Origin: Natrinema sp. CBA1119
GTDB taxonomy: Archaea > Halobacteriota > Halobacteria > Halobacteriales > Natrialbaceae
Reading direction: 5' to 3'
DNA: 64,000 nt
Assembly: GCF_002572525.1 (NCBI RefSeq)
Contig: NZ_PDBS01000001.1
Location: forward strand, 2,728,001 to 2,792,000
Positions 1 to 64,000 of the stretch are shown piece by piece. The first letter of the stretch is position 1; each line of letters opens with the position of its first letter. The notes under the pieces were generated by a model, which worked only from the letters and a program-made list of their open reading frames with translations, did no database searches and had not been told where the DNA came from. Both the position numbers and the translations under genes were made by a program.

Positions 1-702
1 TACCGGAAACGCCTCGAGCGCCTCCGCGAGGCGGTCGTCGCACTGGGTGACCTCGTCCGCGAGCAGCTCGCGGACGGACTCAGCGCGCTGTTCGCCGGCG
101 ATCGAGAACTCGCGCGCGACGTTATCGCGGGCGACTCGGCCGTCAACCGTCGCGCCCGCGAGATCGAAGGCGACTGTCTCGACCTGCTCGCGCTCGAGCA
201 GCCGGTCGCCGGCGACCTGCGATTCGTCGTCGCCGCGTTCAAGATCGTCACCGACCTCGAGCGGGTCGGAGATCTCGCGACGAACCTGGCCGAGTACACG
301 CTAGAGTCGACCGGCTCCGCCCCGACGCTTCCGGATGTCGACTTCGAACGGATCGCCGCGCTCGCGCTCGAGCAACTCGAGCGGGCGATCGAGGCGTTCG
401 TCACGGACGACCCGGACGGCTGTGTTGCCGTCGCAACGCGCGACGACGAACTGGACGCCCGCTGTGCCAGCGTCGCCGAGCGCGTCGTGCGGACCCTCAT
501 CGATCTCCGTGCCGGGGGCGGGACGAACGAGAAGCAGCGAGTCGGGGACGAGGCCGGCGGCCCGCCAGTCGCGGACGTGTTGACCGATGTCTCGCGGACG
601 TTCGTGATCGTTCGCGACCTCGAGCGGGTCGGCGATCACGCGGTGAACGTGGCCGCCCGGACGCTGTACGCGCTCGAGAGCGACGAGGAGCTACTCAGGT
701 AG
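1..702 (+). CDS. phoU: PhoU family phosphate regulator, 5' end cut by window edge
   Basis: Reading frame 1 is open from base 1 to the TAG at 702 and gives 233 visible residues; the start lies outside the window. Two PhoU three-helix halves are visible, each with the family metal-binding signature: KIVTDLERVGDLATNLAEY in the first and VRDLERVGDHAVNVAARTLY in the second. PhoU proteins bind metal clusters and link Pst transporter activity to phosphate signalling in the cytoplasm. The insert GGGTNEKQRVGDEAGG between the halves is looser than in the second phoU at 7283. It stands directly upstream of pstS but is separated from it by a 508-bp AT-rich gap, so it probably ends a separate transcription unit. 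Confidence 0.93.
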   Translation, partial: YRKRLERLREAVVALGDLVREQLADGLSALFAGDRELARDVIAGDSAVNRRAREIEGDCLDLLALEQPVAGDLRFVVAAFKIVTDLERVGDLATNLAEYTLESTGSAPTLPDVDFERIAALALEQLERAIEAFVTDDPDGCVAVATRDDELDARCASVAERVVRTLIDLRAGGGTNEKQRVGDEAGGPPVADVLTDVSRTFVIVRDLERVGDHAVNVAARTLYALESDEELLR

Positions 703-1210
703 TGCACAGATCGTCGAGCTATTGATTCAAACTCGCTCGCTAAACCGTTCGAATCTGCCGACGCTCGAGGAGATTCTTGGCGAGTAAGCCGACGATCCGA
801 ACGGGATCGATTCTGGTGGCGGTGACCCAGTTCCATCGATACTATTGGGCGACGGCCGTCCGGCGCGGGGCGGTCGGTACGGTCGATGGTTTGAGCGGAG
901 ACGACTGATACTGAAATAATCGTATCCTCGGTGGGACCGTTATCCACATCTCTGAATTAGGTCGACGGTCAGTTGCTTCGCCCGATTGGGGCGGTACTAT
1001 AGTTCTGTGAAATCTATAGCTCTCTTCCGATATAATCATCTATGTAACACCTCGTGAACGTGTTTCCATCATTCGTCGCCGAAATATGGAGTTTAAGACT
1101 CTCTAGACGCCGTATCTATTCCAATCTCCAGACCGCTAGTAGCTACATCTGGTATTTAGATCTATATAGCTAACATAGCATCGTATTTCTATACACACTC
1201 GAACGTTCAC
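703..1210 (+). promoter_or_regulatory. AT-rich regulatory region upstream of pstS
   Basis: No gene is seen in these 508 bases. The region is clearly richer in A and T than its surroundings. A TATA-like element gtatttctatac lies near 1183-1194, about 26 nt before the pstS start at 1211/1214, which fits a leaderless transcript. A second TATA-like block, atctatatagc, lies near 1159-1169. The length suggests binding sites for phosphate control, but I recognise no specific operator. Confidence 0.5.
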
Positions 1211-1213
1211 GTG

Positions 1214-2173
1214 ATGACTGATATGGACCGTTCGGCTCGATCGATTTCTCGACGAAAGGTTCTGGCGGCGACGGGCGCGGTGGGCGCGCTCTCGCTTGCC
1301 GGCTGTACCGAAAATACTGGCAACGGGGACAACGAGCGCGTCATCGTCACCGGAAGCAGTACGGTGTTTCCGATCTCCGACACGCTCGCCGAAGCGTTCA
1401 TGGACGAAAACGACGGCGTCAACGTCACCACCGACCCGACCGGCACCGGTGGCGGGTTCAACAACAACTTCTGTCCCGGCGACTCCGACATCAACGGCGC
1501 GTCGCGGCCGATTGCGGACGAGGAGGTCAGCGACTGTAACGACGACGGCGTCGAGCCGATCGAGTTCCAGATCGGCGCCGACGCGGTCACCATGGCCGTC
1601 CACAACGATTCGCCGGTCGACTGCGTCACCTACGACGAACTCGCACAGATATGGTCCGAGGACGGTGCGGAGACGTGGTCCGATGTCAACTCCGACTGGC
1701 CCGACGAGGAGATCAAACGCTACGGCCCACCCTCGACGTCCGGCACGTTCGACTGGTTCAGAAACAACGTGATCGGCGACAGCGGGACCCACGTCAGCCA
1801 GTACGAGAAGACCGAGGACGACAACAAACTCGTCGGGGGAATCTCCTCGAACGAGAACGCGATCGGCTACTTCGGCTACGCGTACTACCGAGAGAACGAG
1901 GACGACCTCAAGGCGCTCGAGATCAAGGAGAGCGAGGACGGCGAGTGTACCGCGCCGAGTCTGGACGCGGCCAGCGAGGGAACGTACCCGATGGCACGGC
2001 CGCTTTTCATCTACGTCAGCCAGGAGTCGCTCGATCGGGACCCGGTCTACAACTTCGTCGAGTTCTACATCGAGCAGTCGTCGACCGACACCATCACCGA
2101 CATCGGGTACGTCCCGGCGAGCGACGAGCAGGTCGAGGAGAACCTCGAGAAGCTAGAGAGCGCGGCGAACTGA
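1214..2173 (+). CDS. pstS: Phosphate ABC transporter substrate-binding lipoprotein PstS
   Basis: This 319-residue protein captures phosphate at the outer face of the membrane for the PstCAB importer. The N-terminus has a Tat motif (SRRKVLAATG, residues 12-21) and a lipobox ending LAGC at residue 31, so it should be exported folded and lipid-anchored. The PstS phosphate-binding signature TGSSTVFPISDTLAEAF follows, and the rest matches the PBP-like fold with GTGGGFNNNF and the late GYFGYAYY segment. The start is ATG 1214; a GTG at 1211 directly before it is also possible. It is the first gene of pstS-C-A-B, with pstC 49 bp downstream. Confidence 0.95.
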   Translation: MTDMDRSARSISRRKVLAATGAVGALSLAGCTENTGNGDNERVIVTGSSTVFPISDTLAEAFMDENDGVNVTTDPTGTGGGFNNNFCPGDSDINGASRPIADEEVSDCNDDGVEPIEFQIGADAVTMAVHNDSPVDCVTYDELAQIWSEDGAETWSDVNSDWPDEEIKRYGPPSTSGTFDWFRNNVIGDSGTHVSQYEKTEDDNKLVGGISSNENAIGYFGYAYYRENEDDLKALEIKESEDGECTAPSLDAASEGTYPMARPLFIYVSQESLDRDPVYNFVEFYIEQSSTDTITDIGYVPASDEQVEENLEKLESAAN

Positions 2174-2222
2174 TCGGGTCGAACCGAACGATTCACGATG
2201 ATCACCCAACTATCCCCCGTCA

Positions 2223-3164
2223 ATGAGTGAGCGATCGATAGACGTCGATCTGACGCGATCGTCGTCGGGTCAAGTCGTCAAAGAACGCATTTACAAGTGG
2301 CTGCTGTTCGCCTGTGCCGCGTTGACGGTCTTCGTGACGGTCGCGATCATTTACACGCTCGCGAGGGACGCGCTCACGTTCTTCGACATGGTTCCGGCAG
2401 CGGAGTTCTTCACCGAAACCGAGTGGTTCGTCACCGGGGACGGGGGGAACTTCGGCATCTGGCCGCTCGTGACCGCGACGCTGATCATCACCGTCGTTTC
2501 GGCGATGGTGGCCGTTCCGACCGGCGTGGCGGCCGCCGTCTACCTCAGCGAGTACGCGAGCGACCGCATGCGATCGGTTCTGAAACCCTCGCTCGAAATT
2601 CTCGCCGGCATTCCGACGGTCGTCTACGGCTACCTGGCGCTGGTCTATCTGACGCCCGCGCTGCAGGCGATCGGAATCCCGGTCGGGACGTTCAACCTGT
2701 TGAGCGCGTCGATCATGGTCGGGATCATGATCATCCCGATGGTGTCGTCGCTGTCCGAGGACGCGATGAGTTCCGTCCCCGATTCGCTCCGACAGGCCGG
2801 CTACGGCATGGGCGCGACGAAATATGAGGTTTCGACCGGGATCGTAATCCCGGCGGCTGTCTCGGGGATTTTCTCGTCGTTCATCCTCGCGCTCTCGCGG
2901 GCGATCGGCGAGACCATGATCGTCGTCATGGCCGCCGGCCTGCGGCCGCGGATGTTCGACTTCTCGAACCCGCTGAACAACCTGCTCAACTCGGGCCAGC
3001 CGATGACGGCGGGGATGGTAAACGCCGTGACGAGCGACGCGACCGGCGGCTCGGCGACGTATCTGAGTATGTTCGCACTCGGACTGACGCTGTTCGTGAT
3101 TACGTTCGCCATGAACCTCGCGAGTGACTACGTGGCGGCACGATATCAGGAGGAATACCAATGA
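2223..3164 (+). CDS. pstC: Phosphate ABC transporter permease PstC
   Basis: This 313-residue membrane protein has about six hydrophobic segments and is one half of the phosphate channel. The permease coupling loop is visible: SVPDSLRQAGYGMGATKYE around residues 188-206, followed by IVIPAAVSGIFSSFILALSR and then AIGETMIVVMAAGLR. This EAA-type loop contacts the ATPase PstB. Length is normal for PstC. It follows pstS by 49 bp and precedes pstA by 34 bp, so the genes form one operon. Confidence 0.95.
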   Translation: MSERSIDVDLTRSSSGQVVKERIYKWLLFACAALTVFVTVAIIYTLARDALTFFDMVPAAEFFTETEWFVTGDGGNFGIWPLVTATLIITVVSAMVAVPTGVAAAVYLSEYASDRMRSVLKPSLEILAGIPTVVYGYLALVYLTPALQAIGIPVGTFNLLSASIMVGIMIIPMVSSLSEDAMSSVPDSLRQAGYGMGATKYEVSTGIVIPAAVSGIFSSFILALSRAIGETMIVVMAAGLRPRMFDFSNPLNNLLNSGQPMTAGMVNAVTSDATGGSATYLSMFALGLTLFVITFAMNLASDYVAARYQEEYQ

Positions 3165-3183
3165 TCGCCACCGACGAACCGAC

Positions 3184-3190
3184 GGAGGTG
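3184..3190 (+). promoter_or_regulatory. Ribosome binding site deciding the pstA start
   Basis: GGAGGTG lies nine bases before ATG 3199 and matches the 16S rRNA tail. It rules out the upstream in-frame ATG at 3124. Confidence 0.7.
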
Positions 3191-3198
3191 TACCGATA

Positions 3199-4812
3199 AT
3201 GTCGACCGACCAGCGCACCGGCGAATGGTACGGAACGGACGAAGCGGTCAGCCGCCTTCGCGGCCAGGCGTTCAAGTCCCTCTGTCTGGGAGCGACCCTG
3301 CTCGCCTTGCTTTCCGTCTTCGTTCTCCTCCTGTACGTCGCGAACGACGCGTTCAGACCGCTCTCAGCCGACACCGGCTGGGCGCTCACCTTCGCCGCGA
3401 CGCTCCTGCTTCCGACCCTCGGCGCGACGGGCTACTACTACACCCGCGACACGCGAGCCGGCGAGACCGCCGCCATCGCGCTCGGACTGCCGGTCGTCTC
3501 GCTCCTGCTCACCGGTGGCGTGTTCATCACGTTCGAACACATCGTCAGCGTCTATCAGTGGGTCTCGATCCTCGTCGCGCTCGCCGTCGCAGGCGCGGTC
3601 GTCTACGCTCACAGTCGCGTTCGAACGGCCGCCGACCTCGAGCGGCTCATCGTTCTCGTCGCGGTTCCGATCGCCGCACTCTCTCTGATTCCCAACCTCA
3701 TCCTCTCGCTGCCGGTGCTGCCGACCGAGGCGCTCGCGCTGTTGGGCTCGGCTGTCGTTCCGGTCGCGGTCGCCGTCGGCTGGTTCGTTCGGAGGCAGCG
3801 CGAGAACGACCGCGACGGGGCGATCGCCGCGGGGCTGACGCTGGTCGCTGCGGCCGCCGGCCTGGGGCTCGCGCCGGTCGTCGGCATCAGTCCGTTCGTC
3901 TGGATGCTGCTGGTCGTCGTCACCGTCGTCCCCGTCGGCCTCTACGTCGAAAGCGTCGTCCGGCGCGGAGCCGGCACCGCTGGCCTCGCGTTCCCGCTCC
4001 TCGTCGTCGTCGGCATCGTCGCCGGCGTCGTCGTCACGGAGGCGCTCGGTTTCGCCGGGCCGAACTCGTGGCTCGACTGGGAATTTCTCACCAATCCGCC
4101 GTCGCGAACGCCCGAAGACGCCGGCTTCTATCCCCCGCTGGTCGGCTCGGTGATGATGCTGCTGGTCATCGTCGTTTCCGCGTTCCCCGTCGGCGTCGGT
4201 GCCGCCGTCTACCTCGAGGAGTACGCTCCTGATCGGGGGCCCTGGGGGCGGCTCGTCGATCTGATCGAGGTCAACATCGGGAACCTCGCCGGCGTCCCCT
4301 CGGTCGTCTACGGTGTCCTCGGGCTCGCGCTGTTCATTCGGGAGGGCGGGCTCGGGTCGGGAACCGCGCTCGTCGGCGGATTCACCGTCGGCCTGCTGAT
4401 CCTCCCGATCGTCATCATCTCCTCGCAGGAGGCGATCAGTGCCGTTCCCGACTCGATGCGACAGGCCTCCTACGGGATGGGAGCGTCCAGGTGGCAGACG
4501 GTTCGGAACGTCGTCCTCCCCGAAGCGCTGCCCGGAATCATGACCGGCAATATCCTCGCGATGGGGCGCGCGATCGGTGAGACGGCACCGCTGCTGATCA
4601 TCGGCGCGCCGGCGGTCGTCCGGATCGCGCCGGACTCCTTCACGAACAAATTCAGCGCGATGCCGCGCCAGATCTACACCTGGTCGAGCGAAATCGACGC
4701 GGCGTTCCAACACGGCGTCCTCGCGGCCGGCGTCATGACGCTGCTGGTCGTTCTCCTCCTGATGAACGGCGCTGCCATCATCATTCGCAACAAGTATCAA
4801 CGCAGGGATTGA
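3199..4812 (+). CDS. pstA: Phosphate ABC transporter permease PstA, long haloarchaeal form
   Basis: This is a 537-residue permease partner of PstC. The C-terminal 280 residues are ordinary PstA, with [20 protein letters not shown] and [19 protein letters not shown]. The N-terminal 250 residues are extra: about seven more hydrophobic segments that bacterial PstA (about 290 residues) lacks. The ATG at 3199 is chosen because GGAGGTG at 3184-3190 is a good ribosome binding site nine bases before it; an upstream in-frame start at 3124 would overlap pstC and reads as a shadow of it. Its TGA at 4810-4812 precedes the pstB ATG by two bases. Confidence 0.93.
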
Positions 4813-4814
4813 CC

Positions 4815-5729
4815 ATGACACAAGATCCAATGAGCGACCCGGACAGCCGCACTGACACGCAAGCGACCGACGAGGGCCTCGCGAGTAACGACTTGGAGGG
4901 ATCCGATCCGACGACCGAACCCTTGGTCGATTCGTCGATCGACGTCGAGGATCACTCGAGCGCGCCGTCGACCGGAAACCAAACCGTAATCGAGTCGAGA
5001 GATCTCGATGTCTACTACGACGACGTGCAGGCGCTCCAGTCGATCGACATCGAGATCCCATCCGAGCAGGTCACGGCCATCATCGGTCCGTCCGGCTGTG
5101 GGAAGTCGACTTTCCTGCGGTGCATCAACCGGATGAACGACCTCGTCGACGCTGCGTGGATCGACGGCGAGTTGCGCTTCGAAGGGAAGAACGTCTACGA
5201 CGACGACGTCGATCCGGTCGTCCTTCGACGCAAGATCGGGATGGTATTTCAGACACCGAACCCGTTCCCCAAGAGCATCTTCGACAACGTCGCCTACGGT
5301 CTGAACGTCCAGGGGATCAAGGGCGATTACGACGAGATCGTCGAGAACGCTCTCCGTCGGGCCGCGCTCTGGGACGAGGTGAAAGACCAACTCGACTCGA
5401 GCGGCCTCGAGCTCTCGGGCGGCCAGCAACAGCGGCTGTGCATCGCTCGAGCGATCGCTCCCGATCCGGACGTGATCCTGATGGACGAACCGGCCTCGGC
5501 GCTGGACCCGGTCGCGACCTCGAAGGTCGAGGACCTAATCGAGGATCTCGCCGAGGAGTACACGGTCATCATCGTCACGCACAACATGCAGCAGGCGGCT
5601 CGCATCTCGGATAAGACGGCGGTCTTCCTGACCGGCGGCGAACTCGTCGAGTTCGACGACACGGACAAGATCTTCGAGAATCCCGAACACGACCGCGTCG
5701 AGGACTACATTACCGGCAAATTCGGATAG
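4815..5729 (+). CDS. pstB: Phosphate ABC transporter ATP-binding protein PstB
   Basis: This 304-residue ATPase powers the Pst importer from the cytoplasmic side. Walker A is GPSGCGKST near residue 93, the signature LSGGQQQR near 199, and Walker [14 protein letters not shown] follows, then the switch histidine in [13 protein letters not shown]. About 55 acidic residues precede the ABC domain; bacterial PstB lacks these, and they are probably disordered. The start is ATG 4815, two bases after the pstA stop, rather than the TTG at 4809. A phoU follows later in the locus at 7283 but is not directly linked. Confidence 0.95.
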
Positions 5730-5800
5730 TCCGTCCCGCTGATCACTGTCCGGTACTGACAGTGCCGTTTATGCGTTTGCACCCCATGATAGCCACTCAC

Positions 5801-6292
5801 ATGGTTGCGACCGGGGTCCACATTTTGATCAGTCTGGCACTGGTCGTGTTGCTCTTCCGATCCGAACGGCCGGAACCGTACCTCGTCGCGGCGCTCGCGG
5901 CGGCCGTCCCCGACATCGATACGTTCGTCTTTCGGCCGCTGGTCGAACTCGGCTACGTCGAGGGGGCGCTGTGGATGCATCGGGGATTGACCCACTCGCT
6001 GCTGGCCGGAATCGCTCTCACCATCCTCCTCGCCGCGTTTGGCCCCTGGCGGGCCGCCGCCATCGGATTTGGCTCGCACATTCTCCTCGATTCCCTGAGC
6101 GGCGGCGTCCGTCCCTTTGCTCCGTTCGACCTCGCGCTGTACGGGGTTTCCGTCGATTGGCTGCTACTGAATATGTTGATATCGATCATCGCCGTATCCA
6201 TGATCCTCGGCGGCTTGCTCGGTATGAAATACGATTTCGGTCGGCAGGTCGTCTCCCATCCCCCTGAGACGCTCTCAGAGCGGTTCCGATAG
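5801..6292 (+). CDS. Membrane-bound metal-dependent hydrolase, DUF457/YdjM family
   Basis: This 163-residue membrane protein has four hydrophobic segments. Family metal-ligand motifs are present: H at the start of the first helix (ATGVHILISL), then AVPDIDTFVF, the hallmark HRGLTHSLLAG, and the later GFGSHILLDSLSGG. The substrate of this family is unknown. ATG 5801 is chosen because a TATA-like tttatgc at 5769-5775 lies about 28 nt before it, as in leaderless haloarchaeal genes; ATG 5771 and 5786 are in frame and cannot be excluded. It stands between pstB and uspA on the operon strand, but its own promoter argues against being part of pst. Confidence 0.8.
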   Translation: MVATGVHILISLALVVLLFRSERPEPYLVAALAAAVPDIDTFVFRPLVELGYVEGALWMHRGLTHSLLAGIALTILLAAFGPWRAAAIGFGSHILLDSLSGGVRPFAPFDLALYGVSVDWLLLNMLISIIAVSMILGGLLGMKYDFGRQVVSHPPETLSERFR

Positions 6293-6631
6293 GTAACCAC
6301 GTCGAGAAGGGGGTGAAACCGTCGGCTATCGGACCATCGAGCGTGACGGTGAGAGCGATTGCCCCTCGGTCCCGACCGAGAGATCTCCGGAATACGGAGT
6401 CGATCAGTTACCTGACGCGATCCCGGCGGGCGGCGAGAGCTGTATCGACGGGGCATACCTCTCTCAGAACCGAACTGATTCGACGATGTCGACGAACAGG
6501 AGCTACGAACGTTCCGACCTCCACGGACCGTCGTCAGGTGATCGATCGCTCAGACGGACTACGTCAGTCAGTTCCGGCGCGTCCGCTTGGCGGGTCGCGA
6601 GTGTGCCGGGACACAGGTGTCGCAGACCGTT
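6293..6631. other. Gene-free interval between convergent genes
   Basis: The 339 bases between the DUF457 gene and the end of uspA contain no convincing gene. Short open frames here have no family pattern and odd Arg/Ser-rich composition. I see no repeat or hairpin. Confidence 0.5.
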
Positions 6632-7081
6632 TCAGGCGGCGTCGACGGTCCCGTCGGGTCGGACGGTCACGACCGGGAGCGGGGCCGTTCTGACGACTTT
6701 GTCGGTAACGCTTCCGAGAATCCGTTTCTCGAACCCGCTTCGACCGGCCGTACCGATGACGATCATGTCGGCGTCTATCTCCGTCGCGTAGTCGACGATT
6801 TCGTCCGCAGGAGTGCCGGTTCGGACGACCGCCTCCGCCTCGAGTCCGTTGGCTTCGGCGTCGGCGGTGAGTTCCTCTGCCCACTCGGCCGCGATTTCAG
6901 TCACGTCTTCTTTCGTTCGCGGTGGTGCTCCGCCCACGGCCGACACCTCCGAGCGGTCGATGTCACCGACGGCGAGTGCGTGGACGGTGGCATCCATCTT
7001 CGTGGCGATATCGAAGCCAGCAACGGCTGCTTTTTCGGCGTATTCGCTACCGTCCGTTGGTATTACAATATCATTTTCCAT
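6632..7081 (-). CDS. Universal stress protein, UspA family
   Basis: This 149-residue cytoplasmic protein has the Usp fold. It begins with NDIVIPTDGSEYAEKAA and has the ATP-binding glycine motif GTAGRSGFEKRILGSVTDKV near the C-terminus, ending PVVTVRP. That glycine pattern (G2xG9xG(S/T)) marks the ATP-binding Usp type. The ATG at 7081 is preferred because a TATA-like actatatcc (7101-7109 on the plus strand as its complement) lies about 26 nt before it. An upstream in-frame ATG at 7099 would leave the box only five bases before the start. It is divergent from phoU. Confidence 0.88.
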   Translation of the reverse strand: MENDIVIPTDGSEYAEKAAVAGFDIATKMDATVHALAVGDIDRSEVSAVGGAPPRTKEDVTEIAAEWAEELTADAEANGLEAEAVVRTGTPADEIVDYATEIDADMIVIGTAGRSGFEKRILGSVTDKVVRTAPLPVVTVRPDGTVDAA

Positions 7082-7282
7082 CGTATGTTCTGTAGTCATG
7101 GATATAGTGAAACGAACACATAGCCATTTACACGGTGGCAATACTTCTGGTGGGAGGTGTGCGGACCGCTCGCAGACGTCGACGGATTCGACCGCCGTGC
7201 AGACGAAACCGAGCGTCGCAAGGTCACCGCTGGTCGGCCAGTGAGCACAAGCTATATCTTCGCCCGGACAGGTGCGTGCATC
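7082..7282. promoter_or_regulatory. Divergent promoter region between uspA and phoU
   Basis: A TATA-like gctatatctt at about 7249-7258 lies 28 nt before the phoU ATG, and a second one near 7101-7109 (opposite strand) serves uspA. Both placements fit leaderless transcripts. No further gene is seen. Confidence 0.5.
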
Positions 7283-7954
7283 ATGGCCAGAAAATCCTAC
7301 CAGGAGAAGCTCACGGAGCTCCGTGAGGACGTGCTCTACATGAGTGAAGTTGTCATGGAACGCCTTCGCATGGGGCTCGACGCCCTCGAGCAGAAAGATG
7401 AAGACCTCGCCCGCGAAGTGATCGAGGGCGACGGCGAGATCAACCGGATGTATCTCGATCTCGAGCAGGACTGTATCGACCTGCTTGCGCTGCAACAGCC
7501 GGTGGCGAGCGACCTGCGATTCATCGCCGCCTCGTTCAAGATCATCACCGATCTCGAGCGGATCGCCGACCTCGCGACCAACCTCGGCGAGTACACGTTT
7601 GACGCCGAACAGGACCTGTTCCCCGACGTCGACGTCCAGGAGATGGGCGACCTCACTCTCGACATGCTCGAGGACGCGATGCTCGCCTACGATACCGAGG
7701 ACACCGAAACCTGTCGAGAACTCGCGGCTCGCGACGACGAACTCGATCAGTTCGCCGAACGAGCCAGCGAGATCGTCGTTCGCGACCTCATCGAGCGCGA
7801 ACTCGATTCGCCGAGCGAGGTCGAACGGTTACTTCAGGACGTTTCGCGGCTTCTGTTGACGATTCGCGACCTCGAGCGCGTCGGCGACCACGCGGTCAAC
7901 ATCGCCGCGCGGACGCTCTACATGGTCGAAAACGACGACGAACTCATCTACTGA
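7283..7954 (+). CDS. phoU: PhoU family phosphate signalling regulator
   Basis: This 223-residue protein has two three-helix PhoU repeats. The metal-binding signatures are FKIITDLERIADLATNLGEY in the first half and RDLERVGDHAVNIAARTLY in the second. The N-terminal MARKSYQEKLTELREDVLYM and the total length are normal for PhoU. ATG 7283 is supported by a TATA box 28 nt upstream. It is the second PhoU in this window and probably the one partnered with pstSCAB, damping transporter activity when phosphate is plentiful. Its close similarity to the partial gene at 1-702 suggests an older duplication. Confidence 0.95.
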   Translation: MARKSYQEKLTELREDVLYMSEVVMERLRMGLDALEQKDEDLAREVIEGDGEINRMYLDLEQDCIDLLALQQPVASDLRFIAASFKIITDLERIADLATNLGEYTFDAEQDLFPDVDVQEMGDLTLDMLEDAMLAYDTEDTETCRELAARDDELDQFAERASEIVVRDLIERELDSPSEVERLLQDVSRLLLTIRDLERVGDHAVNIAARTLYMVENDDELIY

Positions 7955-7975
7955 ACGCCCCGCTCGAGAACCGAG

Positions 7976-8575
7976 TTACTCGGATTCGTTATCTTCCGTT
8001 TCGTTACCCTCGGTCTCGTTCCCCATCGACTCGTTGCCGTCCGTTTCGTTGCCGTCTGTCTCGTTGCCGTCCGTTTCGTTGTCAGCTCCGCCGCCACCGT
8101 CGCCGCCTTCGACCTGAATATCACCGATCATCGTCGTTGGGTGGACCTGGCAGATGTACGTGGCCATCTCGCTGCTGGCCTCGAACTCGAGCCACTGGTC
8201 TTCGGGTTCGGTGACGATCTCCGTCTGAAGATCGTCGATGACCTCGTCGTTTTCGTCGCGGATTTCGATGTTGTGCCGGGCGCCGTCGCCGGTCGTCCAC
8301 CCGATCTCGTAGGTTTCTCCCTCCTGGAGGACGAGCGTCGGGTTCTCCGCGTCCGCGATCGAATCGGGCGCGATGCCGAGCCAGCCGGCCGTCTGCCCGT
8401 CGAATTCGATCTGCGTGCCGGGCTCGATCGTCGTGTCCCCATTGTCTCCGTTACCGCCGTTGCCGTTGCCGTTGCCGTTGCCACCGCCACCACAGCCCGC
8501 AACGACTGCCGTTGAAGCCGCGACACCTGTCAACTGAAGCATTCGCCGTCGGGATAACCGATCGTCTCGTGCCAT
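7976..8575 (-). CDS. Halocyanin-like blue copper lipoprotein with sequon-rich tail
   Basis: This 199-residue lipoprotein has a Tat signal (LSRRRMLQLTG) and lipobox VAGC with the lipidated Cys at residue 28. A Gly/Asn linker follows, then a cupredoxin domain with a full type 1 copper ligand set: His in GARHNIEIRD, then Cys, His and Met in YICQVHPTTM. It should carry electrons at the outer face of the membrane. The last 34 residues are seven tandem N-glycosylation sequons of the form NET or NES separated by DG, EG or MG. That tail is outside the copper domain. The neighbouring ETF operon suggests an electron-transport setting, but it has its own start and is not shown to be co-transcribed. Confidence 0.88.
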   Translation of the reverse strand: MARDDRLSRRRMLQLTGVAASTAVVAGCGGGGNGNGNGNGGNGDNGDTTIEPGTQIEFDGQTAGWLGIAPDSIADAENPTLVLQEGETYEIGWTTGDGARHNIEIRDENDEVIDDLQTEIVTEPEDQWLEFEASSEMATYICQVHPTTMIGDIQVEGGDGGGGADNETDGNETDGNETDGNESMGNETEGNETEDNESE

Positions 8576-8706
8576 CGGGCTGACTTTGCGCTCAACGGGA
8601 ATAGTCGAATACCCGTCTACTGCGTGGGACTCAAGTACGAGCCGGTCTGCGCGGAATTTGTGGGCGTTTCCCACATTGCCCCGTCTGTCGGTGCCGGCCC
8701 GGGTCG

Positions 8707-9111
8707 CTACCCGGTCGGTGGCGACGCCCGGTCGCGTTTCGGGACGCGGGTCAGCAACTGGGCCGTGTCGATGATGTTTCGCGTTTCGAGCAGCAGTTCC
8801 GCCGCCTCCCGGACCGTAAACGCCGCCTCGAGGTCGACGCCGTGACAGCGCGTGTAACACTCGAGCCAGCGGTTCATCGCGGTCTCGAGCGCCTCGAACT
8901 CGGGTTCGGTAAACGGCACCAGTCGGCCGCCGGTGCGGGCTTCGACGTAGAGCCAGATGGCCTGACCCGCTCCCTCGCGCAGGTACGTATCGGCGGTGTC
9001 CGGTCTCGGATCGACGGCCGTCTCGCCGTCCGAACCGTCGGCGTCGAGCGCCGCCCGCTCGCGCTCGGCCCGGCGGGCGAGCGCGGCGATCCGGGGACCG
9101 TATCGGCTCAT
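8707..9111 (-). CDS. Conserved haloarchaeal protein in the ETF operon
   Basis: This 134-residue protein starts at ATG 9111, one base after the fixCX stop, so it is the fourth gene of etfB-etfA-fixCX. The predicted protein is soluble and mostly helical. Visible features are an Arg/Ala-rich first helix, ATTYLREGAG-like spacing around residues 46-55 (TYLREGAGQAIWLYVEARTG) and a paired cysteine pattern CYTRCHG near residue 88. I do not recognise its function. The tight linkage suggests a role in assembly or use of the flavoprotein dehydrogenase, which is inference only. Confidence 0.8.
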   Translation of the reverse strand: MSRYGPRIAALARRAERERAALDADGSDGETAVDPRPDTADTYLREGAGQAIWLYVEARTGGRLVPFTEPEFEALETAMNRWLECYTRCHGVDLEAAFTVREAAELLLETRNIIDTAQLLTRVPKRDRASPPTG

Positions 9112-9112
9112 C

Positions 9113-10795
9113 CTATCCCTCGCGGTACTCGACGCCCTTGCCGCCTCGTGGGTGTTCCCACTCGGTGTCAGCGACGATCGCACAGGTACCACACTCGACG
9201 CAGGGCTGCGTGTCGAGACTGACCAGCGTCTCCTCGCTGCCGTTCGTTTTGACCGTCTCCGAGCGGTAACAGCCGCCGCCGAAGTCCTCGGCGCTGACCG
9301 GACAGGCGCTGACGGCCGCACCGCTGGCGGCGTAGGATTCGTCTCGGAGTTCGATGTGCGGATTGCCCACGTCGGTATCGTAGGTCAGGTCTCCGATGCG
9401 CTCCTCGAGTGTCGGCGGTTCGATCTCGCTCTCCCAGTGGATCGTCTTGCCGTGCTCCTCGCCGATCAGCGTCGGCAGGGAGACGTAGCCGGTCTTCGTG
9501 TCGGGGAGCATCGACACGAGGAACGGCGAGTTGTACGCCCGCTGGAGCAGGCGATCCGTGATCGGATTGCCGACCGCGAGCGAGCCGATCGGCGACTCGA
9601 GCACCCGTTCGACCGCCGCCGTAACGGTGTCGTTTTCGCCGACGGTCCGGCTCAGCTCGTAGCGCCGGGGGCGGAGCTTGTCCATCGTCCCCGAGTCCTC
9701 GAGCATCTTCGCGTATCGGCGGCCCGCAGCGTCCGGATCGCTGTTGCCGCGGGTGACGGCGAAGGCGTCGGCCGCGAGCGCGCCGGCGGTGACGGCGTGG
9801 TTCATTCCCTTGATGATCGGCCCCTGGGCCTGCATCTGGCCGGCGGCGTCGCCGACGAGCACGAGTCGATCGCGATAGGGCTCGCGGTGGGCGACCTTCT
9901 TCGAGTCGGGGACGAGCTTCGCCGCGTACTCCCGCTCGTGATACTCGTTCTTGAACCAGCCCGCCAGCAGCGGGTGGGTCAGCAGCGCATCAAGCAGTTC
10001 GTGGGGTTCGGCCTCCTGCTCGACGAGACTGTCGAGATGGAAGACGGTCCCGATCGAGAGCGAGTCCTCGTTCGTGTAGAGGAATCCGCCACCTCGGACG
10101 TCCTCGAAGAGGTCGCCCGAGAACAGGTGGGCCGCACCCTCGTCCGGCCCGATATCGAACCGGTCGTCGATCGCGTCGGGATCCATGTCCACGACGGCCT
10201 TGACGCCCTGGAACCACTCGTCGGGCTCCTCCCAGTCCATCAGCCCCGCCTCGCGGGCGAGTTCGGAGTTGACGCCGTCGGCCGCGACGATCAGATCGGC
10301 TCTGATCGGGTCGAGTTCGTCGCAGGTGACGCCGACGATCTCCCCGTTCTCCTCGAGCAGACCGTTCACCCGCACGTTCGTCAGGACGCCGCCGCCGGTC
10401 TCGCTCGTCTTCTCGTGGACGCGCTTCTCGAGCCAGGAGTCCATCTCGCGTCGGAGCACGGCGTCACACCAGTCGGTGTCGTGTTCGTGGAGATCGGCCA
10501 GATCGTAGGTCTTGACCGAATTTCCGGCCACGTTGTGGATATAGTAGTCCGTGACCGGCCGCTCGGCGGCCTCCTCGCGGAAGCCGTCGAAGAGGTCGTC
10601 GAGCGTGTAGGGGGCTGAATCCTCGGCGTAGAGCAGTCCGCCGGAGACGTTCTTCGAGCCCGCTTCGGTCCCGCGCTCTAAGACGAGCGTCTCGACGCCG
10701 TGATCGGCCAGTCGCGCGGCCGCCGCGGCCCCGCCGGGCCCACAGCCGACCACGACGGCCTCGTACTGTTCGTAGTCGTCCGTCGGTCCCGCCAT
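9113..10795 (-). CDS. fixC: FixC-FixX fusion: ETF-quinone oxidoreductase with ferredoxin tail
   Basis: This 560-residue flavoprotein passes electrons from the EtfAB dimer to the quinone pool. The N-terminal FAD site is VVVGCGPGGAAAAARLADHG, and a second FAD motif is LVLVGDAAGQMQAQGPIIKG. The last 100 residues look like FixX, a small ferredoxin that is a separate gene in many bacteria: SACPVSAEDFGGGCY and later CVECGTCAIV, giving five clustered cysteines. Its ATG at 10795 shares one base with the etfA stop (TGATG). An in-frame GTG at 10798 is less likely. The fusion keeps both iron-sulfur and flavin parts in one chain. Confidence 0.92.
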   Translation of the reverse strand: MAGPTDDYEQYEAVVVGCGPGGAAAAARLADHGVETLVLERGTEAGSKNVSGGLLYAEDSAPYTLDDLFDGFREEAAERPVTDYYIHNVAGNSVKTYDLADLHEHDTDWCDAVLRREMDSWLEKRVHEKTSETGGGVLTNVRVNGLLEENGEIVGVTCDELDPIRADLIVAADGVNSELAREAGLMDWEEPDEWFQGVKAVVDMDPDAIDDRFDIGPDEGAAHLFSGDLFEDVRGGGFLYTNEDSLSIGTVFHLDSLVEQEAEPHELLDALLTHPLLAGWFKNEYHEREYAAKLVPDSKKVAHREPYRDRLVLVGDAAGQMQAQGPIIKGMNHAVTAGALAADAFAVTRGNSDPDAAGRRYAKMLEDSGTMDKLRPRRYELSRTVGENDTVTAAVERVLESPIGSLAVGNPITDRLLQRAYNSPFLVSMLPDTKTGYVSLPTLIGEEHGKTIHWESEIEPPTLEERIGDLTYDTDVGNPHIELRDESYAASGAAVSACPVSAEDFGGGCYRSETVKTNGSEETLVSLDTQPCVECGTCAIVADTEWEHPRGGKGVEYREG

Positions 10796-12402
10796 CACTC
10801 GTCACCTCCGTCGGCGACGGCCTCGGGCTCGAGGGCCGTCTCACCCGCCTCCACGGCCTCGGTGAGTCGGGGCAACACCTCGAAGAGGTCACCCTCGACG
10901 AAGTAGTCCGAGAAGTCCCGGATCCGCGCGTCGGGGTCGGTGTTGATCGCGACGATGGTGTCGGACTCGTCCATCCCGACCTTGTGCTGGACCGCGCCGG
11001 AGACGCCCGCCGCGATGTACACGTCGGGCGCGACGACCTGACCGGTCTCGCCGATCTGGCGCTCCTCTTTCGAGTGCTGTTCGACGTGGCCCTCGAACTG
11101 GTAGGAAGAGGTGACAATCCCGCGCGTGATGCCGAGTTCGGCGTCATCGAACGCGTCGACCAGGTCGAGGCCGAGTTCCATCCCCTCGGTCGGATCGTCG
11201 GCAATTCCGCGGCCGAGACAGACGATCACGTCGTGCCCGGTGAGGTCGATCCCGGCCTCGAGCCGGTCGTGCTCGGTGATCTCGACGCGGAACCAGTCGT
11301 CCTCGAGGGCCATGTCGTGTTCGACGACGAGTCCCTCGCGGTCGGGATCGCGCTCGATCGGGTCGAAGCTGCCCGGAATCACCGAACAGCCCTGCGGGTG
11401 GAAGTCCCGATCCGGATTGTCGAGACAGAGGATCGTCGAGTACTCGAACCCGGAGAAGTCCGGTCGCTTCATGTGCAGGACCTTCTCGACGGTCTTCTTG
11501 ACGCCGGGTTCGCCGGTCTTGACCGGGTTCGAGATCTCGTTCGCTTCGATGAACAGGTCCGAACAGTCCGAGGCGAGCCCGGAGTCGAGTTCGGCCTGGA
11601 CCTTCGCCGAGAGGTCCCGCCCGTTGTTCGTTGCCGGGAACAGGACGTAGCGCGGCTTGTCGTAGTCGCGCCAGTCGGTGCTCTCGACGGTCCCCTCGCC
11701 GCGAGCCATGTGCGCCGAGATTTCGGTGTAGGGCTTGTGGAGAAATCGCTCGAGGCGCTCGTCCTCGTGATAGACGGCGACGTCGGCTCCGTAGGCGATG
11801 CACTCCTCGGCGAGGCCCTCGCAGTCGTCGCCCATCAGGAACGCGACGACGCGCTCCTCGTCCCCGTAGTCCGCTTCGAACTGATCCATCAGTTCGCGGC
11901 CCTTGCCGAGCATCTCTTTCGAGACCTCGAGCAACTCGCCGCCCTGGGTCTCACAGAACACCCACAGGTCCGCGTAGTCGCCGTCCGCGAGTCCCCGAAC
12001 GTGTTTCTTGTCGCGGGTGGGATGTGAGAGACCGTCATCTTCCGCTGGTTCATCGTCCGCCGCTTCCGCTTCCGCCGGTTCGTCGTCCGCCGCTTCCGCT
12101 TCTGCCGGTTCCTCGTCCGTCTCTTCCGCTTCCTCCGCATTGGCCTCGGCTTCGTCGCCGACGTCTTCTTCCGTCTCTTCGTATTCGCCTTCCGTTTCCG
12201 TTCCCTCCTCGACACCGTCGCTCTCGTCGCCGTCACTACCGATCTCCTCGAGTCGCTGGTGGACCGCCTCGCGGGCCGTCGCCCGGTCCCGACCTGCTCG
12301 TTCGGCCTCGAGGATCGCCTGCAGTTCGTCCTCGTCGTCGACGGCGTCGAGTTCCGCGGTCAGTTCGTCGACCGTGTGGTCGTCCGGATCGATCGCCGTC
12401 AT
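10795..12402 (-). CDS. etfA: Electron transfer flavoprotein alpha subunit with acidic N-terminal extension
   Basis: This 535-residue protein pairs with EtfB to accept electrons from dehydrogenases. The ETF alpha N-domain begins near YADLWVFCETQGGEL, and the FAD-binding C-domain includes the family signature GVSGAVQHKVGMDESDTIVA. About 125 residues precede these and are not part of the family. They hold a short helix-like start and then a very acidic stretch with tandem copies of EPAEAEAADD. The start is ATG 12402; a GTG at 12411 would overlap etfB. It lies one base after the etfB stop and overlaps fixCX, so translation is probably coupled. Confidence 0.92.
   Translation of the reverse strand: MTAIDPDDHTVDELTAELDAVDDEDELQAILEAERAGRDRATAREAVHQRLEEIGSDGDESDGVEEGTETEGEYEETEEDVGDEAEANAEEAEETDEEPAEAEAADDEPAEAEAADDEPAEDDGLSHPTRDKKHVRGLADGDYADLWVFCETQGGELLEVSKEMLGKGRELMDQFEADYGDEERVVAFLMGDDCEGLAEECIAYGADVAVYHEDERLERFLHKPYTEISAHMARGEGTVESTDWRDYDKPRYVLFPATNNGRDLSAKVQAELDSGLASDCSDLFIEANEISNPVKTGEPGVKKTVEKVLHMKRPDFSGFEYSTILCLDNPDRDFHPQGCSVIPGSFDPIERDPDREGLVVEHDMALEDDWFRVEITEHDRLEAGIDLTGHDVIVCLGRGIADDPTEGMELGLDLVDAFDDAELGITRGIVTSSYQFEGHVEQHSKEERQIGETGQVVAPDVYIAAGVSGAVQHKVGMDESDTIVAINTDPDARIRDFSDYFVEGDLFEVLPRLTEAVEAGETALEPEAVADGGDE
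12031..12125. repeat. Tandem repeat in the etfA acidic linker
   Basis: About three imperfect copies of a 33-bp unit built on cttccgccggttcgtcgtcc encode the repeated Pro-Ala-Glu-Ala-Glu-Ala-Ala-Asp-Asp segments. The period is a multiple of three, so copy-number change would alter linker length without breaking the frame. Confidence 0.7.
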
Positions 12403-12403
12403 T

Positions 12404-13267
12404 TCAATCACCCGCCTCCGCGGCGTATGGCTGCATCTCCTCGAGTACCTCGCTCATGCTGCCGTCGGGATCGATCATCGTCGCCTCCCGTTCCGAGGGC
12501 GCTTTGGGGATCGGATCGACCGACGAGACGATCGTCGGCGAGCCGTCGAGTCCGATGTAGTCGGGATCGAGGTTCAGGTCCTCGTGATCCCACGTCGTCA
12601 GGTACTCCTCGTGGTCGGCGGCTCGCTCCTCGGTTTCGGCTCGCAGCTCCTTGTGCGTGAGTCTGTGTGAGGCTTTTCGATACGTCGGCTCGAACTCGGG
12701 ATCGGTGACGACGAAACAGGGTAAAGGCGCTTCGATCGTTTCGATCTCGTCGATATCGCCCTCGACGAGTCGCTTCGCGCGGAGCGTCCGTTCCTCGGGG
12801 TCGATATCGAGCGCGACCACGTGGGTGACGATCGGCCAGTCCATCGCCCAGCAGGTCTGCGGACCGGTCTGTCCGGTTTCGCCGTCCGCCGTTTTGAACC
12901 CCGCGAACACGATGTCGATGTCCGCGACGGTCTCCTGATAGGTCTCGAGGCCGGCGCTGAGCGTGATCGCAGTCGCCCACGTGTCGGAAGCGGCCAGTTC
13001 CCGATCGGAAAGTAGGTAGCTGTCGTCGGTGTAGACCGTCTCCATCGCCCCCTTCAGGACGTCGGCGTACCCCGGCGGCCCCATACTCATCCCCGTGACG
13101 TGGCCGCCGTGGCGTACCGTGGTCTGGAGCGCTGCCTGCAGCGCGAACTCGTCGTTCGGATTCATCACCGTCGGCGTCTTCCCGCGCTCGAGGTGGCCGT
13201 CCTCGTCGAACGAGACGGCACCCTCCGAGAAGTCCGGAACGCCTTTCGTCAGTACGATTGACCGCAT
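12404..13267 (-). CDS. etfB: Electron transfer flavoprotein beta subunit
   Basis: This 287-residue protein is the AMP-binding partner of EtfA. It starts MRSIVLTKGVPDFSEGAV and shows NPNDEFALQAAL, an ETF beta N-terminal signature, followed by GMSMGPPGY and the loop VFAGFKTADGETGQTGPQ. ATG 13267 is preferred to longer frames because the family begins at this Met. It is the first gene of the four-gene ETF operon; the 216-bp gap upstream contains an AT-rich TATA-like tract near 13318-13336. Confidence 0.94.
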   Translation of the reverse strand: MRSIVLTKGVPDFSEGAVSFDEDGHLERGKTPTVMNPNDEFALQAALQTTVRHGGHVTGMSMGPPGYADVLKGAMETVYTDDSYLLSDRELAASDTWATAITLSAGLETYQETVADIDIVFAGFKTADGETGQTGPQTCWAMDWPIVTHVVALDIDPEERTLRAKRLVEGDIDEIETIEAPLPCFVVTDPEFEPTYRKASHRLTHKELRAETEERAADHEEYLTTWDHEDLNLDPDYIGLDGSPTIVSSVDPIPKAPSEREATMIDPDGSMSEVLEEMQPYAAEAGD

Positions 13268-13483
13268 GGATACCTCCGCCTGTGTGTGTCTGTATTTACC
13301 ATGCCTGTGGGACCCTTTCATATTATCAGTATTAAGAATAGGGGTCAAAATCGCCGATAGGGGGTTGTATTCGGAGGTGTCCGTTTCCAAAAGCCAAATT
13401 GAATCGGAGGGGCGACCCGTGGTAGCAAGCGCTTCGACAGGGATCTGGGATGGATCGAACGGAGCGGCGGCGGACGGCTCGCG

Positions 13484-14353
13484 TTACTCGCGTTCGCGTT
13501 CGGTCGTCCGCATCGTGATCTCGCCGTCGGCACGGATCGTGCCGTCGACCTCGGCGTCGGGACCAAGCTCGAGGTCGTCACAGGAGACGTCGCCGAGGAT
13601 GCGAGCGTCATGGTCGATGGTGACGTCACCGTCTCGAGTGGTGACGTCGCCGTGGATGCGGGTTCCGTCGCCGACGGTGACGTCGCCGCGGGCCCGGAGA
13701 CTCCCGAAGACGTTGCAATCGGCACCGACGTCGATCGTCTCCGCGCGGACGTTGCCGTGAAGTCGGCAGTCGTCGCCGATCGTCGCGGGCGTCGAGACCC
13801 GCCAGGCGTCATCACCGACGGTCGCGTTCCGAGGAATGACGAGTGGCTCGGTCTCCGGCTCGCCGTCTTCCTCGTCGACGAGTTCGGAGATGAGCCGTTG
13901 GGCAGCGTCTTCTTCGCCGATCAGGAGGAGGTGTTTGAGGTAGACGAAGAGCAACACGATCGTCGGCATCGGGTTCCGAATGACGATCCAGCCGTTGGCC
14001 TCGAACCCCTCCTCGATCTCGACGTCGTCGCCGATATCGAGGTCGCCCGCGACTTTCAGCTTCCCGCCGATGTGGACGCGCTCGCCGATATAGGCGTCCT
14101 GCCCGACGAGTACGTTTTCCGCGACGTCACACCACATGTCGAGTCGGCAGTCGCCGTCGGCCTCGATCGCACCGCGAAACTCGGCGCTCTCGCCCGCCAG
14201 TACGTTTCGGCCGCGGACGCCGAACTCGATGGTCGAACGGCCGCCCACGAGGACGTCCCCGTCCGTTACGAGGTCGCGCTCCTGGGCTTCCGTCCCGTCG
14301 GGAACGACGAGTTCGTCGAGCGGATCCCTGCTGAAGGCCACATTCGCATCCAA
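13484..14353 (-). CDS. Bactofilin-like polymer-forming cytoskeletal protein
   Basis: This protein of up to 289 residues is a right-handed beta-solenoid made of hexapeptide-like rungs rich in Gly, Asp and Val, for example GDVLVGGRSTIEFGV and VTVGDGTRIHGDVTTRDGDV. Such proteins polymerise without nucleotide and shape cells; haloarchaeal members are reported as halofilins. Between two solenoid halves lies a strongly hydrophobic block MPTIVLLFVYLKHLLLIG followed by an acidic linker. The open frame starts at TTG 14353; a GTG at 14341 is the other candidate, and no ATG is available before the solenoid. It is transcribed away from the DUF5800 gene. Confidence 0.8.
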   Translation of the reverse strand: MDANVAFSRDPLDELVVPDGTEAQERDLVTDGDVLVGGRSTIEFGVRGRNVLAGESAEFRGAIEADGDCRLDMWCDVAENVLVGQDAYIGERVHIGGKLKVAGDLDIGDDVEIEEGFEANGWIVIRNPMPTIVLLFVYLKHLLLIGEEDAAQRLISELVDEEDGEPETEPLVIPRNATVGDDAWRVSTPATIGDDCRLHGNVRAETIDVGADCNVFGSLRARGDVTVGDGTRIHGDVTTRDGDVTIDHDARILGDVSCDDLELGPDAEVDGTIRADGEITMRTTERERE

Positions 14354-14488
14354 AGGGAGTACCGCCTAATAAACCTCGCGCGTCGTCAGTCGTTCGTCTG
14401 ACGCCCGTCTGCCGTTCCGATCGCTCGCGTCTCGCAGCCGTCGGACACAGTCGCCTCGCTTTTACACTCCCGCTGCATACGACCAGCC
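14354..14488. promoter_or_regulatory. Divergent promoter region
   Basis: A TATA-like cttttacac at about 14458-14466 lies 25 nt before ATG 14489, fitting a leaderless transcript for the small DUF5800 gene. The opposite side serves the bactofilin-like gene. Confidence 0.45.
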
Positions 14489-14686
14489 ATGACTACGCTC
14501 GCATTCGACGACGAGGGCGTCGACGTCGTCTACGAAGGGACCGAGTTCCGCCTCGAGCAGGAACTCATCGAGGAGGCAACCGAGAAATCCTACTACGACG
14601 TGACCGACCACGAGGTGTTGCAGATCGTCGCCGAACAGCCGAACCTGCAGGGCGAACCGCGCCGTATTGGCGATATTCTGGACTGA
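14489..14686 (+). CDS. Small haloarchaeal protein, DUF5800-like
   Basis: This 65-residue acidic protein starts MTTLAFDDEGVDVVYEG and ends GEPRRIGDILD. The pattern (short beta start, then ELIEEATEKSYYDVTDHEVL and a C-terminal RRIGDIL) matches my memory of the haloarchaeal DUF5800 family, whose function is unknown. A TATA box at -25 and normal codon use support it as a real gene. It is monocistronic and convergent with the DUF420 gene. Confidence 0.75.
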   Translation: MTTLAFDDEGVDVVYEGTEFRLEQELIEEATEKSYYDVTDHEVLQIVAEQPNLQGEPRRIGDILD

Positions 14687-14718
14687 GTCGGTCGATCTCC
14701 GTCTTCGAACAGCGCTCC

Positions 14719-15282
14719 TCAGTAGAGGACGTGAAGCAGTACGAAGACGACGATCCCGAGCGAGAAGGAGATCAGCCACAGCGTCGCCGCGATCCGACCG
14801 ATACGGGCGTGACTCGTTTCCGGCAGTTCCGCGACCGGACGGGAGAGCGCGAGCAACAGCGCGTAGTACAGCAGCGGAATACAGACGATCGCCAGCAGGA
14901 TGTGAACGGCCAGGATCGGCAGGTAGACGAACTGTTCGACGGCCGCCGGTCCCGGAAAGTCCTGCGGTCCGCCGGTCACGGTCAGCCGGTAGAGATAGAG
15001 CGCGAGAAAGCTCGCGAACAGGCCAAAGGAGGACAGCATCGCGACCCGATGGCGATCGACCTCGCCGCGCCGGATCGCTCGCCAGCCGACCGTGATCGTC
15101 CCGATCGCGATCGCGCTGAGCACGGCGTTGACGAGCGGGATCGCCTCGATGACCCACTCCGGTGCCGTCGGTACGCTCGAGGACGGAATCCGGCCGCCCG
15201 CGGCGGCGAAGACGACCGCCAGCGACACGACACTCAACACGCCGGTGAGGAGGCGCACGCGCTCTCGAGGAACGTATTCCAT
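14719..15282 (-). CDS. DUF420 family membrane protein (CtaM/YozB-like)
   Basis: This 187-residue protein has five to six hydrophobic segments. The family pattern is visible: a His in helix 3-4 (GEVDRHRVAMLSSFGLF), PAVEQF-type loop after YLYRLTVTGGPQDFPGP, and AVHILLAIVCIPLLYYALL with the conserved His. DUF420 proteins are linked to assembly or function of haem-copper oxidases in Firmicutes (CtaM); the same role in archaea is inference. ATG 15282 is chosen as the Met nearest the first membrane helix; a longer frame to 15372 has no family support. Confidence 0.82.
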   Translation of the reverse strand: MEYVPRERVRLLTGVLSVVSLAVVFAAAGGRIPSSSVPTAPEWVIEAIPLVNAVLSAIAIGTITVGWRAIRRGEVDRHRVAMLSSFGLFASFLALYLYRLTVTGGPQDFPGPAAVEQFVYLPILAVHILLAIVCIPLLYYALLLALSRPVAELPETSHARIGRIAATLWLISFSLGIVVFVLLHVLY

Positions 15283-15776
15283 ACGTGAGCGTTCGAGCGG
15301 AACGGGAAAGTGGTTACTCTCCGCACTGGACTCGAGCCAGGATTCGAGAAATGGCAGATCAAGGGAACCCACGTATCACTCCAGACCGTTGCCCGGTGTG
15401 CGGTGGCGCGCGCTGTCGGCAGACCGAGCGTCGCGAGGTGCGAATACAGTGAGCACCTCGGAAAGCGAACGGTGACCGGAGGGAACCGTGAGCCAAGCGA
15501 GGGCGGCCGACGATATTGCGCGAGGGATGAATGAGCGAGTACAGCGAGCGAATGAATCGGCTGGGGAGGGCGTGGCGATTCCGTGTTGCCACGATAGCAG
15601 GACACTTCCTTCACCGTATTCTCATCAAAACTCACTGTCCCATACGAGCCGGCTACAACAAGTGTCACACGAAGCCATCGCTCATCAGTATAGCATCGGA
15701 ACGAATTATGCGTGGGTGATGTCCTCGAAGGGAGATCACCTGCATCGGGCGTGGTGGACATCGTCCACCGGTGCGA
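15283..15776. other. Long intergenic region upstream of tRNA-Leu end
   Basis: This interval of 494 bases holds no standard-length gene. A micro-ORF at 15351-15452 is listed separately. Around 15500-15590 the text is a run of gagcgagta/agcgaatgaa words followed by cggctggggagggcgtggcg, a style of intergenic sequence that I have often seen in haloarchaeal genomes and whose role is unknown to me. Confidence 0.4.
15351..15452 (+). CDS. Candidate micro-protein with CPxCG zinc motif
   Basis: ATG 15351 to TGA 15452 encodes 33 residues with RCPVCGGARC, a CPxCG-type zinc knuckle typical of the very small zinc proteins common in haloarchaea. Three cysteines are present, so binding would need a further ligand or a dimer. 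Support is weak: no clear promoter is placed and no similar protein can be checked here. It could be chance. Confidence 0.3.
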   Translation: MADQGNPRITPDRCPVCGGARCRQTERREVRIQ

Positions 15777-15861
<85 letters not shown>

Positions 15862-16100
15862 TCGCGGTCTCTGTCTGCACTCAATCGTATCCAGCGTGAT
15901 TATAAAAGCCCTTTCCTTTGGGTCGGCGACTGCGGCCGTGTCCCACGGAATTGCGGCCAGCGAGTGACGGATACTCGACCCGCTCGTTCCGCGAGCGCGA
16001 GGAGCGCGATCACGGTCCCACGAGAGTCGCTCGCTGTGCGGTCGTCGATCGAACCGCGAGAGACACAAAGGTTTCAGTACTCGAGCGAAATCATCGACCG

Positions 16101-16874
16101 ATGTCGCTGTCGTCGGCTCGGACGCGCGCGCTCGCAGGTGCGGTCGTCGCCACCGCGATGATCGCTGCGGGCCTCCTCGTCTCGCCGTCGACGACGCTCG
16201 GCGCCGTCGACTCGCTCACCGCGGACCCGCTCCTCTTCGGGCTCGTCGTCGCCGGCCTCTACCTCGTGCGGCCGCTGCTCGCGTGGCCGACGACGCCGCT
16301 CGCAGCCGTCGTCGGCTACGGCTTCGGTGCGGCCGTCGGACTCCCGATCGCACTCCTCGGCGTCGTCGTGACCGTGCTCCCCGTCTTCGTCGCCGCCCGC
16401 TGGCTCAGCGCCGACGACGCGGCTGCGTCGGAGACGACTCCTCACACTCGAGGTACCCCTTCTGAGAGCGAGGGCGAGCGCGATAGCAGCCGGCTCCTCG
16501 AGCGGGCCGGCGACGCCGTCGCGCGCTACTACGAGACGGCGGGACCGCTTCGGGGCGTCACCGCCTCGCGGCTCGCGCCGATTCCGTCGGATATCGCGAC
16601 CTGTGCCGCCGCGGTCAGCGGCGTGTCGCTCCGCCGGTTCGTCGTCGGAACGGTGATCGGTGAACTCCCGTGGACGGCCGCGGCGGTCGTCGTCGGTGCC
16701 TCGGCGGCGACGGTCACCTCGAGCGGGGTCGGTGAACTCGGCGTGGCGTTCTCGCTCGTCTGTGCCGCCGCTGCCCTCGTCCTCCTCGCCGGCCCCGCAT
16801 ACGGTACCGTCCGAAGGGAGCGTCGACCGGAACCGGACGAGACGGAGAACGCGGGACGATCGGCGGACAGCTAA
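16101..16874 (+). CDS. VTT/TVP38-TMEM64-like membrane protein
   Basis: This 257-residue protein has about six hydrophobic segments. The arrangement resembles the VTT (DedA/TVP38) family: VVGYGFGAAVGLPIALLG near residues 70-87, a loop with RLAPIPSDIATCAAAVSGVS that matches the family pattern R-x-x-P-x-P, and VVGTVIGELPWTAAAVVVG. Family members move lipids or have unclear transport roles. An acidic and basic soluble loop of about 45 residues separates the two halves. It starts at ATG 16101; a longer in-frame extension lacks family features. Confidence 0.8.
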   Translation: MSLSSARTRALAGAVVATAMIAAGLLVSPSTTLGAVDSLTADPLLFGLVVAGLYLVRPLLAWPTTPLAAVVGYGFGAAVGLPIALLGVVVTVLPVFVAARWLSADDAAASETTPHTRGTPSESEGERDSSRLLERAGDAVARYYETAGPLRGVTASRLAPIPSDIATCAAAVSGVSLRRFVVGTVIGELPWTAAAVVVGASAATVTSSGVGELGVAFSLVCAAAALVLLAGPAYGTVRRERRPEPDETENAGRSADS

Positions 16875-17029
16875 CGCTTCGATTCCGAGGGCTCCGATCC
16901 CGGCGTCGCGATACTCAGCGCTCCGATTCCGGACGCTCCGATCACCGGTCTTCGAATCCGGCTTCCGATAGGGGAGGAGAACTGCGTCGCGAGAATCCGT
17001 TTTCTAACCGAGATCTATCGACCGGGTAG

Positions 17030-17554
17030 TCACTCGTCGTTGAGGTCTTCGACGAGCGAATCGCTCATCTTCTTCAGATCCGACTCGAGCCGTCGGTAGG
17101 CCTCGGTGTCGGTCAGCTCCTCGATGGACGCTTCGTCCTCCAACGTCTCCATCTTGTTCGAGATGGACTCGAGCTCCCGCCGGTCGTCGTCCCCGTAGCG
17201 CGACTGGACCCGAAGGTTCTCGATGATCCGCGTGAGCTGGGTTCGCGTGACCGGCTTCGTGAGGTAGTCGTCGATGTCCAGTTCGACGATATCGAGCCCT
17301 GGATCGACCGCGGTCACCATGAGCACCCAGCAGTCGTAGCCCGCCGCTCGGATCTCCTCGAGCACCCGGTCGCCGGTGATGTCGGGCATGTGCCTGTCGA
17401 GCAGGACGATATCGATCGCGTCGCTCATTCGCTCGAGGGCAGTGGAGCCGTCGTAGGCGGTCACCACCTCGTAATTCTCGCCGACCCACATCGCGTAGAG
17501 ATCTGCGAGTTCCCGTTCGTCGTCGACGACGAGGATCGTCGGTTGCGCGGACAT
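17030..17554 (-). CDS. HalX response regulator
   Basis: This 174-residue protein has a receiver domain (residues 1-115) and a C-terminal HalX domain. The receiver motifs are VVDDERE, phospho-acceptor Asp in IVLLDRHMPDITG, Thr in MVTAVDP and Lys in DYLTKPV. The HalX segment has SNKMETLEDEASIEEL and RRLESDLKKMSDSLVEDLN, a helical pattern seen only in haloarchaea. It has no DNA-binding domain, so it probably works by protein contact. ATG 17554 is used; GTG 17575 is possible. No cognate kinase lies nearby. Confidence 0.93.
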   Translation of the reverse strand: MSAQPTILVVDDERELADLYAMWVGENYEVVTAYDGSTALERMSDAIDIVLLDRHMPDITGDRVLEEIRAAGYDCWVLMVTAVDPGLDIVELDIDDYLTKPVTRTQLTRIIENLRVQSRYGDDDRRELESISNKMETLEDEASIEELTDTEAYRRLESDLKKMSDSLVEDLNDE

Positions 17555-17661
17555 GTATTCGTTGTCCGAGACCACAGACTGCCGTCTTGTAGGGGTTGCG
17601 GGCGACTCACGGCTCGAGTCGGCCGCTGAAAGAGCCGGTCCGACTCGCCACTACCGCGATC

Positions 17662-17835
17662 TCAACGGAAGGGGTCGCTGCAATCGATGATGACCCCGTG
17701 CTGGGGACAGACGTACTTGCAGTGGCGTTTGTACATCGGAGCCTCGCAGTGTGGACAACGCGGCGCGCCGGTCGCTCGATTGCTCGAGCCGGCCGCGCCG
17801 GTCCCATCCGACCCCGCCCCGCCGTCTACAGTCAT
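17662..17835 (-). CDS. Small zinc-finger protein, HVO_2523-like
   Basis: This 57-residue gene is easy to miss because of its size. After a Gly/Ser-rich start it encodes PRCPHCEAPMYKRHCKYVCP and then QHGVIIDCSDPFR. The cysteines and histidines form paired CPxC and CxxxC knuckles that should hold zinc. I recall the same core (CPHCEAPMYKRHCKYVCPQ) in a conserved haloarchaeal small zinc protein named after HVO_2523. It may bind nucleic acid or protein. ATG 17835 and TGA 17662 are clear, and nrdJ lies 143 bp downstream... on the same strand after the gap. Confidence 0.82.
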   Translation of the reverse strand: MTVDGGAGSDGTGAAGSSNRATGAPRCPHCEAPMYKRHCKYVCPQHGVIIDCSDPFR

Positions 17836-17978
17836 ACGCCAGTGTTCTCACCGGGCGATGCTAAGTGTGGTGTTCCGGTGGCTCGGCGACGGAAACGCAA
17901 GGGGAGAAAATGAAGGGGAGAAAACGAAGCCGAGAAAAACGGCAGAATCGACAGCACCGAAACGGCCTTACTCAGTGC

Positions 17979-20900
17979 TCAGCATTCCGACCAGCCGCAG
18001 CTATTGCATGTTTTGCAGCCTTCGCTGAACTCGAGCGCGAGCGAGCCACAGTCGGGACACTCCGGCGACTCGCCGGCGTCGATGAGGTCCTGCGTCGCGT
18101 CGTCAGCGTCGGCGTTCGCATCCGCAGACACACCGCCCTCCGCAGCGGCCGCGCCACCGTCGGTCTCGGGCCCGTTGTACTCGCTGAGGTCCGCATCGGC
18201 CGACTCCTCGAGCGTCTGCTGTTTCGGGTACGGCTTATCGATCTCGTTCTCGAGGTACCGGCGCATCGCGGTGCCGATGGCGTCGGGGATGGACTGAATC
18301 TGTTCGCCCTTGTCCCAGGCCACCTTCGGCGAGCGAGTACCACAGAGTTCGTCGACGATCTCCTCGGGGTCGACGCCCGAACGCAGCGAGGTCGAGATGA
18401 CCTTCGCGAGCGCCTCGGTGAAGGAGTTCGTGAACCCACCGGAGTGACCGATGTTCGCGAACAGCTCGAACGGCTGACCGGTCTCGGGATCCTCGTTGAT
18501 CGTCACGTAGATCTTCCCGTAACCGGTGTCGATGCGCTGGCTGACGCCCTGCAGCGCGTCGGGTCGCTCGCGCTTCTCGGTGAAGTCGACCTGAACCGGC
18601 TGGCGACTGTCACCGAGCAGTGCGTCGACGTCCTCCTCGAGGACGTCCTGAACTTCCTGGCTCTCGAGGAAGGCCTCGAGGCCGCCGAAGATTTCGTCGA
18701 TCTGCTCGACCAGGGCCTGTGCGGCCTCGGTCTCGTCGGCGAAGTCGGCGTTGTCGGCACGCGTCGTCAGCACCTGCTTCGAACGGGTGCCGTCGCGGTA
18801 GTAGGTGACGCCCTTCCCGCCGTTCTCGTAGACCCACTCGAAGACCTCCTTGGCGTCCTCGAGCGTGGAGTCGTTGGGCGCGTTGACCGTCTTCGAGATG
18901 GCCGAGTCGACGCCGTTCTGGCAGGCACACTGCACCGCTGCGTGCTGTTTGGCCGAGACGTCGGACGTGATAACGAACAGTTCGCCGATCGCGTCCGGCA
19001 CCGTCGAGAGGCCTTCGACGCCGTCGAACTGGTTCGTCGCCATCTGCTCCTCGGCTTCTTCCTTGACCGCATCGATGTCGATGTCGTTGTCCTCTAAGAC
19101 GCGGAGGAAGTAGTCGTCGAACTCGACGAGCATCTCGTCGCCCTGCACGTCGTCGGTGACGTTCTTGTAGTAGGCGACGTTGTAGATCGGTTCACAGCCG
19201 CCCGTCGTGTTGCCGACCATCGAGGTCGTCCCGGTCGGGGCGATGGTCGTGACGTTGTGGTTGCGGATCGGGAAGCCGTTCGCCCAGTCGTCGGCGTCCT
19301 CGCCGGTCTGCTTCTCGAACCACTCGCGGTACTCGGTGGGGTTCGCGTACTTCGACTCGTTCCAGTCGTTGAAGGACCCGCGCTCTTCGGCGAGCTCGTG
19401 GCTCTTCGCCTTCGCGCCGTGGTTGATGTGGGTCATCAGCTGGCTGGCGACTTCGTTGCCCTCGTCGCTGCCGTATTTGATCCCGAGCTGGACGTACAGC
19501 TGGGCCAGGCCCATGACGCCCAGCCCGATCTTGCGCATGTCGTGGACCTTTTCCTCGATCTCCTCGACCGGGAAGTCCGACATCGTGACGACGTTCTCGA
19601 GGAAGCGCGTGCCGTACTCGATGCGCTCGTCGAACTCCTCGAAGTCGATGGCCTCCTCGAGGAAGGCGTCGACGGCCGCTTCCTGCGAGTCGTACTCGTC
19701 GGCGTGCTCGTCGGACCAGACGCGCCAGTCGGGCGCGTCGAGGTCCGCCAGCGTGGAGAGGTTGATGTGGCCGAGATTACAGGCCTCGTACTCCTCGAGG
19801 GGCTGTTCGCCGCAGGGGTTCGTCGCGAGCATCCGATGGTCGTCTTGCTTCTCGACGTCGAAGGAGTGCTCCTTGTTCACTCGCTCGAGGTAGATGACGC
19901 CCGGTTCGCCGTTCTCGTGGGCCCCCTGGACGATGCGCTCCCAGACGAGTTCCGCGGGGATCGAGAGCGGTTCGCCGACCTCGATGTGATCGCCGAGGTC
20001 GTACCGGCTGTACATTTCCTTGGTCTCCTCGGTGGCGATGTGGGGCTCCTCGGTCCGCGGGTTGGTGAAGGTGTACTCCTCGTCGTTCTGGACGGCCTCC
20101 ATGAAGTCGTCGGTGACGCCGACGGAGATGTTGAAGTTCGAGAGGTGGCCCTCGACGGCGTTCCGCAGGTGCTTGGGGACGCGTCCGTCCTCGTCGATGA
20201 GGTCGCGAGCTTCCTCGAGCGCCTCCGAGAAGGTGGTGTAGGTGTAGTCGTCCGGGTCGTTCAGCCGCAGCGTGTGAGCGAGCGAGACGTCCTTGTTCTT
20301 GGCGTGGATGAACTCGATGACGTCGGGGTGGGAGACGCGCATGATGCCCATCTGGGCACCGCGGCGGGTTCCGCCCTGTGCGATAGTCTCACAGAGCTGG
20401 TCGTAGGTCCGCATGAAGGTGATCGGGCCCGACGCGATGCCGCCGGTCGAGCCGACCGAGTCGCCGTAGGGTCGCAGCTGCCAGAAGCCGTAGCCGACGC
20501 CGCCGCCGGACTGGAAGACTTCGGCCGCCTTCTTGGCGGTCTCGTGGATGTCCGAGAGGTCGTCGTCGGGTGACATAACGAAACAGGCCGAGAGCTGCTG
20601 GAGCTCGTTGCCCGCGTTCATCAGGGTCGGCGAGTTCGGCATAAAGGAGAGCGACTCCATTCCGTCGGTAAAGGTCTCGGCGACGTCCTCGACGTGGGTT
20701 CGAACCTCGTCGGGGAGTTCGGGAACGATCGTGTCGTAGGCGAACTTGTTGACGTTGCGCTCCGTCAGGACCGTTTCGACGTCATCCTCGGCCGTGACAC
20801 CCTCCCCGAAGACTTCCGCGGCGAGTTCGTCTCGTCGCGGGTGGTCGGGCTTCAGCTGGTCGGGCGTGACCGTGATCTCGAGGTCGCGCTTCTCGGCCTC

Positions 20901-21113
20901 GTAGACGGCCTCTGCGAGGGCGATGTTCGTGCCGACGCGGTCGAAGAGGTCCTCTTGGGTCTCGATCAGATCGCCGTTGGCGTCCTTCCGCAGATAGCGG
21001 GCCGGCAGAATGTTCTCGTAGGCGTTGTCGGTCAATCGCTCCGCCAAGGTGTCCCCGTCGGACCGCTTGATCGGGAGCGTCAGATCCGCCGCGGAGAGTT
21101 CGACGTCGCTCAT
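17979..21113 (-). CDS. nrdJ: Adenosylcobalamin-dependent (class II) ribonucleotide reductase
   Basis: This 1044-residue enzyme makes deoxyribonucleotides using a vitamin B12 radical, so it works with or without oxygen. Family landmarks are intact: QLSACFVMSPDDDL with an active cysteine, GSTGGIASGPITFMRTYD, the radical-site loop NPCGEQPLEEYEACNLGHIN, and TIAPTGTTSMVGNTTGGCEP. The C-terminus has a Cys-rich zinc ribbon with CPDCGS and CKTCNSCGWSEC that carries the redox-shuttle cysteines. No intein interrupts it. The start is ATG 21113. An R2-like gene at 50559 lies far away, so this is the main reductase visible here. Confidence 0.95.
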   Translation of the reverse strand: MSDVELSAADLTLPIKRSDGDTLAERLTDNAYENILPARYLRKDANGDLIETQEDLFDRVGTNIALAEAVYEAEKRDLEITVTPDQLKPDHPRRDELAAEVFGEGVTAEDDVETVLTERNVNKFAYDTIVPELPDEVRTHVEDVAETFTDGMESLSFMPNSPTLMNAGNELQQLSACFVMSPDDDLSDIHETAKKAAEVFQSGGGVGYGFWQLRPYGDSVGSTGGIASGPITFMRTYDQLCETIAQGGTRRGAQMGIMRVSHPDVIEFIHAKNKDVSLAHTLRLNDPDDYTYTTFSEALEEARDLIDEDGRVPKHLRNAVEGHLSNFNISVGVTDDFMEAVQNDEEYTFTNPRTEEPHIATEETKEMYSRYDLGDHIEVGEPLSIPAELVWERIVQGAHENGEPGVIYLERVNKEHSFDVEKQDDHRMLATNPCGEQPLEEYEACNLGHINLSTLADLDAPDWRVWSDEHADEYDSQEAAVDAFLEEAIDFEEFDERIEYGTRFLENVVTMSDFPVEEIEEKVHDMRKIGLGVMGLAQLYVQLGIKYGSDEGNEVASQLMTHINHGAKAKSHELAEERGSFNDWNESKYANPTEYREWFEKQTGEDADDWANGFPIRNHNVTTIAPTGTTSMVGNTTGGCEPIYNVAYYKNVTDDVQGDEMLVEFDDYFLRVLEDNDIDIDAVKEEAEEQMATNQFDGVEGLSTVPDAIGELFVITSDVSAKQHAAVQCACQNGVDSAISKTVNAPNDSTLEDAKEVFEWVYENGGKGVTYYRDGTRSKQVLTTRADNADFADETEAAQALVEQIDEIFGGLEAFLESQEVQDVLEEDVDALLGDSRQPVQVDFTEKRERPDALQGVSQRIDTGYGKIYVTINEDPETGQPFELFANIGHSGGFTNSFTEALAKVISTSLRSGVDPEEIVDELCGTRSPKVAWDKGEQIQSIPDAIGTAMRRYLENEIDKPYPKQQTLEESADADLSEYNGPETDGGAAAAEGGVSADANADADDATQDLIDAGESPECPDCGSLALEFSEGCKTCNSCGWSEC

Positions 21114-21566
21114 GCGCGCGTCACCTCGTCGGTACACCGCTGGCGCACACCGATTCTGGCGTCAATCCGGGTCGTTGCTCTCATCATTCGTAACGAAGGT
21201 TCGGTATTCATGCATCCATCATAAAACGTGGTGTTGTTGTCCCACTTTTCTTGTAGTAATACAAATACAGTTGTAATGATGTCTCTGTAACCTATCGTTT
21301 CGCTGCCTCCCGCGGCCGCCGAGACGGCCGCCTGTGTGGTCACTACGTCCTACGTCGCCGACCGTCTTAACGATTTTCAGACCGGACTGAAAGTGACTGT
21401 GAGCGACGAGAATCCGTCGCATTCGTGCGGTTTTCTCTTTCACGGGTGTTTCGGTGTACCAGGAAGGCAGTGTCGCTCGAGTCAGTCACTGGCCGGAGCC
21501 AGTCACTGTCGGGAGTTAGTCACGATATCCAGAAAGATTACGTCCCTGCAGTACGCGAGGTCGCAT
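21114..21566. promoter_or_regulatory. Promoter region of nrdJ and of the small membrane gene
   Basis: This interval of 453 bases has no gene that I support. It is AT-rich around 21200-21300 (ttgtagtaatacaaatacagttg). A cobalamin riboswitch would fit a B12 enzyme, but I find no B12-box-like core. Confidence 0.4.
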
Positions 21567-21755
21567 ATGATCGAAGCACTGACATCGGGGCCGACGATCC
21601 TCCTCGTACTGGCCGGACTGGCTGCCTTCGCCGTCGCCGTCGTCGCAATTAAAATCGCGATCAAACTGGCCGTCCGTATCGGCATCGTCGCCGCCGTCGT
21701 CCTCGCCGGGCTCTATGCCGCCGGGTTCACCGACCTGTCGTTTCTGCCGTTCTAG
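21567..21755 (+). CDS. Small hydrophobic membrane protein
   Basis: This 62-residue protein is nearly all membrane: LLVLAGLAAFAVAVVAIKIA and then IGIVAAVVLAGLYAAGFTDL, with a short lysine-bearing turn. It begins MIEALTSGPT. Two membrane passes are predicted. I do not recognise a family. It lies between nrdJ and trpG, convergent with the latter. Confidence 0.6.
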   Translation: MIEALTSGPTILLVLAGLAAFAVAVVAIKIAIKLAVRIGIVAAVVLAGLYAAGFTDLSFLPF

Positions 21756-21819
21756 ACCGCCGACGTCCCGCGCTGTTCGCTCTCGGAATACCCCTGCCGT
21801 CCCGCGAGTCGGTCGCCGT

Positions 21820-22482
21820 TCAGACCGACTCGAGGAAGTTTTCGATGATATCGTGTCCGACAGCCGTGAGCACGCTCTCCGGATGGAACTGGACGCACTC
21901 GAGGGGATGCTCGCGGTGGCGCACGCCCATCACGAGCGTGTGGTCGCCGTGTTCCGCGGTCGCCGACACCTCGAAACAGTCGGGGACCACGGTCGCGATC
22001 AGCGAGTGATACCGGCCGGCGCGAAAGCCCTGCGCTAAGCCCTCGAAGACGCCGTCGCCGTCGTGGTCCACCGCGGAGGCCTTCCCGTGGATCGGTTCGG
22101 GAGCACGGCCAATGGTCCCGCCGTACTCGTAGACGGCGGCCTCGAGGCCGAGACAGACGCCGAGCGTTGGTACATCGGGAGAAACCGCTCGGAGCACGTC
22201 CATCGTGACGCCGACGTCGCGGTCGTTTTTCGGGTGGCCCGGGCCCGGACTGATGACGATCGCGTCGGGATCGACGGCTCGCACGGCCTCGAGCGAGGCC
22301 GTATTCTTCAGGACCTCGGTTTCGGTGCCGGGCAATTGGCTGACGTACTCGACGAGGTTGTACGTAAAGGAGTCGTAGTTGTCGACAAACAGGACCGTCA
22401 TCGGGTCCGCATCCTCCTTCCCGTTCGCATCTCCGTCCCCGTCCGTGTCGGCGTCCATCTCGTCGGTCGCGGTCGCGCTCAT
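21820..22482 (-). CDS. trpG: Anthranilate synthase glutaminase subunit TrpG
   Basis: This 220-residue class I glutamine amidotransferase supplies ammonia to TrpE. Motifs are FVDNYDSFTYNLVEYV, ISPGPGHPKN and the nucleophile Cys in LGVCLGLEAAVYEYGG; the catalytic His and Glu are in CVQFHPESVL. About 27 acidic residues precede the domain (SATATDEMDADTDGDG), so the internal Met before TVLFVDNYD could also start translation. Its ATG overlaps the trpE stop by four bases. It is the last gene of trpD-F-E-G. Confidence 0.94.
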   Translation of the reverse strand: MSATATDEMDADTDGDGDANGKEDADPMTVLFVDNYDSFTYNLVEYVSQLPGTETEVLKNTASLEAVRAVDPDAIVISPGPGHPKNDRDVGVTMDVLRAVSPDVPTLGVCLGLEAAVYEYGGTIGRAPEPIHGKASAVDHDGDGVFEGLAQGFRAGRYHSLIATVVPDCFEVSATAEHGDHTLVMGVRHREHPLECVQFHPESVLTAVGHDIIENFLESV

Positions 22483-24164
22483 CGGCTCACCTCCGCCGTC
22501 GCGTCGGGCTCGTCCGGACTCGAGTCATCGTCACCGGTCGGCAGTTCGATCGCCTCGAGCGCGGCGAGGACGCCGCCCATCTTCTGCTCGGTCTCCTCGT
22601 ACTCGGCGGTGGGATCGCTGTCGGCGACCAGCCCCGCGCCGGCCTGGACCGTGATTCGATCGCGGTCGCCCTCGTCCTCGACGGTCGCCGTCCGAATCAC
22701 GATCGCGAAGTCCGCGTCGCCGGTCCACGAGTAGTAGCCGACGCCGCCGCCGTAGAGACCACGGGGATCGGACTCGAGGTCGTCGATGATCTCCATCGCT
22801 CGGATCTTCGGCGCGCCCGAGAGGGTGCCAGCGGGGAAGGACGCTCGCGTCGCGTCGAACGAATCGGCATCGTCGGCCAGCGTCCCCGTCACCGTCGACT
22901 CGATGTGCTGGACGTGGCTGTACTTGAGGACGTTCATGAACTCGTCGACGCGGACCGATCCTGGCTCCGAAACCCGACGAACGTCGTTTCGCGCGAGATC
23001 GACCAACATCGTATGCTCGGCGCGTTCCTTCCCGTCGGCCAGCATCTCGCCCGCGAGGCGGCGGTCCTCGACGGGACTCGAGCCGCGGTCGCAGGTGCCG
23101 GCGATGGGGTTAGACATGACCTCGCGCCCGCGGACGGAGATCAGCGTCTCGGGGCTGGCGCCGACGACGGTGAGCTCGTCGTGATCGAGCAGGTACATGT
23201 ACGGCGACGGGTTCACGTCCCGCATGGCCTCGTAGAAGCCGAGCGGGTCGACATCACCGTACAGCTCTCGCGTCCGGGAGATGACGCCCTGATAGATGTC
23301 CCCGTCGAGGACGTGCTCTTTGGCTCGGCGGACGCTTTCCTCGTAGTTCGCCTTCGAACCCGCGATCTCGCCGTCGCGGACGAACCCGCCTGTCTCGGGC
23401 CGCTCGGCCCCGCGAAGCGTCGCCGCCACCGCAGCGGCTTCGTCCCGGAGCGCGTCGTATACCTCGTCCGGGTCGTCGTCGGCCTCGAGGACGGGCGTAA
23501 AGACCAGCGAGAGCGTGCCGTCGCGTTCGTCGAACGCCAGCGTTTTCGTCGTCAGGAGGAACTGCGCGTCCGGGAACCGGGAGTCGGGCCGCTCGCAGCC
23601 GACTTCCTCGAGCCAGAGGTCGTAGACCGCGTCGTAGGCCAGGAAGCCGACCAGCCCGCCCTCGAGATGCTGACGGTCGTGGTCGGGCATGTTCGCGAGA
23701 CGGACATCCGGCATCGCGGTTCGGAGCGCGTCGACGGTATCTCCGTCGGCTTCAGATTGCATCGCCGCGAGCGGCGCATTCTCTGAGAGGGCCTCGACGG
23801 TCGCCTCGCCGGACTCGACCGTCACGACGGCCTCGGGATCGTATCCGACGTAGGAGTACCGCGCGTGGCGCTCTGCGTCCGCGGCGCTCGGACGGAAGGC
23901 TCCGTCCGGGTCGCTCGAGGCGGTCTTCTCGGCGCTCTCGAGCAGGAAGGCGTACGGCGCGCGCTCGCGGTCACTTGCGGCCGTCCGGCCGGTAAGCGCC
24001 GCGTAGGCAGCGAGCGGGGTCGTCTCGACGTCGAGGGTGGCGACGGTGCGAACGACGGTGGGTCGGTCCGAGCGGTCGGCGCTCGACCCCGCGTGCTCGC
24101 GGAACGTCTCCCGATCGATGTCGACCGTTGGCGGCTCGGATACGGTGGCGGTAGAATCGTCCAT
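22479..24164 (-). CDS. trpE: Anthranilate synthase component I TrpE
   Basis: This 561-residue enzyme makes anthranilate from chorismate in tryptophan synthesis. Chorismate-binding motifs are present: RAKEHVLDGDIYQGVISR, PSPYMYLLDHDELTVVGASP, PIAGTCDRG, ERAEHTMLVDLARNDVRRVS and the C-terminal FPAGTLSGAPKIRAMEII with YYSWTGDADFAIVIRTATV. The N-terminal half carries an extended acidic start. It begins nine bases after trpF ends and overlaps trpG. Confidence 0.95.
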   Translation of the reverse strand: MDDSTATVSEPPTVDIDRETFREHAGSSADRSDRPTVVRTVATLDVETTPLAAYAALTGRTAASDRERAPYAFLLESAEKTASSDPDGAFRPSAADAERHARYSYVGYDPEAVVTVESGEATVEALSENAPLAAMQSEADGDTVDALRTAMPDVRLANMPDHDRQHLEGGLVGFLAYDAVYDLWLEEVGCERPDSRFPDAQFLLTTKTLAFDERDGTLSLVFTPVLEADDDPDEVYDALRDEAAAVAATLRGAERPETGGFVRDGEIAGSKANYEESVRRAKEHVLDGDIYQGVISRTRELYGDVDPLGFYEAMRDVNPSPYMYLLDHDELTVVGASPETLISVRGREVMSNPIAGTCDRGSSPVEDRRLAGEMLADGKERAEHTMLVDLARNDVRRVSEPGSVRVDEFMNVLKYSHVQHIESTVTGTLADDADSFDATRASFPAGTLSGAPKIRAMEIIDDLESDPRGLYGGGVGYYSWTGDADFAIVIRTATVEDEGDRDRITVQAGAGLVADSDPTAEYEETEQKMGGVLAALEAIELPTGDDDSSPDEPDATAEVSR

Positions 24165-24173
24165 GTGTGTCAG

Positions 24174-24824
24174 TTACGGCTGTGCCGGTCGGCGGGCGTT
24201 CTTCGCTCGGTCGACGAACGATCGCACGGCGTCGATGTCCTTGACGCCGCCGCGTTTCTCGACGCCGCTGGCCACGTCGACGGCAAACGGGTCGACGGTC
24301 CGAACCGCGTCGCCGACGTTCTCGGGCGTGAGTCCGCCAGCGAGGATCAGCGGCGACTCGAGGTCCGCGGCGGCCATCCGGGTCTGCTCCCAGTCGTGGG
24401 TTCGACCGGTTCCGCCGCCGCCGTCTTCGGCCGCCGTGTCCACGACAAGCCCGTCGACGATGTCGTCGTAGGTTTCGGCGGTCGTCGCGTCGTCGGCGTC
24501 GACCGCGAGCAGGAGCTCGACCTCGAGTTTCGCGCGCAGGTACGCGAGGTCGCCGACCCGGATGTCGCTGTGGATCTGAATCGCGTCGGGTTCGATCGTC
24601 TCGACCAGCTCGATCGCCTCCTCGGGCCCCGCTGGCATCGTTACCAGCACGCTCGTCACGAACGGTGGCGTCGCCGCCGCGAGCGCTGCAGCCCGCTCGA
24701 GCGAGACCTCTCGCGGGGTGTCGACCGGGACGTCACAGATGATGCCGACCGCGTCCGCGCCCGCGTCGACCGCCGCCTCGAGGTCGGATTCGGTGGTCAG
24801 TCCGCAAACCTTGACGCGGGTCAT
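24174..24824 (-). CDS. trpF: Phosphoribosylanthranilate isomerase TrpF
   Basis: This 216-residue TIM-barrel enzyme converts phosphoribosylanthranilate to CdRP, the third step of tryptophan synthesis. The catalytic Cys is in VKVCGLTTESDLEAA at the start, and the phosphate-binding loop is LAGGLTPENVGDAV followed by DVASGVEKRGGVKD. It overlaps trpD by four bases (ATGA), so translation is coupled. Confidence 0.94.
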   Translation of the reverse strand: MTRVKVCGLTTESDLEAAVDAGADAVGIICDVPVDTPREVSLERAAALAAATPPFVTSVLVTMPAGPEEAIELVETIEPDAIQIHSDIRVGDLAYLRAKLEVELLLAVDADDATTAETYDDIVDGLVVDTAAEDGGGGTGRTHDWEQTRMAAADLESPLILAGGLTPENVGDAVRTVDPFAVDVASGVEKRGGVKDIDAVRSFVDRAKNARRPAQP

Positions 24825-25843
24825 CGCTCCTCCCCGACCGGCTCCGCCGTCGCGCCGCGGAGTCGGTCGAGTTTCCGCGCCGCAGAGCCGGAGTCGATCG
24901 CCTCGCGGGCCGCGTCGGCACCCGCCTCGAGCGAGTCCGCTTCGCCCGCGACGTAGATCGCCGCGCCGGCGTTCGCGAGGATGACGTCGCGCTTCGCGCC
25001 GGTCACGTCGCCATCGACGATCCCGCGCATATCAGCCGCGTTTTCCTCGGGCTGGCCACCGGCGATGTCGTCGATATCGTGTTCCGTGAGACCGAGATCC
25101 GCGGGCTCGAGCGCGTACTCCGCGACGGAGCCGCCGTCGACTTCCGCAACGCGCGTCTCGCCGTGAATAGCGATCTCGTCGGTGCCCGCGCCGTGGACGA
25201 CTAGCGCGCGGTCGATGTCCATCCGTGACAGCGCGTCCGCGAGAACGGGGACGAGTTCCGGATCGTAGACGCCGACGATCTGCGCGTCAGCCCCGGCTGG
25301 ATTCGTCAGCGGTCCGAGGACGTTGAATATCGTCCGCATCCCGAGTTCCTTGCGCGGCCCGATGACGGCCTTCATCGCCGGGTGGAACACCGGTGCGAGC
25401 ATGAAGCCGATGCCGTCGGCTTCGATGGCTTCCTCGACAGCCGGCGGTTCGGCCTCGACGTGCACGCCAACTTCCTCGAGCACGTCGGCGCTGCCCGACG
25501 ACGACGAAACCGAGTAGTTGCCGTGCTTGGCGACCGGAACGCCGGCCCCGGCTGCGACGATGGCGCTCGTCGTCGAGACGTTGATCGTGTTGTAGTCGTC
25601 GCCACCCGTTCCGCAGGTGTCGACCAGCGGCTCCCGGTCGGGATCGATCGTTCTGGCCGCGTCGCGCATTCCCTCTGCGAATCCGGCGATTTCGGCCTCC
25701 GTTTCTCCTTTCGCGCGTAACGCCGCAAGCAGCGCGCCGATCTGTGCTTCCGTCGCGCCCTCGAAAACGGCCGCCGAAGCCGCTCGAGCGTCCGATTGCG
25801 TGAGATCTTCACCCTCCGTCACTCGTTCGACGTATTCCTGCAT
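24821..25843 (-). CDS. trpD: Anthranilate phosphoribosyltransferase TrpD
   Basis: This 340-residue enzyme joins anthranilate to PRPP. Signatures are DTCGTGGDDYNTINVSTTS, VAKHGNYSVSSSSGSADVLE and NVLGPLTNPAGADAQIVGVY. ATG 25843 gives the normal N-terminus MQEYVERVTEGEDLTQ; a longer frame to 26005 adds residues outside the family. It leads the trpDFEG operon and shares with tRNA-Val an intergenic segment with a TATA-like ttaagt about 50 nt upstream. Confidence 0.95.
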   Translation of the reverse strand: MQEYVERVTEGEDLTQSDARAASAAVFEGATEAQIGALLAALRAKGETEAEIAGFAEGMRDAARTIDPDREPLVDTCGTGGDDYNTINVSTTSAIVAAGAGVPVAKHGNYSVSSSSGSADVLEEVGVHVEAEPPAVEEAIEADGIGFMLAPVFHPAMKAVIGPRKELGMRTIFNVLGPLTNPAGADAQIVGVYDPELVPVLADALSRMDIDRALVVHGAGTDEIAIHGETRVAEVDGGSVAEYALEPADLGLTEHDIDDIAGGQPEENAADMRGIVDGDVTGAKRDVILANAGAAIYVAGEADSLEAGADAAREAIDSGSAARKLDRLRGATAEPVGEER

Positions 25844-26033
25844 AGTGAACACCAATGTACGTAGTTGTCTTACAATGGCCAAATGAGTACATAGACTTAA
25901 GCGTATCGTCCCGTCGCGTGGGGGCGACTCGCGTACGGCGGTCGATTCGAAACCTTCAATTGTAGCGGCGGGTAACGACTGAGTGCAGACAGCGTGACGA
26001 CGCACGTCGGGCTGTGTGACCGCGAAACCAGGC

Positions 26034-26108
26034 GGGTTGGTAGTCTAGTCTGGTTATGACACCTCCTTGACATGGAGGAGATCGGCAGTTCAACTCTGCC
26101 CCAACCCA
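26034..26108 (+). tRNA. tRNA-Val (anticodon GAC)
   Basis: The 75-nt gene has acceptor GGGTTGG pairing with CCAACCC and discriminator A, D-loop region TAGTCTAGTCTGGTTATGA, anticodon stem-loop CCTCC-TTGACAT-GGAGG and T arm GGCAGTTCAACTCTGCC. Anticodon GAC reads GUC/GUU valine codons. No intron and no encoded CCA are seen. Confidence 0.95.
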
Positions 26109-26171
26109 TTTCTCCGTTGCGAACATATTTACGACCGGTTGTGTGTCCCCAGTGTGTCAGCACCGCTGTCG

Positions 26172-26369
26172 TTAATCGTCGGTGAGTTCGAAAACTCCCT
26201 GCTCGTGTTTGATTTTCCCCTCGTCGTTGAGCGCGGAGATCGCGGCGCTGACGGCCGCGTCGCTGTACCCGTACTCCTCCGAAAGGACGTGCCTGAGCGA
26301 CGCGTGGGTGTGTCTATTTTGCTCGAGTTCATCGATGATTCGCGCTTTCAGTCGGTCGGGTTCACTCAT
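26172..26369 (-). CDS. Small winged-helix protein
   Basis: This 65-residue protein has a compact winged-helix pattern: DRLKARIIDELEQNRHTHAS, then a helix-turn-helix-like SDAAVSAAISALNDEGKIKH, then a short beta wing QGVFELTD. It is probably a DNA-binding regulator or antitoxin-like protein; I do not recognise the family. Its ATG overlaps the end of the upstream zinc protein by eight bases, so the two are translated together. Confidence 0.75.
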   Translation of the reverse strand: MSEPDRLKARIIDELEQNRHTHASLRHVLSEEYGYSDAAVSAAISALNDEGKIKHEQGVFELTDD

Positions 26370-26622
26370 CGTCGCTCTCCCAGTCGGTACGACAGTCCGC
26401 GGGCTGGACCTCGCGGATGCCATCCATTCCCTCGCTGGGGATGTGCTGGAAGCAACGTGGTTCGTTCTCGGTCTCAGCGATCCACGCCGCCTCCTCACCG
26501 CAGACGGCACAGCTCGGAGCGCCGGCCACTCGTAGCGCATACCACCAGCGAAGCCGCTGCAGTCGGTTCTGTACTCCCGTTTTAAGCCGGGTATAGCTGT
26601 TTGACAGACTCGTTGTAGTCAC
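26362..26622 (-). CDS. Small zinc-finger-like protein
   Basis: This 86-residue protein starts with GTG at 26622. A CxxC and CxxH pair, PSCAVCGEEAAWIAETENEP followed by RCFQHIPSEG, suggests one zinc site, and an acidic tail ends DWESDDE. It overlaps the winged-helix gene downstream and is preceded by a 15-codon frame (26619-26666) whose TGA overlaps its GTG, which may be a coupled leader. No family was recognised. Confidence 0.65.
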   Translation of the reverse strand: MTTTSLSNSYTRLKTGVQNRLQRLRWWYALRVAGAPSCAVCGEEAAWIAETENEPRCFQHIPSEGMDGIREVQPADCRTDWESDDE

Positions 26623-26813
26623 GATAGATCGTCCTCCTCGAGTCTGGCAACGTCTTCCGGAGTCATGAACGTTTGATGTGGTAGTCGGTTTTCGGCCTTG
26701 CTTCGCTCGCGTCGTTTGCCTCGAGTTGTACTGGGAAAATCGAATCTATTCACGACTGAGGGAGTAATTTGTTAGCCACGGTTTATTTCTTTTATCAGCC
26801 GCTACGACTTCTC

Positions 26814-27401
26814 ATGGCATCACTTGACGAAACTGACATGGAGATTCTGCGTCTCCTCAGTCACAACGCTCGGCTGTCGTATACCGACATCGGTGAGGAA
26901 GTCGATATGTCCATGCCAGCCGTCTCCGACCGAATAGAACGTCTCCAGGACGCCGGAATTATCAATCGGTTCACGATCGACATTGATCGAACACAACTCG
27001 GCGCAGGGGCACAGATATTTGTCCAACTCGATCCGGGGAACTCGTTTGACCGACTTCGGTCCCGACTCGATGAATCCGATGCAGTAGAACACGTGATGGT
27101 TACCGCTGGTGGTGAACTCTGGTTCAACGCGCGAGCGCAGGTCCACAACGTACATCCGTGGCTTGACGGACTCTTCGAACCAGCCGAGGACGTGGAGTAC
27201 ACCGTGACGCTCATCGACGGGATCGAATGGCAGCCGTCGCTTGATGGCACGGAGTTTGCACTCACGTGTGCAGAATGCGGGAACACCGTAGATAACGAAG
27301 GAGCGTCCAAGTGGATTGACGACCGAATGCACCATTTCTGCTGTTCCACCTGCCAGAGCCAGTTCGAAGACCGGTTGAATCAGATCAAAGAGGGAGTGTA
27401 A
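26814..27401 (+). CDS. Lrp/AsnC regulator with TRASH metal-binding domain
   Basis: This 195-residue protein has an AsnC helix-turn-helix (DETDMEILRLLSHNARLSYT then VSDRIERLQDAGIINRF), an Lrp ligand domain and a C-terminal TRASH zinc-knuckle LTCAECGNTVDN with HHFCCSTCQSQFEDR. In Halobacterium such proteins sense copper and control a copper-exporting ATPase. No such ATPase is next to it here, so its target is elsewhere or is its own promoter. A TATA-like tttatttctttta about 28 nt before ATG 26814 sets the start. Confidence 0.9.
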   Translation: MASLDETDMEILRLLSHNARLSYTDIGEEVDMSMPAVSDRIERLQDAGIINRFTIDIDRTQLGAGAQIFVQLDPGNSFDRLRSRLDESDAVEHVMVTAGGELWFNARAQVHNVHPWLDGLFEPAEDVEYTVTLIDGIEWQPSLDGTEFALTCAECGNTVDNEGASKWIDDRMHHFCCSTCQSQFEDRLNQIKEGV

Positions 27402-27426
27402 CATCCACCTCCGCGTGAACGGAGAG

Positions 27427-27469
27427 ATCCCAACGGCGGGTTGGATGAAATCCCAACGGTGGTTTGGAT
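27427..27469. repeat. Two direct copies of a 20-bp near-palindrome
   Basis: Copy 1 at 27427-27446 is atcccaacggcgggttggat, and copy 2 at 27450-27469 differs at two positions. Each copy is itself close to an inverted repeat (ATCC-AAC arms facing GTTGGAT). They sit between the convergent ends of the AsnC-TRASH gene and the MBL gene. They could be paired terminators, a regulator site or simply a repeated sequence. Confidence 0.65.
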
Positions 27470-27543
27470 ACCACTACCACGCTGCTACTCGGCGAGCGAG
27501 CCACCCGAACTACCGCCCAGCCGGGTTGAACGTGGAGACCGTG

Positions 27544-28371
27544 TCAGGTCCTCGGCGGCAGTTCAATCGAACTCCCGACTCCAACGGAACGAAACGCATC
27601 GGGGAGACGTTCTGAGAGTATCTTCTCGGCCTGAAAGCCAGTGCAGTGGGTTCCGGCGAACAGATCGAGTTTGCCGTCTAACCAGTCCGCCAGTTCGTGG
27701 ATTTCGTCCGCGTCACGAGCGACGAGATGTGTCCCACCGATGACGTAGCGGACGTCCTGATCGGTCACTGTCTCGGCGTGTTCGATGGTATTTCGAAGAC
27801 CCGCATGACAGCACCCGAGAACGAGGGCCGTGCCGTCAGTGGTTGCAACGGCGACCGACTGATCGTCCGGCACTGAATCATCGACCAGTTCACCATCCTC
27901 CTCGCGCAGATGGACGGGATTGTCGGCGTGCGGTCGGGGAATTTCACCGAGTGCGAACACGCCGTCGCTCACCGCCACGGGATCGCGGTGTTCGAGAATG
28001 TCCGCGCCTGCTTCGACTTCGGCTCGAGAATAGGGGACGCCGATACGGACCGGCTCGTCCAGCGTCCTCCCGTCTGCCGGTTCCCGGATGAACCGCTCGG
28101 TCCAGATATCGGGATGGCAGTAGACGGTTGGACTCTCGACCGCGTCGAGGAACGCCTCGAGCCCTTGGGTGTGGTCGTAATGGGCGTGACTCAGCACTAT
28201 GTTGTGGAACTCCGTCCCGACATCGAGCAGCCGTGCATTGTCGAGGGCGGCAGTGGATTGGCCGGTATCGAACAGTACGTCGTCGATCGCCGCTGCAAAC
28301 CCCCATTCGCCGCGGAGGCCTTTCGGAATCCCTCTTGCAACGGTGTTGTCGGCCAGAATTGTAATCCTCAT
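27544..28371 (-). CDS. MBL-fold metallo-hydrolase
   Basis: This 275-residue protein has the metallo-beta-lactamase fold with the metal signature IVLSHAHYDHTQGLEAFLDA. Other metal or active-site points include GCCHAGLRNTIEH and the final GTHCTGFQAEKIL. The whole pattern resembles archaeal proteins annotated as 7,8-dihydropterin-6-methyl-4-beta-D-ribofuranosyl-aminobenzene-5'-phosphate synthase in methanopterin synthesis; haloarchaea lack that cofactor, so the true substrate is unknown. Start ATG 28371. Confidence 0.87.
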   Translation of the reverse strand: MRITILADNTVARGIPKGLRGEWGFAAAIDDVLFDTGQSTAALDNARLLDVGTEFHNIVLSHAHYDHTQGLEAFLDAVESPTVYCHPDIWTERFIREPADGRTLDEPVRIGVPYSRAEVEAGADILEHRDPVAVSDGVFALGEIPRPHADNPVHLREEDGELVDDSVPDDQSVAVATTDGTALVLGCCHAGLRNTIEHAETVTDQDVRYVIGGTHLVARDADEIHELADWLDGKLDLFAGTHCTGFQAEKILSERLPDAFRSVGVGSSIELPPRT

Positions 28372-28987
28372 GGTCGACCACCCAGCGCGACTTGATACGG
28401 TTCGTCTTGGCGACCACGCTTCCAGTCTCGGTCATGGACGAGAGACGGTCTCGGTTTCGTGCACATCGAATCTCTCACGCAAAAGAGTACGTTGGACTCT
28501 CTGATTGCGCTTTCCACTAAAAATTCAAGCTTCAGAACCCGTTTGAGAACGAGATTCAAGCAAGAAGTCTCGAAACCGTCGCGAGTATCGATGAGCAAAA
28601 TCCGCGTTCGCAGGTGACCTGAAAGGCTCTCAACCGTTCTTCGGTCACCGCTGCGGATTCGGAGAGGAGTAGAGCAGGCGGGCTGGCCCGTCGTATCGGT
28701 GTTTGCGTCGTCCGCCAGTACGTTTTAATTTTCAAGTTCGGCAGACGCTGGCCTAGAATTACGAGTTTAGCGGCTACTATAGTGTCGGCATGAACGCGAG
28801 TGCGTGTCGGTGCTGACGCCAGACGTTTCACGACGAATTCGCCGGATCGCTTTTCGCCGGGTAGTAGTGTTTTCTGCTGGGTGTAGTGCCGGCGGCCGTC
28901 ACCGCCCGCTCTCGAGTTGCGGTCGAGACCCAGCCGCTGCTGACCTGGATCGAACGATACAAACCCGCGAGTCGGCTCGAGCGGATT
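28372..28987. other. Long interval without a clear gene
   Basis: The 616 bases between the MBL gene and the AEC carrier contain no gene I can support. The first 200 bases are moderately AT-rich. A TATA-like ctactatagtgtc lies near 28772-28784. In-frame ATGs or GTGs at 28886 and elsewhere could extend the AEC gene upstream, but the added residues are not family-like. Confidence 0.4.
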
Positions 28988-29896
28988 ATGGAAGTCGTCG
29001 GTCGGCTGCTGGCGCTGCTCGTCGTGTTGCTTGTCGGTGCCGGATTGCGGACGACCGGGATACTCGACCGGCGTCGGACCGAGCTGTTGAACGCCGTCGC
29101 CTACTACGTCGCGCTGCCGGCGCTGATCTTCGTCTCCACCTACGACCGGGCTGTCGGGGACCTCCTCTCGCCGGCGCTGCTCGCCGGACTCCTCGTTGTG
29201 CTGTTCACAACCGCAGGACTCGCCGCGCTCGTCCACCGGAATCGCGACTCGAGCGCCCGCCGGAGCGTCGCGATCGTCCAGTCGTATCACTCGAACCTGG
29301 GCTACCTCGGACTGCCGCTGGTCGCCGCGACGTTCGACGCGTCGGTGACGGCGGTCGCGAGCGTCGTGCTGGGCGTCGTGACGCTGACCCAGTTGCCGCT
29401 GACGATCCTCGTGCTCTCGACGCTCAACGGTGCCGACGCCTCGATCGCGCGCGAACTCCGCGGACTCGCGACGAACCCCATCCTGGCGACGCTGATCGTC
29501 GGCCTCGCGGTCGGCTCCCTCGGAATCTCGATCCCGTCGTCCGCCGCGACCGGTCTCGATGCGATCGGCTCGCTCGCCCTGCCCGTCGCGTTGCTCTGCG
29601 TCGGGGCGTCCCTGCAGGTCAACGTCCCCTCGATCGACGTCGGGGCGACCGCCGCCGTCGTCGCGCTCAAGATCTGTCTGATGCCCGCCCTCGCGTGGGC
29701 GGTCTTCTCCGCGCTGGCCGTCGATCCCGCGACGTTTACCGCCAGCGTCGTGATGCTCGGGACGCCCACCGCCGTCTCGACGTTCGTCTTCGCGAGCGAG
29801 CTCGGCGGTGACCGGGAGTTCGCGTCGCTGAACGTCTTCGTCACGACGCTCGCCTCCGTCGCGACGCTGTTCGTTCTGATCACGCTGGTCAGTTAG
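28988..29896 (+). CDS. AEC family transporter (auxin efflux carrier-like)
   Basis: This 302-residue membrane protein has about ten hydrophobic segments. The two halves of the AEC fold are seen: NAVAYYVALPALIFVSTYDR in the first and ALPVALLCVGASLQVNVPSI with MLGTPTAVSTFVFASEL in the second. Family members export or import carboxylates, malonate or auxin-like acids; the substrate is unknown. ATG 28988 is preferred because the first membrane segment follows it directly; an upstream start at 28886 would add a hydrophilic 34-residue extension. Confidence 0.87.
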   Translation: MEVVGRLLALLVVLLVGAGLRTTGILDRRRTELLNAVAYYVALPALIFVSTYDRAVGDLLSPALLAGLLVVLFTTAGLAALVHRNRDSSARRSVAIVQSYHSNLGYLGLPLVAATFDASVTAVASVVLGVVTLTQLPLTILVLSTLNGADASIARELRGLATNPILATLIVGLAVGSLGISIPSSAATGLDAIGSLALPVALLCVGASLQVNVPSIDVGATAAVVALKICLMPALAWAVFSALAVDPATFTASVVMLGTPTAVSTFVFASELGGDREFASLNVFVTTLASVATLFVLITLVS

Positions 29897-29968
29897 TCGG
29901 CAGGGCTGGCCTCGAATCACCGGTTCTCGAGCGGTGCTGAAACCGATCCAGACCGATGAAGCCGTCCA

Positions 29969-30682
29969 CTACCGCGAGAAGAACTGCTTCAGCCGGCCGA
30001 ACAAACCGGGCTCGTCGTCCGCGGACTCGTCGCTCGCGCCGCTGTTCGCGTCGCGGTCGACCGAGCCGGCGAGCGGGCCGGCGTCGTCGGGCACGTCGAT
30101 ATCGCCACCGGAGTCGCTGGCCTCCGTCTCCGTCGTCTCGAGGTCGTTCATCGAGAGGTCGACATCGTCGATCTCAGGGGTCGACTCGCGGCCGTCACCG
30201 GCCTCGGCCGCGCGAACGTCCGCACCGGTGACGGTGCCGTCGTCGACGCGGGTCGCGAGGTCCTCGAGCGACGCGTCGTCGGGAAGTGACGATGCGGCTG
30301 CGTCGACCGACGCCGGGTCGCTCGCGTCCGCCCCCTCACCGGATCGGGACGCGATGTCGTCGGTCGTCGGTTCGTCGGCCGCCATTCCATTGGTTGTGGC
30401 ATCGACTTCCTCGTCGGCCGTCGGAACGTCGGACTCGTCGGCCGCGGTCGTGACGGTGTCACTCGGTTCGTTCGTCGTGGTCGGTTCGTCGCTCGAGTCC
30501 GTCGACTCGGCCTTCGTCGCGTCGAGCGAGTCGAGAATGTCATCGACGCTCTGCTCGGAGACGACGCGCCGGGGGCCGCCGCTCGGCTCGAGGGCCTCGC
30601 TCGAGCCATCATCGGCCTCGACGTCGTCGACCGCGCCGGGGTCGTCGGTCGCGGCGGTGGAGGGTGATCGCTCGTCGCTCAT
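29969..30682 (-). CDS. Acidic low-complexity haloarchaeal protein
   Basis: This 237-residue protein is very rich in Asp, Glu, Ser, Thr and Ala and has few hydrophobic residues until a short tail GLFGRLKQFFSR, an amphipathic basic helix that could touch membrane or protein. A central SLEDLATRVDDGTVTGADVRA block looks ordered. I recognise no catalytic motif. It lies 86 bp after the YihY gene on the same strand. Confidence 0.65.
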   Translation of the reverse strand: MSDERSPSTAATDDPGAVDDVEADDGSSEALEPSGGPRRVVSEQSVDDILDSLDATKAESTDSSDEPTTTNEPSDTVTTAADESDVPTADEEVDATTNGMAADEPTTDDIASRSGEGADASDPASVDAAASSLPDDASLEDLATRVDDGTVTGADVRAAEAGDGRESTPEIDDVDLSMNDLETTETEASDSGGDIDVPDDAGPLAGSVDRDANSGASDESADDEPGLFGRLKQFFSR

Positions 30683-30768
30683 GGTCGTGGTCTGTCGCTG
30701 CCGGGGACATAATCTTTCCCCTGTCCGGGCGATACAGAAAACGGGATCAGTGACGCTACTCCCGGCCG

Positions 30769-31551
30769 CTATTCCGCGATTGCGGGTCGCGATCGGACGA
30801 CGTTGAGAACGGCACCGACGAGGATGATGATGCCGGCGAAGTAGAGCCAAGTGACGAACAGGAGGACCGCACCGACGGCGCCGTACGCCTCGTACTGGCC
30901 GGCGTTCGACGCGTAGAGCTGGAATCCGATCTGGAGGACCGTCCAGCCGACGGCGGCGAAGATCACACCGGGGAGGACCTCGGCCAGTTCGACGGGAACC
31001 GGCGGCAGAACGTAGTAGATCGGCAGGAAGACGAGGACGAGCCCGCCCAGCAGGACGATCCAACCGAGCAGACCGGCGAAGGGAACGGAGTCGGCGACGA
31101 CCTGAAGCATGGCGCCGATTCCGATCATGAGGGCGAGCGCGCCCGTGCCGGCGACGATCACGGTGAGTCCGTCTCTGATCTGGTCGACGATGGAGTCCTC
31201 GGCCACCTCGTCGTAGACCTTGTCGAACGCCAGGCTCAGCCCGCGGAAAACCTTGAGCGCACCCCACGTGGCGACGGCGAGCGCGACGATGGTTGCCTCC
31301 GCGCGTCCGGATTCGGTCGTGAGCGCCGCGGTAACCAGCTCCTCGCCCGACGCCGGGAGAAAGTCTCCGGCAACGGTGATCAGCCGCTGGGCCGCTTGCT
31401 CGCCGCCGATCAGCGAGCCGACGACGAGCGCGAGCAGGATGAGCGGGATCAGCGAGACGAACGCGTAGTAGGCGAAGCCGGCCGCGAGAAAGGTCAGATC
31501 GCGGTCGCTCGCCGTTCGATAGATAGTAATGAGCGGTTCCGGAACCTCCAT
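30769..31551 (-). CDS. YihY/BrkB-family membrane protein
   Basis: This 260-residue protein has six hydrophobic segments in the YihY pattern: DLTFLAAGFAYYAFVSLIPL, WGALKVFRGLSLAFDKVYDE, FLPIYYVLPPVPVELAEVLP and the final FVTWLYFAGIIILVGAVLNV. The family was once called RNase BN by mistake; it is a membrane protein of unclear function. It starts at ATG 31551. Confidence 0.92.
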   Translation of the reverse strand: MEVPEPLITIYRTASDRDLTFLAAGFAYYAFVSLIPLILLALVVGSLIGGEQAAQRLITVAGDFLPASGEELVTAALTTESGRAEATIVALAVATWGALKVFRGLSLAFDKVYDEVAEDSIVDQIRDGLTVIVAGTGALALMIGIGAMLQVVADSVPFAGLLGWIVLLGGLVLVFLPIYYVLPPVPVELAEVLPGVIFAAVGWTVLQIGFQLYASNAGQYEAYGAVGAVLLFVTWLYFAGIIILVGAVLNVVRSRPAIAE

Positions 31552-31703
31552 AGTGAACGTACGTTCTTCCGGTCTATGAACCTGTAAGTCGTTCGCAATT
31601 CCTGTGAGTCGATCGGTCTCGCGGTTTTCGCTGTGCCTGTCAACGCTCGAGACGCACCCGCCGGCGAATCAATTCCCGCCCGAGGCGGAGCGGTCCCGGC
31701 CCA

Positions 31704-32456
31704 TCACCACTCGCGACAGAAGTTCTGGCCCGCGTAGACCTCGCCGTCATCGGTGATGTAGACACCAACTCCCGCCCGATCCCAGCCGGGCGTGTCGCCT
31801 TCCTCGAGGATGGCCTGCCGATGGGACGTGGAGTTCATCCACTGGTTGACCAGCCCCGTCGCGAGCCCCTCGGCGGTCCGATGGCGAACGGTCCCGTCGC
31901 CGCCGGGTCGTTCGACGGGGCGGTCGAGCCACGTCTTGGCGATGTTTTCGCCGTATCCCGGACAGTAGTTACTTACGTCCTGAAACCGATCATAGGGACC
32001 CTCTTCGTCGGGATTCCTATGGCGAAAGTAGTCGCGATCGTCCATATCCTCGCTGTGGGCGCGCGCGACGGACGCGATCGTTCCATCCCATACGAGCGGC
32101 TCGAGGCCGTGCTCGGCCCGGCGCTCGTTGACCGCCGCGTGGACGAAGTCCTCGACGGTCGCGGATCGAACCACCTCGACGTCGGTCTCGTAACTCGAGT
32201 TCCCCGGATCGTCGGGATCGGTCACGTTAGGGTTCCGTTCGCCGGCCGGCTGCACGTCGGAACTGGGAGACGGCCGTTCCTCGAGGCCGAGCCCGTCGAT
32301 GAGTTGCGGGGCGAAGAGGGCGGTTCCGAGGGCGAGCGAACAGACGAGTACGACGGCGACGAGGAAGTTCACCAGTCCCCGCATCAGCGCGCGGTCGGCG
32401 CTCTCGCTTGCGTCCGTTTCATCCGCCTCGGCTGTTGCAAGCCGCCGGCTATCCAT
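31704..32456 (-). CDS. Membrane-anchored CAP (SCP/PR-1) domain protein
   Basis: This 250-residue protein has a cytoplasmic acidic start, one membrane segment (LVNFLVAVVLVCSLALGTAL) and then a CAP domain outside the cell. CAP motifs are VNERRAEHGLEPLVWD, AHSEDMDDRDYFRHRNPD, GENIAKTW, GLVNQWMNSTSHRQAILE and GVGVYITDDGEVYAGQNFC. The paired cysteines NYCPGYG and NFCREW may form a disulfide. CAP proteins often bind lipids or act on proteins at surfaces. ATG 32456 is chosen as a Met just before the acidic cytoplasmic segment. Confidence 0.88.
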   Translation of the reverse strand: MDSRRLATAEADETDASESADRALMRGLVNFLVAVVLVCSLALGTALFAPQLIDGLGLEERPSPSSDVQPAGERNPNVTDPDDPGNSSYETDVEVVRSATVEDFVHAAVNERRAEHGLEPLVWDGTIASVARAHSEDMDDRDYFRHRNPDEEGPYDRFQDVSNYCPGYGENIAKTWLDRPVERPGGDGTVRHRTAEGLATGLVNQWMNSTSHRQAILEEGDTPGWDRAGVGVYITDDGEVYAGQNFCREW

Positions 32457-32519
32457 CGAGTCAACTGAGGGTCCGTCTGCATATGATAGTCGCGGTTGCT
32501 TACAGTCAGTGAGAGGCAC

Positions 32520-32861
32520 CTATCGGTGTGTTAATGGCTTCGAGGGTGCCGTCGCCTCATCGGATTCGTCGCCGAAAATCGTCTCGTGGATCCCGATGAC
32601 GAGCCCGGGAACCACCGCCATGAACAGGTGTTCCTCGAGCGGGATGCCGGCGATATCGACGCCGGTCCGCAGTTTGATGTCGAAGACGCCGACGGCGAGG
32701 GTATAGCGGTCCCAGACGTAGGCGATCGGGTACAGTGCGAGGATAGTAACCGCCGCCTTCCGGAGCGCGTTCGCCCGGCACAAGAGAAGCGCGGCGACGA
32801 GTCCCCAGACGATTTCGGTGACGAGGTATGTGTACCGGCCGAAGACGGTAATGTCGTCCAT
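32520..32861 (-). CDS. Single lycopene-cyclase-domain membrane protein
   Basis: This 113-residue protein has three hydrophobic segments and the signature of a CrtY-type lycopene cyclase domain: YTYLVTEIVWGLVAALLL, VWDRYTLAVGVFDI and GIPLEEHLFMAVVPGLVIG. The PLEEHLF motif is diagnostic. The usual haloarchaeal cyclase (about 280 residues) carries two such domains; here only one is present and no second half is next to it. It could be half of a heterodimer or a domain with another role. Confidence 0.78.
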   Translation of the reverse strand: MDDITVFGRYTYLVTEIVWGLVAALLLCRANALRKAAVTILALYPIAYVWDRYTLAVGVFDIKLRTGVDIAGIPLEEHLFMAVVPGLVIGIHETIFGDESDEATAPSKPLTHR

Positions 32862-32968
32862 TGCGAGACGTTTCAACGGCCCGCACAAAAATCCCGGTGC
32901 CCGGAGCCACCCCGGCCAAAACGGGCAGTATCTTAAATACCCCTGCGGCACTACGTTCAGACGGACAG
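32862..32968 (+). promoter_or_regulatory. Promoter of the CBS gene
   Basis: A TATA-like cttaaatac at 32933-32941 lies about 30 nt before ATG 32969. The same interval divides the lycopene-cyclase-domain gene from the CBS gene. Confidence 0.45.
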
Positions 32969-34125
32969 ATGAATATCGCTGATATCGCCACTACGGAGTT
33001 TATCGAAGTCGACGTTGGGACGCGAATGGGAAAAGTTCGTTCGATGTTCGAGAACGGTAATCCCAAGGGAATCATCGTCACAAACGACGGGGAGTACGAG
33101 GGCGTCATCAGCGAGCGGGAGGTGCTCCAATCGCACGTCGAGGACGATGCCAAGGTCGCGGCGCTCACCAAACCCAGCCGAAGCACGCCGTCGCCCAAGG
33201 TCGACCGTCAGGAGGACATTCGGGAGACCGCACGCGTTCTCGTCGAGAGCAACGCCAAGGTCGCCCCCGTCTTCGAAAACGGCGACCTCTGGGGGTTATC
33301 ACCGATGACGCGATCCTCGAGGCGGTACTGGAGAACCTCGACGCGCTCACCGTCGAGGACATCTACACCGACGAGCCGATCACCCTCACTGAGGACGATG
33401 GGATCGGCAAAGCAATCAACCTCCTGCGTGAACACGGAATCTCGCGACTGCCCGTGATGAACGAGAACGGCTACCTCTCCGGAGTCGTGACCACTCACGA
33501 TATCGCCGACTTCGTCATCCGAGAGAACCACACGACGACGACCGGCGACCGGGTCGGCGACAGCGACCGCCTGCTCGATGTCCCCATCTACGACATCATG
33601 ACGAGCCCCGTCGAGACGACGACACTCGACACGAGCGCCAAGGCGGCCGTCGAGGCGATGCTCAAGGACGATTACGCAGGGCTGATGGTTACGCCGAAAG
33701 ACGACGACCGGGTCGTCATCGGCGTCATCACCAAGACGGACGTCCTGCGCGCGCTGACGTTCACCGAGGAAGATCACATGGACGTCCAGATCACCAACAT
33801 CTCGATGCTCGACACCATCACCCGGGAGTCGATCGTCGAGAGCATCGAGCAGGTGTCGGACAAGTACGCAGACATGCAGGTGATGCACGCCCACGTCCGC
33901 TTCCACGAACACAACGAGAAACTCCGCGGTACGCCGCTCGTGCAGTGCCAGATCCGCCTACGAACGAACAAGGGCCAGGTCGCCGGCACCGGCGAAGGCT
34001 ACGGCGCGGAGAACTCGTTCCGGGTCGCACTGGACAAACTCGAGCGCAACGTCCTCGAGGTCAAAGGCGTCACCAGCGACGAGGAGTACCGCGGCCAGTT
34101 GCTGCGAAAACTTAACCAACTGTAG
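32969..34125 (+). pseudogene. CBS-domain protein with hibernation-factor-like C-terminus, broken by one-base frameshift
   Basis: The frame from ATG 32969 gives CBS repeats (NPKGIIVTNDGEYEGVISER; later AKVAPVFENGDLWG) and then loses sense at a G run, 33291-33295. Adding one G there restores VITDDAILEAVLENLDALTV, joins the downstream frame ending 34125, and gives about 385 residues with four CBS motifs (SRLPVMNENGYLSGVVTTHD; YAGLMVTPKDDDRVVIGVIT). The C-terminal 100 residues contain VAGTGEGYGAENSFRVALDK and LERNVLEVKG, a pattern like the S30AE/HPF ribosome hibernation domain. The CBS part would sense adenine nucleotides. The break may be a real mutation, phase-variable run or assembly error. 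Confidence 0.8.
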
Positions 34126-34261
34126 TCGGTGACTCATCGAATCGGCGCCGGAGTCATCCGACTTCAGTGTCTCCGCGTTCGGTTTTTCGGCAGTCTCGTC
34201 ACGTCGATCGCTTGAGCGTCACGCTCTACCATCGACGACCCGTCGTCGGGGTCGCAACGAG

Positions 34262-34326
34262 CCGATGGACCGATGGACCCACGGACCCACGGAGCCGACG
34301 AAGCCACGGAGCCGACGGAGCCACGG
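34262..34326. repeat. Short tandem repeats beside radB
   Basis: A 17-bp unit acggagccgacgaagcc is repeated with one change at 34289-34305 and 34306-34322, preceded by ccgatggac-type near repeats. It lies between the CBS gene and the radB stop. Confidence 0.6.
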
Positions 34327-34342
34327 AAATCAGACGGCGCGA

Positions 34343-35083
34343 TCAGGACCAGGCGGCATCGTCACCGCCCTCGAGTCCGGTGTCAGTGATCCGGAACTGA
34401 ACCGAGTCCCCGACGGGTTTCGAGCGGTGTTTCTCGAGGGTCGCGCGTCGCTTTCCGCCGCGGAAGCGTTCGAGGCGGACGACCGTTCCGGTCCAGTGCT
34501 CGAGGGTGTTCCCGCCGAGCCCCCGGGTGCGATCCGAGTCTGGATCGGCGAATACCTGATTCGTCAGGACGACGGCGAGGTCGTGTTTCCGGGCCAGCGA
34601 GAGCAGATGAGTTACCTGTCGGGTGACGCTGCGTAACGCCTCGCCCTCGTCACCGTCGGCGGTGCGCTCGAGGCGGTAGAATCCGGTCGCGCTGTCGAGG
34701 ACGATGAGGTCCGCGCGCTCGGCGAACTCCTCGGCGTCGCGGACGGCTTCGGCCTGTTCTTCGAAGTCCAGTGCGTCCTCGATGACGATCCGCGAGGCGA
34801 CGGCCTCGACGTCGTCCGCGTCACCCCCATTCTCGTCTCGAGGCGACTCGGTGTCGACGGTGGCCTCGAGCAGTTGCTGAAAGCGGTCGACGGAGACGCC
34901 TTCGGTGTCGATGTAGACGACGGTACCGCCGTCGACCGCCGTTTCGACGGCCGCCGACAGCGCGAGATTCGTCTTCCCGGCGGCCGGCGGGCCGTACAAC
35001 TGTGTGACGGCCCCGCGTTCGAACCCCCCACCGAGCAACTCGTCGACCGGACTACAGCCGGTTGAAATCGCCTCGTCGGTCAC
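34343..35083 (-). CDS. radB: DNA repair and recombination protein RadB
   Basis: This 246-residue RecA-family paralogue helps RadA in recombination. Walker A is LYGPPAAGKTNLAL near residue 31 and Walker B LIVLDSATGFYRLE. The start is GTG 35083 (VTDEAISTGCSPVDELLGGG), which gives the exact family N-terminus; frames further upstream are not similar. The C-terminus has the RadB pattern LGGNTLEHWTGTVVRLERF and KHRSKPVGDSVQFRIT. It is divergent from the RuvC/YqgF-like gene. Confidence 0.94.
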   Translation of the reverse strand: MTDEAISTGCSPVDELLGGGFERGAVTQLYGPPAAGKTNLALSAAVETAVDGGTVVYIDTEGVSVDRFQQLLEATVDTESPRDENGGDADDVEAVASRIVIEDALDFEEQAEAVRDAEEFAERADLIVLDSATGFYRLERTADGDEGEALRSVTRQVTHLLSLARKHDLAVVLTNQVFADPDSDRTRGLGGNTLEHWTGTVVRLERFRGGKRRATLEKHRSKPVGDSVQFRITDTGLEGGDDAAWS

Positions 35084-35420
35084 GGTTCGAGTTGGGAGGG
35101 GACCCGCAAAAAGGCCCCGGAACGGCTGCCTCCGTCCGCTCGTCGACTCGAGGCGTTCACCGTGATCTCGAGACTGCCGTCTCCCCGCCCGACAAGTGTG
35201 CCGCCGTGCTACTCGTGGATCTTCTCGACGGTGGCATGACACGGACTACTGCGAATCATTTCCGGCGCACCTGCATGATGGGTCATGGGTGCACCGGTAC
35301 ACAGTGACAGCAGGCCGTAGGCTACACTGGTACTGCTTCGTCTGCTCTACTCATGCTTCGTCTCACCGCTCGAAAAGAGCGTTCGCGCACGTTTATTGCG
35401 TTCGGGGCCGAAGCGCAGGT
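35084..35420. promoter_or_regulatory. Divergent promoter region between radB and the RNase-H-fold gene
   Basis: These 337 bases have no gene. A TATA-like tttattgc at 35391-35398 lies about 26 nt before GTG 35421 and fits a leaderless transcript. I see no separate box of equal quality for radB. Confidence 0.45.
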
Positions 35421-36200
35421 GTGATCGTCGTCGCCACGACGGACTTCGAAGTGTACCACGGCGTCGTCAACGAGCTGCGAGAGCGCGGGACGACGTTTAC
35501 CACGGTCGAGCCCGACGCCGAGCTGCCGGACCACGCCGACGTGGTCGTCACCGGGGCCGATCACGCCGACGACTTCGCCGACGTGACGACGATCGTCGCC
35601 GACTCCGACGACCCGAGGCGGGCGGTCGACCAGGCGCTGGCCGCGGTTCGCGGCGACGGCGGCCGGACGATCATCGGCGTCGATCCGGGCCGCAAGCCCG
35701 GTATCGCCGTCCTCGCCGGCGAGACGGTCGTCGCCGCCTTTCAGGTGCCGCTGGGCGACGCCGTCGACCTGATTCAACGCGAGGCCGCCGAGGCACCCTC
35801 CCCGGTCGTCCGCATCGGCGACGGCTCCCGCCTCGAGAGTGCGAAACTGGTCACCGATCTCGACGATGTCCGCGTCGAACTCGTCGACGAGACGGGGACG
35901 ACCCCCTACCTCGGCACCGGGACGCGAGGAATGGGTGACGTGCTCGCTGCGGTCAATATCGCTCGGCTCGAGGGGGAGGTCGTCGACGCGCGAGAGATCG
36001 ACCCGACTGAGGGGGAGATTCAGGTCATCAAAGACCGCTCGCGCGAACAGAGCGAGCACAATCGGGCGATCGACGAGGTGCTCGCACGCCGGGTCGCTGC
36101 GGGCGAGTTGACTATCGGTGAAGCCCTCGCCGAGCACCGAGACGATGGGGACGCGTCAGCGAATGGGTCTGCGGACACTGACCGTTCCGGGGAGTCGTAG
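35421..36200 (+). CDS. Conserved protein with RNase H-like (RuvC/YqgF-type) fold
   Basis: This 259-residue protein has IIGVDPGRKPGIAVL near residue 90, the first strand and catalytic Asp of RuvC- or YqgF-type nucleases, then VRIGDGSRLES, VELVDETGTT and RGMGDVLAAVNIARLEG. That last segment resembles the late acidic pair of RuvC family enzymes. A helical C-terminal tail (KDRSREQSEHNRAIDEVLAR) follows. Length and acidic insertions are haloarchaeal. Adjacency to radB suggests a DNA-structure role, but this is inference; the sequence may also be a pre-rRNA-processing YqgF relative. GTG 35421 is the start by TATA position. Confidence 0.7.
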   Translation: MIVVATTDFEVYHGVVNELRERGTTFTTVEPDAELPDHADVVVTGADHADDFADVTTIVADSDDPRRAVDQALAAVRGDGGRTIIGVDPGRKPGIAVLAGETVVAAFQVPLGDAVDLIQREAAEAPSPVVRIGDGSRLESAKLVTDLDDVRVELVDETGTTPYLGTGTRGMGDVLAAVNIARLEGEVVDAREIDPTEGEIQVIKDRSREQSEHNRAIDEVLARRVAAGELTIGEALAEHRDDGDASANGSADTDRSGES

Positions 36201-36435
36201 CCGTCTTTTCAGAACTGTCTCTCGCCGGTCGGGATCGGGAATCACAGCTCACTGCCGACGGCGGACTCGCTGGCGGCTAGTCCCTCGTGAATGTCTTTCG
36301 GGTTTCCCCGCTCGAAAACCGCACTGTCGAGTTGTCTCTCATGTTCTCGTCTCACTCTCTCCCGCTCGATCAGCGACCAAAAGAAACGAAGCGGCGGTCA
36401 CGCCGGTCGAAAATCGACCGTGTGACGGATGCCAG

Positions 36436-37992
36436 TTACGCTTCGACCCACGTGTTCGTCGCCGCGACAGACGTGAGCTGGATGTTTTCGTTCTCCTGCA
36501 TGGAGATCTGCGAGCTGCCGGCACTGCCACCGTCTTCGGCGAGTGCGACGGAGGTGTGCTGCTCGTTCAGGTTCTCCTGCGTGACGAACTGGTGCTGTTC
36601 GATCGCCGCGCTCGCTGTTTGATCGATGTCGTTCGTCTGCGTCGCGTTGGCGGCGTAATCGTACGACATGCCGGGGTTGGCGGAGCCGGAGTTACCGTCC
36701 ACGGTGACCGTCGTACTCGAGGTGCGGGCGACCTCGTCGGAGACGTAGCCCGGACTGGCGTAGACGTTAAGCGCGTCAGCGTAGCCAATCTGTGCGTTGT
36801 AGTTCTGCTGGTACGCCATCTGGATGGCGACGGCCTCGCTGCCGTTCTGTGCGATTGCCATGGCGCTGTTCTGCAGGTTGATGTTGCGCTGTTCGACGCC
36901 CTGCTCCTGGGCTACGCCGGCGGTCGCCGTCTGCTCGGCACCGTCGTCGCTGCCCTTCTTGTCGGGCTTTTTCGTCTCGGTTTCAGTCGAGAGGACATCG
37001 CTGCCGACGTCGCCCGCGGTCGCGACGTTCATCCCGACCGACGACGCCAGCAGGTTCGAGGCGTCGGCGCTGCCGAGTTGGGTGTTGAGGTTGCTCTGAT
37101 CGGTGAACTGGATCGCAGTCGCGGTGCTGCCCTCGCCGACGGCGATGGCGACGGCACCGCGCTGTTCGTTCACGTTCGCCTGTTCGACGTCCTGTTGCTG
37201 CGTGAGCAGTGAGTCGGCGCTCTGGCCGGCGCTCGGTCCGTGATCGCCGCTCTTGTCCTTCTTGTGACCGAAGTCACCGTCACCGAGGTAGACGTTCGAC
37301 GCGTTGGCGACGCCTTCCTGCAGGTTCTCGTTGCGCTGGTAGGACTGCTGGAGCGCGGTCGCATCACTATCGTTGACCGCCAGCGCGAACGCGGTGCTCT
37401 GGTTGTTGTAGTTGGCCTGTGCGACCTCCTGTGATTGCGTTACGGCGGCGAGAGCCTCCTGGGTGACCGTCTCGTCGTCACCTTTCTTGTCTTTGACTCC
37501 CCAGCCGTCGAACTGTTGGTCGCCACCGTCGCCGATGATGATGTTGACGTCACCGACGTTCTCGAACTGGGTCTCCGCGCTCTGGAGCCGATCCTCGGCG
37601 GTCGCGGACCCGCGCTGTTCGTTGTCGTTGTACTGGTTCGCTTCCTGGACGGCGGTCGCTTCACCGCCATCGATCGCGATCGACACCGCGGAGCCTTGCT
37701 CGTTGATGTTGACCTGATCGACGTCCTGATACTGGATGACCTCGGCCGCGGTGTCGGCGGAGCCGCTCGCGTGCTGGTCGACGTACTCCTCGAGCGACAT
37801 GTCGCCGAGGTCGGCACCGAAGACCAGGTAGAGCTCCTCTCCGTCCTCGAGCGCGTGTACGGTCCCGTTCTCGAGGTTGCCGTCACCGCCCGCCGTAGCC
37901 GCCGGAACGCCGGCCGCTACCATGGACAGGGCGACCATACAGGCCAGAAGGAGTGTCGTAGCTTGTGATCGTCTCGTCGTGTCGTTTGTCAT
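36436..37992 (-). CDS. Secreted Gln/Asn-ladder repeat protein (curlin-like)
   Basis: This 518-residue protein has a Sec signal (ATTLLLACMVALSMVAAGVP, cleaved near AATA at 31-34). Five copies of a two-rung unit start at about residues 87, 186, 266, 362 and 466. Each unit has QxNxNxQ, then an aliphatic strand such as SAVSIAI, AFALAV, AVAIAV, AMAIAQ, then a second QxNxNxQ, such as QVNINEQ with QYNDNEQ or QANVNEQ with QSNLNTQ. Units are separated by 30-55-residue linkers rich in Asp, Lys, Gly and Ser. The pattern recalls CsgA curlin repeats. No known enzymatic motif is present. It is divergent from the secreted gene at 38671. Confidence 0.8.
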   Translation of the reverse strand: MTNDTTRRSQATTLLLACMVALSMVAAGVPAATAGGDGNLENGTVHALEDGEELYLVFGADLGDMSLEEYVDQHASGSADTAAEVIQYQDVDQVNINEQGSAVSIAIDGGEATAVQEANQYNDNEQRGSATAEDRLQSAETQFENVGDVNIIIGDGGDQQFDGWGVKDKKGDDETVTQEALAAVTQSQEVAQANYNNQSTAFALAVNDSDATALQQSYQRNENLQEGVANASNVYLGDGDFGHKKDKSGDHGPSAGQSADSLLTQQQDVEQANVNEQRGAVAIAVGEGSTATAIQFTDQSNLNTQLGSADASNLLASSVGMNVATAGDVGSDVLSTETETKKPDKKGSDDGAEQTATAGVAQEQGVEQRNINLQNSAMAIAQNGSEAVAIQMAYQQNYNAQIGYADALNVYASPGYVSDEVARTSSTTVTVDGNSGSANPGMSYDYAANATQTNDIDQTASAAIEQHQFVTQENLNEQHTSVALAEDGGSAGSSQISMQENENIQLTSVAATNTWVEA

Positions 37993-38670
37993 TGATCGTT
38001 TGATTTGCTTCGTGAGTGTCTTTCGTTTCTGAGTCTCTACGACGCAAACCACCATTCCGTGATGACCACCTTTGTTATCGATAGGTTGGAGCTCGGTTGC
38101 GTCGAGATATAATTGGGAAGATAATACCTTACAATCAGTAATCGATGACTTCGACCGGAGAATGGTGTGCCAAAGCGGTCTCGAAGCGAGCACGGTACGG
38201 TTCCGAAGATCGATCGGGGACTAGACAGTGATTCGTACGGTCTGCACGGGCACCTCGTCCCGCTGCTGTGAACCGTTTCTCCGATTGTAGGCTGCTATTA
38301 CCGACTGGAATTTTCAGTCGAGCATTCGACTCGACCGACATTTCGGGGACGGCGATTCCGAATATCGTCACCGAAACGCTCGGAAATCGGCGATGTAGTG
38401 TCGCTGTAACAAGGACAGGGTCTACCCAAATCCGGATAAAAACGATCACACTGTGATAGGGGAAGGAAACGCGGGTCCAACGCGTGGATTCGCCGCGAAA
38501 CCGTTTGCCGGGTTCAAATGGGTGTCTGTAAACAGTAGCGACTGGGCAACGCGCCACAGCGGGAGAACCGGGAGGTGTCGGCGCTACGCGCGGCGAGCGA
38601 CAGCGCCGCCACACACAGCGCCGCCACACGTGACAGATACTTTCGTTGTGGTCCGCACGCGTGCTGCCCG
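37993..38670. promoter_or_regulatory. Long divergent intergenic region between the two secreted repeat proteins
   Basis: These 678 bases hold no gene that I support; short frames lack sense. The segment near 38100-38140 is AT-rich (taattgggaagataatacc), and agatactttcg at about 38636-38646 could be the TATA for the 38671 gene. The length suggests heavy regulation, as in curli operons, but no specific site is identified. Confidence 0.4.
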
Positions 38671-39153
38671 ATGACGAATACGGTGACCGAATCAATGAAA
38701 CGCGCAATCACACTCGCACTGACGGTAGCACTGATCGGCGGCCTCTTGTTCACAGCGGCCGCGGGAACAGCAGCCGCACAGAACGCCGACGCCGACGCCG
38801 ACGCTGACTCCGATGTCAATATTGACGATGTCGATCAGACATCGTCTGCGGAGACAAATATCGGCGTCGATCAGAACAACAATAACGAGCAGACGCAAGC
38901 CGCGTCGTCCTACAGCAGCTCAGACGAGAGCTACGCGGAGACGAATGCACAGCAGGCTCAGGACGTCGATCAGGGTAACTCGGCCAACGTCGAGGATACG
39001 ACCACGGTCTCCTCGAACGACGTTGAAGCCGACTCCGATGCCGTTGCCGACGCGGACGCCACTGACGACGACACTGACAACTCCGTTGACGGCGTCACCG
39101 GCGACCAGCTAGAGAGTATCCTTAGTGGTATCTTCGCCGAGCTCGGTCTTTAA
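38671..39153 (+). CDS. Small secreted acidic protein with curlin-like motifs
   Basis: This 160-residue protein has a Sec signal (MKRAITLALTVALIGGLLF, cleaved after AAA near residue 36). The mature part holds GVDQNNNNEQTQAAS and then NAQQAQDVDQGNSANV, which share the QDVDQ/QxNxNxQ style of the larger protein. Two Asp/Ala-rich stretches flank this core and a hydrophobic tail LESILSGIFAELGL ends it. ATG 38671 or 38695 starts it. It is divergent from the 518-residue protein and may be its minor subunit or nucleator, which is inference. Confidence 0.75.
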   Translation: MTNTVTESMKRAITLALTVALIGGLLFTAAAGTAAAQNADADADADSDVNIDDVDQTSSAETNIGVDQNNNNEQTQAASSYSSSDESYAETNAQQAQDVDQGNSANVEDTTTVSSNDVEADSDAVADADATDDDTDNSVDGVTGDQLESILSGIFAELGL

Positions 39154-39296
39154 CTCGGCCTATAACTGAGTAACTACTCTAATAATACCGAACTAATTTT
39201 TCGGATTCTCGTTCAGTAAATCACCGATGAGCCAGTTGCATCACGTCGATTCGAGTCCGATTTCGGTACGTCGATAGCGATCAACGGTAGTTCGGA

Positions 39297-40601
39297 TTAG
39301 AGTCCAGTAATCGGTGAGCCAACTACTCGTTCCGCCCTGGAAAGCACCTCTCGAACAGGTAGTTCTACCTCTCGAGCAACCGCCATCGCATCGTCGTACT
39401 CAGCACTCACATCGTACACCTCACCATCAGTATCGCTCGCGATTTTCACGGTGACCTCGTATTCGTCGCCGTCGATCTCGAGCGTTACCGTCTCGAACGC
39501 TCGATTCGCGATCCACCGATGCGTCACGCCCGCGTCACGAACGCCCAGCGTTCCCGTCTCTTCGGCAAGCGCTCGAGCGACGCGCTCTCGATCCGCGGGC
39601 TTGCAGATGACCTTCACGAGGTGGCCGGGTCGGGACTTCTTCATCGTCGCGGGGAGGATCGACACGTCTCGAGCGCCCGCGTCCGCGAGGGTCTCCTGCA
39701 ACCCACCCAGCACTTCGGGCGTTGCATCATCGAGGTTGGTCTCGAGGACTGCGATATCGTCTTTGACGAGTTCGCCTCGCCCCTCGCCGGAGCCAACCAG
39801 CACCCGGAGGACGTTCGGATGCGGATCGAGATCGTAGCCGCCCGCGCCGGAGCCCGACGCCTCGAGTTCGAGCGCGGGCAGCGCGTCGATCCCGTCGGCG
39901 ACGTGGCCCAGGATCGCCGCGCCGGTGGGCGTGAGCAACTCGGCGTCGACCGGCCCGCCGCGCAGCGACCAGTCGGCCCGTTCGGCGATCTCGACCACCG
40001 CCGGCGTCGGTACGGGGTACTCGCCGTGACTCATCGAGACCGTCCCGCCGCCGGTCGCGAGCGGAGTGGTGACGACCCGATCCGGCTCGAGGTCGCGAAG
40101 CAAGGCCGCGGCACCGACTACGTCCGCGATCGCGTCGTCGGCTCCGACTTCGTGGAAGTGGATGTCTTCGAGGTCCTCGCCGTGGACGCTCGCCTCCGCC
40201 TCGCCGAGCAGTTCGAAGATCGCGAGCGCGTCGCGTTCGACCGCCGGCTCGAGGTCCATCTCGGCGACGATCTCGCGGACCTCGAGATAGCTGCGGTGGG
40301 GGCCGTGACCCTCAGCGCGAGTGCCGTCGTGGTCGTGCTCGTGACCCGAATCGTCCCGGTCGTGCTGATGATCGGTGTCGTGGTGGTGACCGTCTCCGTC
40401 GCTCTCCTCCTCGCCCGTCAGCAACACGTCGACCGTCGTTGCGGCGATACCGCGCTTCGTCGTCTCGTCGATCCGATACTCCACCTCGAGGGCGTCGGTC
40501 ACGGGCTCGAGGACGTCGGGGTCGGCACCGGCGTCGAGGAGCGTGGCGAGGATCATGTCGCCGCTCGCGCCCATGCGACCGTCGAAGGCGAGGATTCGCA
40601 T
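39297..40601 (-). CDS. larC: Nickel-insertion protein LarC
   Basis: This 434-residue enzyme inserts nickel into the pincer nucleotide cofactor of lactate racemase-type enzymes. It begins RILAFDGRMGASGDMILATL and continues with IHFHEVGADDAIADVVGAAA, VSMSHGEYPVPTPAVVEIAE and ELLTPTGAAILGHVA; the C-terminal half has VLETNLDDATPEVLGGLQET. A His/Asp-rich insertion with HHHDTDHQHD, about 35 residues, follows the first domain and probably binds nickel. ATG 40601 is the start. No larA or larB is next to it. Confidence 0.93.
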   Translation of the reverse strand: MRILAFDGRMGASGDMILATLLDAGADPDVLEPVTDALEVEYRIDETTKRGIAATTVDVLLTGEEESDGDGHHHDTDHQHDRDDSGHEHDHDGTRAEGHGPHRSYLEVREIVAEMDLEPAVERDALAIFELLGEAEASVHGEDLEDIHFHEVGADDAIADVVGAAALLRDLEPDRVVTTPLATGGGTVSMSHGEYPVPTPAVVEIAERADWSLRGGPVDAELLTPTGAAILGHVADGIDALPALELEASGSGAGGYDLDPHPNVLRVLVGSGEGRGELVKDDIAVLETNLDDATPEVLGGLQETLADAGARDVSILPATMKKSRPGHLVKVICKPADRERVARALAEETGTLGVRDAGVTHRWIANRAFETVTLEIDGDEYEVTVKIASDTDGEVYDVSAEYDDAMAVAREVELPVREVLSRAERVVGSPITGL

Positions 40602-40809
40602 GCCTACGTTCCGGAGGGGGAGACGCAAAAAGCCACCCTTCCGGTCTTCGACGGGCTGTCGATACGGCCAAAACCGACCGGGTCCGGTACATCTTTGTAG
40701 CGTCCGGTCGCATCTCTCTATGGTAGTGACTAGCACAGAGATGTGGGCTAACACAAAACCTATCCGCTCACGAACCGGAGTGAAAGACATCGCCGTCCAT
40801 CCCTAAACC

Positions 40810-43038
40810 ATGAACGAAGTCCAACTGGAGGTCGCGAAAGCGTACCCGAACGACTCGGGTCGTGGTATCGCCCGACTCGACCCGGACACGCTGTTGCATC
40901 TGAAGCTGAGTCCGGGCGACATCATCGAAATCGAGGGTGCAGACACGACTGCCGCGAAGGTCTGGCGTGCAGACCGGCAGGACTGGAACACGGACACCGT
41001 CCGCATCGACGGCTTCACCCGTCAGAACGCCGACGTGGGCATCGGCGAACGGGTGACGATCCGAAAGGCCGAAGCGACGAAAGCCGACAAGCTCACCCTC
41101 GCGCCGCCGGAGGAGGCGTCGGTCCAGTTCGGCTCCGACGCCGCCGGCATGGTGAAACGGCAGATTCTCAAGCGTCCGGTTGTCGGCCGCGATATCGTCC
41201 CCGTGATGAGCTCGACGAACCATCCATTCATGCGGTCGCCAGGGCAGGCGATCCCACTCATAGCCGTCGAGACCGAACCGGAGGGCGTGGTCCTCATCAC
41301 CGAAGACACCGACGTCGAACTCCGCGAGGAGCCGATTTCGGGCTTCGAAAAGACCGGAGGCGGGATCACCTACGAGGACATCGGCGGCCTCCAAAACGAG
41401 ATCCAGCGGGTCAGGGAGATGGTGGAACTCCCAATGAAGCATCCGCAGATATTCAAGAAACTCGGCATCGAGCCGCCACAGGGCGTCCTGCTGCACGGCC
41501 CGCCGGGCACCGGGAAGACGCTGCTCGCCAAGGCCGTCGCCAACGAGACCTCCGCCAGTTTCTTCTCTATCGCCGGCCCGGAGATCATCTCGAAGTACTA
41601 CGGCGAGTCCGAACAGCAGCTCAGGGAGATCTTCGAGGACGCAACCGAGGAGTCGCCGTCGATCATCTTCATCGACGAACTCGACTCCATCGCACCCAAG
41701 CGCGAGGACGTCACCGGCGAGGTCGAACGCCGGGTCGTCGCCCAACTGCTGACGATGATGGACGGCCTCGAGTCGCGGGGCCAGGTCATCGTCATCGCGG
41801 CGACCAATCGCGTCGACTCGGTCGATCCCGCGCTGCGCCGGCCCGGCCGGTTCGACCGCGAGATCGAGATCGGCGTCCCCGACGAGACGGGCCGCGAGGA
41901 GATCCTGCAGATCCACACCCGCGGGATGCCCCTCTCGGACGACGTCAGCCTCGGCCACCTCGCCGACGAGACCCACGGCTTCGTCGGTGCCGACATCGAG
42001 AGCCTGACCAAGGAGGCGGCGATGAAGGCGCTTCGGCGCTACCTTCCGGAGATCGATCTCGACGAGGAGGATATCCCGCCGAGCCTGATCGATCGGATGA
42101 TCGTCAAGCGGACGGACTTCCGCGGGGCGCTCAACGAGGTCGAACCGAGCGCGATGCGGGAGGTCCTCGTCGAACTTCCGAAGATCTCCTGGGACGACGT
42201 CGGCGGCCTGCAAAACGCCAAAGACCAGGTCCAGGAGTCCGTCGAGTGGCCGCTCTCGAACCCCGAACGGTTCGATCGGCTGGGCGTCGACCCGCCCGCC
42301 GGCGTCCTGCTGTACGGCCCGCCGGGGACCGGGAAGACGCTGATGGCGAAGGCCGTCGCCAACGAGACCAACGCGAACTTCATCTCCGTGCGCGGCCCGC
42401 AGCTCCTCTCGAAGTGGGTCGGCGAATCGGAGAAGGCAATCCGACAGACCTTCCGCAAGGCGCGACAGGTCTCGCCGACGGTCATCTTCTTCGACGAGCT
42501 CGACGCGCTCGCGCCGGGCCGAGGCGGTGAGGTCGGCTCGAACGTCTCCGAGCGGGTCGTCAACCAGCTCCTGACCGAACTCGACGGACTCGAGGAGATG
42601 GAGAACGTGATGGTCATCGGCGCGACCAACCGGCCGGACATGATCGACCCCGCACTGCTGCGTTCGGGCCGATTCGACCGGCTGGTCATGATCGGCGAAC
42701 CCGACGTCGACGGCCGCGAGCGTATCCTCGAGATCCACACCGAAGACACGCCGCTGGCCGCCGATGTCACGCTGCGAGAGATCGCCGAGATCACGGACGG
42801 CTACGTCGGCAGCGACCTCGAGTCGATCACCCGCGAAGCGGCCATCGAGGCCCTCCGCGAGGACGAGGAAGCCGACATCGTCGAGATGCGCCACTTCCGA
42901 CAGGCCATGGAGAACGTCCGGCCGACGATTACCGACGACATCCTCGACTACTACGAGCAGATCGAAGAGGAGTTCCAGGGCGGCACGAGCGGCCCCGATC
43001 CGTCGGGTCGTCGCGGCAGCCGCATCGGCTTCCAGTAG
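40810..43038 (+). CDS. cdcH: Cdc48/VAT-type AAA+ ATPase CdcH
   Basis: This 742-residue protein unfolds substrate proteins, partly for the proteasome. The N-domain (about 1-190) has the double-psi barrel start [18 protein letters not shown]1 Walker A GPPGTGKT is near residue 230 with [17 protein letters not shown]2 Walker A is near 503 with [15 protein letters not shown]. The SRH arginine-finger motifs are [19 protein letters not shown] and [19 protein letters not shown]. No intein is present. It is a different gene from the paralogue at 47487. ATG 40810 starts it. Confidence 0.95.
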
Positions 43039-43168
43039 TCGCGATCGTCGTCCCGGTTCATCGACGCGTTTGCGGATCGATTTTCGGTTTTCGCTGGTAG
43101 ACCGCGTGAGCACCGTTGACAGTTCGGTCTGGTAGCTGACGGTATCTCTGCTCGAGCGGAGCGAATCG

Positions 43169-44248
43169 TCACTTTACCCGTTCGTTCTCACTGCAGGCCA
43201 CACTGCCGCTCGCGGTCGGACTCGTTCCCCCGTGGGGGGTGTCTCGAGCGCGAATCCGGGCAGCGTGGATCGTCTCCGTTGCGTCGTCGATGACGACGAC
43301 TTCTCCAGGTGCGTCCGGCAACCGCTCCGCATCGGCTAGCGAGCCGTTCACGTACGTCGGTTGTGCGTGCTCGAGTGCAGCCAGATCGTCTCGAGCGGTC
43401 AGTCGGTGCGCACAGAGGATGTCTGACTGTGAGATGCCGACCTCGGGGACGGCGCTCGGTCGTTGGGTCGCGGCGACCAGACTGACGCCGGGTGCACGGC
43501 CGCGCGTGAGGATCGTCTCGAGTGCGGGTTCGGCCACGCCGTCGAAGAACGCGTGGGCCTCGTCGAGCAAGAGCCAGGGGAGCCGATCGATCGATTCGCG
43601 GACCCGCGCTCGGTACAGCGCCTCCGCGACGCCGCGACAGACGGCGTTCATCGGTGCGGCCGCGAGCTCCGAGACGTCGACGACCGATATCTCCGGTCCG
43701 CCGAGGGCCGTCGCATCGAGTCCGTCGGGGTCGAAGACGCCCCACGAGTCGGCGAGGCGCAAGTGGTTGGTCGCGGCGCGCACTGCAACGCTCGAGGCGT
43801 CGGCGGACGCGACGTGTGCCCGCATGTCCTCGATCGTCGACTCGTCCTGGGCGGCCCGCCAGAGCAGGCTGCCAGCGCCGCGTTCCGGCGAGAGACCGAG
43901 CAGTTCACACCACGATCTGGGATCGAGGGACGCGGCCGTGACGGTCGGTTCGACGACGACGCTGGCCGGCACTGCCTCGCCGTCGGCCGGTTCCGCCAGC
44001 GTGTCGAACGCGCCCATCGGATCGACGAGAACGGGTGCGACGCCGCGTGATCGAGCCAAGTTTTCCGCGATGACGCCCATCGTGTAGGACTTCCCGTAGC
44101 CGCGCTTGCCGACGAGCAACATCGCGTGTGGCCCGTCGAGATCGAGGTGGAGGGGTGCGCCGTCGCTGCCGTCGAGCGCCCTGTAGGAACCGAGGCGACC
44201 GACGGGGCCGTCCTCGCGATCGCCGTCGCGACCCAGTACGAAACTCAC
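43169..44248 (-). CDS. HerA/VirB4-like P-loop ATPase
   Basis: This 359-residue protein has Walker A VGKRGYGKSYTMG near residue 55 and a Walker B-like LPWLLLDEAHAFFDG with a nearby RGRAPGVSLVAATQRPSAVP, the arrangement of HerA-type DNA-pumping ATPases. The late segment SDILCAHRLTARDDLAALEH fits the family. GTG 44248 is chosen; it starts VSFVLGRDGDREDGPVGRLG and avoids a longer, less likely extension to 44290. It is divergent from the anchored protein at 44323. No NurA partner lies nearby. Confidence 0.82.
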   Translation of the reverse strand: MSFVLGRDGDREDGPVGRLGSYRALDGSDGAPLHLDLDGPHAMLLVGKRGYGKSYTMGVIAENLARSRGVAPVLVDPMGAFDTLAEPADGEAVPASVVVEPTVTAASLDPRSWCELLGLSPERGAGSLLWRAAQDESTIEDMRAHVASADASSVAVRAATNHLRLADSWGVFDPDGLDATALGGPEISVVDVSELAAAPMNAVCRGVAEALYRARVRESIDRLPWLLLDEAHAFFDGVAEPALETILTRGRAPGVSLVAATQRPSAVPEVGISQSDILCAHRLTARDDLAALEHAQPTYVNGSLADAERLPDAPGEVVVIDDATETIHAARIRARDTPHGGTSPTASGSVACSENERVK

Positions 44249-44322
44249 GGGGGGAACTGCCGCGGCATCGTATTTGAACCCTCGAGCCACCGTTTAAATG
44301 CGAAGCCGCGGCCAAGCGAGGC

Positions 44323-44838
44323 GTGACTTCGAAACGGACTGACTCGGATTCAACGGATGGAACGAACCGGTCGCGGTCGTCGTTCGCTCGAGACGATCGA
44401 GCGATCGAGGGACTCCCGATTCGGCTGGTGATCGCGCTGGTCGTCGGCGTCGCCGCGCTGGCGATCATGCTGAACATGCTCGGCGGAATCGGCAGCGTGG
44501 GCGATACGGAGGTGACCGTGAAAATCGCCGACGCCGATCAGGTGATCGATGCGGATGCGACCGGCAGCGATGCGAAAGTGGACGTCTACGCGATGGACGA
44601 AAACGGGAACAACGTCTCGGACGCGACCATCGTCGCGACCGCCGATTCCGCCCAACTAGACGGCGTTCTCGACAAACCGACCGGCGACGACAACCACGCA
44701 GAGCTCGATTTCGACGGCTCGCAGAGCCTTCGAGCGGATCAGGATATGGGAACGATCCAGCTCGAGGTGATTCCGCCGTCCGACAGCAACTACATCGACG
44801 AACAGCCGAACCCGAGCATTCGGGTCGTCGCCCGATAG
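44323..44838 (+). CDS. Single-pass membrane protein with Ig-like outer domain
   Basis: This 171-residue protein has a positively charged start, one membrane segment (PIRLVIALVVGVAALAIMLN) and an acidic outer domain with VTVKIADADQVIDADATGSD and VYAMDENGNNVSDATIVATA, which has the look of a carboxypeptidase-regulatory or Ig-like beta sandwich. GTG 44323 starts it. I do not recognise a specific function. It precedes the TrkA_C membrane pair by 66 bp, and the gap is filled by a 16-bp tandem repeat. Confidence 0.72.
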   Translation: MTSKRTDSDSTDGTNRSRSSFARDDRAIEGLPIRLVIALVVGVAALAIMLNMLGGIGSVGDTEVTVKIADADQVIDADATGSDAKVDVYAMDENGNNVSDATIVATADSAQLDGVLDKPTGDDNHAELDFDGSQSLRADQDMGTIQLEVIPPSDSNYIDEQPNPSIRVVAR

Positions 44839-44839
44839 C

Positions 44840-44919
44840 GATGATCGAGACGACCGATGACCGAGACGACCGATGACCGAGACGACCGATGACCGAGACG
44901 ATCGATGATCGAAACGACG
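44840..44919. repeat. Five 16-bp tandem repeats reaching the start of the TrkA_C gene
   Basis: Units of gatgaccgagacgacc lie at 44840, 44856, 44872, 44888 and 44904; units 2 and 3 are identical and the others differ by one to three bases. The last unit contains ATG 44905, so it encodes the N-terminal residues MIETT. Because 16 is not a multiple of 3, each lost or gained copy changes the frame of any upstream start inside the array. Confidence 0.85.
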
Positions 44920-46287
44920 ACCGAACTCATCATCGGGATCGCGTTCGGGCTGGTCATCGGGATCGGCCCCGCGATCGCCGTCGGCATCCTCGGTGCTGTC
45001 TTCAGCGACCGCGGCTCGAGTCTGCCGTTGCCCGCGAGCGTCGCGCTCGGCGTGGCGATGGCTACCCTCAACGGCTACTTCGTCGGCGTGCTCGAGCCTG
45101 GTCTCGTTCGAACGCAGCTTCCCCGCCTCGCAACCGGGACGCTCGTCGTTGCCATCCTGACGGTGTCCGCGGCCAGTCAGGGCGAGCGCGTCGCGTCGGA
45201 GCTCCCGTTCGGGGCCGGGCGGCCGACCCAGCGAAACCGCTCGCTCGCTGCCGCGGCCATCGACTCGGTCGATGCGATGGGACAGGTGACGGTCCGAACG
45301 ACGGGGCGAATCCGTGATATCGACGGCTATCAGTCGCTGTCGCCCGACGTTCGGCGGGCACTCGAGGCGGATGCGTGGCGATTCCCCGCCGATCTCCCGT
45401 TGTCCGCGCTCGAGATGCGACTCGAGACGCGACTCCGAACCGAGTACGAACTGGCTGCCGTCGCCGTGTCGATCGACGGGCGCGCCCGGGCGACCGTCGC
45501 CGCCGCACCGGAATCCGGCGATACCGCGACGGCAGTGCCCGACGGCTGGCGCGCCGTTTCGATTTCGGCGCTCCTCCCGACCGGACTGCGACCGGGTGAC
45601 GATGTCGCCGTCCACGTTCGAGGTGCGTCGGTGACGGCGACCGTTCTGAGCGCCAGTCAACGAGATCAGTCCGGGCACGGACAAGCTGCCCCTTCGCTCT
45701 CGGACGATCTCCCAGTATCGGGGCCAGCCACCGATTCCGGAGCCGGGTTTAGCGAGGGAGGGACAATCGGGAACGGGAGCCGACCAGCAATTGGAGCGAC
45801 GAACGCAGCCCCACGTCCGACCGCCGAAACGGTCGGTGGCGACGGCCACGTTACCGTCGCTGTTCCGTCCGCCGACGCCGACTCGCTACTCGCTGCTGAG
45901 CGCGCCCGAATCGCCGTCCCCGCCAGTGGACTGGACGCCGACCGCCAGGCTCTGTCCCGGCTCGAGCGAGCGGATTACTCGGTTCGTCGCGTATCGTTCG
46001 GTACGGTGAGGGAACACGTCGATACGGGCGACGGAGCGACCGACGAGACGATCCGCGTCCTCGCGGCGAGCCGCCCCAACGACGACGGCGACGGCACGGG
46101 GTCGACGAGCATCGATCCGGTCGCCGAACGGGAGACGTGGTGTCTCGACCCCGATGTGGCGACGCTCGACGACCGGGACGACGTGTTCGTCGTCGGGGAG
46201 CGAATCGAGTTACAGCGGCGGATCGACGATGAGCGCGAACCGACGCCGCGTTCGACCGTTATCCCGGTACTGGAGGGTGAATCATGA
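44905..46287 (+). CDS. Membrane protein with TrkA_C-like domain, first of a pair
   Basis: This 460-residue protein has two or three membrane segments (TELIIGIAFGLVIGIGPAIA; LPLPASVALGVAMATLNGYF) and then a long soluble part. TrkA_C-like pieces are LPTGLRPGDDVAVHVRGASV and DVFVVGERIELQRRIDD. These domains bind nucleotide or ions in potassium channels and exporters; no RCK nucleotide-binding glycine motif is seen. A Ser/Gly-rich linker near residue 260 separates the parts. Its stop overlaps the next gene by four bases, so the pair is translated together. Confidence 0.72.
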   Translation: MIETTTELIIGIAFGLVIGIGPAIAVGILGAVFSDRGSSLPLPASVALGVAMATLNGYFVGVLEPGLVRTQLPRLATGTLVVAILTVSAASQGERVASELPFGAGRPTQRNRSLAAAAIDSVDAMGQVTVRTTGRIRDIDGYQSLSPDVRRALEADAWRFPADLPLSALEMRLETRLRTEYELAAVAVSIDGRARATVAAAPESGDTATAVPDGWRAVSISALLPTGLRPGDDVAVHVRGASVTATVLSASQRDQSGHGQAAPSLSDDLPVSGPATDSGAGFSEGGTIGNGSRPAIGATNAAPRPTAETVGGDGHVTVAVPSADADSLLAAERARIAVPASGLDADRQALSRLERADYSVRRVSFGTVREHVDTGDGATDETIRVLAASRPNDDGDGTGSTSIDPVAERETWCLDPDVATLDDRDDVFVVGERIELQRRIDDEREPTPRSTVIPVLEGES

Positions 46288-47444
46288 CCGGAGTCGTCGT
46301 CTTGCAGACGGCAGTCTCCGAGTGGACCGAAACGGCACTGATCAATATACTCGGGTTCGCACTGATCGCCGGTATCGTCACGACCACAGTTGCGTTCGGG
46401 TATCGGGCCGTGAGTACGCGAGGGGCTCCGGTCGGCGTCGGCACGTTCGCCGGACTCGCGGTCGTTGCGGGCTGGCTGAACGCCGCCGGTCTCGAGCAGG
46501 CGACGATCATCGACGAAACGCCGCTCGTCCACCACGCGACCGCGACGTACGTCCTCGGCGCGGTCGTCGTCAGTGCGGTCGCCGCCGAGATCGGCCGGCG
46601 AATCGGTGACGGGGTCGCGCGCGATGTCTTCGATATCACCCGGCTGGCGGCTACCGGCGAGATTGCTTCACTCGTCCGATCGGCGCGGCTCTCGATAGCG
46701 ATCCAGTTACCCGAACGAGTCGATGATGCAGCGGGGTATCCGCCGGTTGATCCGTCGATCAAACGAGATCTCGCCGGCAGGACGGTGTTGGTTCCCCAGA
46801 TCAGCGACGAATCGGCACTTCGCTCTCGACTCGCGACCCGCCTCGAGCGCGATTACGGTCTCGGCAACGCGTCGATCACGGTCGGAGCAGACGGGACCGT
46901 CGAGCGACTCGCGATCGGCGGCACTCGCTCTCGAATCGGGTCGAGCCTTCCAACGGGAACCGTCGCGATGGCGATCCGTGCCGATCCGGCACCGACCGCA
47001 AGCGTCGGCGATCCGATCGAGGTCTGGACATCCGAAGGGGACTCGAGTCGACTCGCTGCGACCGGAACGGTACGGGCCACTGCTGGGGATGTGGCGACGA
47101 TCGCCGTGGACGCCGACGCCGCCGAGCGGCTCGCGTTCGATCCCGGCTCGAGCTATCGACTGACGACGCGGTCGGAACCGCCGAACGACGGCGACGGGCT
47201 GTGTTCCGTGCTCCGTGCCGCCGACGAGACGGTGCGATCCGTCACCGTCGAAGACGGCGGCACCCTCGACAACGTGTTCGTCGGCTGGCTTTCGGGAACC
47301 ATTCTCGTCGTCGTCCGTGACGGCGAGGTGATTCCGTTTCCGGACGATAACGAGACGCTACGGGACGGCGACGAACTCTCCGTGCTCGGAACGGCCGGTG
47401 AACTGGCCTCCCTTCCGCCGAACGAGGTGGGTACCATGCACTGA
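46284..47444 (+). CDS. Membrane protein with TrkA_C domain, second of a pair
   Basis: This 386-residue protein has three membrane segments in the first 110 residues (INILGFALIAGIVTTTVAFG; VGTFAGLAVVAGWLNAAG; ATYVLGAVVVSAVAAEIG) and a soluble part ending in a clear TrkA_C domain: GTILVVVRDGEVIPFPDDNE and LRDGDELSVLGTAGELASLP. A first, weaker copy lies near residue 220 (IGSSLPTGTVAMAI). It overlaps the preceding TrkA_C gene and probably forms a complex with it. It is convergent with the second Cdc48 gene. Confidence 0.75.
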   Translation: MTGVVVLQTAVSEWTETALINILGFALIAGIVTTTVAFGYRAVSTRGAPVGVGTFAGLAVVAGWLNAAGLEQATIIDETPLVHHATATYVLGAVVVSAVAAEIGRRIGDGVARDVFDITRLAATGEIASLVRSARLSIAIQLPERVDDAAGYPPVDPSIKRDLAGRTVLVPQISDESALRSRLATRLERDYGLGNASITVGADGTVERLAIGGTRSRIGSSLPTGTVAMAIRADPAPTASVGDPIEVWTSEGDSSRLAATGTVRATAGDVATIAVDADAAERLAFDPGSSYRLTTRSEPPNDGDGLCSVLRAADETVRSVTVEDGGTLDNVFVGWLSGTILVVVRDGEVIPFPDDNETLRDGDELSVLGTAGELASLPPNEVGTMH

Positions 47445-47486
47445 CAGTCCGGCCGTGAGTAGCGGCCCGATGACGATCGATTCGGC

Positions 47487-49721
47487 TCACGGTTGGTCGG
47501 TCGAGTCCCGCGCGACCTCGAAGTGTCGTCGCTCGATTCGGACCTCGTCGGCCCGCTCATTGGCCGTCTCGGGGTCTGACTCCGCGGCCACCTCTCGAAT
47601 CGCCCGCATCGAGGCGTCTCTGACCAGCGCCTCGAGATCCGCGCCGGTGTATCCCTCGAGTTCGGCCGCGAGTTCGTTGACATCGACGTCGTCGGCGAGC
47701 GGTTTGCCCTGTGTGTGGACCGCGAGGATCTTCTCGCGGGCGTCTAGGTCGGGCTCGCCGACGAAGACGTGGGTGTCGAGTCGACCGGGTCGGAGCAGCG
47801 CCTGGTCAATCTGATCCTTCCGGTTGGTCGCGGCCAGGACGACGAGATTGGGGTTCTCTCGCATCCCGTCGAGTTCGGTCAGGAGCTGCGAGACGACGCG
47901 CTCGGTGACCTCGTGGCCGTCGCCTCGAGCGGCCGCGATGGCGTCGAGTTCGTCGAAGAAGACGATCGATGGGGCGGACTGGCGGGCGCGTTCGAACACC
48001 TCGCGGATCGCCTTCTCCGACTCGCCGACGTAGCGATCGATGATTTCGGGGCCGTCGACCCGGACGAAGTTGACGTCGGTCTCGCCCGCCAGTGCGCGCG
48101 CGAGTAGCGTTTTCCCGGTGCCGGGCGGGCCGTACAGCAAAACGCCGGAGGGCGGATCGGTGTTGGTCTCCTCGAAGAGTCGATCGTAGGTCAGCGGCCA
48201 CTCGACCGACTCCCGGAGGGTTTGCTTCGCCTCGTCGAGACCGCCGACGTCCGAGAAGTCGGTCGTCGGCGACTCGGCGACGTACTCGCGCATCGCCGAC
48301 GGTTCGACGGACGCGAGCGCGGCGTCGAAGTGACGCTTTCGGACGGTTGGATTGCGGTTCCACTCGCGGCGGTCGTCGGTCTCGGTCGGGCGATCGCGGA
48401 TGGCCGCCATCGCCGCTTCGCTCGCGACGGCATCGAGATCCGCACCGACGAAGCCGTGGGTCCGACGTGCGATCGCGTCGATATCCACGTCGTCGGCCAG
48501 CGGCATCCCACGGGTGTGGACCTCGAGGATCTCCCGGCGGCCCGTCTCGTCGGGGACGCCGATCTGAATCTCGCGGTCGAAGCGGCCGCCGCGCCGGAGC
48601 GCGGGATCGATCGCGTCGACGCGGTTGGTCGCACCGATGACGATCACCTCGCCGCGGCCGTCGAGGCCGTCCATCAGCGTCAGTAGCTGGCCGACGATCC
48701 GATTTTCGGCGTCCCCGTCGTCGTCGCGCGTGCCGGCGATCGAATCGATCTCGTCGAAGAAGACGATCGTCGGGGCCTCCTCGCGCGCCTTCTCGAACGT
48801 CTCTCGGAGCTGTTCTTCCGACTCCCCCTTGTACTTCGACATGATCTCCGGCCCCGAGATCGTCACGAACTCGGCGTCGACCTCGTTGGCGACGGCGCGT
48901 GCGATCAGCGTCTTCCCGGTGCCGGGCGGGCCGTACAGCAGGACGCCGGAGGGCGGTTCGACGCCGAGGCGTCTGAACAGTTCCGGCTCCGACAGGGGAA
49001 GTTCGATCATCTCGCGGACCTGCTCGAGTTCTTCGTCCAGGCCGCCGATGTCCTCGTAGGTGACGCCGGATCCCGGATCGAGTTCGGCCGTTTCGGCCTC
49101 GAGTTGGGAGTCGGAACCGGTCGGCGCCCCGGCTGATCCGTCCGACTGTCGGCCGCGGCCGGTGGATTCCGTCGTGCTCGAACTCGGAGTGGCGTCCGGT
49201 CCAGACTCGAGGTCGGCGAGCCGAACTGTCGTCGCGCTCGTGATTCGAACGTCACCGTCGGGATCCGTGTCGGTGACCCGGAACGGCTGCTGATCGATCC
49301 CCTCGATCCGAATCTGCTCTCCGGCACGGACCGGTCGATTGCGGAGTTTCTCCGCCGCGCTGCTTTCGGCGGCTCGTCGCTGACTCTCGGCGAGCCCCGG
49401 CGGCGCGACGAGCGTCACCCGATCGGCGTCGGCGATGGTCGACTTGTCTTTCGCCCGGACGGTAACCGTGTCACCGACGTGAACGCCGGCGTTCGCTCGG
49501 GTATCACCGTCGATCTGGATGGCACTGTCGGGGACCGACGGATCCGCGGGCCACATCTTGGCGACCGTCGACTCCTCGCCATCGATCACGACGGCGTCGC
49601 CGCTGAGAATGCCGAGCTGTCGCCGCACCGGTTCGGGAATTCGCGCGACGCCCCGGCCGGCGTCTCCCTTTTCGGCAGCGCGAACCGACAACGTGACGCC
49701 GTCCGATTCCGACGAACTCAT
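47487..49721 (-). CDS. Second Cdc48-type AAA+ ATPase
   Basis: This 744-residue protein is a paralogue of CdcH. The N-domain starts TLSVRAAEKGDAGRGVARIP, and D1 Walker A GPPGTGKT is at residues 264-271 with IVFFDEIDSIAG. D2 repeats the set with [20 protein letters not shown] and SIVFFDELDAIAAARGDG. Between the N-domain and D1 there is a Ser/Thr/Gly-rich linker (about 172-216), longer than in CdcH. ATG 49721 is the start. Two Cdc48 paralogues may serve different adaptors. Confidence 0.92.
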   Translation of the reverse strand: MSSSESDGVTLSVRAAEKGDAGRGVARIPEPVRRQLGILSGDAVVIDGEESTVAKMWPADPSVPDSAIQIDGDTRANAGVHVGDTVTVRAKDKSTIADADRVTLVAPPGLAESQRRAAESSAAEKLRNRPVRAGEQIRIEGIDQQPFRVTDTDPDGDVRITSATTVRLADLESGPDATPSSSTTESTGRGRQSDGSAGAPTGSDSQLEAETAELDPGSGVTYEDIGGLDEELEQVREMIELPLSEPELFRRLGVEPPSGVLLYGPPGTGKTLIARAVANEVDAEFVTISGPEIMSKYKGESEEQLRETFEKAREEAPTIVFFDEIDSIAGTRDDDGDAENRIVGQLLTLMDGLDGRGEVIVIGATNRVDAIDPALRRGGRFDREIQIGVPDETGRREILEVHTRGMPLADDVDIDAIARRTHGFVGADLDAVASEAAMAAIRDRPTETDDRREWNRNPTVRKRHFDAALASVEPSAMREYVAESPTTDFSDVGGLDEAKQTLRESVEWPLTYDRLFEETNTDPPSGVLLYGPPGTGKTLLARALAGETDVNFVRVDGPEIIDRYVGESEKAIREVFERARQSAPSIVFFDELDAIAAARGDGHEVTERVVSQLLTELDGMRENPNLVVLAATNRKDQIDQALLRPGRLDTHVFVGEPDLDAREKILAVHTQGKPLADDVDVNELAAELEGYTGADLEALVRDASMRAIREVAAESDPETANERADEVRIERRHFEVARDSTDQP

Positions 49722-49836
49722 ACCCGTTCCTTTCGGGCCGGTCGTCTTGAGAATTGTCCCATCGGACGCCGCTGCATGCACGCTGAATCCGGGGCGTCGT
49801 CGGTTGCTCCGAGGCGGCGCCGTCAGTCGCTCGCGG

Positions 49837-50472
49837 CTATAGCGCGTTTTCCAGCAACCGGTCGATTCCGCGTCGGAGTCGCTCGGACGCCGACGGTGCC
49901 GAAATTCCCAGTCGATCGCCGATCTCCTCCGTCGATGCCTCTCGCGGGACGTCGAAATAGCCCGCATCGCGGGCTGCGACGAGCGCCTCGTACTGTTCGG
50001 GGGTGAGTCCGAACGGCGGATCGTCGCTCGACGATTCCCGAGTAAGTCGCTCGAGTTTGAACGTTCCGCCCCGATCCGTACAGAACATTCGGTACTCCGC
50101 GAGCGCCTCCCTGTCCGGAAACCGCGCTCGGGCCCACCAGCCGTCGACGGTCACGATCCCGCCCAGCGGCGTGGTTCCGAGTTCGACGTATTTGCGGTAG
50201 ATGGGGAGCGGCGGATCGCGCAACCTGATCCGGTGCGTCGATCCGCCGCCCGCACCGTCTACTGTCGTGTGTGTCTCGACGGTGGGATCGTCCTCGAGTG
50301 CGGGCCCGAACTCGTCGTCGGCGTCGTCGACCGCTCGGCAGAGGACGACCGGTCGATCGGGATCGTCGACGAGAATACGGTCGATGTAGACTGTAATCTC
50401 CGGGACGGCCGCCACCGCGCCCGTCAGCGGCAAGTCTGGGGAGTTCACCTGAAACTCGGCGATGAGGCCCAT
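49837..50472 (-). CDS. Bat-type HTH-10 transcription regulator
   Basis: This 211-residue protein has a haloarchaeal N-terminal sensor part and the C-terminal HTH_10 domain: FGLTPEQYEALVAARDAGYF, then VPREASTEEIGDRLGISAPS and ASERLRRGIDRLLE. These proteins activate genes such as bop and carotenoid genes or respond to unknown signals. The N-terminal half has no PAS or GAF motif. A TATA-like atttaacta lies about 30 nt before ATG 50472. Confidence 0.9.
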   Translation of the reverse strand: MGLIAEFQVNSPDLPLTGAVAAVPEITVYIDRILVDDPDRPVVLCRAVDDADDEFGPALEDDPTVETHTTVDGAGGGSTHRIRLRDPPLPIYRKYVELGTTPLGGIVTVDGWWARARFPDREALAEYRMFCTDRGGTFKLERLTRESSSDDPPFGLTPEQYEALVAARDAGYFDVPREASTEEIGDRLGISAPSASERLRRGIDRLLENAL

Positions 50473-50558
50473 ACCCCCTCTTCGACCTGCCCCTAGTTAA
50501 ATGCCCTAATACGTGAGATATAGGTTGATCGGACAGCGATGCATCTGTTCAGGTGAGA

Positions 50559-51458
50559 ATGGCCACTAACGAGCCGTCGATGCAACTCGAGACCGGAACC
50601 CGATCGCACAACTACTACCGAAACGCGGTTGAGAAGCACTGGGATCCCCACGAGATCGATCTCGCGGCGGACGTAGCGGGAGCGGCCGAGCTCTCCGAGC
50701 CGGCCTTTAGGGGGCTGAAGCAGTCGCTCGCGCTGTTCGGCGCGGGAGAGGAGTCGGTGACGGAGGATCTCGCGCCGCTGGCGGTCGTCCTGGAGGAGAT
50801 CGGCGATCAGATGTTCATCACGACGCAGCTCTACGAGGAGTCCAAACACACCGACTTCTTCGATCGCTACTGGCGCGAAGTGATCCACACCGAAGAGGAG
50901 CGCCGCGGGCAGGCGCTCTCGTCGCCGACCGACGAGAAGTGGTTCAACGAGCCCTACGACGAACTGTTCGAGCGCAACGAGCGGGCGATGGCGCGCCTCC
51001 TCGAGGAGGATACGCCAGAAAACCGCGCGAAGGCCCACTGCCACTACCACCTGACGATCGAGGGGATTCTGGCCCAGACCGGCTACTACGGACTCACCCT
51101 CGCGTACGGTGAGAACGAACCCGAACTCCCCGATCTGCCGGGACTGGTCGAGGGACTCAAACTGATTCGCAGCGACGAGGGACGCCACGTCGGCTTCGGG
51201 ATGGCGAAACTCAAGGAACTCGTGAGCGAGGGCGACGTCGATCCCGACCTCCTCCGCGAGACGGTCGACGAATTGGTGCCGCTCGTCCAGGAGAGCCTGA
51301 CGAGCGACGACGGGGCCAGCTCCGAGGGAGGCCCCGGTCCGAACCCCTCCGACCTCGCCGACTACGCGTACACGAAACACGAACAGCGAATGCGCCAGAT
51401 CACCACCGCGAGCGAGCGGATTCCGGACGTCGAGGAACTGACCGAACTCGACGCCTGA
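50559..51458 (+). CDS. R2-like di-iron (ferritin-like) oxidase
   Basis: This 299-residue protein has the ribonucleotide reductase small-subunit fold. Metal-ligand motifs are EEIGDQMFITTQLYEESKH (Glu and ExxH), HCHYHLTIEGILAQTGYY and LIRSDEGRHVGFG (ExxH). The length and the HxxxxE-type spacing around the first helix are closer to R2-like ligand-binding oxidases than to classic R2. The window contains class II NrdJ but no class I large subunit, which agrees with an oxidase role. Final assignment needs the radical Tyr position. ATG 50559 is used; GTG 50553 is possible. Confidence 0.8.
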   Translation: MATNEPSMQLETGTRSHNYYRNAVEKHWDPHEIDLAADVAGAAELSEPAFRGLKQSLALFGAGEESVTEDLAPLAVVLEEIGDQMFITTQLYEESKHTDFFDRYWREVIHTEEERRGQALSSPTDEKWFNEPYDELFERNERAMARLLEEDTPENRAKAHCHYHLTIEGILAQTGYYGLTLAYGENEPELPDLPGLVEGLKLIRSDEGRHVGFGMAKLKELVSEGDVDPDLLRETVDELVPLVQESLTSDDGASSEGGPGPNPSDLADYAYTKHEQRMRQITTASERIPDVEELTELDA

Positions 51459-51546
51459 CGACGGCCGTTCGCTCAGTACCGTCGCCTTCGGGCTCGCTGC
51501 AGTCACCGGAGAAACGCCTTTTGCCGTTCGTGTTCCATCGTCTCCC

Positions 51547-51681
51547 ATGGTAGTCCAGACCGAACGCGACGACACTACCTGGTACGAGTGCGAGACCTGC
51601 GGGCTCCTCTTCGACGAGAAGTCGGACGCGACGGAACACGAGTCTCGGTGTGACGACAGCGATCCGTCCTACATCCAGTGA
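51547..51681 (+). CDS. Small zinc protein, DUF7128-like
   Basis: This 44-residue gene encodes WYECETCGLLFDEKSDATEH followed by ESRCDDSDPSYIQ. A CxxC pair and the late His and Cys (TEHESRC) should form one C2HC-type zinc site. The pattern fits haloarchaeal DUF7128 as I remember it. It lies 88 bp after the R2-like gene on the same strand and ends 22 bp before the convergent DUF7508-like gene. Confidence 0.75.
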   Translation: MVVQTERDDTTWYECETCGLLFDEKSDATEHESRCDDSDPSYIQ

Positions 51682-51703
51682 CTCAGTCGGGAGCCGGAGC
51701 TCC

Positions 51704-51949
51704 TCATTCGAGGCGCTCGCGGTGCTCGTCGGCGAGTTCGCGGGCCTGCTCGAGCGTGTGGGCTTCGGACCACCGGACGCGGTCGCCGTCGCCGTACGCC
51801 AGCACGCTCTTGAGTTCGTCCCGGAGGACGCCGTGGTCGATCGCCAGCACCGTTCCCGATGCGTCGCCGAGTTCGTAGACGCCGGGTCGGTCCGGCGCGG
51901 CGGCGACCGTCTCCCGCTCGAGGTCCCGCCAGGGTTTCTGCAGCGGCAT
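51704..51949 (-). CDS. Small haloarchaeal protein, DUF7508-like
   Basis: This 81-residue protein reads PLQKPWRDLERETVAAAPDR, then PGVYELGDASGTVLAIDHGV and ends ARELADEHRERLE. Its ATG shares one base with the upstream DUF5796 stop (TGATG). The GVYELGD pattern and length suggest a GIY-YIG-like small fold, but no catalytic set can be claimed. Confidence 0.7.
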   Translation of the reverse strand: MPLQKPWRDLERETVAAAPDRPGVYELGDASGTVLAIDHGVLRDELKSVLAYGDGDRVRWSEAHTLEQARELADEHRERLE

Positions 51950-52380
51950 CAGTCGGTCGCCTCGACGAGTTCGTAGGCGTGCTCGCTCATCTCGTCCTCG
52001 GCGAAGACGAAGACGCGACCGTCGACGAGCGAGAGGTCGGCTTCGACGCGGACCGAGTAGGCCTCCGTCGCGACGGTGACGCCCGGGAACAGGTCCTCCT
52101 CGTCGTCGCGCTCGAGCATCACGCGGCCGACGCCGGTCGTCTCGAGGATATCGTCGTGCGTGTTGCGATCGTTGACGTACGTCATGACACCCTCGACGCC
52201 GTCGGGGTCGGTGACGAGGACGTGGACTTCCTTCCCCGGTGGCGTCGTCAGCGGTCCGTCGACGGGTTCGGGCGGACCGTGGTAGAACACCTCTCGACCG
52301 TCGTGGTACTCGACGACGACGCCACCGTCGACGAGATCGACGCCGATCGTACCGGGGGCGACGTTGTTCCGTGCGCTCAT
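51949..52380 (-). CDS. Conserved haloarchaeal protein, DUF5796 family
   Basis: This 143-residue protein starts MSARNNVAPGTIGVDLVDGG and contains VEYHDGREVFYHGPPEPVDG and LVTDPDGVEGVMTYVNDR. I match it to DUF5796 from memory; function is unknown. It is mostly beta. A longer frame to 52458 is not preferred because the Met at 52380 starts the conserved part. It is coupled to the DUF7508-like gene. Confidence 0.78.
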   Translation of the reverse strand: MSARNNVAPGTIGVDLVDGGVVVEYHDGREVFYHGPPEPVDGPLTTPPGKEVHVLVTDPDGVEGVMTYVNDRNTHDDILETTGVGRVMLERDDEEDLFPGVTVATEAYSVRVEADLSLVDGRVFVFAEDEMSEHAYELVEATD

Positions 52381-52512
52381 GGTCTCCGCTTCGGTCGGAT
52401 CGGGGAAAAACGGTGCGTTCTCCGGTCTCATCGCTTCGCAAAGGAGCGGTTTCTCCATCGGTCGGTCTCGAGGATCGTTAGCCGTAAGTACGCCTGCTGA
52501 GAGTGTCCGTGT

Positions 52513-53385
52513 ATGGATGGCCGCGCTGTCGCCCCCGCAGCCGGGACGGTACTCAACGCACTCGCGACCGGAACCGGCTCGGCGTTCGCGATCGACCTCG
52601 AGACGACGGCATCCGTCGAACTCACGAACGACGGCGAGATCGTCGGGACGATTGCCGGCCAGCCCGAGGCCGACACGACGCTCGTCGAGCGCTGTGCCGC
52701 GATGACGATCGTCGAGTACGCCGAGCGGGCCGGGCTGGACGAGACCGACGTGGGTGCGCGCGTCGATACCGAGAGCGAGGTCCCGATGGCCGCCGGACTG
52801 AAGAGTTCCAGCGCCGCGGCCAACGCGACGGTGCTCGCGACGCTCGACGCCCTCGAGGTCGCGGATTCGGTCGAGCGGATCGAGGCCTGCCGACTCGGCG
52901 TTCGGGCCGCCCGCGAGGCCGGTGTGACGGCGACGGGCGCGTTCGACGACGCCAGCGCGAGTATGCTCGGCGGCGTGACGGTGACCGACAACACGGCCGA
53001 CGCGCTACTCGCCCGCGAGGAAGTCGACTGGCACGCACTGGTCTACACGCCACCCGAACAGTCCTACAGTGCGGACGCCGACGTGTCGGCCTGCGAGCGC
53101 GTCGCTCCGATGGCCGACCTCGTCGAAGAGCTCGCGCTCGAGGGACGCTACGGCGAGGCCATGACCGTCAACGGCTTCGCCTTCTGTGGCGCACTCGAGT
53201 TCTCGACGGGACCGATGATCGACGCCTTGCCCGACGTTACCGGGGTTTCGCTCTCCGGAACCGGACCGAGCTACGTCGCCATCGGCGAGCGGGAGACGCT
53301 CGAGAGAGTGAAACCGCGATGGGACGAGCGCGACGGAACGACACGATTACTGCAGACGCGAACGGACGGAACACGAACGACATGA
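52513..53385 (+). CDS. aroK: Archaeal shikimate kinase (GHMP type)
   Basis: This 290-residue enzyme phosphorylates shikimate in aromatic amino-acid synthesis. It is the archaeal GHMP kinase type: start MDGRAVAPAAGTVLNALATG, glycine/serine loop EVPMAAGLKSSSAAANAT, and the late GVSLSGTGPSYVAIGE. The aroK stop overlaps the chorismate mutase start by four bases. Together with the trp operon it shows a full chorismate route. Confidence 0.94.
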   Translation: MDGRAVAPAAGTVLNALATGTGSAFAIDLETTASVELTNDGEIVGTIAGQPEADTTLVERCAAMTIVEYAERAGLDETDVGARVDTESEVPMAAGLKSSSAAANATVLATLDALEVADSVERIEACRLGVRAAREAGVTATGAFDDASASMLGGVTVTDNTADALLAREEVDWHALVYTPPEQSYSADADVSACERVAPMADLVEELALEGRYGEAMTVNGFAFCGALEFSTGPMIDALPDVTGVSLSGTGPSYVAIGERETLERVKPRWDERDGTTRLLQTRTDGTRTT

Positions 53386-53717
53386 CTCGAGAGCACACTG
53401 CAACGGTGACGGATGGCGGAATCGACGAGGAGGATCGTACGCCCGAAGAGATGGACCTCGACGAACTTCGCGAGGAGATCCGGACGATCGATCAGGAGAT
53501 CGTCGAACTGATCGCTCAGCGAACCTACGTCGCGGACACGATCGCTGCGGTCAAGGACGAACAGGGGCTGCCGACGACCGACGAGAAACAGGAACAACAG
53601 GTCATGGAGCGGGCCGGCGATAACGCCGAGCAGTTCGACGTCGATGCGAATTTGGTGAAGGCTATCTTCCGGCTGCTGATCGAACTGAACAAAGTAGAAC
53701 AGCGAGAGAGCCGGTAG
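53382..53717 (+). CDS. aroQ: Chorismate mutase, AroQ class
   Basis: This 111-residue helical enzyme converts chorismate to prephenate. Motifs are LDELREEIRTIDQEIVELIA, then QRTYVADTIAAVKDEQGLPT with the substrate Arg/Lys residues, and EKQEQQVMERAGDNAEQFDV. About 25 acidic residues precede the domain. It is coupled to aroK. Its final 33 bases, coding LNKVEQRESR plus stop, are repeated at 55745-55777. Confidence 0.93.
   Translation: MTREHTATVTDGGIDEEDRTPEEMDLDELREEIRTIDQEIVELIAQRTYVADTIAAVKDEQGLPTTDEKQEQQVMERAGDNAEQFDVDANLVKAIFRLLIELNKVEQRESR
53685..53717 (+). repeat. aroQ 3' end, first copy of a flanking direct repeat
   Basis: The last 33 bases of the real aroQ gene. Its partner at 55745-55777 differs at six positions, mostly at synonymous sites. 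It marks the left edge of an inserted segment. Confidence 0.75.
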
Positions 53718-54266
53718 TCGAATTCGGGGGTTTCAGGGCATCTATTGCTGGTCGGGTAGCTAAATATTTTCCGGTAGATGCTCTTTCGGTCTTCGATCGG
53801 TGAATAATAACACAGTTCTATAATGGTCTCGGGCACTGAGTCGAAGAGTGACCTTGCGACGGCTGACGAACTATTTGAGGGTATCCGTTCACGAGGCTGT
53901 TGACTGTCGGAAATCGCTATCCGGTCAATGCATATCGAAGATCAACGTCCTTGAATCCTTCAGCTGACAGGAGTCGCGTGCTAAATAGAGAGGATGCATC
54001 TCTCACAGCGTCCTCGTTTATTCTGTCTCATCGGTACTGTACTGACCGTAAAGTAGCACATGCGTACTTACTGCTAATTGAACTTGTCTGTTTGAGTCTG
54101 TCCTGCTTCTTGATCACACAGATCCCGCAGTTAGTGAATATATAAACAGATCATCTGGATGTTTTCATAAATCACCTTGGTGTAGAATTGTTGGAATTCA
54201 GTCTGTCATTTCCCAATAGAAATAGTTACGACCATCAATAACTAGGTTGAATCAACAGCCCTCATA
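53718..54266. other. AT-rich left part of the aroQ-linked insertion
   Basis: These 549 bases are visibly richer in A and T than the core genome. A promoter-like gaataataac near 53802-53811 stands before a 26-codon frame at 53823-53903 (MVSGTESKSDLATADELF...), which could be a truncated gene start. An 81-codon frame at 53900-54145 has no recognisable feature. No integrase is seen. Confidence 0.4.
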
Positions 54267-54929
54267 ATGACTCTCAGCGCGAAGTTTCGAATTCCAGTCA
54301 AAATCCTTCCGTTGGGATCTATTATATCGAATTTCGATAATATTGTGTTTGAACTCGTTCGTGTTATCCCGACCCAAGATGGCTTCATTCCGTACTTTTG
54401 GGTATCGGGTGAGAATTTGAATGAGTTTGAACACGCTCTTGAAGACCATCCTCGTATCCTCTCACTCGAACTGCTTGATACTGTTAATCACGACCGGCTC
54501 TATCAAGCCGAGTGGGACGTGAAACATGGAGAGTTCTTCGCAGGTCTTATCGACACGGATGCCGCAGTTCTGGAGGCATATAGCAACGGCAGATACTGGT
54601 TTTTTCATTTCCGTTTCCCGGATCATGACCAACTGACTCAGTTCTATAACTATTGCGTGGAAAACGAGATCAGGGGAATTGAACTAGAACACGTCTATTC
54701 GTTAAATGAGCGGTCAAGCCACTTTTTTGAGTACAATCTTACTCCAGAACAGCGAGAGGCGCTTGTCCTTGCCGCTCAACGTGGATACTTCAGCACACCA
54801 CGTGAGGTGACTCTTGAGGAACTCGCTACTGAACTTGACATCTCTCAACAGGCCCTTTCACAACGGGTTAGAGGTGCCACCGAAAAAGTCGTATTAGGTG
54901 CGCTGAATCTGCCTCTCAAACCGGAATAG
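54267..54929 (+). CDS. Bat-type HTH-10 regulator on the insertion
   Basis: This 220-residue protein has the HTH_10 C-terminus NLTPEQREALVLAAQRGYFS, then VTLEELATELDISQQALSQR. The N-terminal half resembles the haloarchaeal bat sensor part (FFAGLIDTDAAVLEAYSNGR). Its AT-rich codon use differs from the bat gene at 49837 and from nearby core genes, pointing to transfer. A TATA-like element is not clear. It precedes a DUF7344 gene on the same strand. Confidence 0.87.
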   Translation: MTLSAKFRIPVKILPLGSIISNFDNIVFELVRVIPTQDGFIPYFWVSGENLNEFEHALEDHPRILSLELLDTVNHDRLYQAEWDVKHGEFFAGLIDTDAAVLEAYSNGRYWFFHFRFPDHDQLTQFYNYCVENEIRGIELEHVYSLNERSSHFFEYNLTPEQREALVLAAQRGYFSTPREVTLEELATELDISQQALSQRVRGATEKVVLGALNLPLKPE

Positions 54930-54968
54930 GAGTGAAGTGAAATGCCAAATTCCGCTCCCCCTTACTAA

Positions 54969-54988
54969 GACCCTTGTTTGGACAAGGG
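54969..54988. terminator. Hairpin between the two insertion regulators
   Basis: Stem acccttg pairs with caagggt around the loop tttgga. It follows the bat-type gene by 40 bases and could end it or act on the DUF7344 transcript that starts just after. No T-run follows directly. Confidence 0.5.
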
Positions 54989-55012
54989 TTATAATCAGTA
55001 CCAGCAGGGCCA

Positions 55013-55411
55013 ATGGCCTATATGAATATGGATACCAATCCACAACAAGATCAGTTATTTGACTGTCTAGCACATCACCATCGACGGATAATCATAGATG
55101 TATTGCGGAACTCAAACACACAAAAACCAACTATCGAATTAACACATGACGTCATAGAGAGAATTCGTAAAACATCTGATAAGGAGATTTTGTCTATCGA
55201 AGCTCTGCAAACATCCCTCTATCACTCGCACCTTCCGAAACTGAAAGAAGCTGGTCTCGTCGAATATGATGAGGAGCGAGATCTAGTGGCACCTAACGAG
55301 TACGTATCTCATTTAGGTATTCTTGTGGATCTGGCAGAGCAGATTGCTGGGGAATGTCGCCAACTCGATCTCGAGGCTCGTGACTGGGATGATGAACCGA
55401 TTATTGGATAG
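55013..55411 (+). CDS. DUF7344-type winged-helix protein
   Basis: This 132-residue protein has the ArsR-like start of DUF7344: QDQLFDCLAHHHRRIIIDVL and later SLYHSHLPKLKEAGLVEYDE, ending in DLAEQIAGECRQLDLEARDW. Such proteins are common next to bat-type regulators on haloarchaeal accessory regions. ATG 55013 is used; in-frame ATGs at 55022 and 55028 are also possible. A hairpin acccttgtttggacaagggt at 54969-54988 precedes it. Confidence 0.8.
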   Translation: MAYMNMDTNPQQDQLFDCLAHHHRRIIIDVLRNSNTQKPTIELTHDVIERIRKTSDKEILSIEALQTSLYHSHLPKLKEAGLVEYDEERDLVAPNEYVSHLGILVDLAEQIAGECRQLDLEARDWDDEPIIG

Positions 55412-55744
55412 GAAATAAGAATATAAGATCCAATATAAAATCTGGCCAGTGATTATTTTGGCCCGGAAATATACCATGTCCTATTCTGCCAATCTGTACT
55501 TCACCTGTACTGAACGATTCGCTACCTTCGCAAATCAATCCGAATCCCTTGCTACTTTCGCGCAGTGTATGCAGCACGGCTCTTGAAACCTACCACCAAT
55601 CGAGGGTTTCAACAAGACCTTATATTCACCATTGCTGCTTCTTTATATGCGGTTGCGTTTCGAGGGCTGTGGCGGCTGATATCGGTTCCCTTGAACCTGG
55701 CATACTCCCTATTTTTACGAGAATCCATTATGGATTTCAGCTAC
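55412..55744. other. AT-rich right part of the aroQ-linked insertion
   Basis: No intact gene is seen in these 333 bases. A 70-codon frame at 55565-55777 is open and ends in the duplicated aroQ tail, with the hydrophobic run IFTIAASLYAVAFRGLWRLI; it looks like a chance fusion of element DNA with the repeated gene end, possibly with a transposase relic. Confidence 0.4.
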
Positions 55745-55777
55745 CTGAACAAGGTTGAGCAAAGAGAGAACCGGTAG
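55745..55777 (+). repeat. Duplicated aroQ 3' end, right edge of insertion
   Basis: cctgaacaaggttgagcaaa and the following bases to the TAG repeat the end of aroQ. The translated LNKVEQRENR differs from the real LNKVEQRESR by one residue. This copy has no start or upstream domain, so it is a non-coding repeat of the gene end. Confidence 0.75.
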
Positions 55778-55801
55778 CAGATACCTTATCGGATGATTTC
55801 C

Positions 55802-56035
55802 CTAGTACGACCGTACTTCGAGGTCATCGACACGGTTGAAATGTGAGGTATTTTTTGTAATAATCGGACCATCGTTCAGGAGGGAAAATTCTGCAATAAT
55901 ACATTCTCCCGCTCAATCTGCTTACCGCTGTTGATTAGCTCACCGGCGAGTTTCCCGGCTTTTCGAATTACGACCTGATCGGCACTTACGACGTGCTTCG
56001 TTTCCAGTACGTCAAGGCGTACTGACAGGGGTCCG
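55802..56035 (-). pseudogene. VapC-type PIN-domain toxin remnant, truncated and frameshifted
   Basis: On the minus strand the DNA reads LSVRLDVLETKHVVSADQVV and IRKAGKLAGELINSGKQIER, then loses one base near 55903-55906. In the next frame it continues CIIAEFSLLNDGPIITKN and TSHFNRVDDLEVRSY followed by TAG at 55802. The pattern matches the C-terminal two thirds of VapC toxins, with the ITKNTSHF segment typical of the last catalytic part. The N-terminal Asp strand is missing; the remnant ends two bases before the carbonic anhydrase stop. No VapB antitoxin is seen. Confidence 0.7.
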
Positions 56036-56037
56036 TC

Positions 56038-56718
56038 TCAGTACTCCCAGCGTCGTTCGATCCGCGACTCGAGGTCCGGATACTCCTCCCGAAGCGCATC
56101 GACGTCGGTTTCGCCGTCGACGTTGATGACGTGGACCTCGCCGCGATTGCCCGAGTACACGTCCTGAAAGTCGTAGACGACACCGATAATGTCGACGGTC
56201 GCCGGGATATCGTCGCTTTCGGTGAGGAACTCGACCTGTCGATCGACGTTGTACTCGACGAGCCGATTGATGGCCGCCGTTCGGTCGATGTCGTCGGGGA
56301 GGAGTTCGACGCCCGGTTCGAGGTGTGACTTCAGGAGTTCGAGGCAGTGACTGATCCCGTCGGGTTCGGACAGGCCGTCGGTCAGATCGTCGTAGGTCGC
56401 CGTCACGGCACCGCAGCCCGTGTGGCCCACGACGACGACGGTCTCCGTGCCGGTGTGTGCGACCGGATAGAGGACGTCGCCGGAGACGACCTCGCCCGCG
56501 TCCGTGCGCTGGATGACGCGGTTGCCGATGTTGCCACACGTGAAGATTTGGCCCGGTTCGTCGTTGCCCCACATGTGGTCCTGGAGGACTCTCGAGTCGG
56601 AACAGCAGACGGTGACGACACCCGGTTCCTGAGAGTCCTGAACGTCGTCGAACTGTGATTTGTGCGTTTGGGCGTGATCGGCGTTGGCCTCGAGTAGCTC
56701 GATGAATTCGCTGTGCAT
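56038..56718 (-). CDS. Beta-class carbonic anhydrase
   Basis: This 226-residue zinc enzyme interconverts CO2 and bicarbonate. Zinc ligands are in VTVCCSDSRVLQDHMWG (Cys with Asp-Arg dyad) and VVVVGHTGCGAVTATYDD (His and Cys). The N-terminus FIELLEANADHAQTHKSQFD and length fit the family. ATG 56718 is chosen; a longer frame to 56829 adds residues without similarity. It stands between the VapC remnant and the S-layer leader. Confidence 0.94.
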   Translation of the reverse strand: MHSEFIELLEANADHAQTHKSQFDDVQDSQEPGVVTVCCSDSRVLQDHMWGNDEPGQIFTCGNIGNRVIQRTDAGEVVSGDVLYPVAHTGTETVVVVGHTGCGAVTATYDDLTDGLSEPDGISHCLELLKSHLEPGVELLPDDIDRTAAINRLVEYNVDRQVEFLTESDDIPATVDIIGVVYDFQDVYSGNRGEVHVINVDGETDVDALREEYPDLESRIERRWEY

Positions 56719-57206
56719 GGATTGACAAAGGGCGGTCCGGACTATAATTCCTAGTTTTCCTGTGATACTGGCGGGGTCTCCGATAATCCAGTCATAATAC
56801 CGCTCGTGTCCCGCGGACCGAAAACACACGATTCTCGTTATTGGACCTTACGCGCGGTCGGCCCGCGCTCCAGACGAGAGATGCGATTACCGGGGGTAGT
56901 ATTTGATTACCATCTCGGTATAGCGTAACACTCGAGCGGGTATCACCGAAAGCGAACTGTTTCGATCGGCCAAAGTATTCTTCCTACTTCGATACAGTGC
57001 CGTCGCCGTCAGGTGGTAATACGCTTTTTACTTATGTCGCCCTCACAATATGTGAGACAGAAAGCTTATTACGGAGTTGTCTAAAGAACTGATTACCCCT
57101 ACCCGGTGTGAGTCGACCAAACAGCCCGGTCCTACGGTGCTGGGGTAGACTCGCTCTCCAGGTGAATCGCGCGCTAACTAACGCAAACGAAAACTAATAA
57201 TACATA
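56719..57206 (+). promoter_or_regulatory. S-layer gene promoter and long leader
   Basis: These 488 bases carry no gene. A TATA-like tttttactta at 57026-57035 is followed by a perfect inverted repeat ctcaca-ata-tgtgag at 57042-57056, near the expected transcript start. The leader then runs about 150 nt to ATG 57207. Inside it tacccc (57094-57099) can pair with ggggta (57142-57147) and gagtc (57110-57114) with gactc (57148-57152); these two pairings cross, as in a pseudoknot or a switch. Long leaders are known for haloarchaeal S-layer genes. Confidence 0.55.
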
Positions 57207-59585
57207 ATGACAAGCGAAACGGACTATCGCAAAAAGGGACGTGCAGTCGTCCTGGCAGCGCTTATGGTCCTCTCCGTTGTGGCGATGACGGCATCCTTTA
57301 GTGGAGCCGTCGCAGCAAGTAACCACGACGTAGAGACCTTCTCTGACGGCGAGCGGTACTGGCAAGGACAGACAGTCGAAGTTACTGCTACTGAATTAGA
57401 GGGGAGTTCCCCTTTCGGTAGCGATACTACGTACGAGATTATCGAGAACGAATCACAGAATCTCGAACGCCAGATCGGCGTCGAGAGCAGTGATACATCG
57501 TTCAATATCTCGACGACCCGACTGAGCAACGGTCTATACGACATCGTCGAAAGCGGTACTGTCAAAGGACAGTTCCGCATCGACCAGCAGGATCTCGATG
57601 CATCTGTCGACAGTAGCATGCCCGCAACGGCTGGCAGCGACATCGATGTGACGCTCGACTCTCAACGTAGCGGCTACGATGTTGTTGTTTCGTCCGACCA
57701 GCTCGACCAGAGCGAGCTGGAGGGCGTCTTCAGCAACTACGGACAGAGCAACATCGACAACTCCAGTTCGCACCTCGACAGCGACGAAATCGCTCTCGAG
57801 GATGTCAACAGCATTCAAGAGCTGACGCTCAACTTCAACCAGAACGATTTCGACGCCGGTGACTACTCGATCCAGTTCGAGGCGGCTGACACGACCGCGA
57901 GCGACAGTGTCGACATCGAACTGTCCGAGGCCGACTCGCTCGGCGCGACGTTCGACTCGAACACGTACGAAGAGGAAGCCGGTGACGTCGCTGAATTCAC
58001 CGTTCAGCCGACCGACACCACCGACGAGATGTGGGTCAACGTCACTGAAGAAGACGAGAACTACCAGGCGACCCTCAAGCTCACGGGCTACGGTGACGCC
58101 GACGAAGTGACGGTTAGCTTCAACACCTACGAGGCGAACAACTCCGTTGAGGATGCCTTCAGCGTTGACGAAGGTACAGTCTCGAACGTGAGTTCCACCA
58201 ACAACCTCGGTAACGACCGACTGCTCCCCGCGGACATGGAGCTTGAGGTTTACACTGAGGACCCAACAAACGATGCAGACGAGACTGACGCAGCAGTCCT
58301 CGTCCTGGGTGAACGCTCGACCGACGACATTAGCACGTGGACCGCTCCGGAAAGCACTAGTGTCGACGACGATCTCGAGACCATCCTCGGTGACGCAACG
58401 CAGAGCAACGACATCGCAGAGGACGATCTCCTCATCACGCAGGTCGAAGCCTCCGGTATCTACGGCTACCTGCAGTCCGGCAGCAATCAACTCAACACGT
58501 CCCAGGGTCTCGATCTCACGTTCACCGACACGAACGAGCCACGATACGGATCGGCTGACTCGTTCTCGGTGAACGATCTCGACTCCGACGACGTGCAGAT
58601 CATCCCGGACGCTGAGAACAACACGTTCTACGTTGTTTCCGACATCTCGAACCACAGTGACGTCGACGCCGGGGAAACCTGGAACGCCGAATTCACGGTG
58701 GACGAGAACAACGGCTACGTCGAAGACTCCGACAGCGAGGAGAGCATCTCCCAGGACTTCGGCGTCGAAGAGCGCAACATTGAGTTCGCAACCGAACTCA
58801 ACGAAGACGATCAGCTCCCGGTCGAAAACAGCGAGAACTCTGAAGTGACCGTCGAATCGAACGTCGCACCCGGTACGGAAGTCACTTACCGCGTCCGCTT
58901 CCCGACCTCGGTGACCTCCGGCTCGGCTGTCGTCGGCGATGACGGCACCGCGACCGCTTCGTGGGACTTCAGTGACTACCAGGAAGGCGACGCAATCGAA
59001 TTCGTCCGCGCGTCTGAAGCTGGTGGCGAGGTTGCCGAAGCAGAAGGCATCATCGTCGCTTCTGAACCCGAACCTGAAGCAGACATCTCCGTTGAGGGTG
59101 ACGCACCCTCTGAGGTTATGGTTGGAGATGACGCCACGCTCGACGTGACCGTCACCAACGACGGCGACGCTGAAGGTACTGTCGACTTCCACATCGACAT
59201 CGACGGCGAGACCGTCGTTCAGGAAGAGATCACTGTTGAAGCCGGTGGCACGCACGAAGTCAGCGAAGACTTCGACACCAGCTCCGCAGGCGACATCAGC
59301 TGGGAGACCCACGCTGGCGACGCCAGTGACTCCGGTACGCTGACCGTTAACGAGTCCGACGGTAGTGACGGATCCGACGGCTCCGACGGTTCCGACGGTA
59401 GTGACGGATCCGACGGCTCCGACGGTTCCGACGGTAGTGACGGATCCGACGGATCCGACGGCTCCGACGGTGACGACGGCTCCGATGGAGACGACAGTGA
59501 CGATGGTACGCCCGGCTTCGGTGTCGGCGTCGCTCTCGTCGCACTCCTCGGCGCTGCCATGCTGGCACTCCGCCGCCAGAACTAA
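57207..59585 (+). CDS. S-layer glycoprotein with PGF-CTERM anchor
   Basis: This 792-residue protein forms the cell envelope lattice. The Sec signal is KKGRAVVLAALMVLSVVAMT with cleavage near AVAA at 33-37. Mature protein is very acidic with many N-glycosylation sequons (for example FNIST, DNSSS, WVNVTEE, SNHSDV). A Asp/Gly/Ser tract near residues 718-765 precedes the C-terminal PGF-CTERM signal PGFGVGVALVALLGAAMLAL with a basic end RRQN, the archaeosortase substrate that becomes lipid-anchored. A terminator follows the gene. High expression is expected from the long leader and strong codon choice. Confidence 0.95.
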   Translation: MTSETDYRKKGRAVVLAALMVLSVVAMTASFSGAVAASNHDVETFSDGERYWQGQTVEVTATELEGSSPFGSDTTYEIIENESQNLERQIGVESSDTSFNISTTRLSNGLYDIVESGTVKGQFRIDQQDLDASVDSSMPATAGSDIDVTLDSQRSGYDVVVSSDQLDQSELEGVFSNYGQSNIDNSSSHLDSDEIALEDVNSIQELTLNFNQNDFDAGDYSIQFEAADTTASDSVDIELSEADSLGATFDSNTYEEEAGDVAEFTVQPTDTTDEMWVNVTEEDENYQATLKLTGYGDADEVTVSFNTYEANNSVEDAFSVDEGTVSNVSSTNNLGNDRLLPADMELEVYTEDPTNDADETDAAVLVLGERSTDDISTWTAPESTSVDDDLETILGDATQSNDIAEDDLLITQVEASGIYGYLQSGSNQLNTSQGLDLTFTDTNEPRYGSADSFSVNDLDSDDVQIIPDAENNTFYVVSDISNHSDVDAGETWNAEFTVDENNGYVEDSDSEESISQDFGVEERNIEFATELNEDDQLPVENSENSEVTVESNVAPGTEVTYRVRFPTSVTSGSAVVGDDGTATASWDFSDYQEGDAIEFVRASEAGGEVAEAEGIIVASEPEPEADISVEGDAPSEVMVGDDATLDVTVTNDGDAEGTVDFHIDIDGETVVQEEITVEAGGTHEVSEDFDTSSAGDISWETHAGDASDSGTLTVNESDGSDGSDGSDGSDGSDGSDGSDGSDGSDGSDGSDGSDGDDGSDGDDSDDGTPGFGVGVALVALLGAAMLALRRQN
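59358..59460 (+). repeat. 36-bp tandem repeat coding the S-layer DGS tract
   Basis: A 36-bp unit starting gacggtagtgacggatccga occurs exactly at 59358-59393 and 59394-59429, and a partial third copy follows from 59430. It encodes Asp-Gly-Ser-Asp-Gly spacer residues just before the membrane anchor. Copy number change would keep the frame. Confidence 0.85.
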
Positions 59586-59598
59586 GCTGTCGAACTAC

Positions 59599-59635
59599 CG
59601 GCTTCCGCCGGCCCTAATTTCCGCGGTTTCTTTTA
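59599..59635 (+). terminator. Terminator of the S-layer gene
   Basis: The stem ccggc-ttcc-gccgg at 59599-59612 begins 13 bases after the TAA and is followed by T-rich aatttccgcggtttctttt. Archaeal terminators rely mainly on the T-run; the hairpin may add stability. Confidence 0.7.
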
Positions 59636-60045
59636 TCGGATGCTACACCGACCAGCGACAGCGACTGGTGTGGACTCCCTCGACTCGCTAACGCCGCTCG
59701 GACACGCGCTCGTTTCCAGTCCGAAGTGTGGTTCCTCAAGGAGACGAGACACTGGACTCGAGTCACGGACCGGTGCTGACGATGCGTTCGATAAGGTGCG
59801 GTTCCGACTCGCGATCGATCCGAGTCCGTCTGAGGCAGTTGATCGCTGAAAGAACTGACGCGATCGAACGCGCTCGAGCGGACGAACTCGGAGATAAGTG
59901 ATTGCTACGTCTCGGCGTGTGATGGTATCAGGTATGGAGACTCGAAAACACAGTCCGTCTGGCGCGAATCGAATTCCCGTTCGGCCAAGTGAGGTCCGAA
60001 ATCAGGTCTGACAGAACCGACAATCGCTTTCCCGCTCGAAGATGC
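59636..60045. other. Gene-free interval before the trxB-linked insertion
   Basis: About 410 bases after the S-layer terminator contain no gene that I support and no clear repeat until the duplicated trxB tail at 60046. Confidence 0.45.
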
Positions 60046-60100
60046 TCAGTCGTCAGCCGCCGCCGGCTCCGCTTCCTCGACGCTCGAGTCGGTTCGCTCG
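60046..60100 (-). repeat. Duplicated trxB 3' end, left edge of a mini-element
   Basis: These 55 bases match trxB 60974-61028 at 53 positions. On the minus strand they encode ERTDSSVEEAEPAAADD and a TGA, the tail of TrxB with Ala changed to Thr. Upstream of it the trxB frame is not continued, so it is a non-functional copy. Confidence 0.85.
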
Positions 60101-60153
60101 AAATCAGTTCCCTGTCTCACTCGAGTTCGTGTCGACCGAAGCCCACTACCAGT

Positions 60154-60222
60154 GGGTACGTACGGAAGTAACGTACATCGGGTACAGAGGGTACAACTAT
60201 ATGCTCGGCATCGCTAGTACCC
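60154..60222. promoter_or_regulatory. Candidate operator of the toxin-antitoxin pair
   Basis: Three direct GGGTAC words at 60154, 60180 and 60189 and one inverted GTACCC at 60217 surround a TATA-like aactatatg near 60195-60203, 25 nt before ATG 60226. The arrangement suits autorepression by the winged-helix partner. Confidence 0.55.
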
Positions 60223-60225
60223 ACT

Positions 60226-60579
60226 ATGTCCATCGATATCGACCGTTTCAATGAACGCAGCGAGGAGGAACTCGAGGAGATGAGCAATCCCGAGCGGGTA
60301 CTCGTGTTCCTCTTCGAAAACAATGATCGTGCCTGGAAGGCAACAGCGATTGCCGACCGGACGGATATCAACCGGAACTCGATCAATACCGTCCTCGCTC
60401 GACTCGAGGAGCGCGATCTTGTCCGCCACAAGGGGTCGTACTGGGCGATCACGGACGACACGGAACGGCTGCGAAAGGCGTACGATATCCACCGAGCGAA
60501 TCGACTATTTAACGAGCTCTACGGGGCGGAAGACCGCGAGGAGTGGGTCGAACATGCCGCCGACCGAGACGATCGATGA
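60226..60579 (+). CDS. Winged-helix antitoxin candidate
   Basis: This 117-residue protein has a MarR/winged-helix pattern: NPERVLVFLFENNDRAWKAT, then AIADRTDINRNSINTVLARL and EERDLVRHKGSYWAITDD, followed by an acidic/basic helical tail EEWVEHAADRDDR that could wrap a toxin. Its TGA overlaps the ATG of the PemK/MazF-like gene by four bases, the usual antitoxin-first order. It lies inside the trxB-tail repeat pair. Confidence 0.78.
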   Translation: MSIDIDRFNERSEEELEEMSNPERVLVFLFENNDRAWKATAIADRTDINRNSINTVLARLEERDLVRHKGSYWAITDDTERLRKAYDIHRANRLFNELYGAEDREEWVEHAADRDDR

Positions 60580-60911
60580 CGTACAACCGCGGTACGATCG
60601 TCTACGGTGATGATCCTTTTAAAGGACCAGAAATGGCTCGTCCCTGGCTCGTACTCAATACCGCAGAAATGCCGTTTCACGGGGATCAATACATCTGTCT
60701 CACTCTTTCGACGAAGACTTGGTACGACGAACGGATTCCGATCGACGATACTGACATGGTCAACGGCGGGCTCCCGGACGAGAGTGCGATTTTGCCGTGG
60801 TCAGTGATGGCGATCGATGCAGCAGCTATCGATCGGGAACTCGGAACGCTGGACGAAGCAGTCGTCGACGATGCTGTCGCTACTCTCGTCTCCTATCTCG
60901 GTCTCTACTGA
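60576..60911 (+). CDS. PemK/MazF-like toxin candidate
   Basis: This 111-residue protein has the MazF-type beta start YNRGTIVYGDDPFKG and GPEMARPWLVLNTAEMPFHG, then QYICLTLSTKTWYDERIPID and DESAILPWSVMAIDAAAID. The R-x-W-L-V-L and S/T-x-x-x positions and the late S-A-I-L-P-W fit the mRNA-cleaving MazF fold; catalytic Arg and Thr/Ser candidates are R29 and T54. ATG 60576 overlaps the antitoxin stop. The pair is probably a type II toxin-antitoxin system of archaeal kind. Confidence 0.72.
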   Translation: MTYNRGTIVYGDDPFKGPEMARPWLVLNTAEMPFHGDQYICLTLSTKTWYDERIPIDDTDMVNGGLPDESAILPWSVMAIDAAAIDRELGTLDEAVVDDAVATLVSYLGLY

Positions 60912-60973
60912 CGCGTGCACAACGAAGATGAATTCGGAAACGCGGAGTCAGATACAGTTCCGATGGGAACCCG

Positions 60974-61028
60974 TCAGTCGTCCGCCGCCGCCGGCTCCGC
61001 TTCCTCGACGCTCGAGTCGGCTCGCTCG
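60974..61028 (-). repeat. trxB 3' end, intact copy of the flanking repeat
   Basis: The true gene end including the TGA at 60974-60976. It differs from the copy at 60046-60100 at two of 55 bases. The two copies bound an 873-bp element. Confidence 0.85.
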
Positions 61029-62344
61029 CGGTTCTCGAGGTACTCGTCGGCGTCGAGAGCGGCCTTCGATCCCATCCCCGCCGCAGTCACGGCCTGCTGG
61101 TAGTGGTAGTCGACGACGTCGCCGGCACCGAAGATGCCCTCGACGTGGGTTGCGGTCTGGCCGCCGCCCTCGCCGCCTTTGGTCTTGAGATAGCCGTCGG
61201 CGTCCATTTCGACGCCGGTTTCGGTAAGATAGTCAGTGTTGGGGGTGTGGCCGATGGCGAAGAAGACCGCGCCGACGTCGAACTCGAACTCCTCGGTCTC
61301 GGGGTCCTCGAGGCGGTCGGTGGGATGGCCCTTGTCGTTTTCGACGAGCGTGACGTGGTCGACGCCTTCTTCCTGCGAGCCGTGGATCTCGGTCAGTTCG
61401 GTGTTTTTCATGATCTCGATCTCGCCGTCTTCAACCTTTTCGTGGACGCGGTCGATCCAGTAGTCCTCCGCACGGAACTCCTCGCGGCGGTGGGCGATGT
61501 AGACGGTCTCGGCGAACTTCGTGAGGAAGGTGGCTTCCTCCATGGCGGCGTCGCCGCCGCCGACGACGAGCATGTCCTCCCCGCGGAAGAACGCACCGTC
61601 ACAGGTCGCACACGTCGAGAGCCCGTAGCCCATCAGTTCGTCTTCGCCGGGGATGCCGAGCGTGCGGGCGCTGGCACCCGACGCGGCGATGACGGCGTCG
61701 GCGGTGTAGACGTCGCCGTCGGCGAGTTCGACCCGGAAGGGGCGACTCGAGTCGTCGATCGACTCGATGATGCCGTTTTTCAGCTCGGCCCCGAACTGAG
61801 TGGCCTGTTCTTTCATGTTGTTGACAAGTTCCGGGCCGCCGATGCCGTCGGGAAAGCCGGGGTAGTTGGCGACATCGGTGGTCAGGGTGAGCTGGCCGCC
61901 GGGTTCGTCGCCCTCGATGACCAGCGGCTCGTTGTTCGAGCGGCCGGCGTAGATCGCAGCGGTCAGCCCGGCGATGCCGGTCCCGGCGATGATCATCGTG
62001 CGGTGTTGGACAATGTCGCCGTCGCTCTCGTTGGCGGCTTCGCCGCCTCCGTTTCGATGCCCCTCCGGCGCATCGCTCGCGATGCCGAGTTTTTCGTCGA
62101 GTTCGCCGGTCTCGTTGAGCGCGCTGGTGTCGTCCCAACCGCCGATCAGTTCGTCGTCGATGAACACTTCGGGGGCGGTCTTGCGACCGTCCGCGCGCTC
62201 GACCATCTCCTCGAACAGTTCGTCGTCACCGGTAACGTTGTACGTCTCGTACTCGATGTCCTTGCTGTCGAAGAGGTCTTTGGCCTTCTCGCAGTACGGA
62301 CAGTCCATTTTGGTATAGATCTCGACGCGTGGCTGGTCGCTCAT
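60974..62344 (-). CDS. trxB: Glutaredoxin-thioredoxin reductase fusion
   Basis: This 456-residue protein joins a glutaredoxin domain (CPYC at residues 15-18, then TAPEVFIDDELIGGWDD) to a thioredoxin reductase. The reductase has the FAD site IIAGTGIAGLTAAIYAGRSN, the redox pair in STCATCDGAFF and the NAD(P)H site VVGGGDAAMEEATFLTKFA. The redox tail of trxB could thus pass electrons to its own glutaredoxin domain. Its last 55 bases are repeated at 60046-60100. An acidic linker with GGGEAANESDGD separates the domains. Confidence 0.93.
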   Translation of the reverse strand: MSDQPRVEIYTKMDCPYCEKAKDLFDSKDIEYETYNVTGDDELFEEMVERADGRKTAPEVFIDDELIGGWDDTSALNETGELDEKLGIASDAPEGHRNGGGEAANESDGDIVQHRTMIIAGTGIAGLTAAIYAGRSNNEPLVIEGDEPGGQLTLTTDVANYPGFPDGIGGPELVNNMKEQATQFGAELKNGIIESIDDSSRPFRVELADGDVYTADAVIAASGASARTLGIPGEDELMGYGLSTCATCDGAFFRGEDMLVVGGGDAAMEEATFLTKFAETVYIAHRREEFRAEDYWIDRVHEKVEDGEIEIMKNTELTEIHGSQEEGVDHVTLVENDKGHPTDRLEDPETEEFEFDVGAVFFAIGHTPNTDYLTETGVEMDADGYLKTKGGEGGGQTATHVEGIFGAGDVVDYHYQQAVTAAGMGSKAALDADEYLENRERADSSVEEAEPAAADD

Positions 62345-62401
62345 ATCCCATGTTTCGAATAGAGTGCCTAAACCGCTTGTGCTCTCAGCAATCGATCCCG
62401 C

Positions 62402-63718
62402 TTACTGTGACGGACTTTCGGTGTCGTCCGCCGTCGTTGCGCCCTCGACGAACTCGACGGAGACCGTGATCTCGCGGTCGGTTCTGTCCTCGAGCGCCGT
62501 CTGAACCGATTCCACGAGGGTGGGATACGGTTGGTCCGCGGGCCGCTGGACGACGACCGTGACGCCCGTCTCGTCGCTGACGAGGCCACCGTCGTTAAAC
62601 TCGGTCCGCACTTCGACCAGCTCGAGTCCGTCGTACTCCTCGTCGCTCAGGACGGCTCTGACCTCGTCGTTCACCTCGTTGTCGAAGGCGACGTGGTGGC
62701 CGAGGATGATACCGGCACCGGCGACGACGACCGCGCCGAGGACGAGCACGACGGCAAGGGTGCCGACGCGGTCCCGGGAGACGTTTCCGCGGAGCGTTCC
62801 CGCCGTCCAGTTCAGCGGTCGGTAGCCGAGGTACCAGAACACGGTGAGTCCCGCCAGAAGGATCGAGGCGGCGTTGACGGCGACCAGAACGAAGGCTCCG
62901 AGCGCGACGGGTGCATGGCCCCAGGCCAGCCCGATGCCGACCGCGGCGGCGGCCGGGATCAACGCGACGGCGATCATCACGCCGACCAGTGAAACGGGGA
63001 TTGCCGTCGCGAGGCCGAACGCGCCCGCTGCCCCCGCACAGAAGCCGACGATGAGGGCGAGTAGACCCGGTGAGATCCGATTTTGCACCTGCGTGATGGC
63101 GGTGATGTCGATCGTCGAGGGGACGGCTCCGCTGAAGCGCACCAGCCAGGCGAACGCGAAGGCGCTGACGATCGCGACGACGAGTCCGATCGCCAGCGAC
63201 GAGAGCCCGCCCCGGACCATCTCCCGGTCGTCGAGGACGAGCCCTACGGTGCTGGTGAGGGCCGCGCTGACCTGCGGGGCAATAACCATCGACCCGACGA
63301 CGATCGCCGGCGAGTCGAGCAACAGGCCCGCCGTCGCGACGATCGCGCTCAGGACTGTCATCGCGTAGTACGTGAGACGACTGGGGGTCATGTTCAGCGC
63401 CCGCGTCCGAATCTCCTCGCGAGCGATGCTGTCGTCCGCCTCCTCTCCGTTGACGTAGCGCTCCTCGAGTTCCTCTATCTGCGGAGTTCGAGCCGTCTCG
63501 ATCGAAGAGACGACGATGAAGTCGTCGTCGATGCCGACCTCGCGCAACGACGTGAGCACGTGGTCGACGGCTTGGGTCGGGAGCGGAAACGTGACCAGAT
63601 CACCGTCTGACCGGTCACTGTTCTCGGCGGTCAACACGTAATCGATGTCTTCGTCTTCCAGTACCCGGAGCGCTTCGTCCCGCGTGTCGTCCGGGACGAA
63701 CACCTGGAGTAGTCGCAC
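62402..63718 (-). CDS. DUF389/TIGR00341 family membrane protein
   Basis: This 438-residue protein has an N-terminal alpha/beta domain of about 110 residues (RLLQVFVPDDTRDEALRVLE) and then about eight membrane segments with SPAIVVGSMVIAPQVSAALT and ATAIPVSLVGVMIAVALIPA, ending in an acidic domain (DEVRAVLSDEEYDGLELVEV). The family is broadly conserved with unknown function, sometimes linked to transport. GTG 63718 starts it. Confidence 0.9.
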   Translation of the reverse strand: MRLLQVFVPDDTRDEALRVLEDEDIDYVLTAENSDRSDGDLVTFPLPTQAVDHVLTSLREVGIDDDFIVVSSIETARTPQIEELEERYVNGEEADDSIAREEIRTRALNMTPSRLTYYAMTVLSAIVATAGLLLDSPAIVVGSMVIAPQVSAALTSTVGLVLDDREMVRGGLSSLAIGLVVAIVSAFAFAWLVRFSGAVPSTIDITAITQVQNRISPGLLALIVGFCAGAAGAFGLATAIPVSLVGVMIAVALIPAAAAVGIGLAWGHAPVALGAFVLVAVNAASILLAGLTVFWYLGYRPLNWTAGTLRGNVSRDRVGTLAVVLVLGAVVVAGAGIILGHHVAFDNEVNDEVRAVLSDEEYDGLELVEVRTEFNDGGLVSDETGVTVVVQRPADQPYPTLVESVQTALEDRTDREITVSVEFVEGATTADDTESPSQ

Positions 63719-63825
63719 TCTCGAGAGCCACGATGGGGTGGGCCATACGTATACGGTAGTTAATCCGGGCGGCTTCGACGTGGGCGCGACGACGCACTTA
63801 CGGGGCCGAGTAACGAGGATCGACC

Positions 63826-64000
63826 ATGGCTGCCGATCTCGAGGAGAAGACGAACCGGTACGGCGAGTTACTCGCGGAGGCGCTCGAGGCGGCGACGATC
63901 GCGCCGCCGGAGGGGACCCCGATGGCGGAAGCGGCCGCCGATTGCTACGAGATGGCGTCGTCGTATCTCGAGGACGGGACCCACTTTCGAGAACAGGGCG
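63826..64000 (+). CDS. DUF357 family protein, 3' end outside the window
   Basis: The visible 58 residues start MAADLEEKTNRYGELLAEAL and continue EAATIAPPEGTPMAEAAADC with SSYLEDGTHF, the helical DUF357 pattern including PEGTP and the late YLEDGxHF. The gene continues past the window edge. It is divergent from the DUF389 gene. Confidence 0.85.
   Translation, partial: MAADLEEKTNRYGELLAEALEAATIAPPEGTPMAEAAADCYEMASSYLEDGTHFREQG

Follow-up and report, generated by a model that had tools for sequence, protein, structure and literature searches.

A divergent pair of predicted secreted Gln/Asn-rich proteins in Natrinema sp. CBA1119 as a candidate haloarchaeal surface-fibre system

The closest described systems to the gene pair analysed here are the bacterial curli and Fap fibres. 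The secreted curli subunits CsgA and CsgB carry regularly spaced Gln and Asn residues in beta-rungs, with repeats of about 22 residues (QxGxxN), and are encoded together in the csgBA genes of Escherichia coli; CsgG, another curli component, sits in an outer membrane, which archaea of the kind considered here do not have. The Fap functional amyloid of Pseudomonas is encoded by the fapA-F operon, and contains FapC and a second related subunit, FapB. The minimal curli motif was given as X6QXGX2NX10, and one archaeal protein with curli-like repeats is mentioned in the same source (PMC3521004). FapC consists of three Greek-key repeats. Its repeat units are described as stacked within the monomer and separated by long flexible linkers (PMC12822426). 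Among archaea, MspA/SH, the sheath protein of Methanospirillum and Methanosaeta, is an extracellular amyloid-like protein (PMC10593813, PMC12520557), and dye staining indicated amyloid-like material in biofilms of Haloferax volcanii (PMC4180959). One candidate, HVO_1403, was put forward because it is homologous to an amyloidogenic factor of Sulfolobus; it is unconfirmed, and the consulted sections of the two papers name no rung protein for the Haloferax biofilm amyloid (PMC4180959, PMC12520557). The pair described below may be likened to MspA/SH by description, as a candidate extracellular amyloid-like system of archaea, and differs from it in that MspA/SH builds the cell-enclosing sheath of methanogens.

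The pair is located in a window of 64,000 nucleotides (positions 2,728,001 to 2,792,000 of contig NZ_PDBS01000001.1), which is the whole stretch of DNA analysed. The larger gene (36436-37992, minus strand) was recognised from its open reading frame, signal peptide call and 13 homologs, and encodes a protein of 518 residues, predicted to be secreted. The signal peptide region, about residues 1-34 (37891-37992, minus strand; profile matches, cleavage site inferred), resembles the N-termini of haloarchaeal surface glycoproteins. In a profile search, residues 1-85 matched two surface proteins with PGFG-hydrophobic tails at their ends; matches of this segment in other genomes were rejected as family members, being the N-termini of other surface proteins, and they probably reflect a common type of signal peptide.

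Five rung units, each with two QxNxNxQ words, were delimited on the minus strand: unit 1 at residues 80-135 (37588-37755, words at 93 and 120), unit 2 at residues 176-236 (37285-37467, words at 192 and 219), unit 3 at residues 255-318 (37039-37230, words at 271 and 299) and unit 4 at residues 352-414 (36751-36939, words at 368 and 395), all from the motif and the AF2 model, and unit 5 at residues 456-518 (36439-36627, words at 472 and 499), from the motif. The motif positions agree with the preliminary description, which had reported a signal peptide and five units starting near residues 87, 186, 266, 362 and 466. The ten words form five pairs with partners about 27-28 residues apart, and each pair flanks strands of the AVAIAV type. 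Shuffling the mature sequence with its composition preserved (20,000 shuffles) gave a mean of 0.03 words and a maximum of 2, against the ten observed; the rung motif is real.

A unit is composed of two arms of about 28 residues, each with one word. The alignment of 520 distinct arms, which belong to family members and were picked by the QxNxNxQ word, gave the consensus [AV]-x-[AQ]-x-Q-x-[VATS]-x-Q-x-N-x-N-x-Q-x-G-x-A-x-A. The even face of the arm contains 69% Gln/Asn, 26% aliphatic or aromatic and 0% charged residues, with a mean conservation of 0.96 among 14 homologs. On the odd face, acidic residues make up 27%, and conservation is 0.67. The four linkers are 18-41 residues long, charged and variable (0.63 in the same homologs). 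All Gln and Asn residues of the words are invariant in 52 aligned two-unit fragments, which were selected for carrying all ten words, and they are invariant or nearly so over the 14 homologs, one of which has nine words. The aliphatic strands also keep fixed positions in the aligned fragments. This two-face pattern is what Gln/Asn ladders buried between beta-rungs should look like. The last rung forms the C-terminus of the protein (...SVAATNTWVEA), with no cap or anchor.

The pair resembles curli in its regularly spaced Gln and Asn residues, in the predicted secretion and in the joint encoding of two putative subunits. Unlike curli, the large protein has arms of about 28 residues with QxNxNxQ and units separated by linkers, and no csgDEFG equivalent was found among the linked genes identified by homology. 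The Curlin_rpt family (PF07012) gave no match at E<=10 in the large protein or its 13 homologs and only sub-threshold matches, at other loci, over the whole genome of the strain, while the arm HMM ranked CsgA and CsgB of E. coli no higher than shuffled CsgA. Membership of the large protein in the curlin family, for which an HMM search had been proposed in the preliminary description, is not supported by its sequence. A separate open frame of 1577 residues was noticed in the same genome (C1 about 2,513,823-2,518,556; L131 4824-9557, minus strand), with many Q-x-Q repeats of about 27 residues (VxVxQxQxAAxGAAxGAL), further repeats downstream and a weak Curlin_rpt match (16 bits); judged by its repeats, this is a second Gln-rung-like protein of the strain.

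In layout, the large protein resembles FapC more than CsgA. Both have a small number of long, imperfect repeats that conserve Asn/Gln and are joined by long variable linkers, as is seen here in five units, disordered linkers of 18-41 residues and a conservation of 96% for the Gln/Asn face versus 63% for the linkers. However, there is no detectable similarity to the FapC repeat (GNxGVNVAAGxGNQQxN), and the FapC chains 9nqd and 9u4u, both present in the PDB set, were matched at E<=10 neither by the large protein nor by the rung profile. Neither query found a relevant family among the PDB sequences, and matches of this profile to PhoQ and S-layer proteins there were rejected, since they look like chance driven by composition. 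The organisation also differs from that of Fap: the large protein has five two-armed units where FapC has three Greek-key repeats, the genes form a divergent pair and not an operon like fapA-F, and the host is an archaeon.

The AF2 model of the full-length large protein (14 rows) had a mean pLDDT of 45.8 and a pTM of 0.44; for the linker-rich FapC F1, a pTM of 0.4 was reported (PMC12822426). The five units were modelled as repeated long-short-long strands. In units 2-5, the cores had a pLDDT of about 65-74; values were lower in unit 1 and fell below 50 in the linkers. At low confidence, the model appears to stack the five units into a beta-solenoid. A two-unit fragment (52 rows) scored 41.8, below the full-length protein, though its strand pattern repeats, and on account of this low confidence it was left out of the fold searches. 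Foldseek gave no significant match to the AF2 model, the best being curli CsgA 8c50 of Pontibacter (E 0.38) and the remaining ones mostly solenoids. In VIA, 148-152 residues over positions 88-509 of the model aligned to the beta-helix core of SufB/SufD (Z 8.3-9.7, rmsd 2.6-2.9); for curli CsgA 8c50, the aligned length was 116 residues (Z 6.8, rmsd 8.7). A Z near 8 may reflect only a common arrangement. The stacked rungs expected at the outset appear in the model at low confidence and with a weak CsgA match.

The second gene (38671-39153, plus strand), recognised from its signal peptide and its pairing in other loci, encodes a small Gln/Asn-rich protein of 160 residues. Both proteins have N-terminal signal peptides, as claimed earlier. 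Of the two words previously attributed to the small protein, one is an exact QxNxNxQ (QNNNNEQ), a number reached in 0.6% of shuffles, whereas QDVDQGNSANV is a looser match and not a full word. The true start may be Met9 (38695, MKRAITLAL...), which is used in 12 of the 14 aligned rows of the small family and would give a protein of 152 residues; with this start, the divergent gap would be 702 bp, not 678. Against the rung HMM, the 160-residue protein itself did not outscore shuffles, and it was missed by the two-unit profile of the large protein, which did match several small proteins (1e-14 at best, for L070), so that its kinship to the rungs rests on its relatives. Five genomes also gave matches between the mature small-family profile, without signal peptides, and large proteins (1.5e-5 to 1.3e-4). 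Between the small and rung profiles, hhalign aligned only 22 columns, with a probability of 45%.

A divergent small gene of this kind adjoins the large gene in 31 of the 40 non-KK loci examined, according to our own tally, in which L082 was seen partly through the small-family profile search. Paired loci have one to four tandem small genes. In a control survey of 1,167 kb, 42 of 48 small Gln/Asn-rich open reading frames with signal peptides were divergent and within 5 kb of a large gene, and most of the remaining six belong to the same family. In one genome (G132), three small Gln/Asn genes lie by larC-cdc48 (L056 3941-9016) with no large gene there; its large gene is found at L055.

Many haloarchaeal mRNAs are leaderless, and against that background the conserved leader of about 90 nt that precedes the large gene (GATAACAAAG...CAGAAACRAAAGACNCTCACG; 37993-38083, minus strand; alignment of 9 loci) is unusual. 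A conserved noncoding block (38487-38563), aligned from 20 distinct loci, contains a 21-bp motif, GAAACCGTTTGCCGGGTTCAA (38497-38517, plus strand), an imperfect palindrome of the form GAAxCCG-N5-CGGxTTC identified by genome and locus comparison. With up to two mismatches allowed, this is its only copy in the 5.06-Mb genome. The core of the motif recurs in L003, L006, L008-L015 and other pair-holding loci across Natrialbaceae, and in the loci compared it stands about 480-510 bp upstream of the large-gene start. It is a putative shared operator or promoter element, and together with the leader it suggests regulated expression. Within the motif, GGGTTCAA looks like a tRNA B box, but there is no tRNA at this place; no RNA match was found in an Rfam search of the divergent region and the noncoding block.

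The order radB - upDUF - large gene <-> small gene - larC - cdc48 is kept in many genomes, and among these neighbours identified by homology there is no dedicated export or chaperone gene. In 19 Natrialbaceae genomes lacking the large gene, upDUF was always present, and no small-family match was obtained in any of them; this zero is weakened by the insensitivity of the profile, since of the searched genomes that do have the large gene, only about a quarter gave a match to the small one. Stronger evidence comes from 15 loci without the large gene that were read directly and have neither a small gene nor the 21-bp motif. In L116, L121 and L123, the site is cleanly empty, with a upDUF-larC gap of 99-239 bp versus 3.1 kb in the window. 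Thus, the divergent pairing noted in this strain is widely conserved, both genes are absent together, and, given the joint absence and the empty sites, the pair appears to come and go together, that is, to be gained and lost as one module.

Homologs of the large protein with 53-90% identity were found in 13 other Natrialbaceae contigs, the closest, by homolog search and tree, being those of Natrinema, so that the haloarchaeal host assumed in the preliminary description is right. The family occurs in 60 of the 292 sampled haloarchaeal genomes, almost all of them Natrialbaceae, and no relatives were found in the sampled genomes outside Halobacteria. Pfam and NCBIfam scans revealed no family covering the large protein, which by sequence comparison is a distinct family. 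Searches of phages and viral contigs found no relatives and thus give no indication of a viral origin. In most homologs, the number of rung words is ten or close to it. In the tree, a KK-tailed clade at other loci is separate from the main clade, within which members bearing PGF-CTERM form two groups. Among the scanned homologs, L046, L049, L064 and L078 passed the cut-off of TIGR04126 (PGF-CTERM), L061 was below it (E 1e-4), and L051, L053 and L077 have, by eye, a PGFG/PGLG-hydrophobic C-terminus; the 518-residue protein has no PGF-CTERM by inspection of its C-terminus and no NCBIfam match. Plasmid-borne homologs are annotated as 'hypothetical protein' or 'PGF-CTERM sorting domain-containing protein'. 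The divergent clade (L055, L060, L065-L067, L072 and L073) mostly has Lys-rich C-terminal tails and lies outside the radB-larC locus, some of its relatives being on megaplasmids. One homolog, L021 (G143), contains an in-frame TGA and is possibly decaying; a second copy in the same genome, L048, is without stops.

The best reading of these data is a surface rung protein that resembles functional amyloids, is independent of curlin and Fap and has a small co-assembling partner, which makes the pair a good candidate for an archaeal surface fibre. The large protein would be exported, probably by Sec, and its ten arms of about 28 residues would each fold as strand-turn-strand, with the uncharged Gln/Asn/aliphatic ladder facing inwards. 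The ten rungs would stack into an uncapped beta-solenoid with acidic and Lys-rich linkers looping out. Since the C-terminal rung ends bare, copies of the large protein might add to one another at their ends and build an amyloid-like fibre at the cell surface, which the small protein, carrying roughly two rung-like arms, may join as a minor, capping or nucleating subunit. Polymerisation, the roles of the subunits and a function in biofilm formation or adhesion are what we infer; whether such a two-component secreted system polymerises in this way seems to us evenly poised. A more extended version, in which an independently evolved, haloarchaea-specific amyloid-like fibre of ten-rung major and small rung subunits has a shared control element, behaves as a gain/loss cassette at one site, is PGF-CTERM-anchored in some lineages and may be the source of biofilm dye staining in carriers, is put forward tentatively, as something that could well turn out otherwise.

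The main rival is a beta-solenoid coat or adhesin, monomeric or associated with the S-layer, which does not polymerise and which the small proteins would serve as accessory ligands or caps. The PGF-CTERM-anchored homologs and the S-layer-like signal peptide locate the family to the cell surface, non-amyloid solenoids give the best structural matches (SufB/SufD, Z 9.7), and the nearly constant number of words in most homologs suggests a fixed length. We nevertheless regard a monomeric solenoid as rather unlikely: neither end of the 518-residue protein is predicted to be capped, its last rung being its C-terminus, and similar rung units are encoded by some of the tandem small genes, which would be expected if the subunits co-assemble. 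The low AF2 confidence for both the full-length protein and the two-unit fragment, and the charged, variable linkers, would also fit a mostly disordered, secreted Gln/Asn-rich matrix protein that acts as biofilm glue or as a hydration polymer and whose words are sticky patches and not rungs. This is improbable in view of the strict alternation of two faces, of which the even one is uncharged and 96% conserved, the arm spacing fixed at 27-28 residues and the fixed positions of the aliphatic strands. As for a true archaeal branch of curlin or Fap acquired from bacteria, the Gln/Asn rungs, the major/minor-like pair and the weak best Foldseek match to CsgA would be in line with it; it is very hard to reconcile with PF07012 being unmatched in 14 homologs, a rung profile blind to CsgA and CsgB as well as to the FapC chains, and a family confined to Halobacteria in the sampled genomes, and we consider such an origin highly improbable.

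In haloarchaeal biofilms, amyloid-like material has been stained, and the consulted sections of the literature give no confirmed gene for it (PMC4180959; HVO_1403 unconfirmed, PMC12520557); the other archaeal amyloids treated in those of PMC12520557 are methanogen sheath proteins. A conserved, compact gene pair and strains that naturally possess or lack it make the question of haloarchaeal amyloid directly testable. If the pair does form fibres at near-saturating salt, it would represent, beside curli and Fap, another and sequence-unrelated solution to building a fibre from Gln/Asn ladders.
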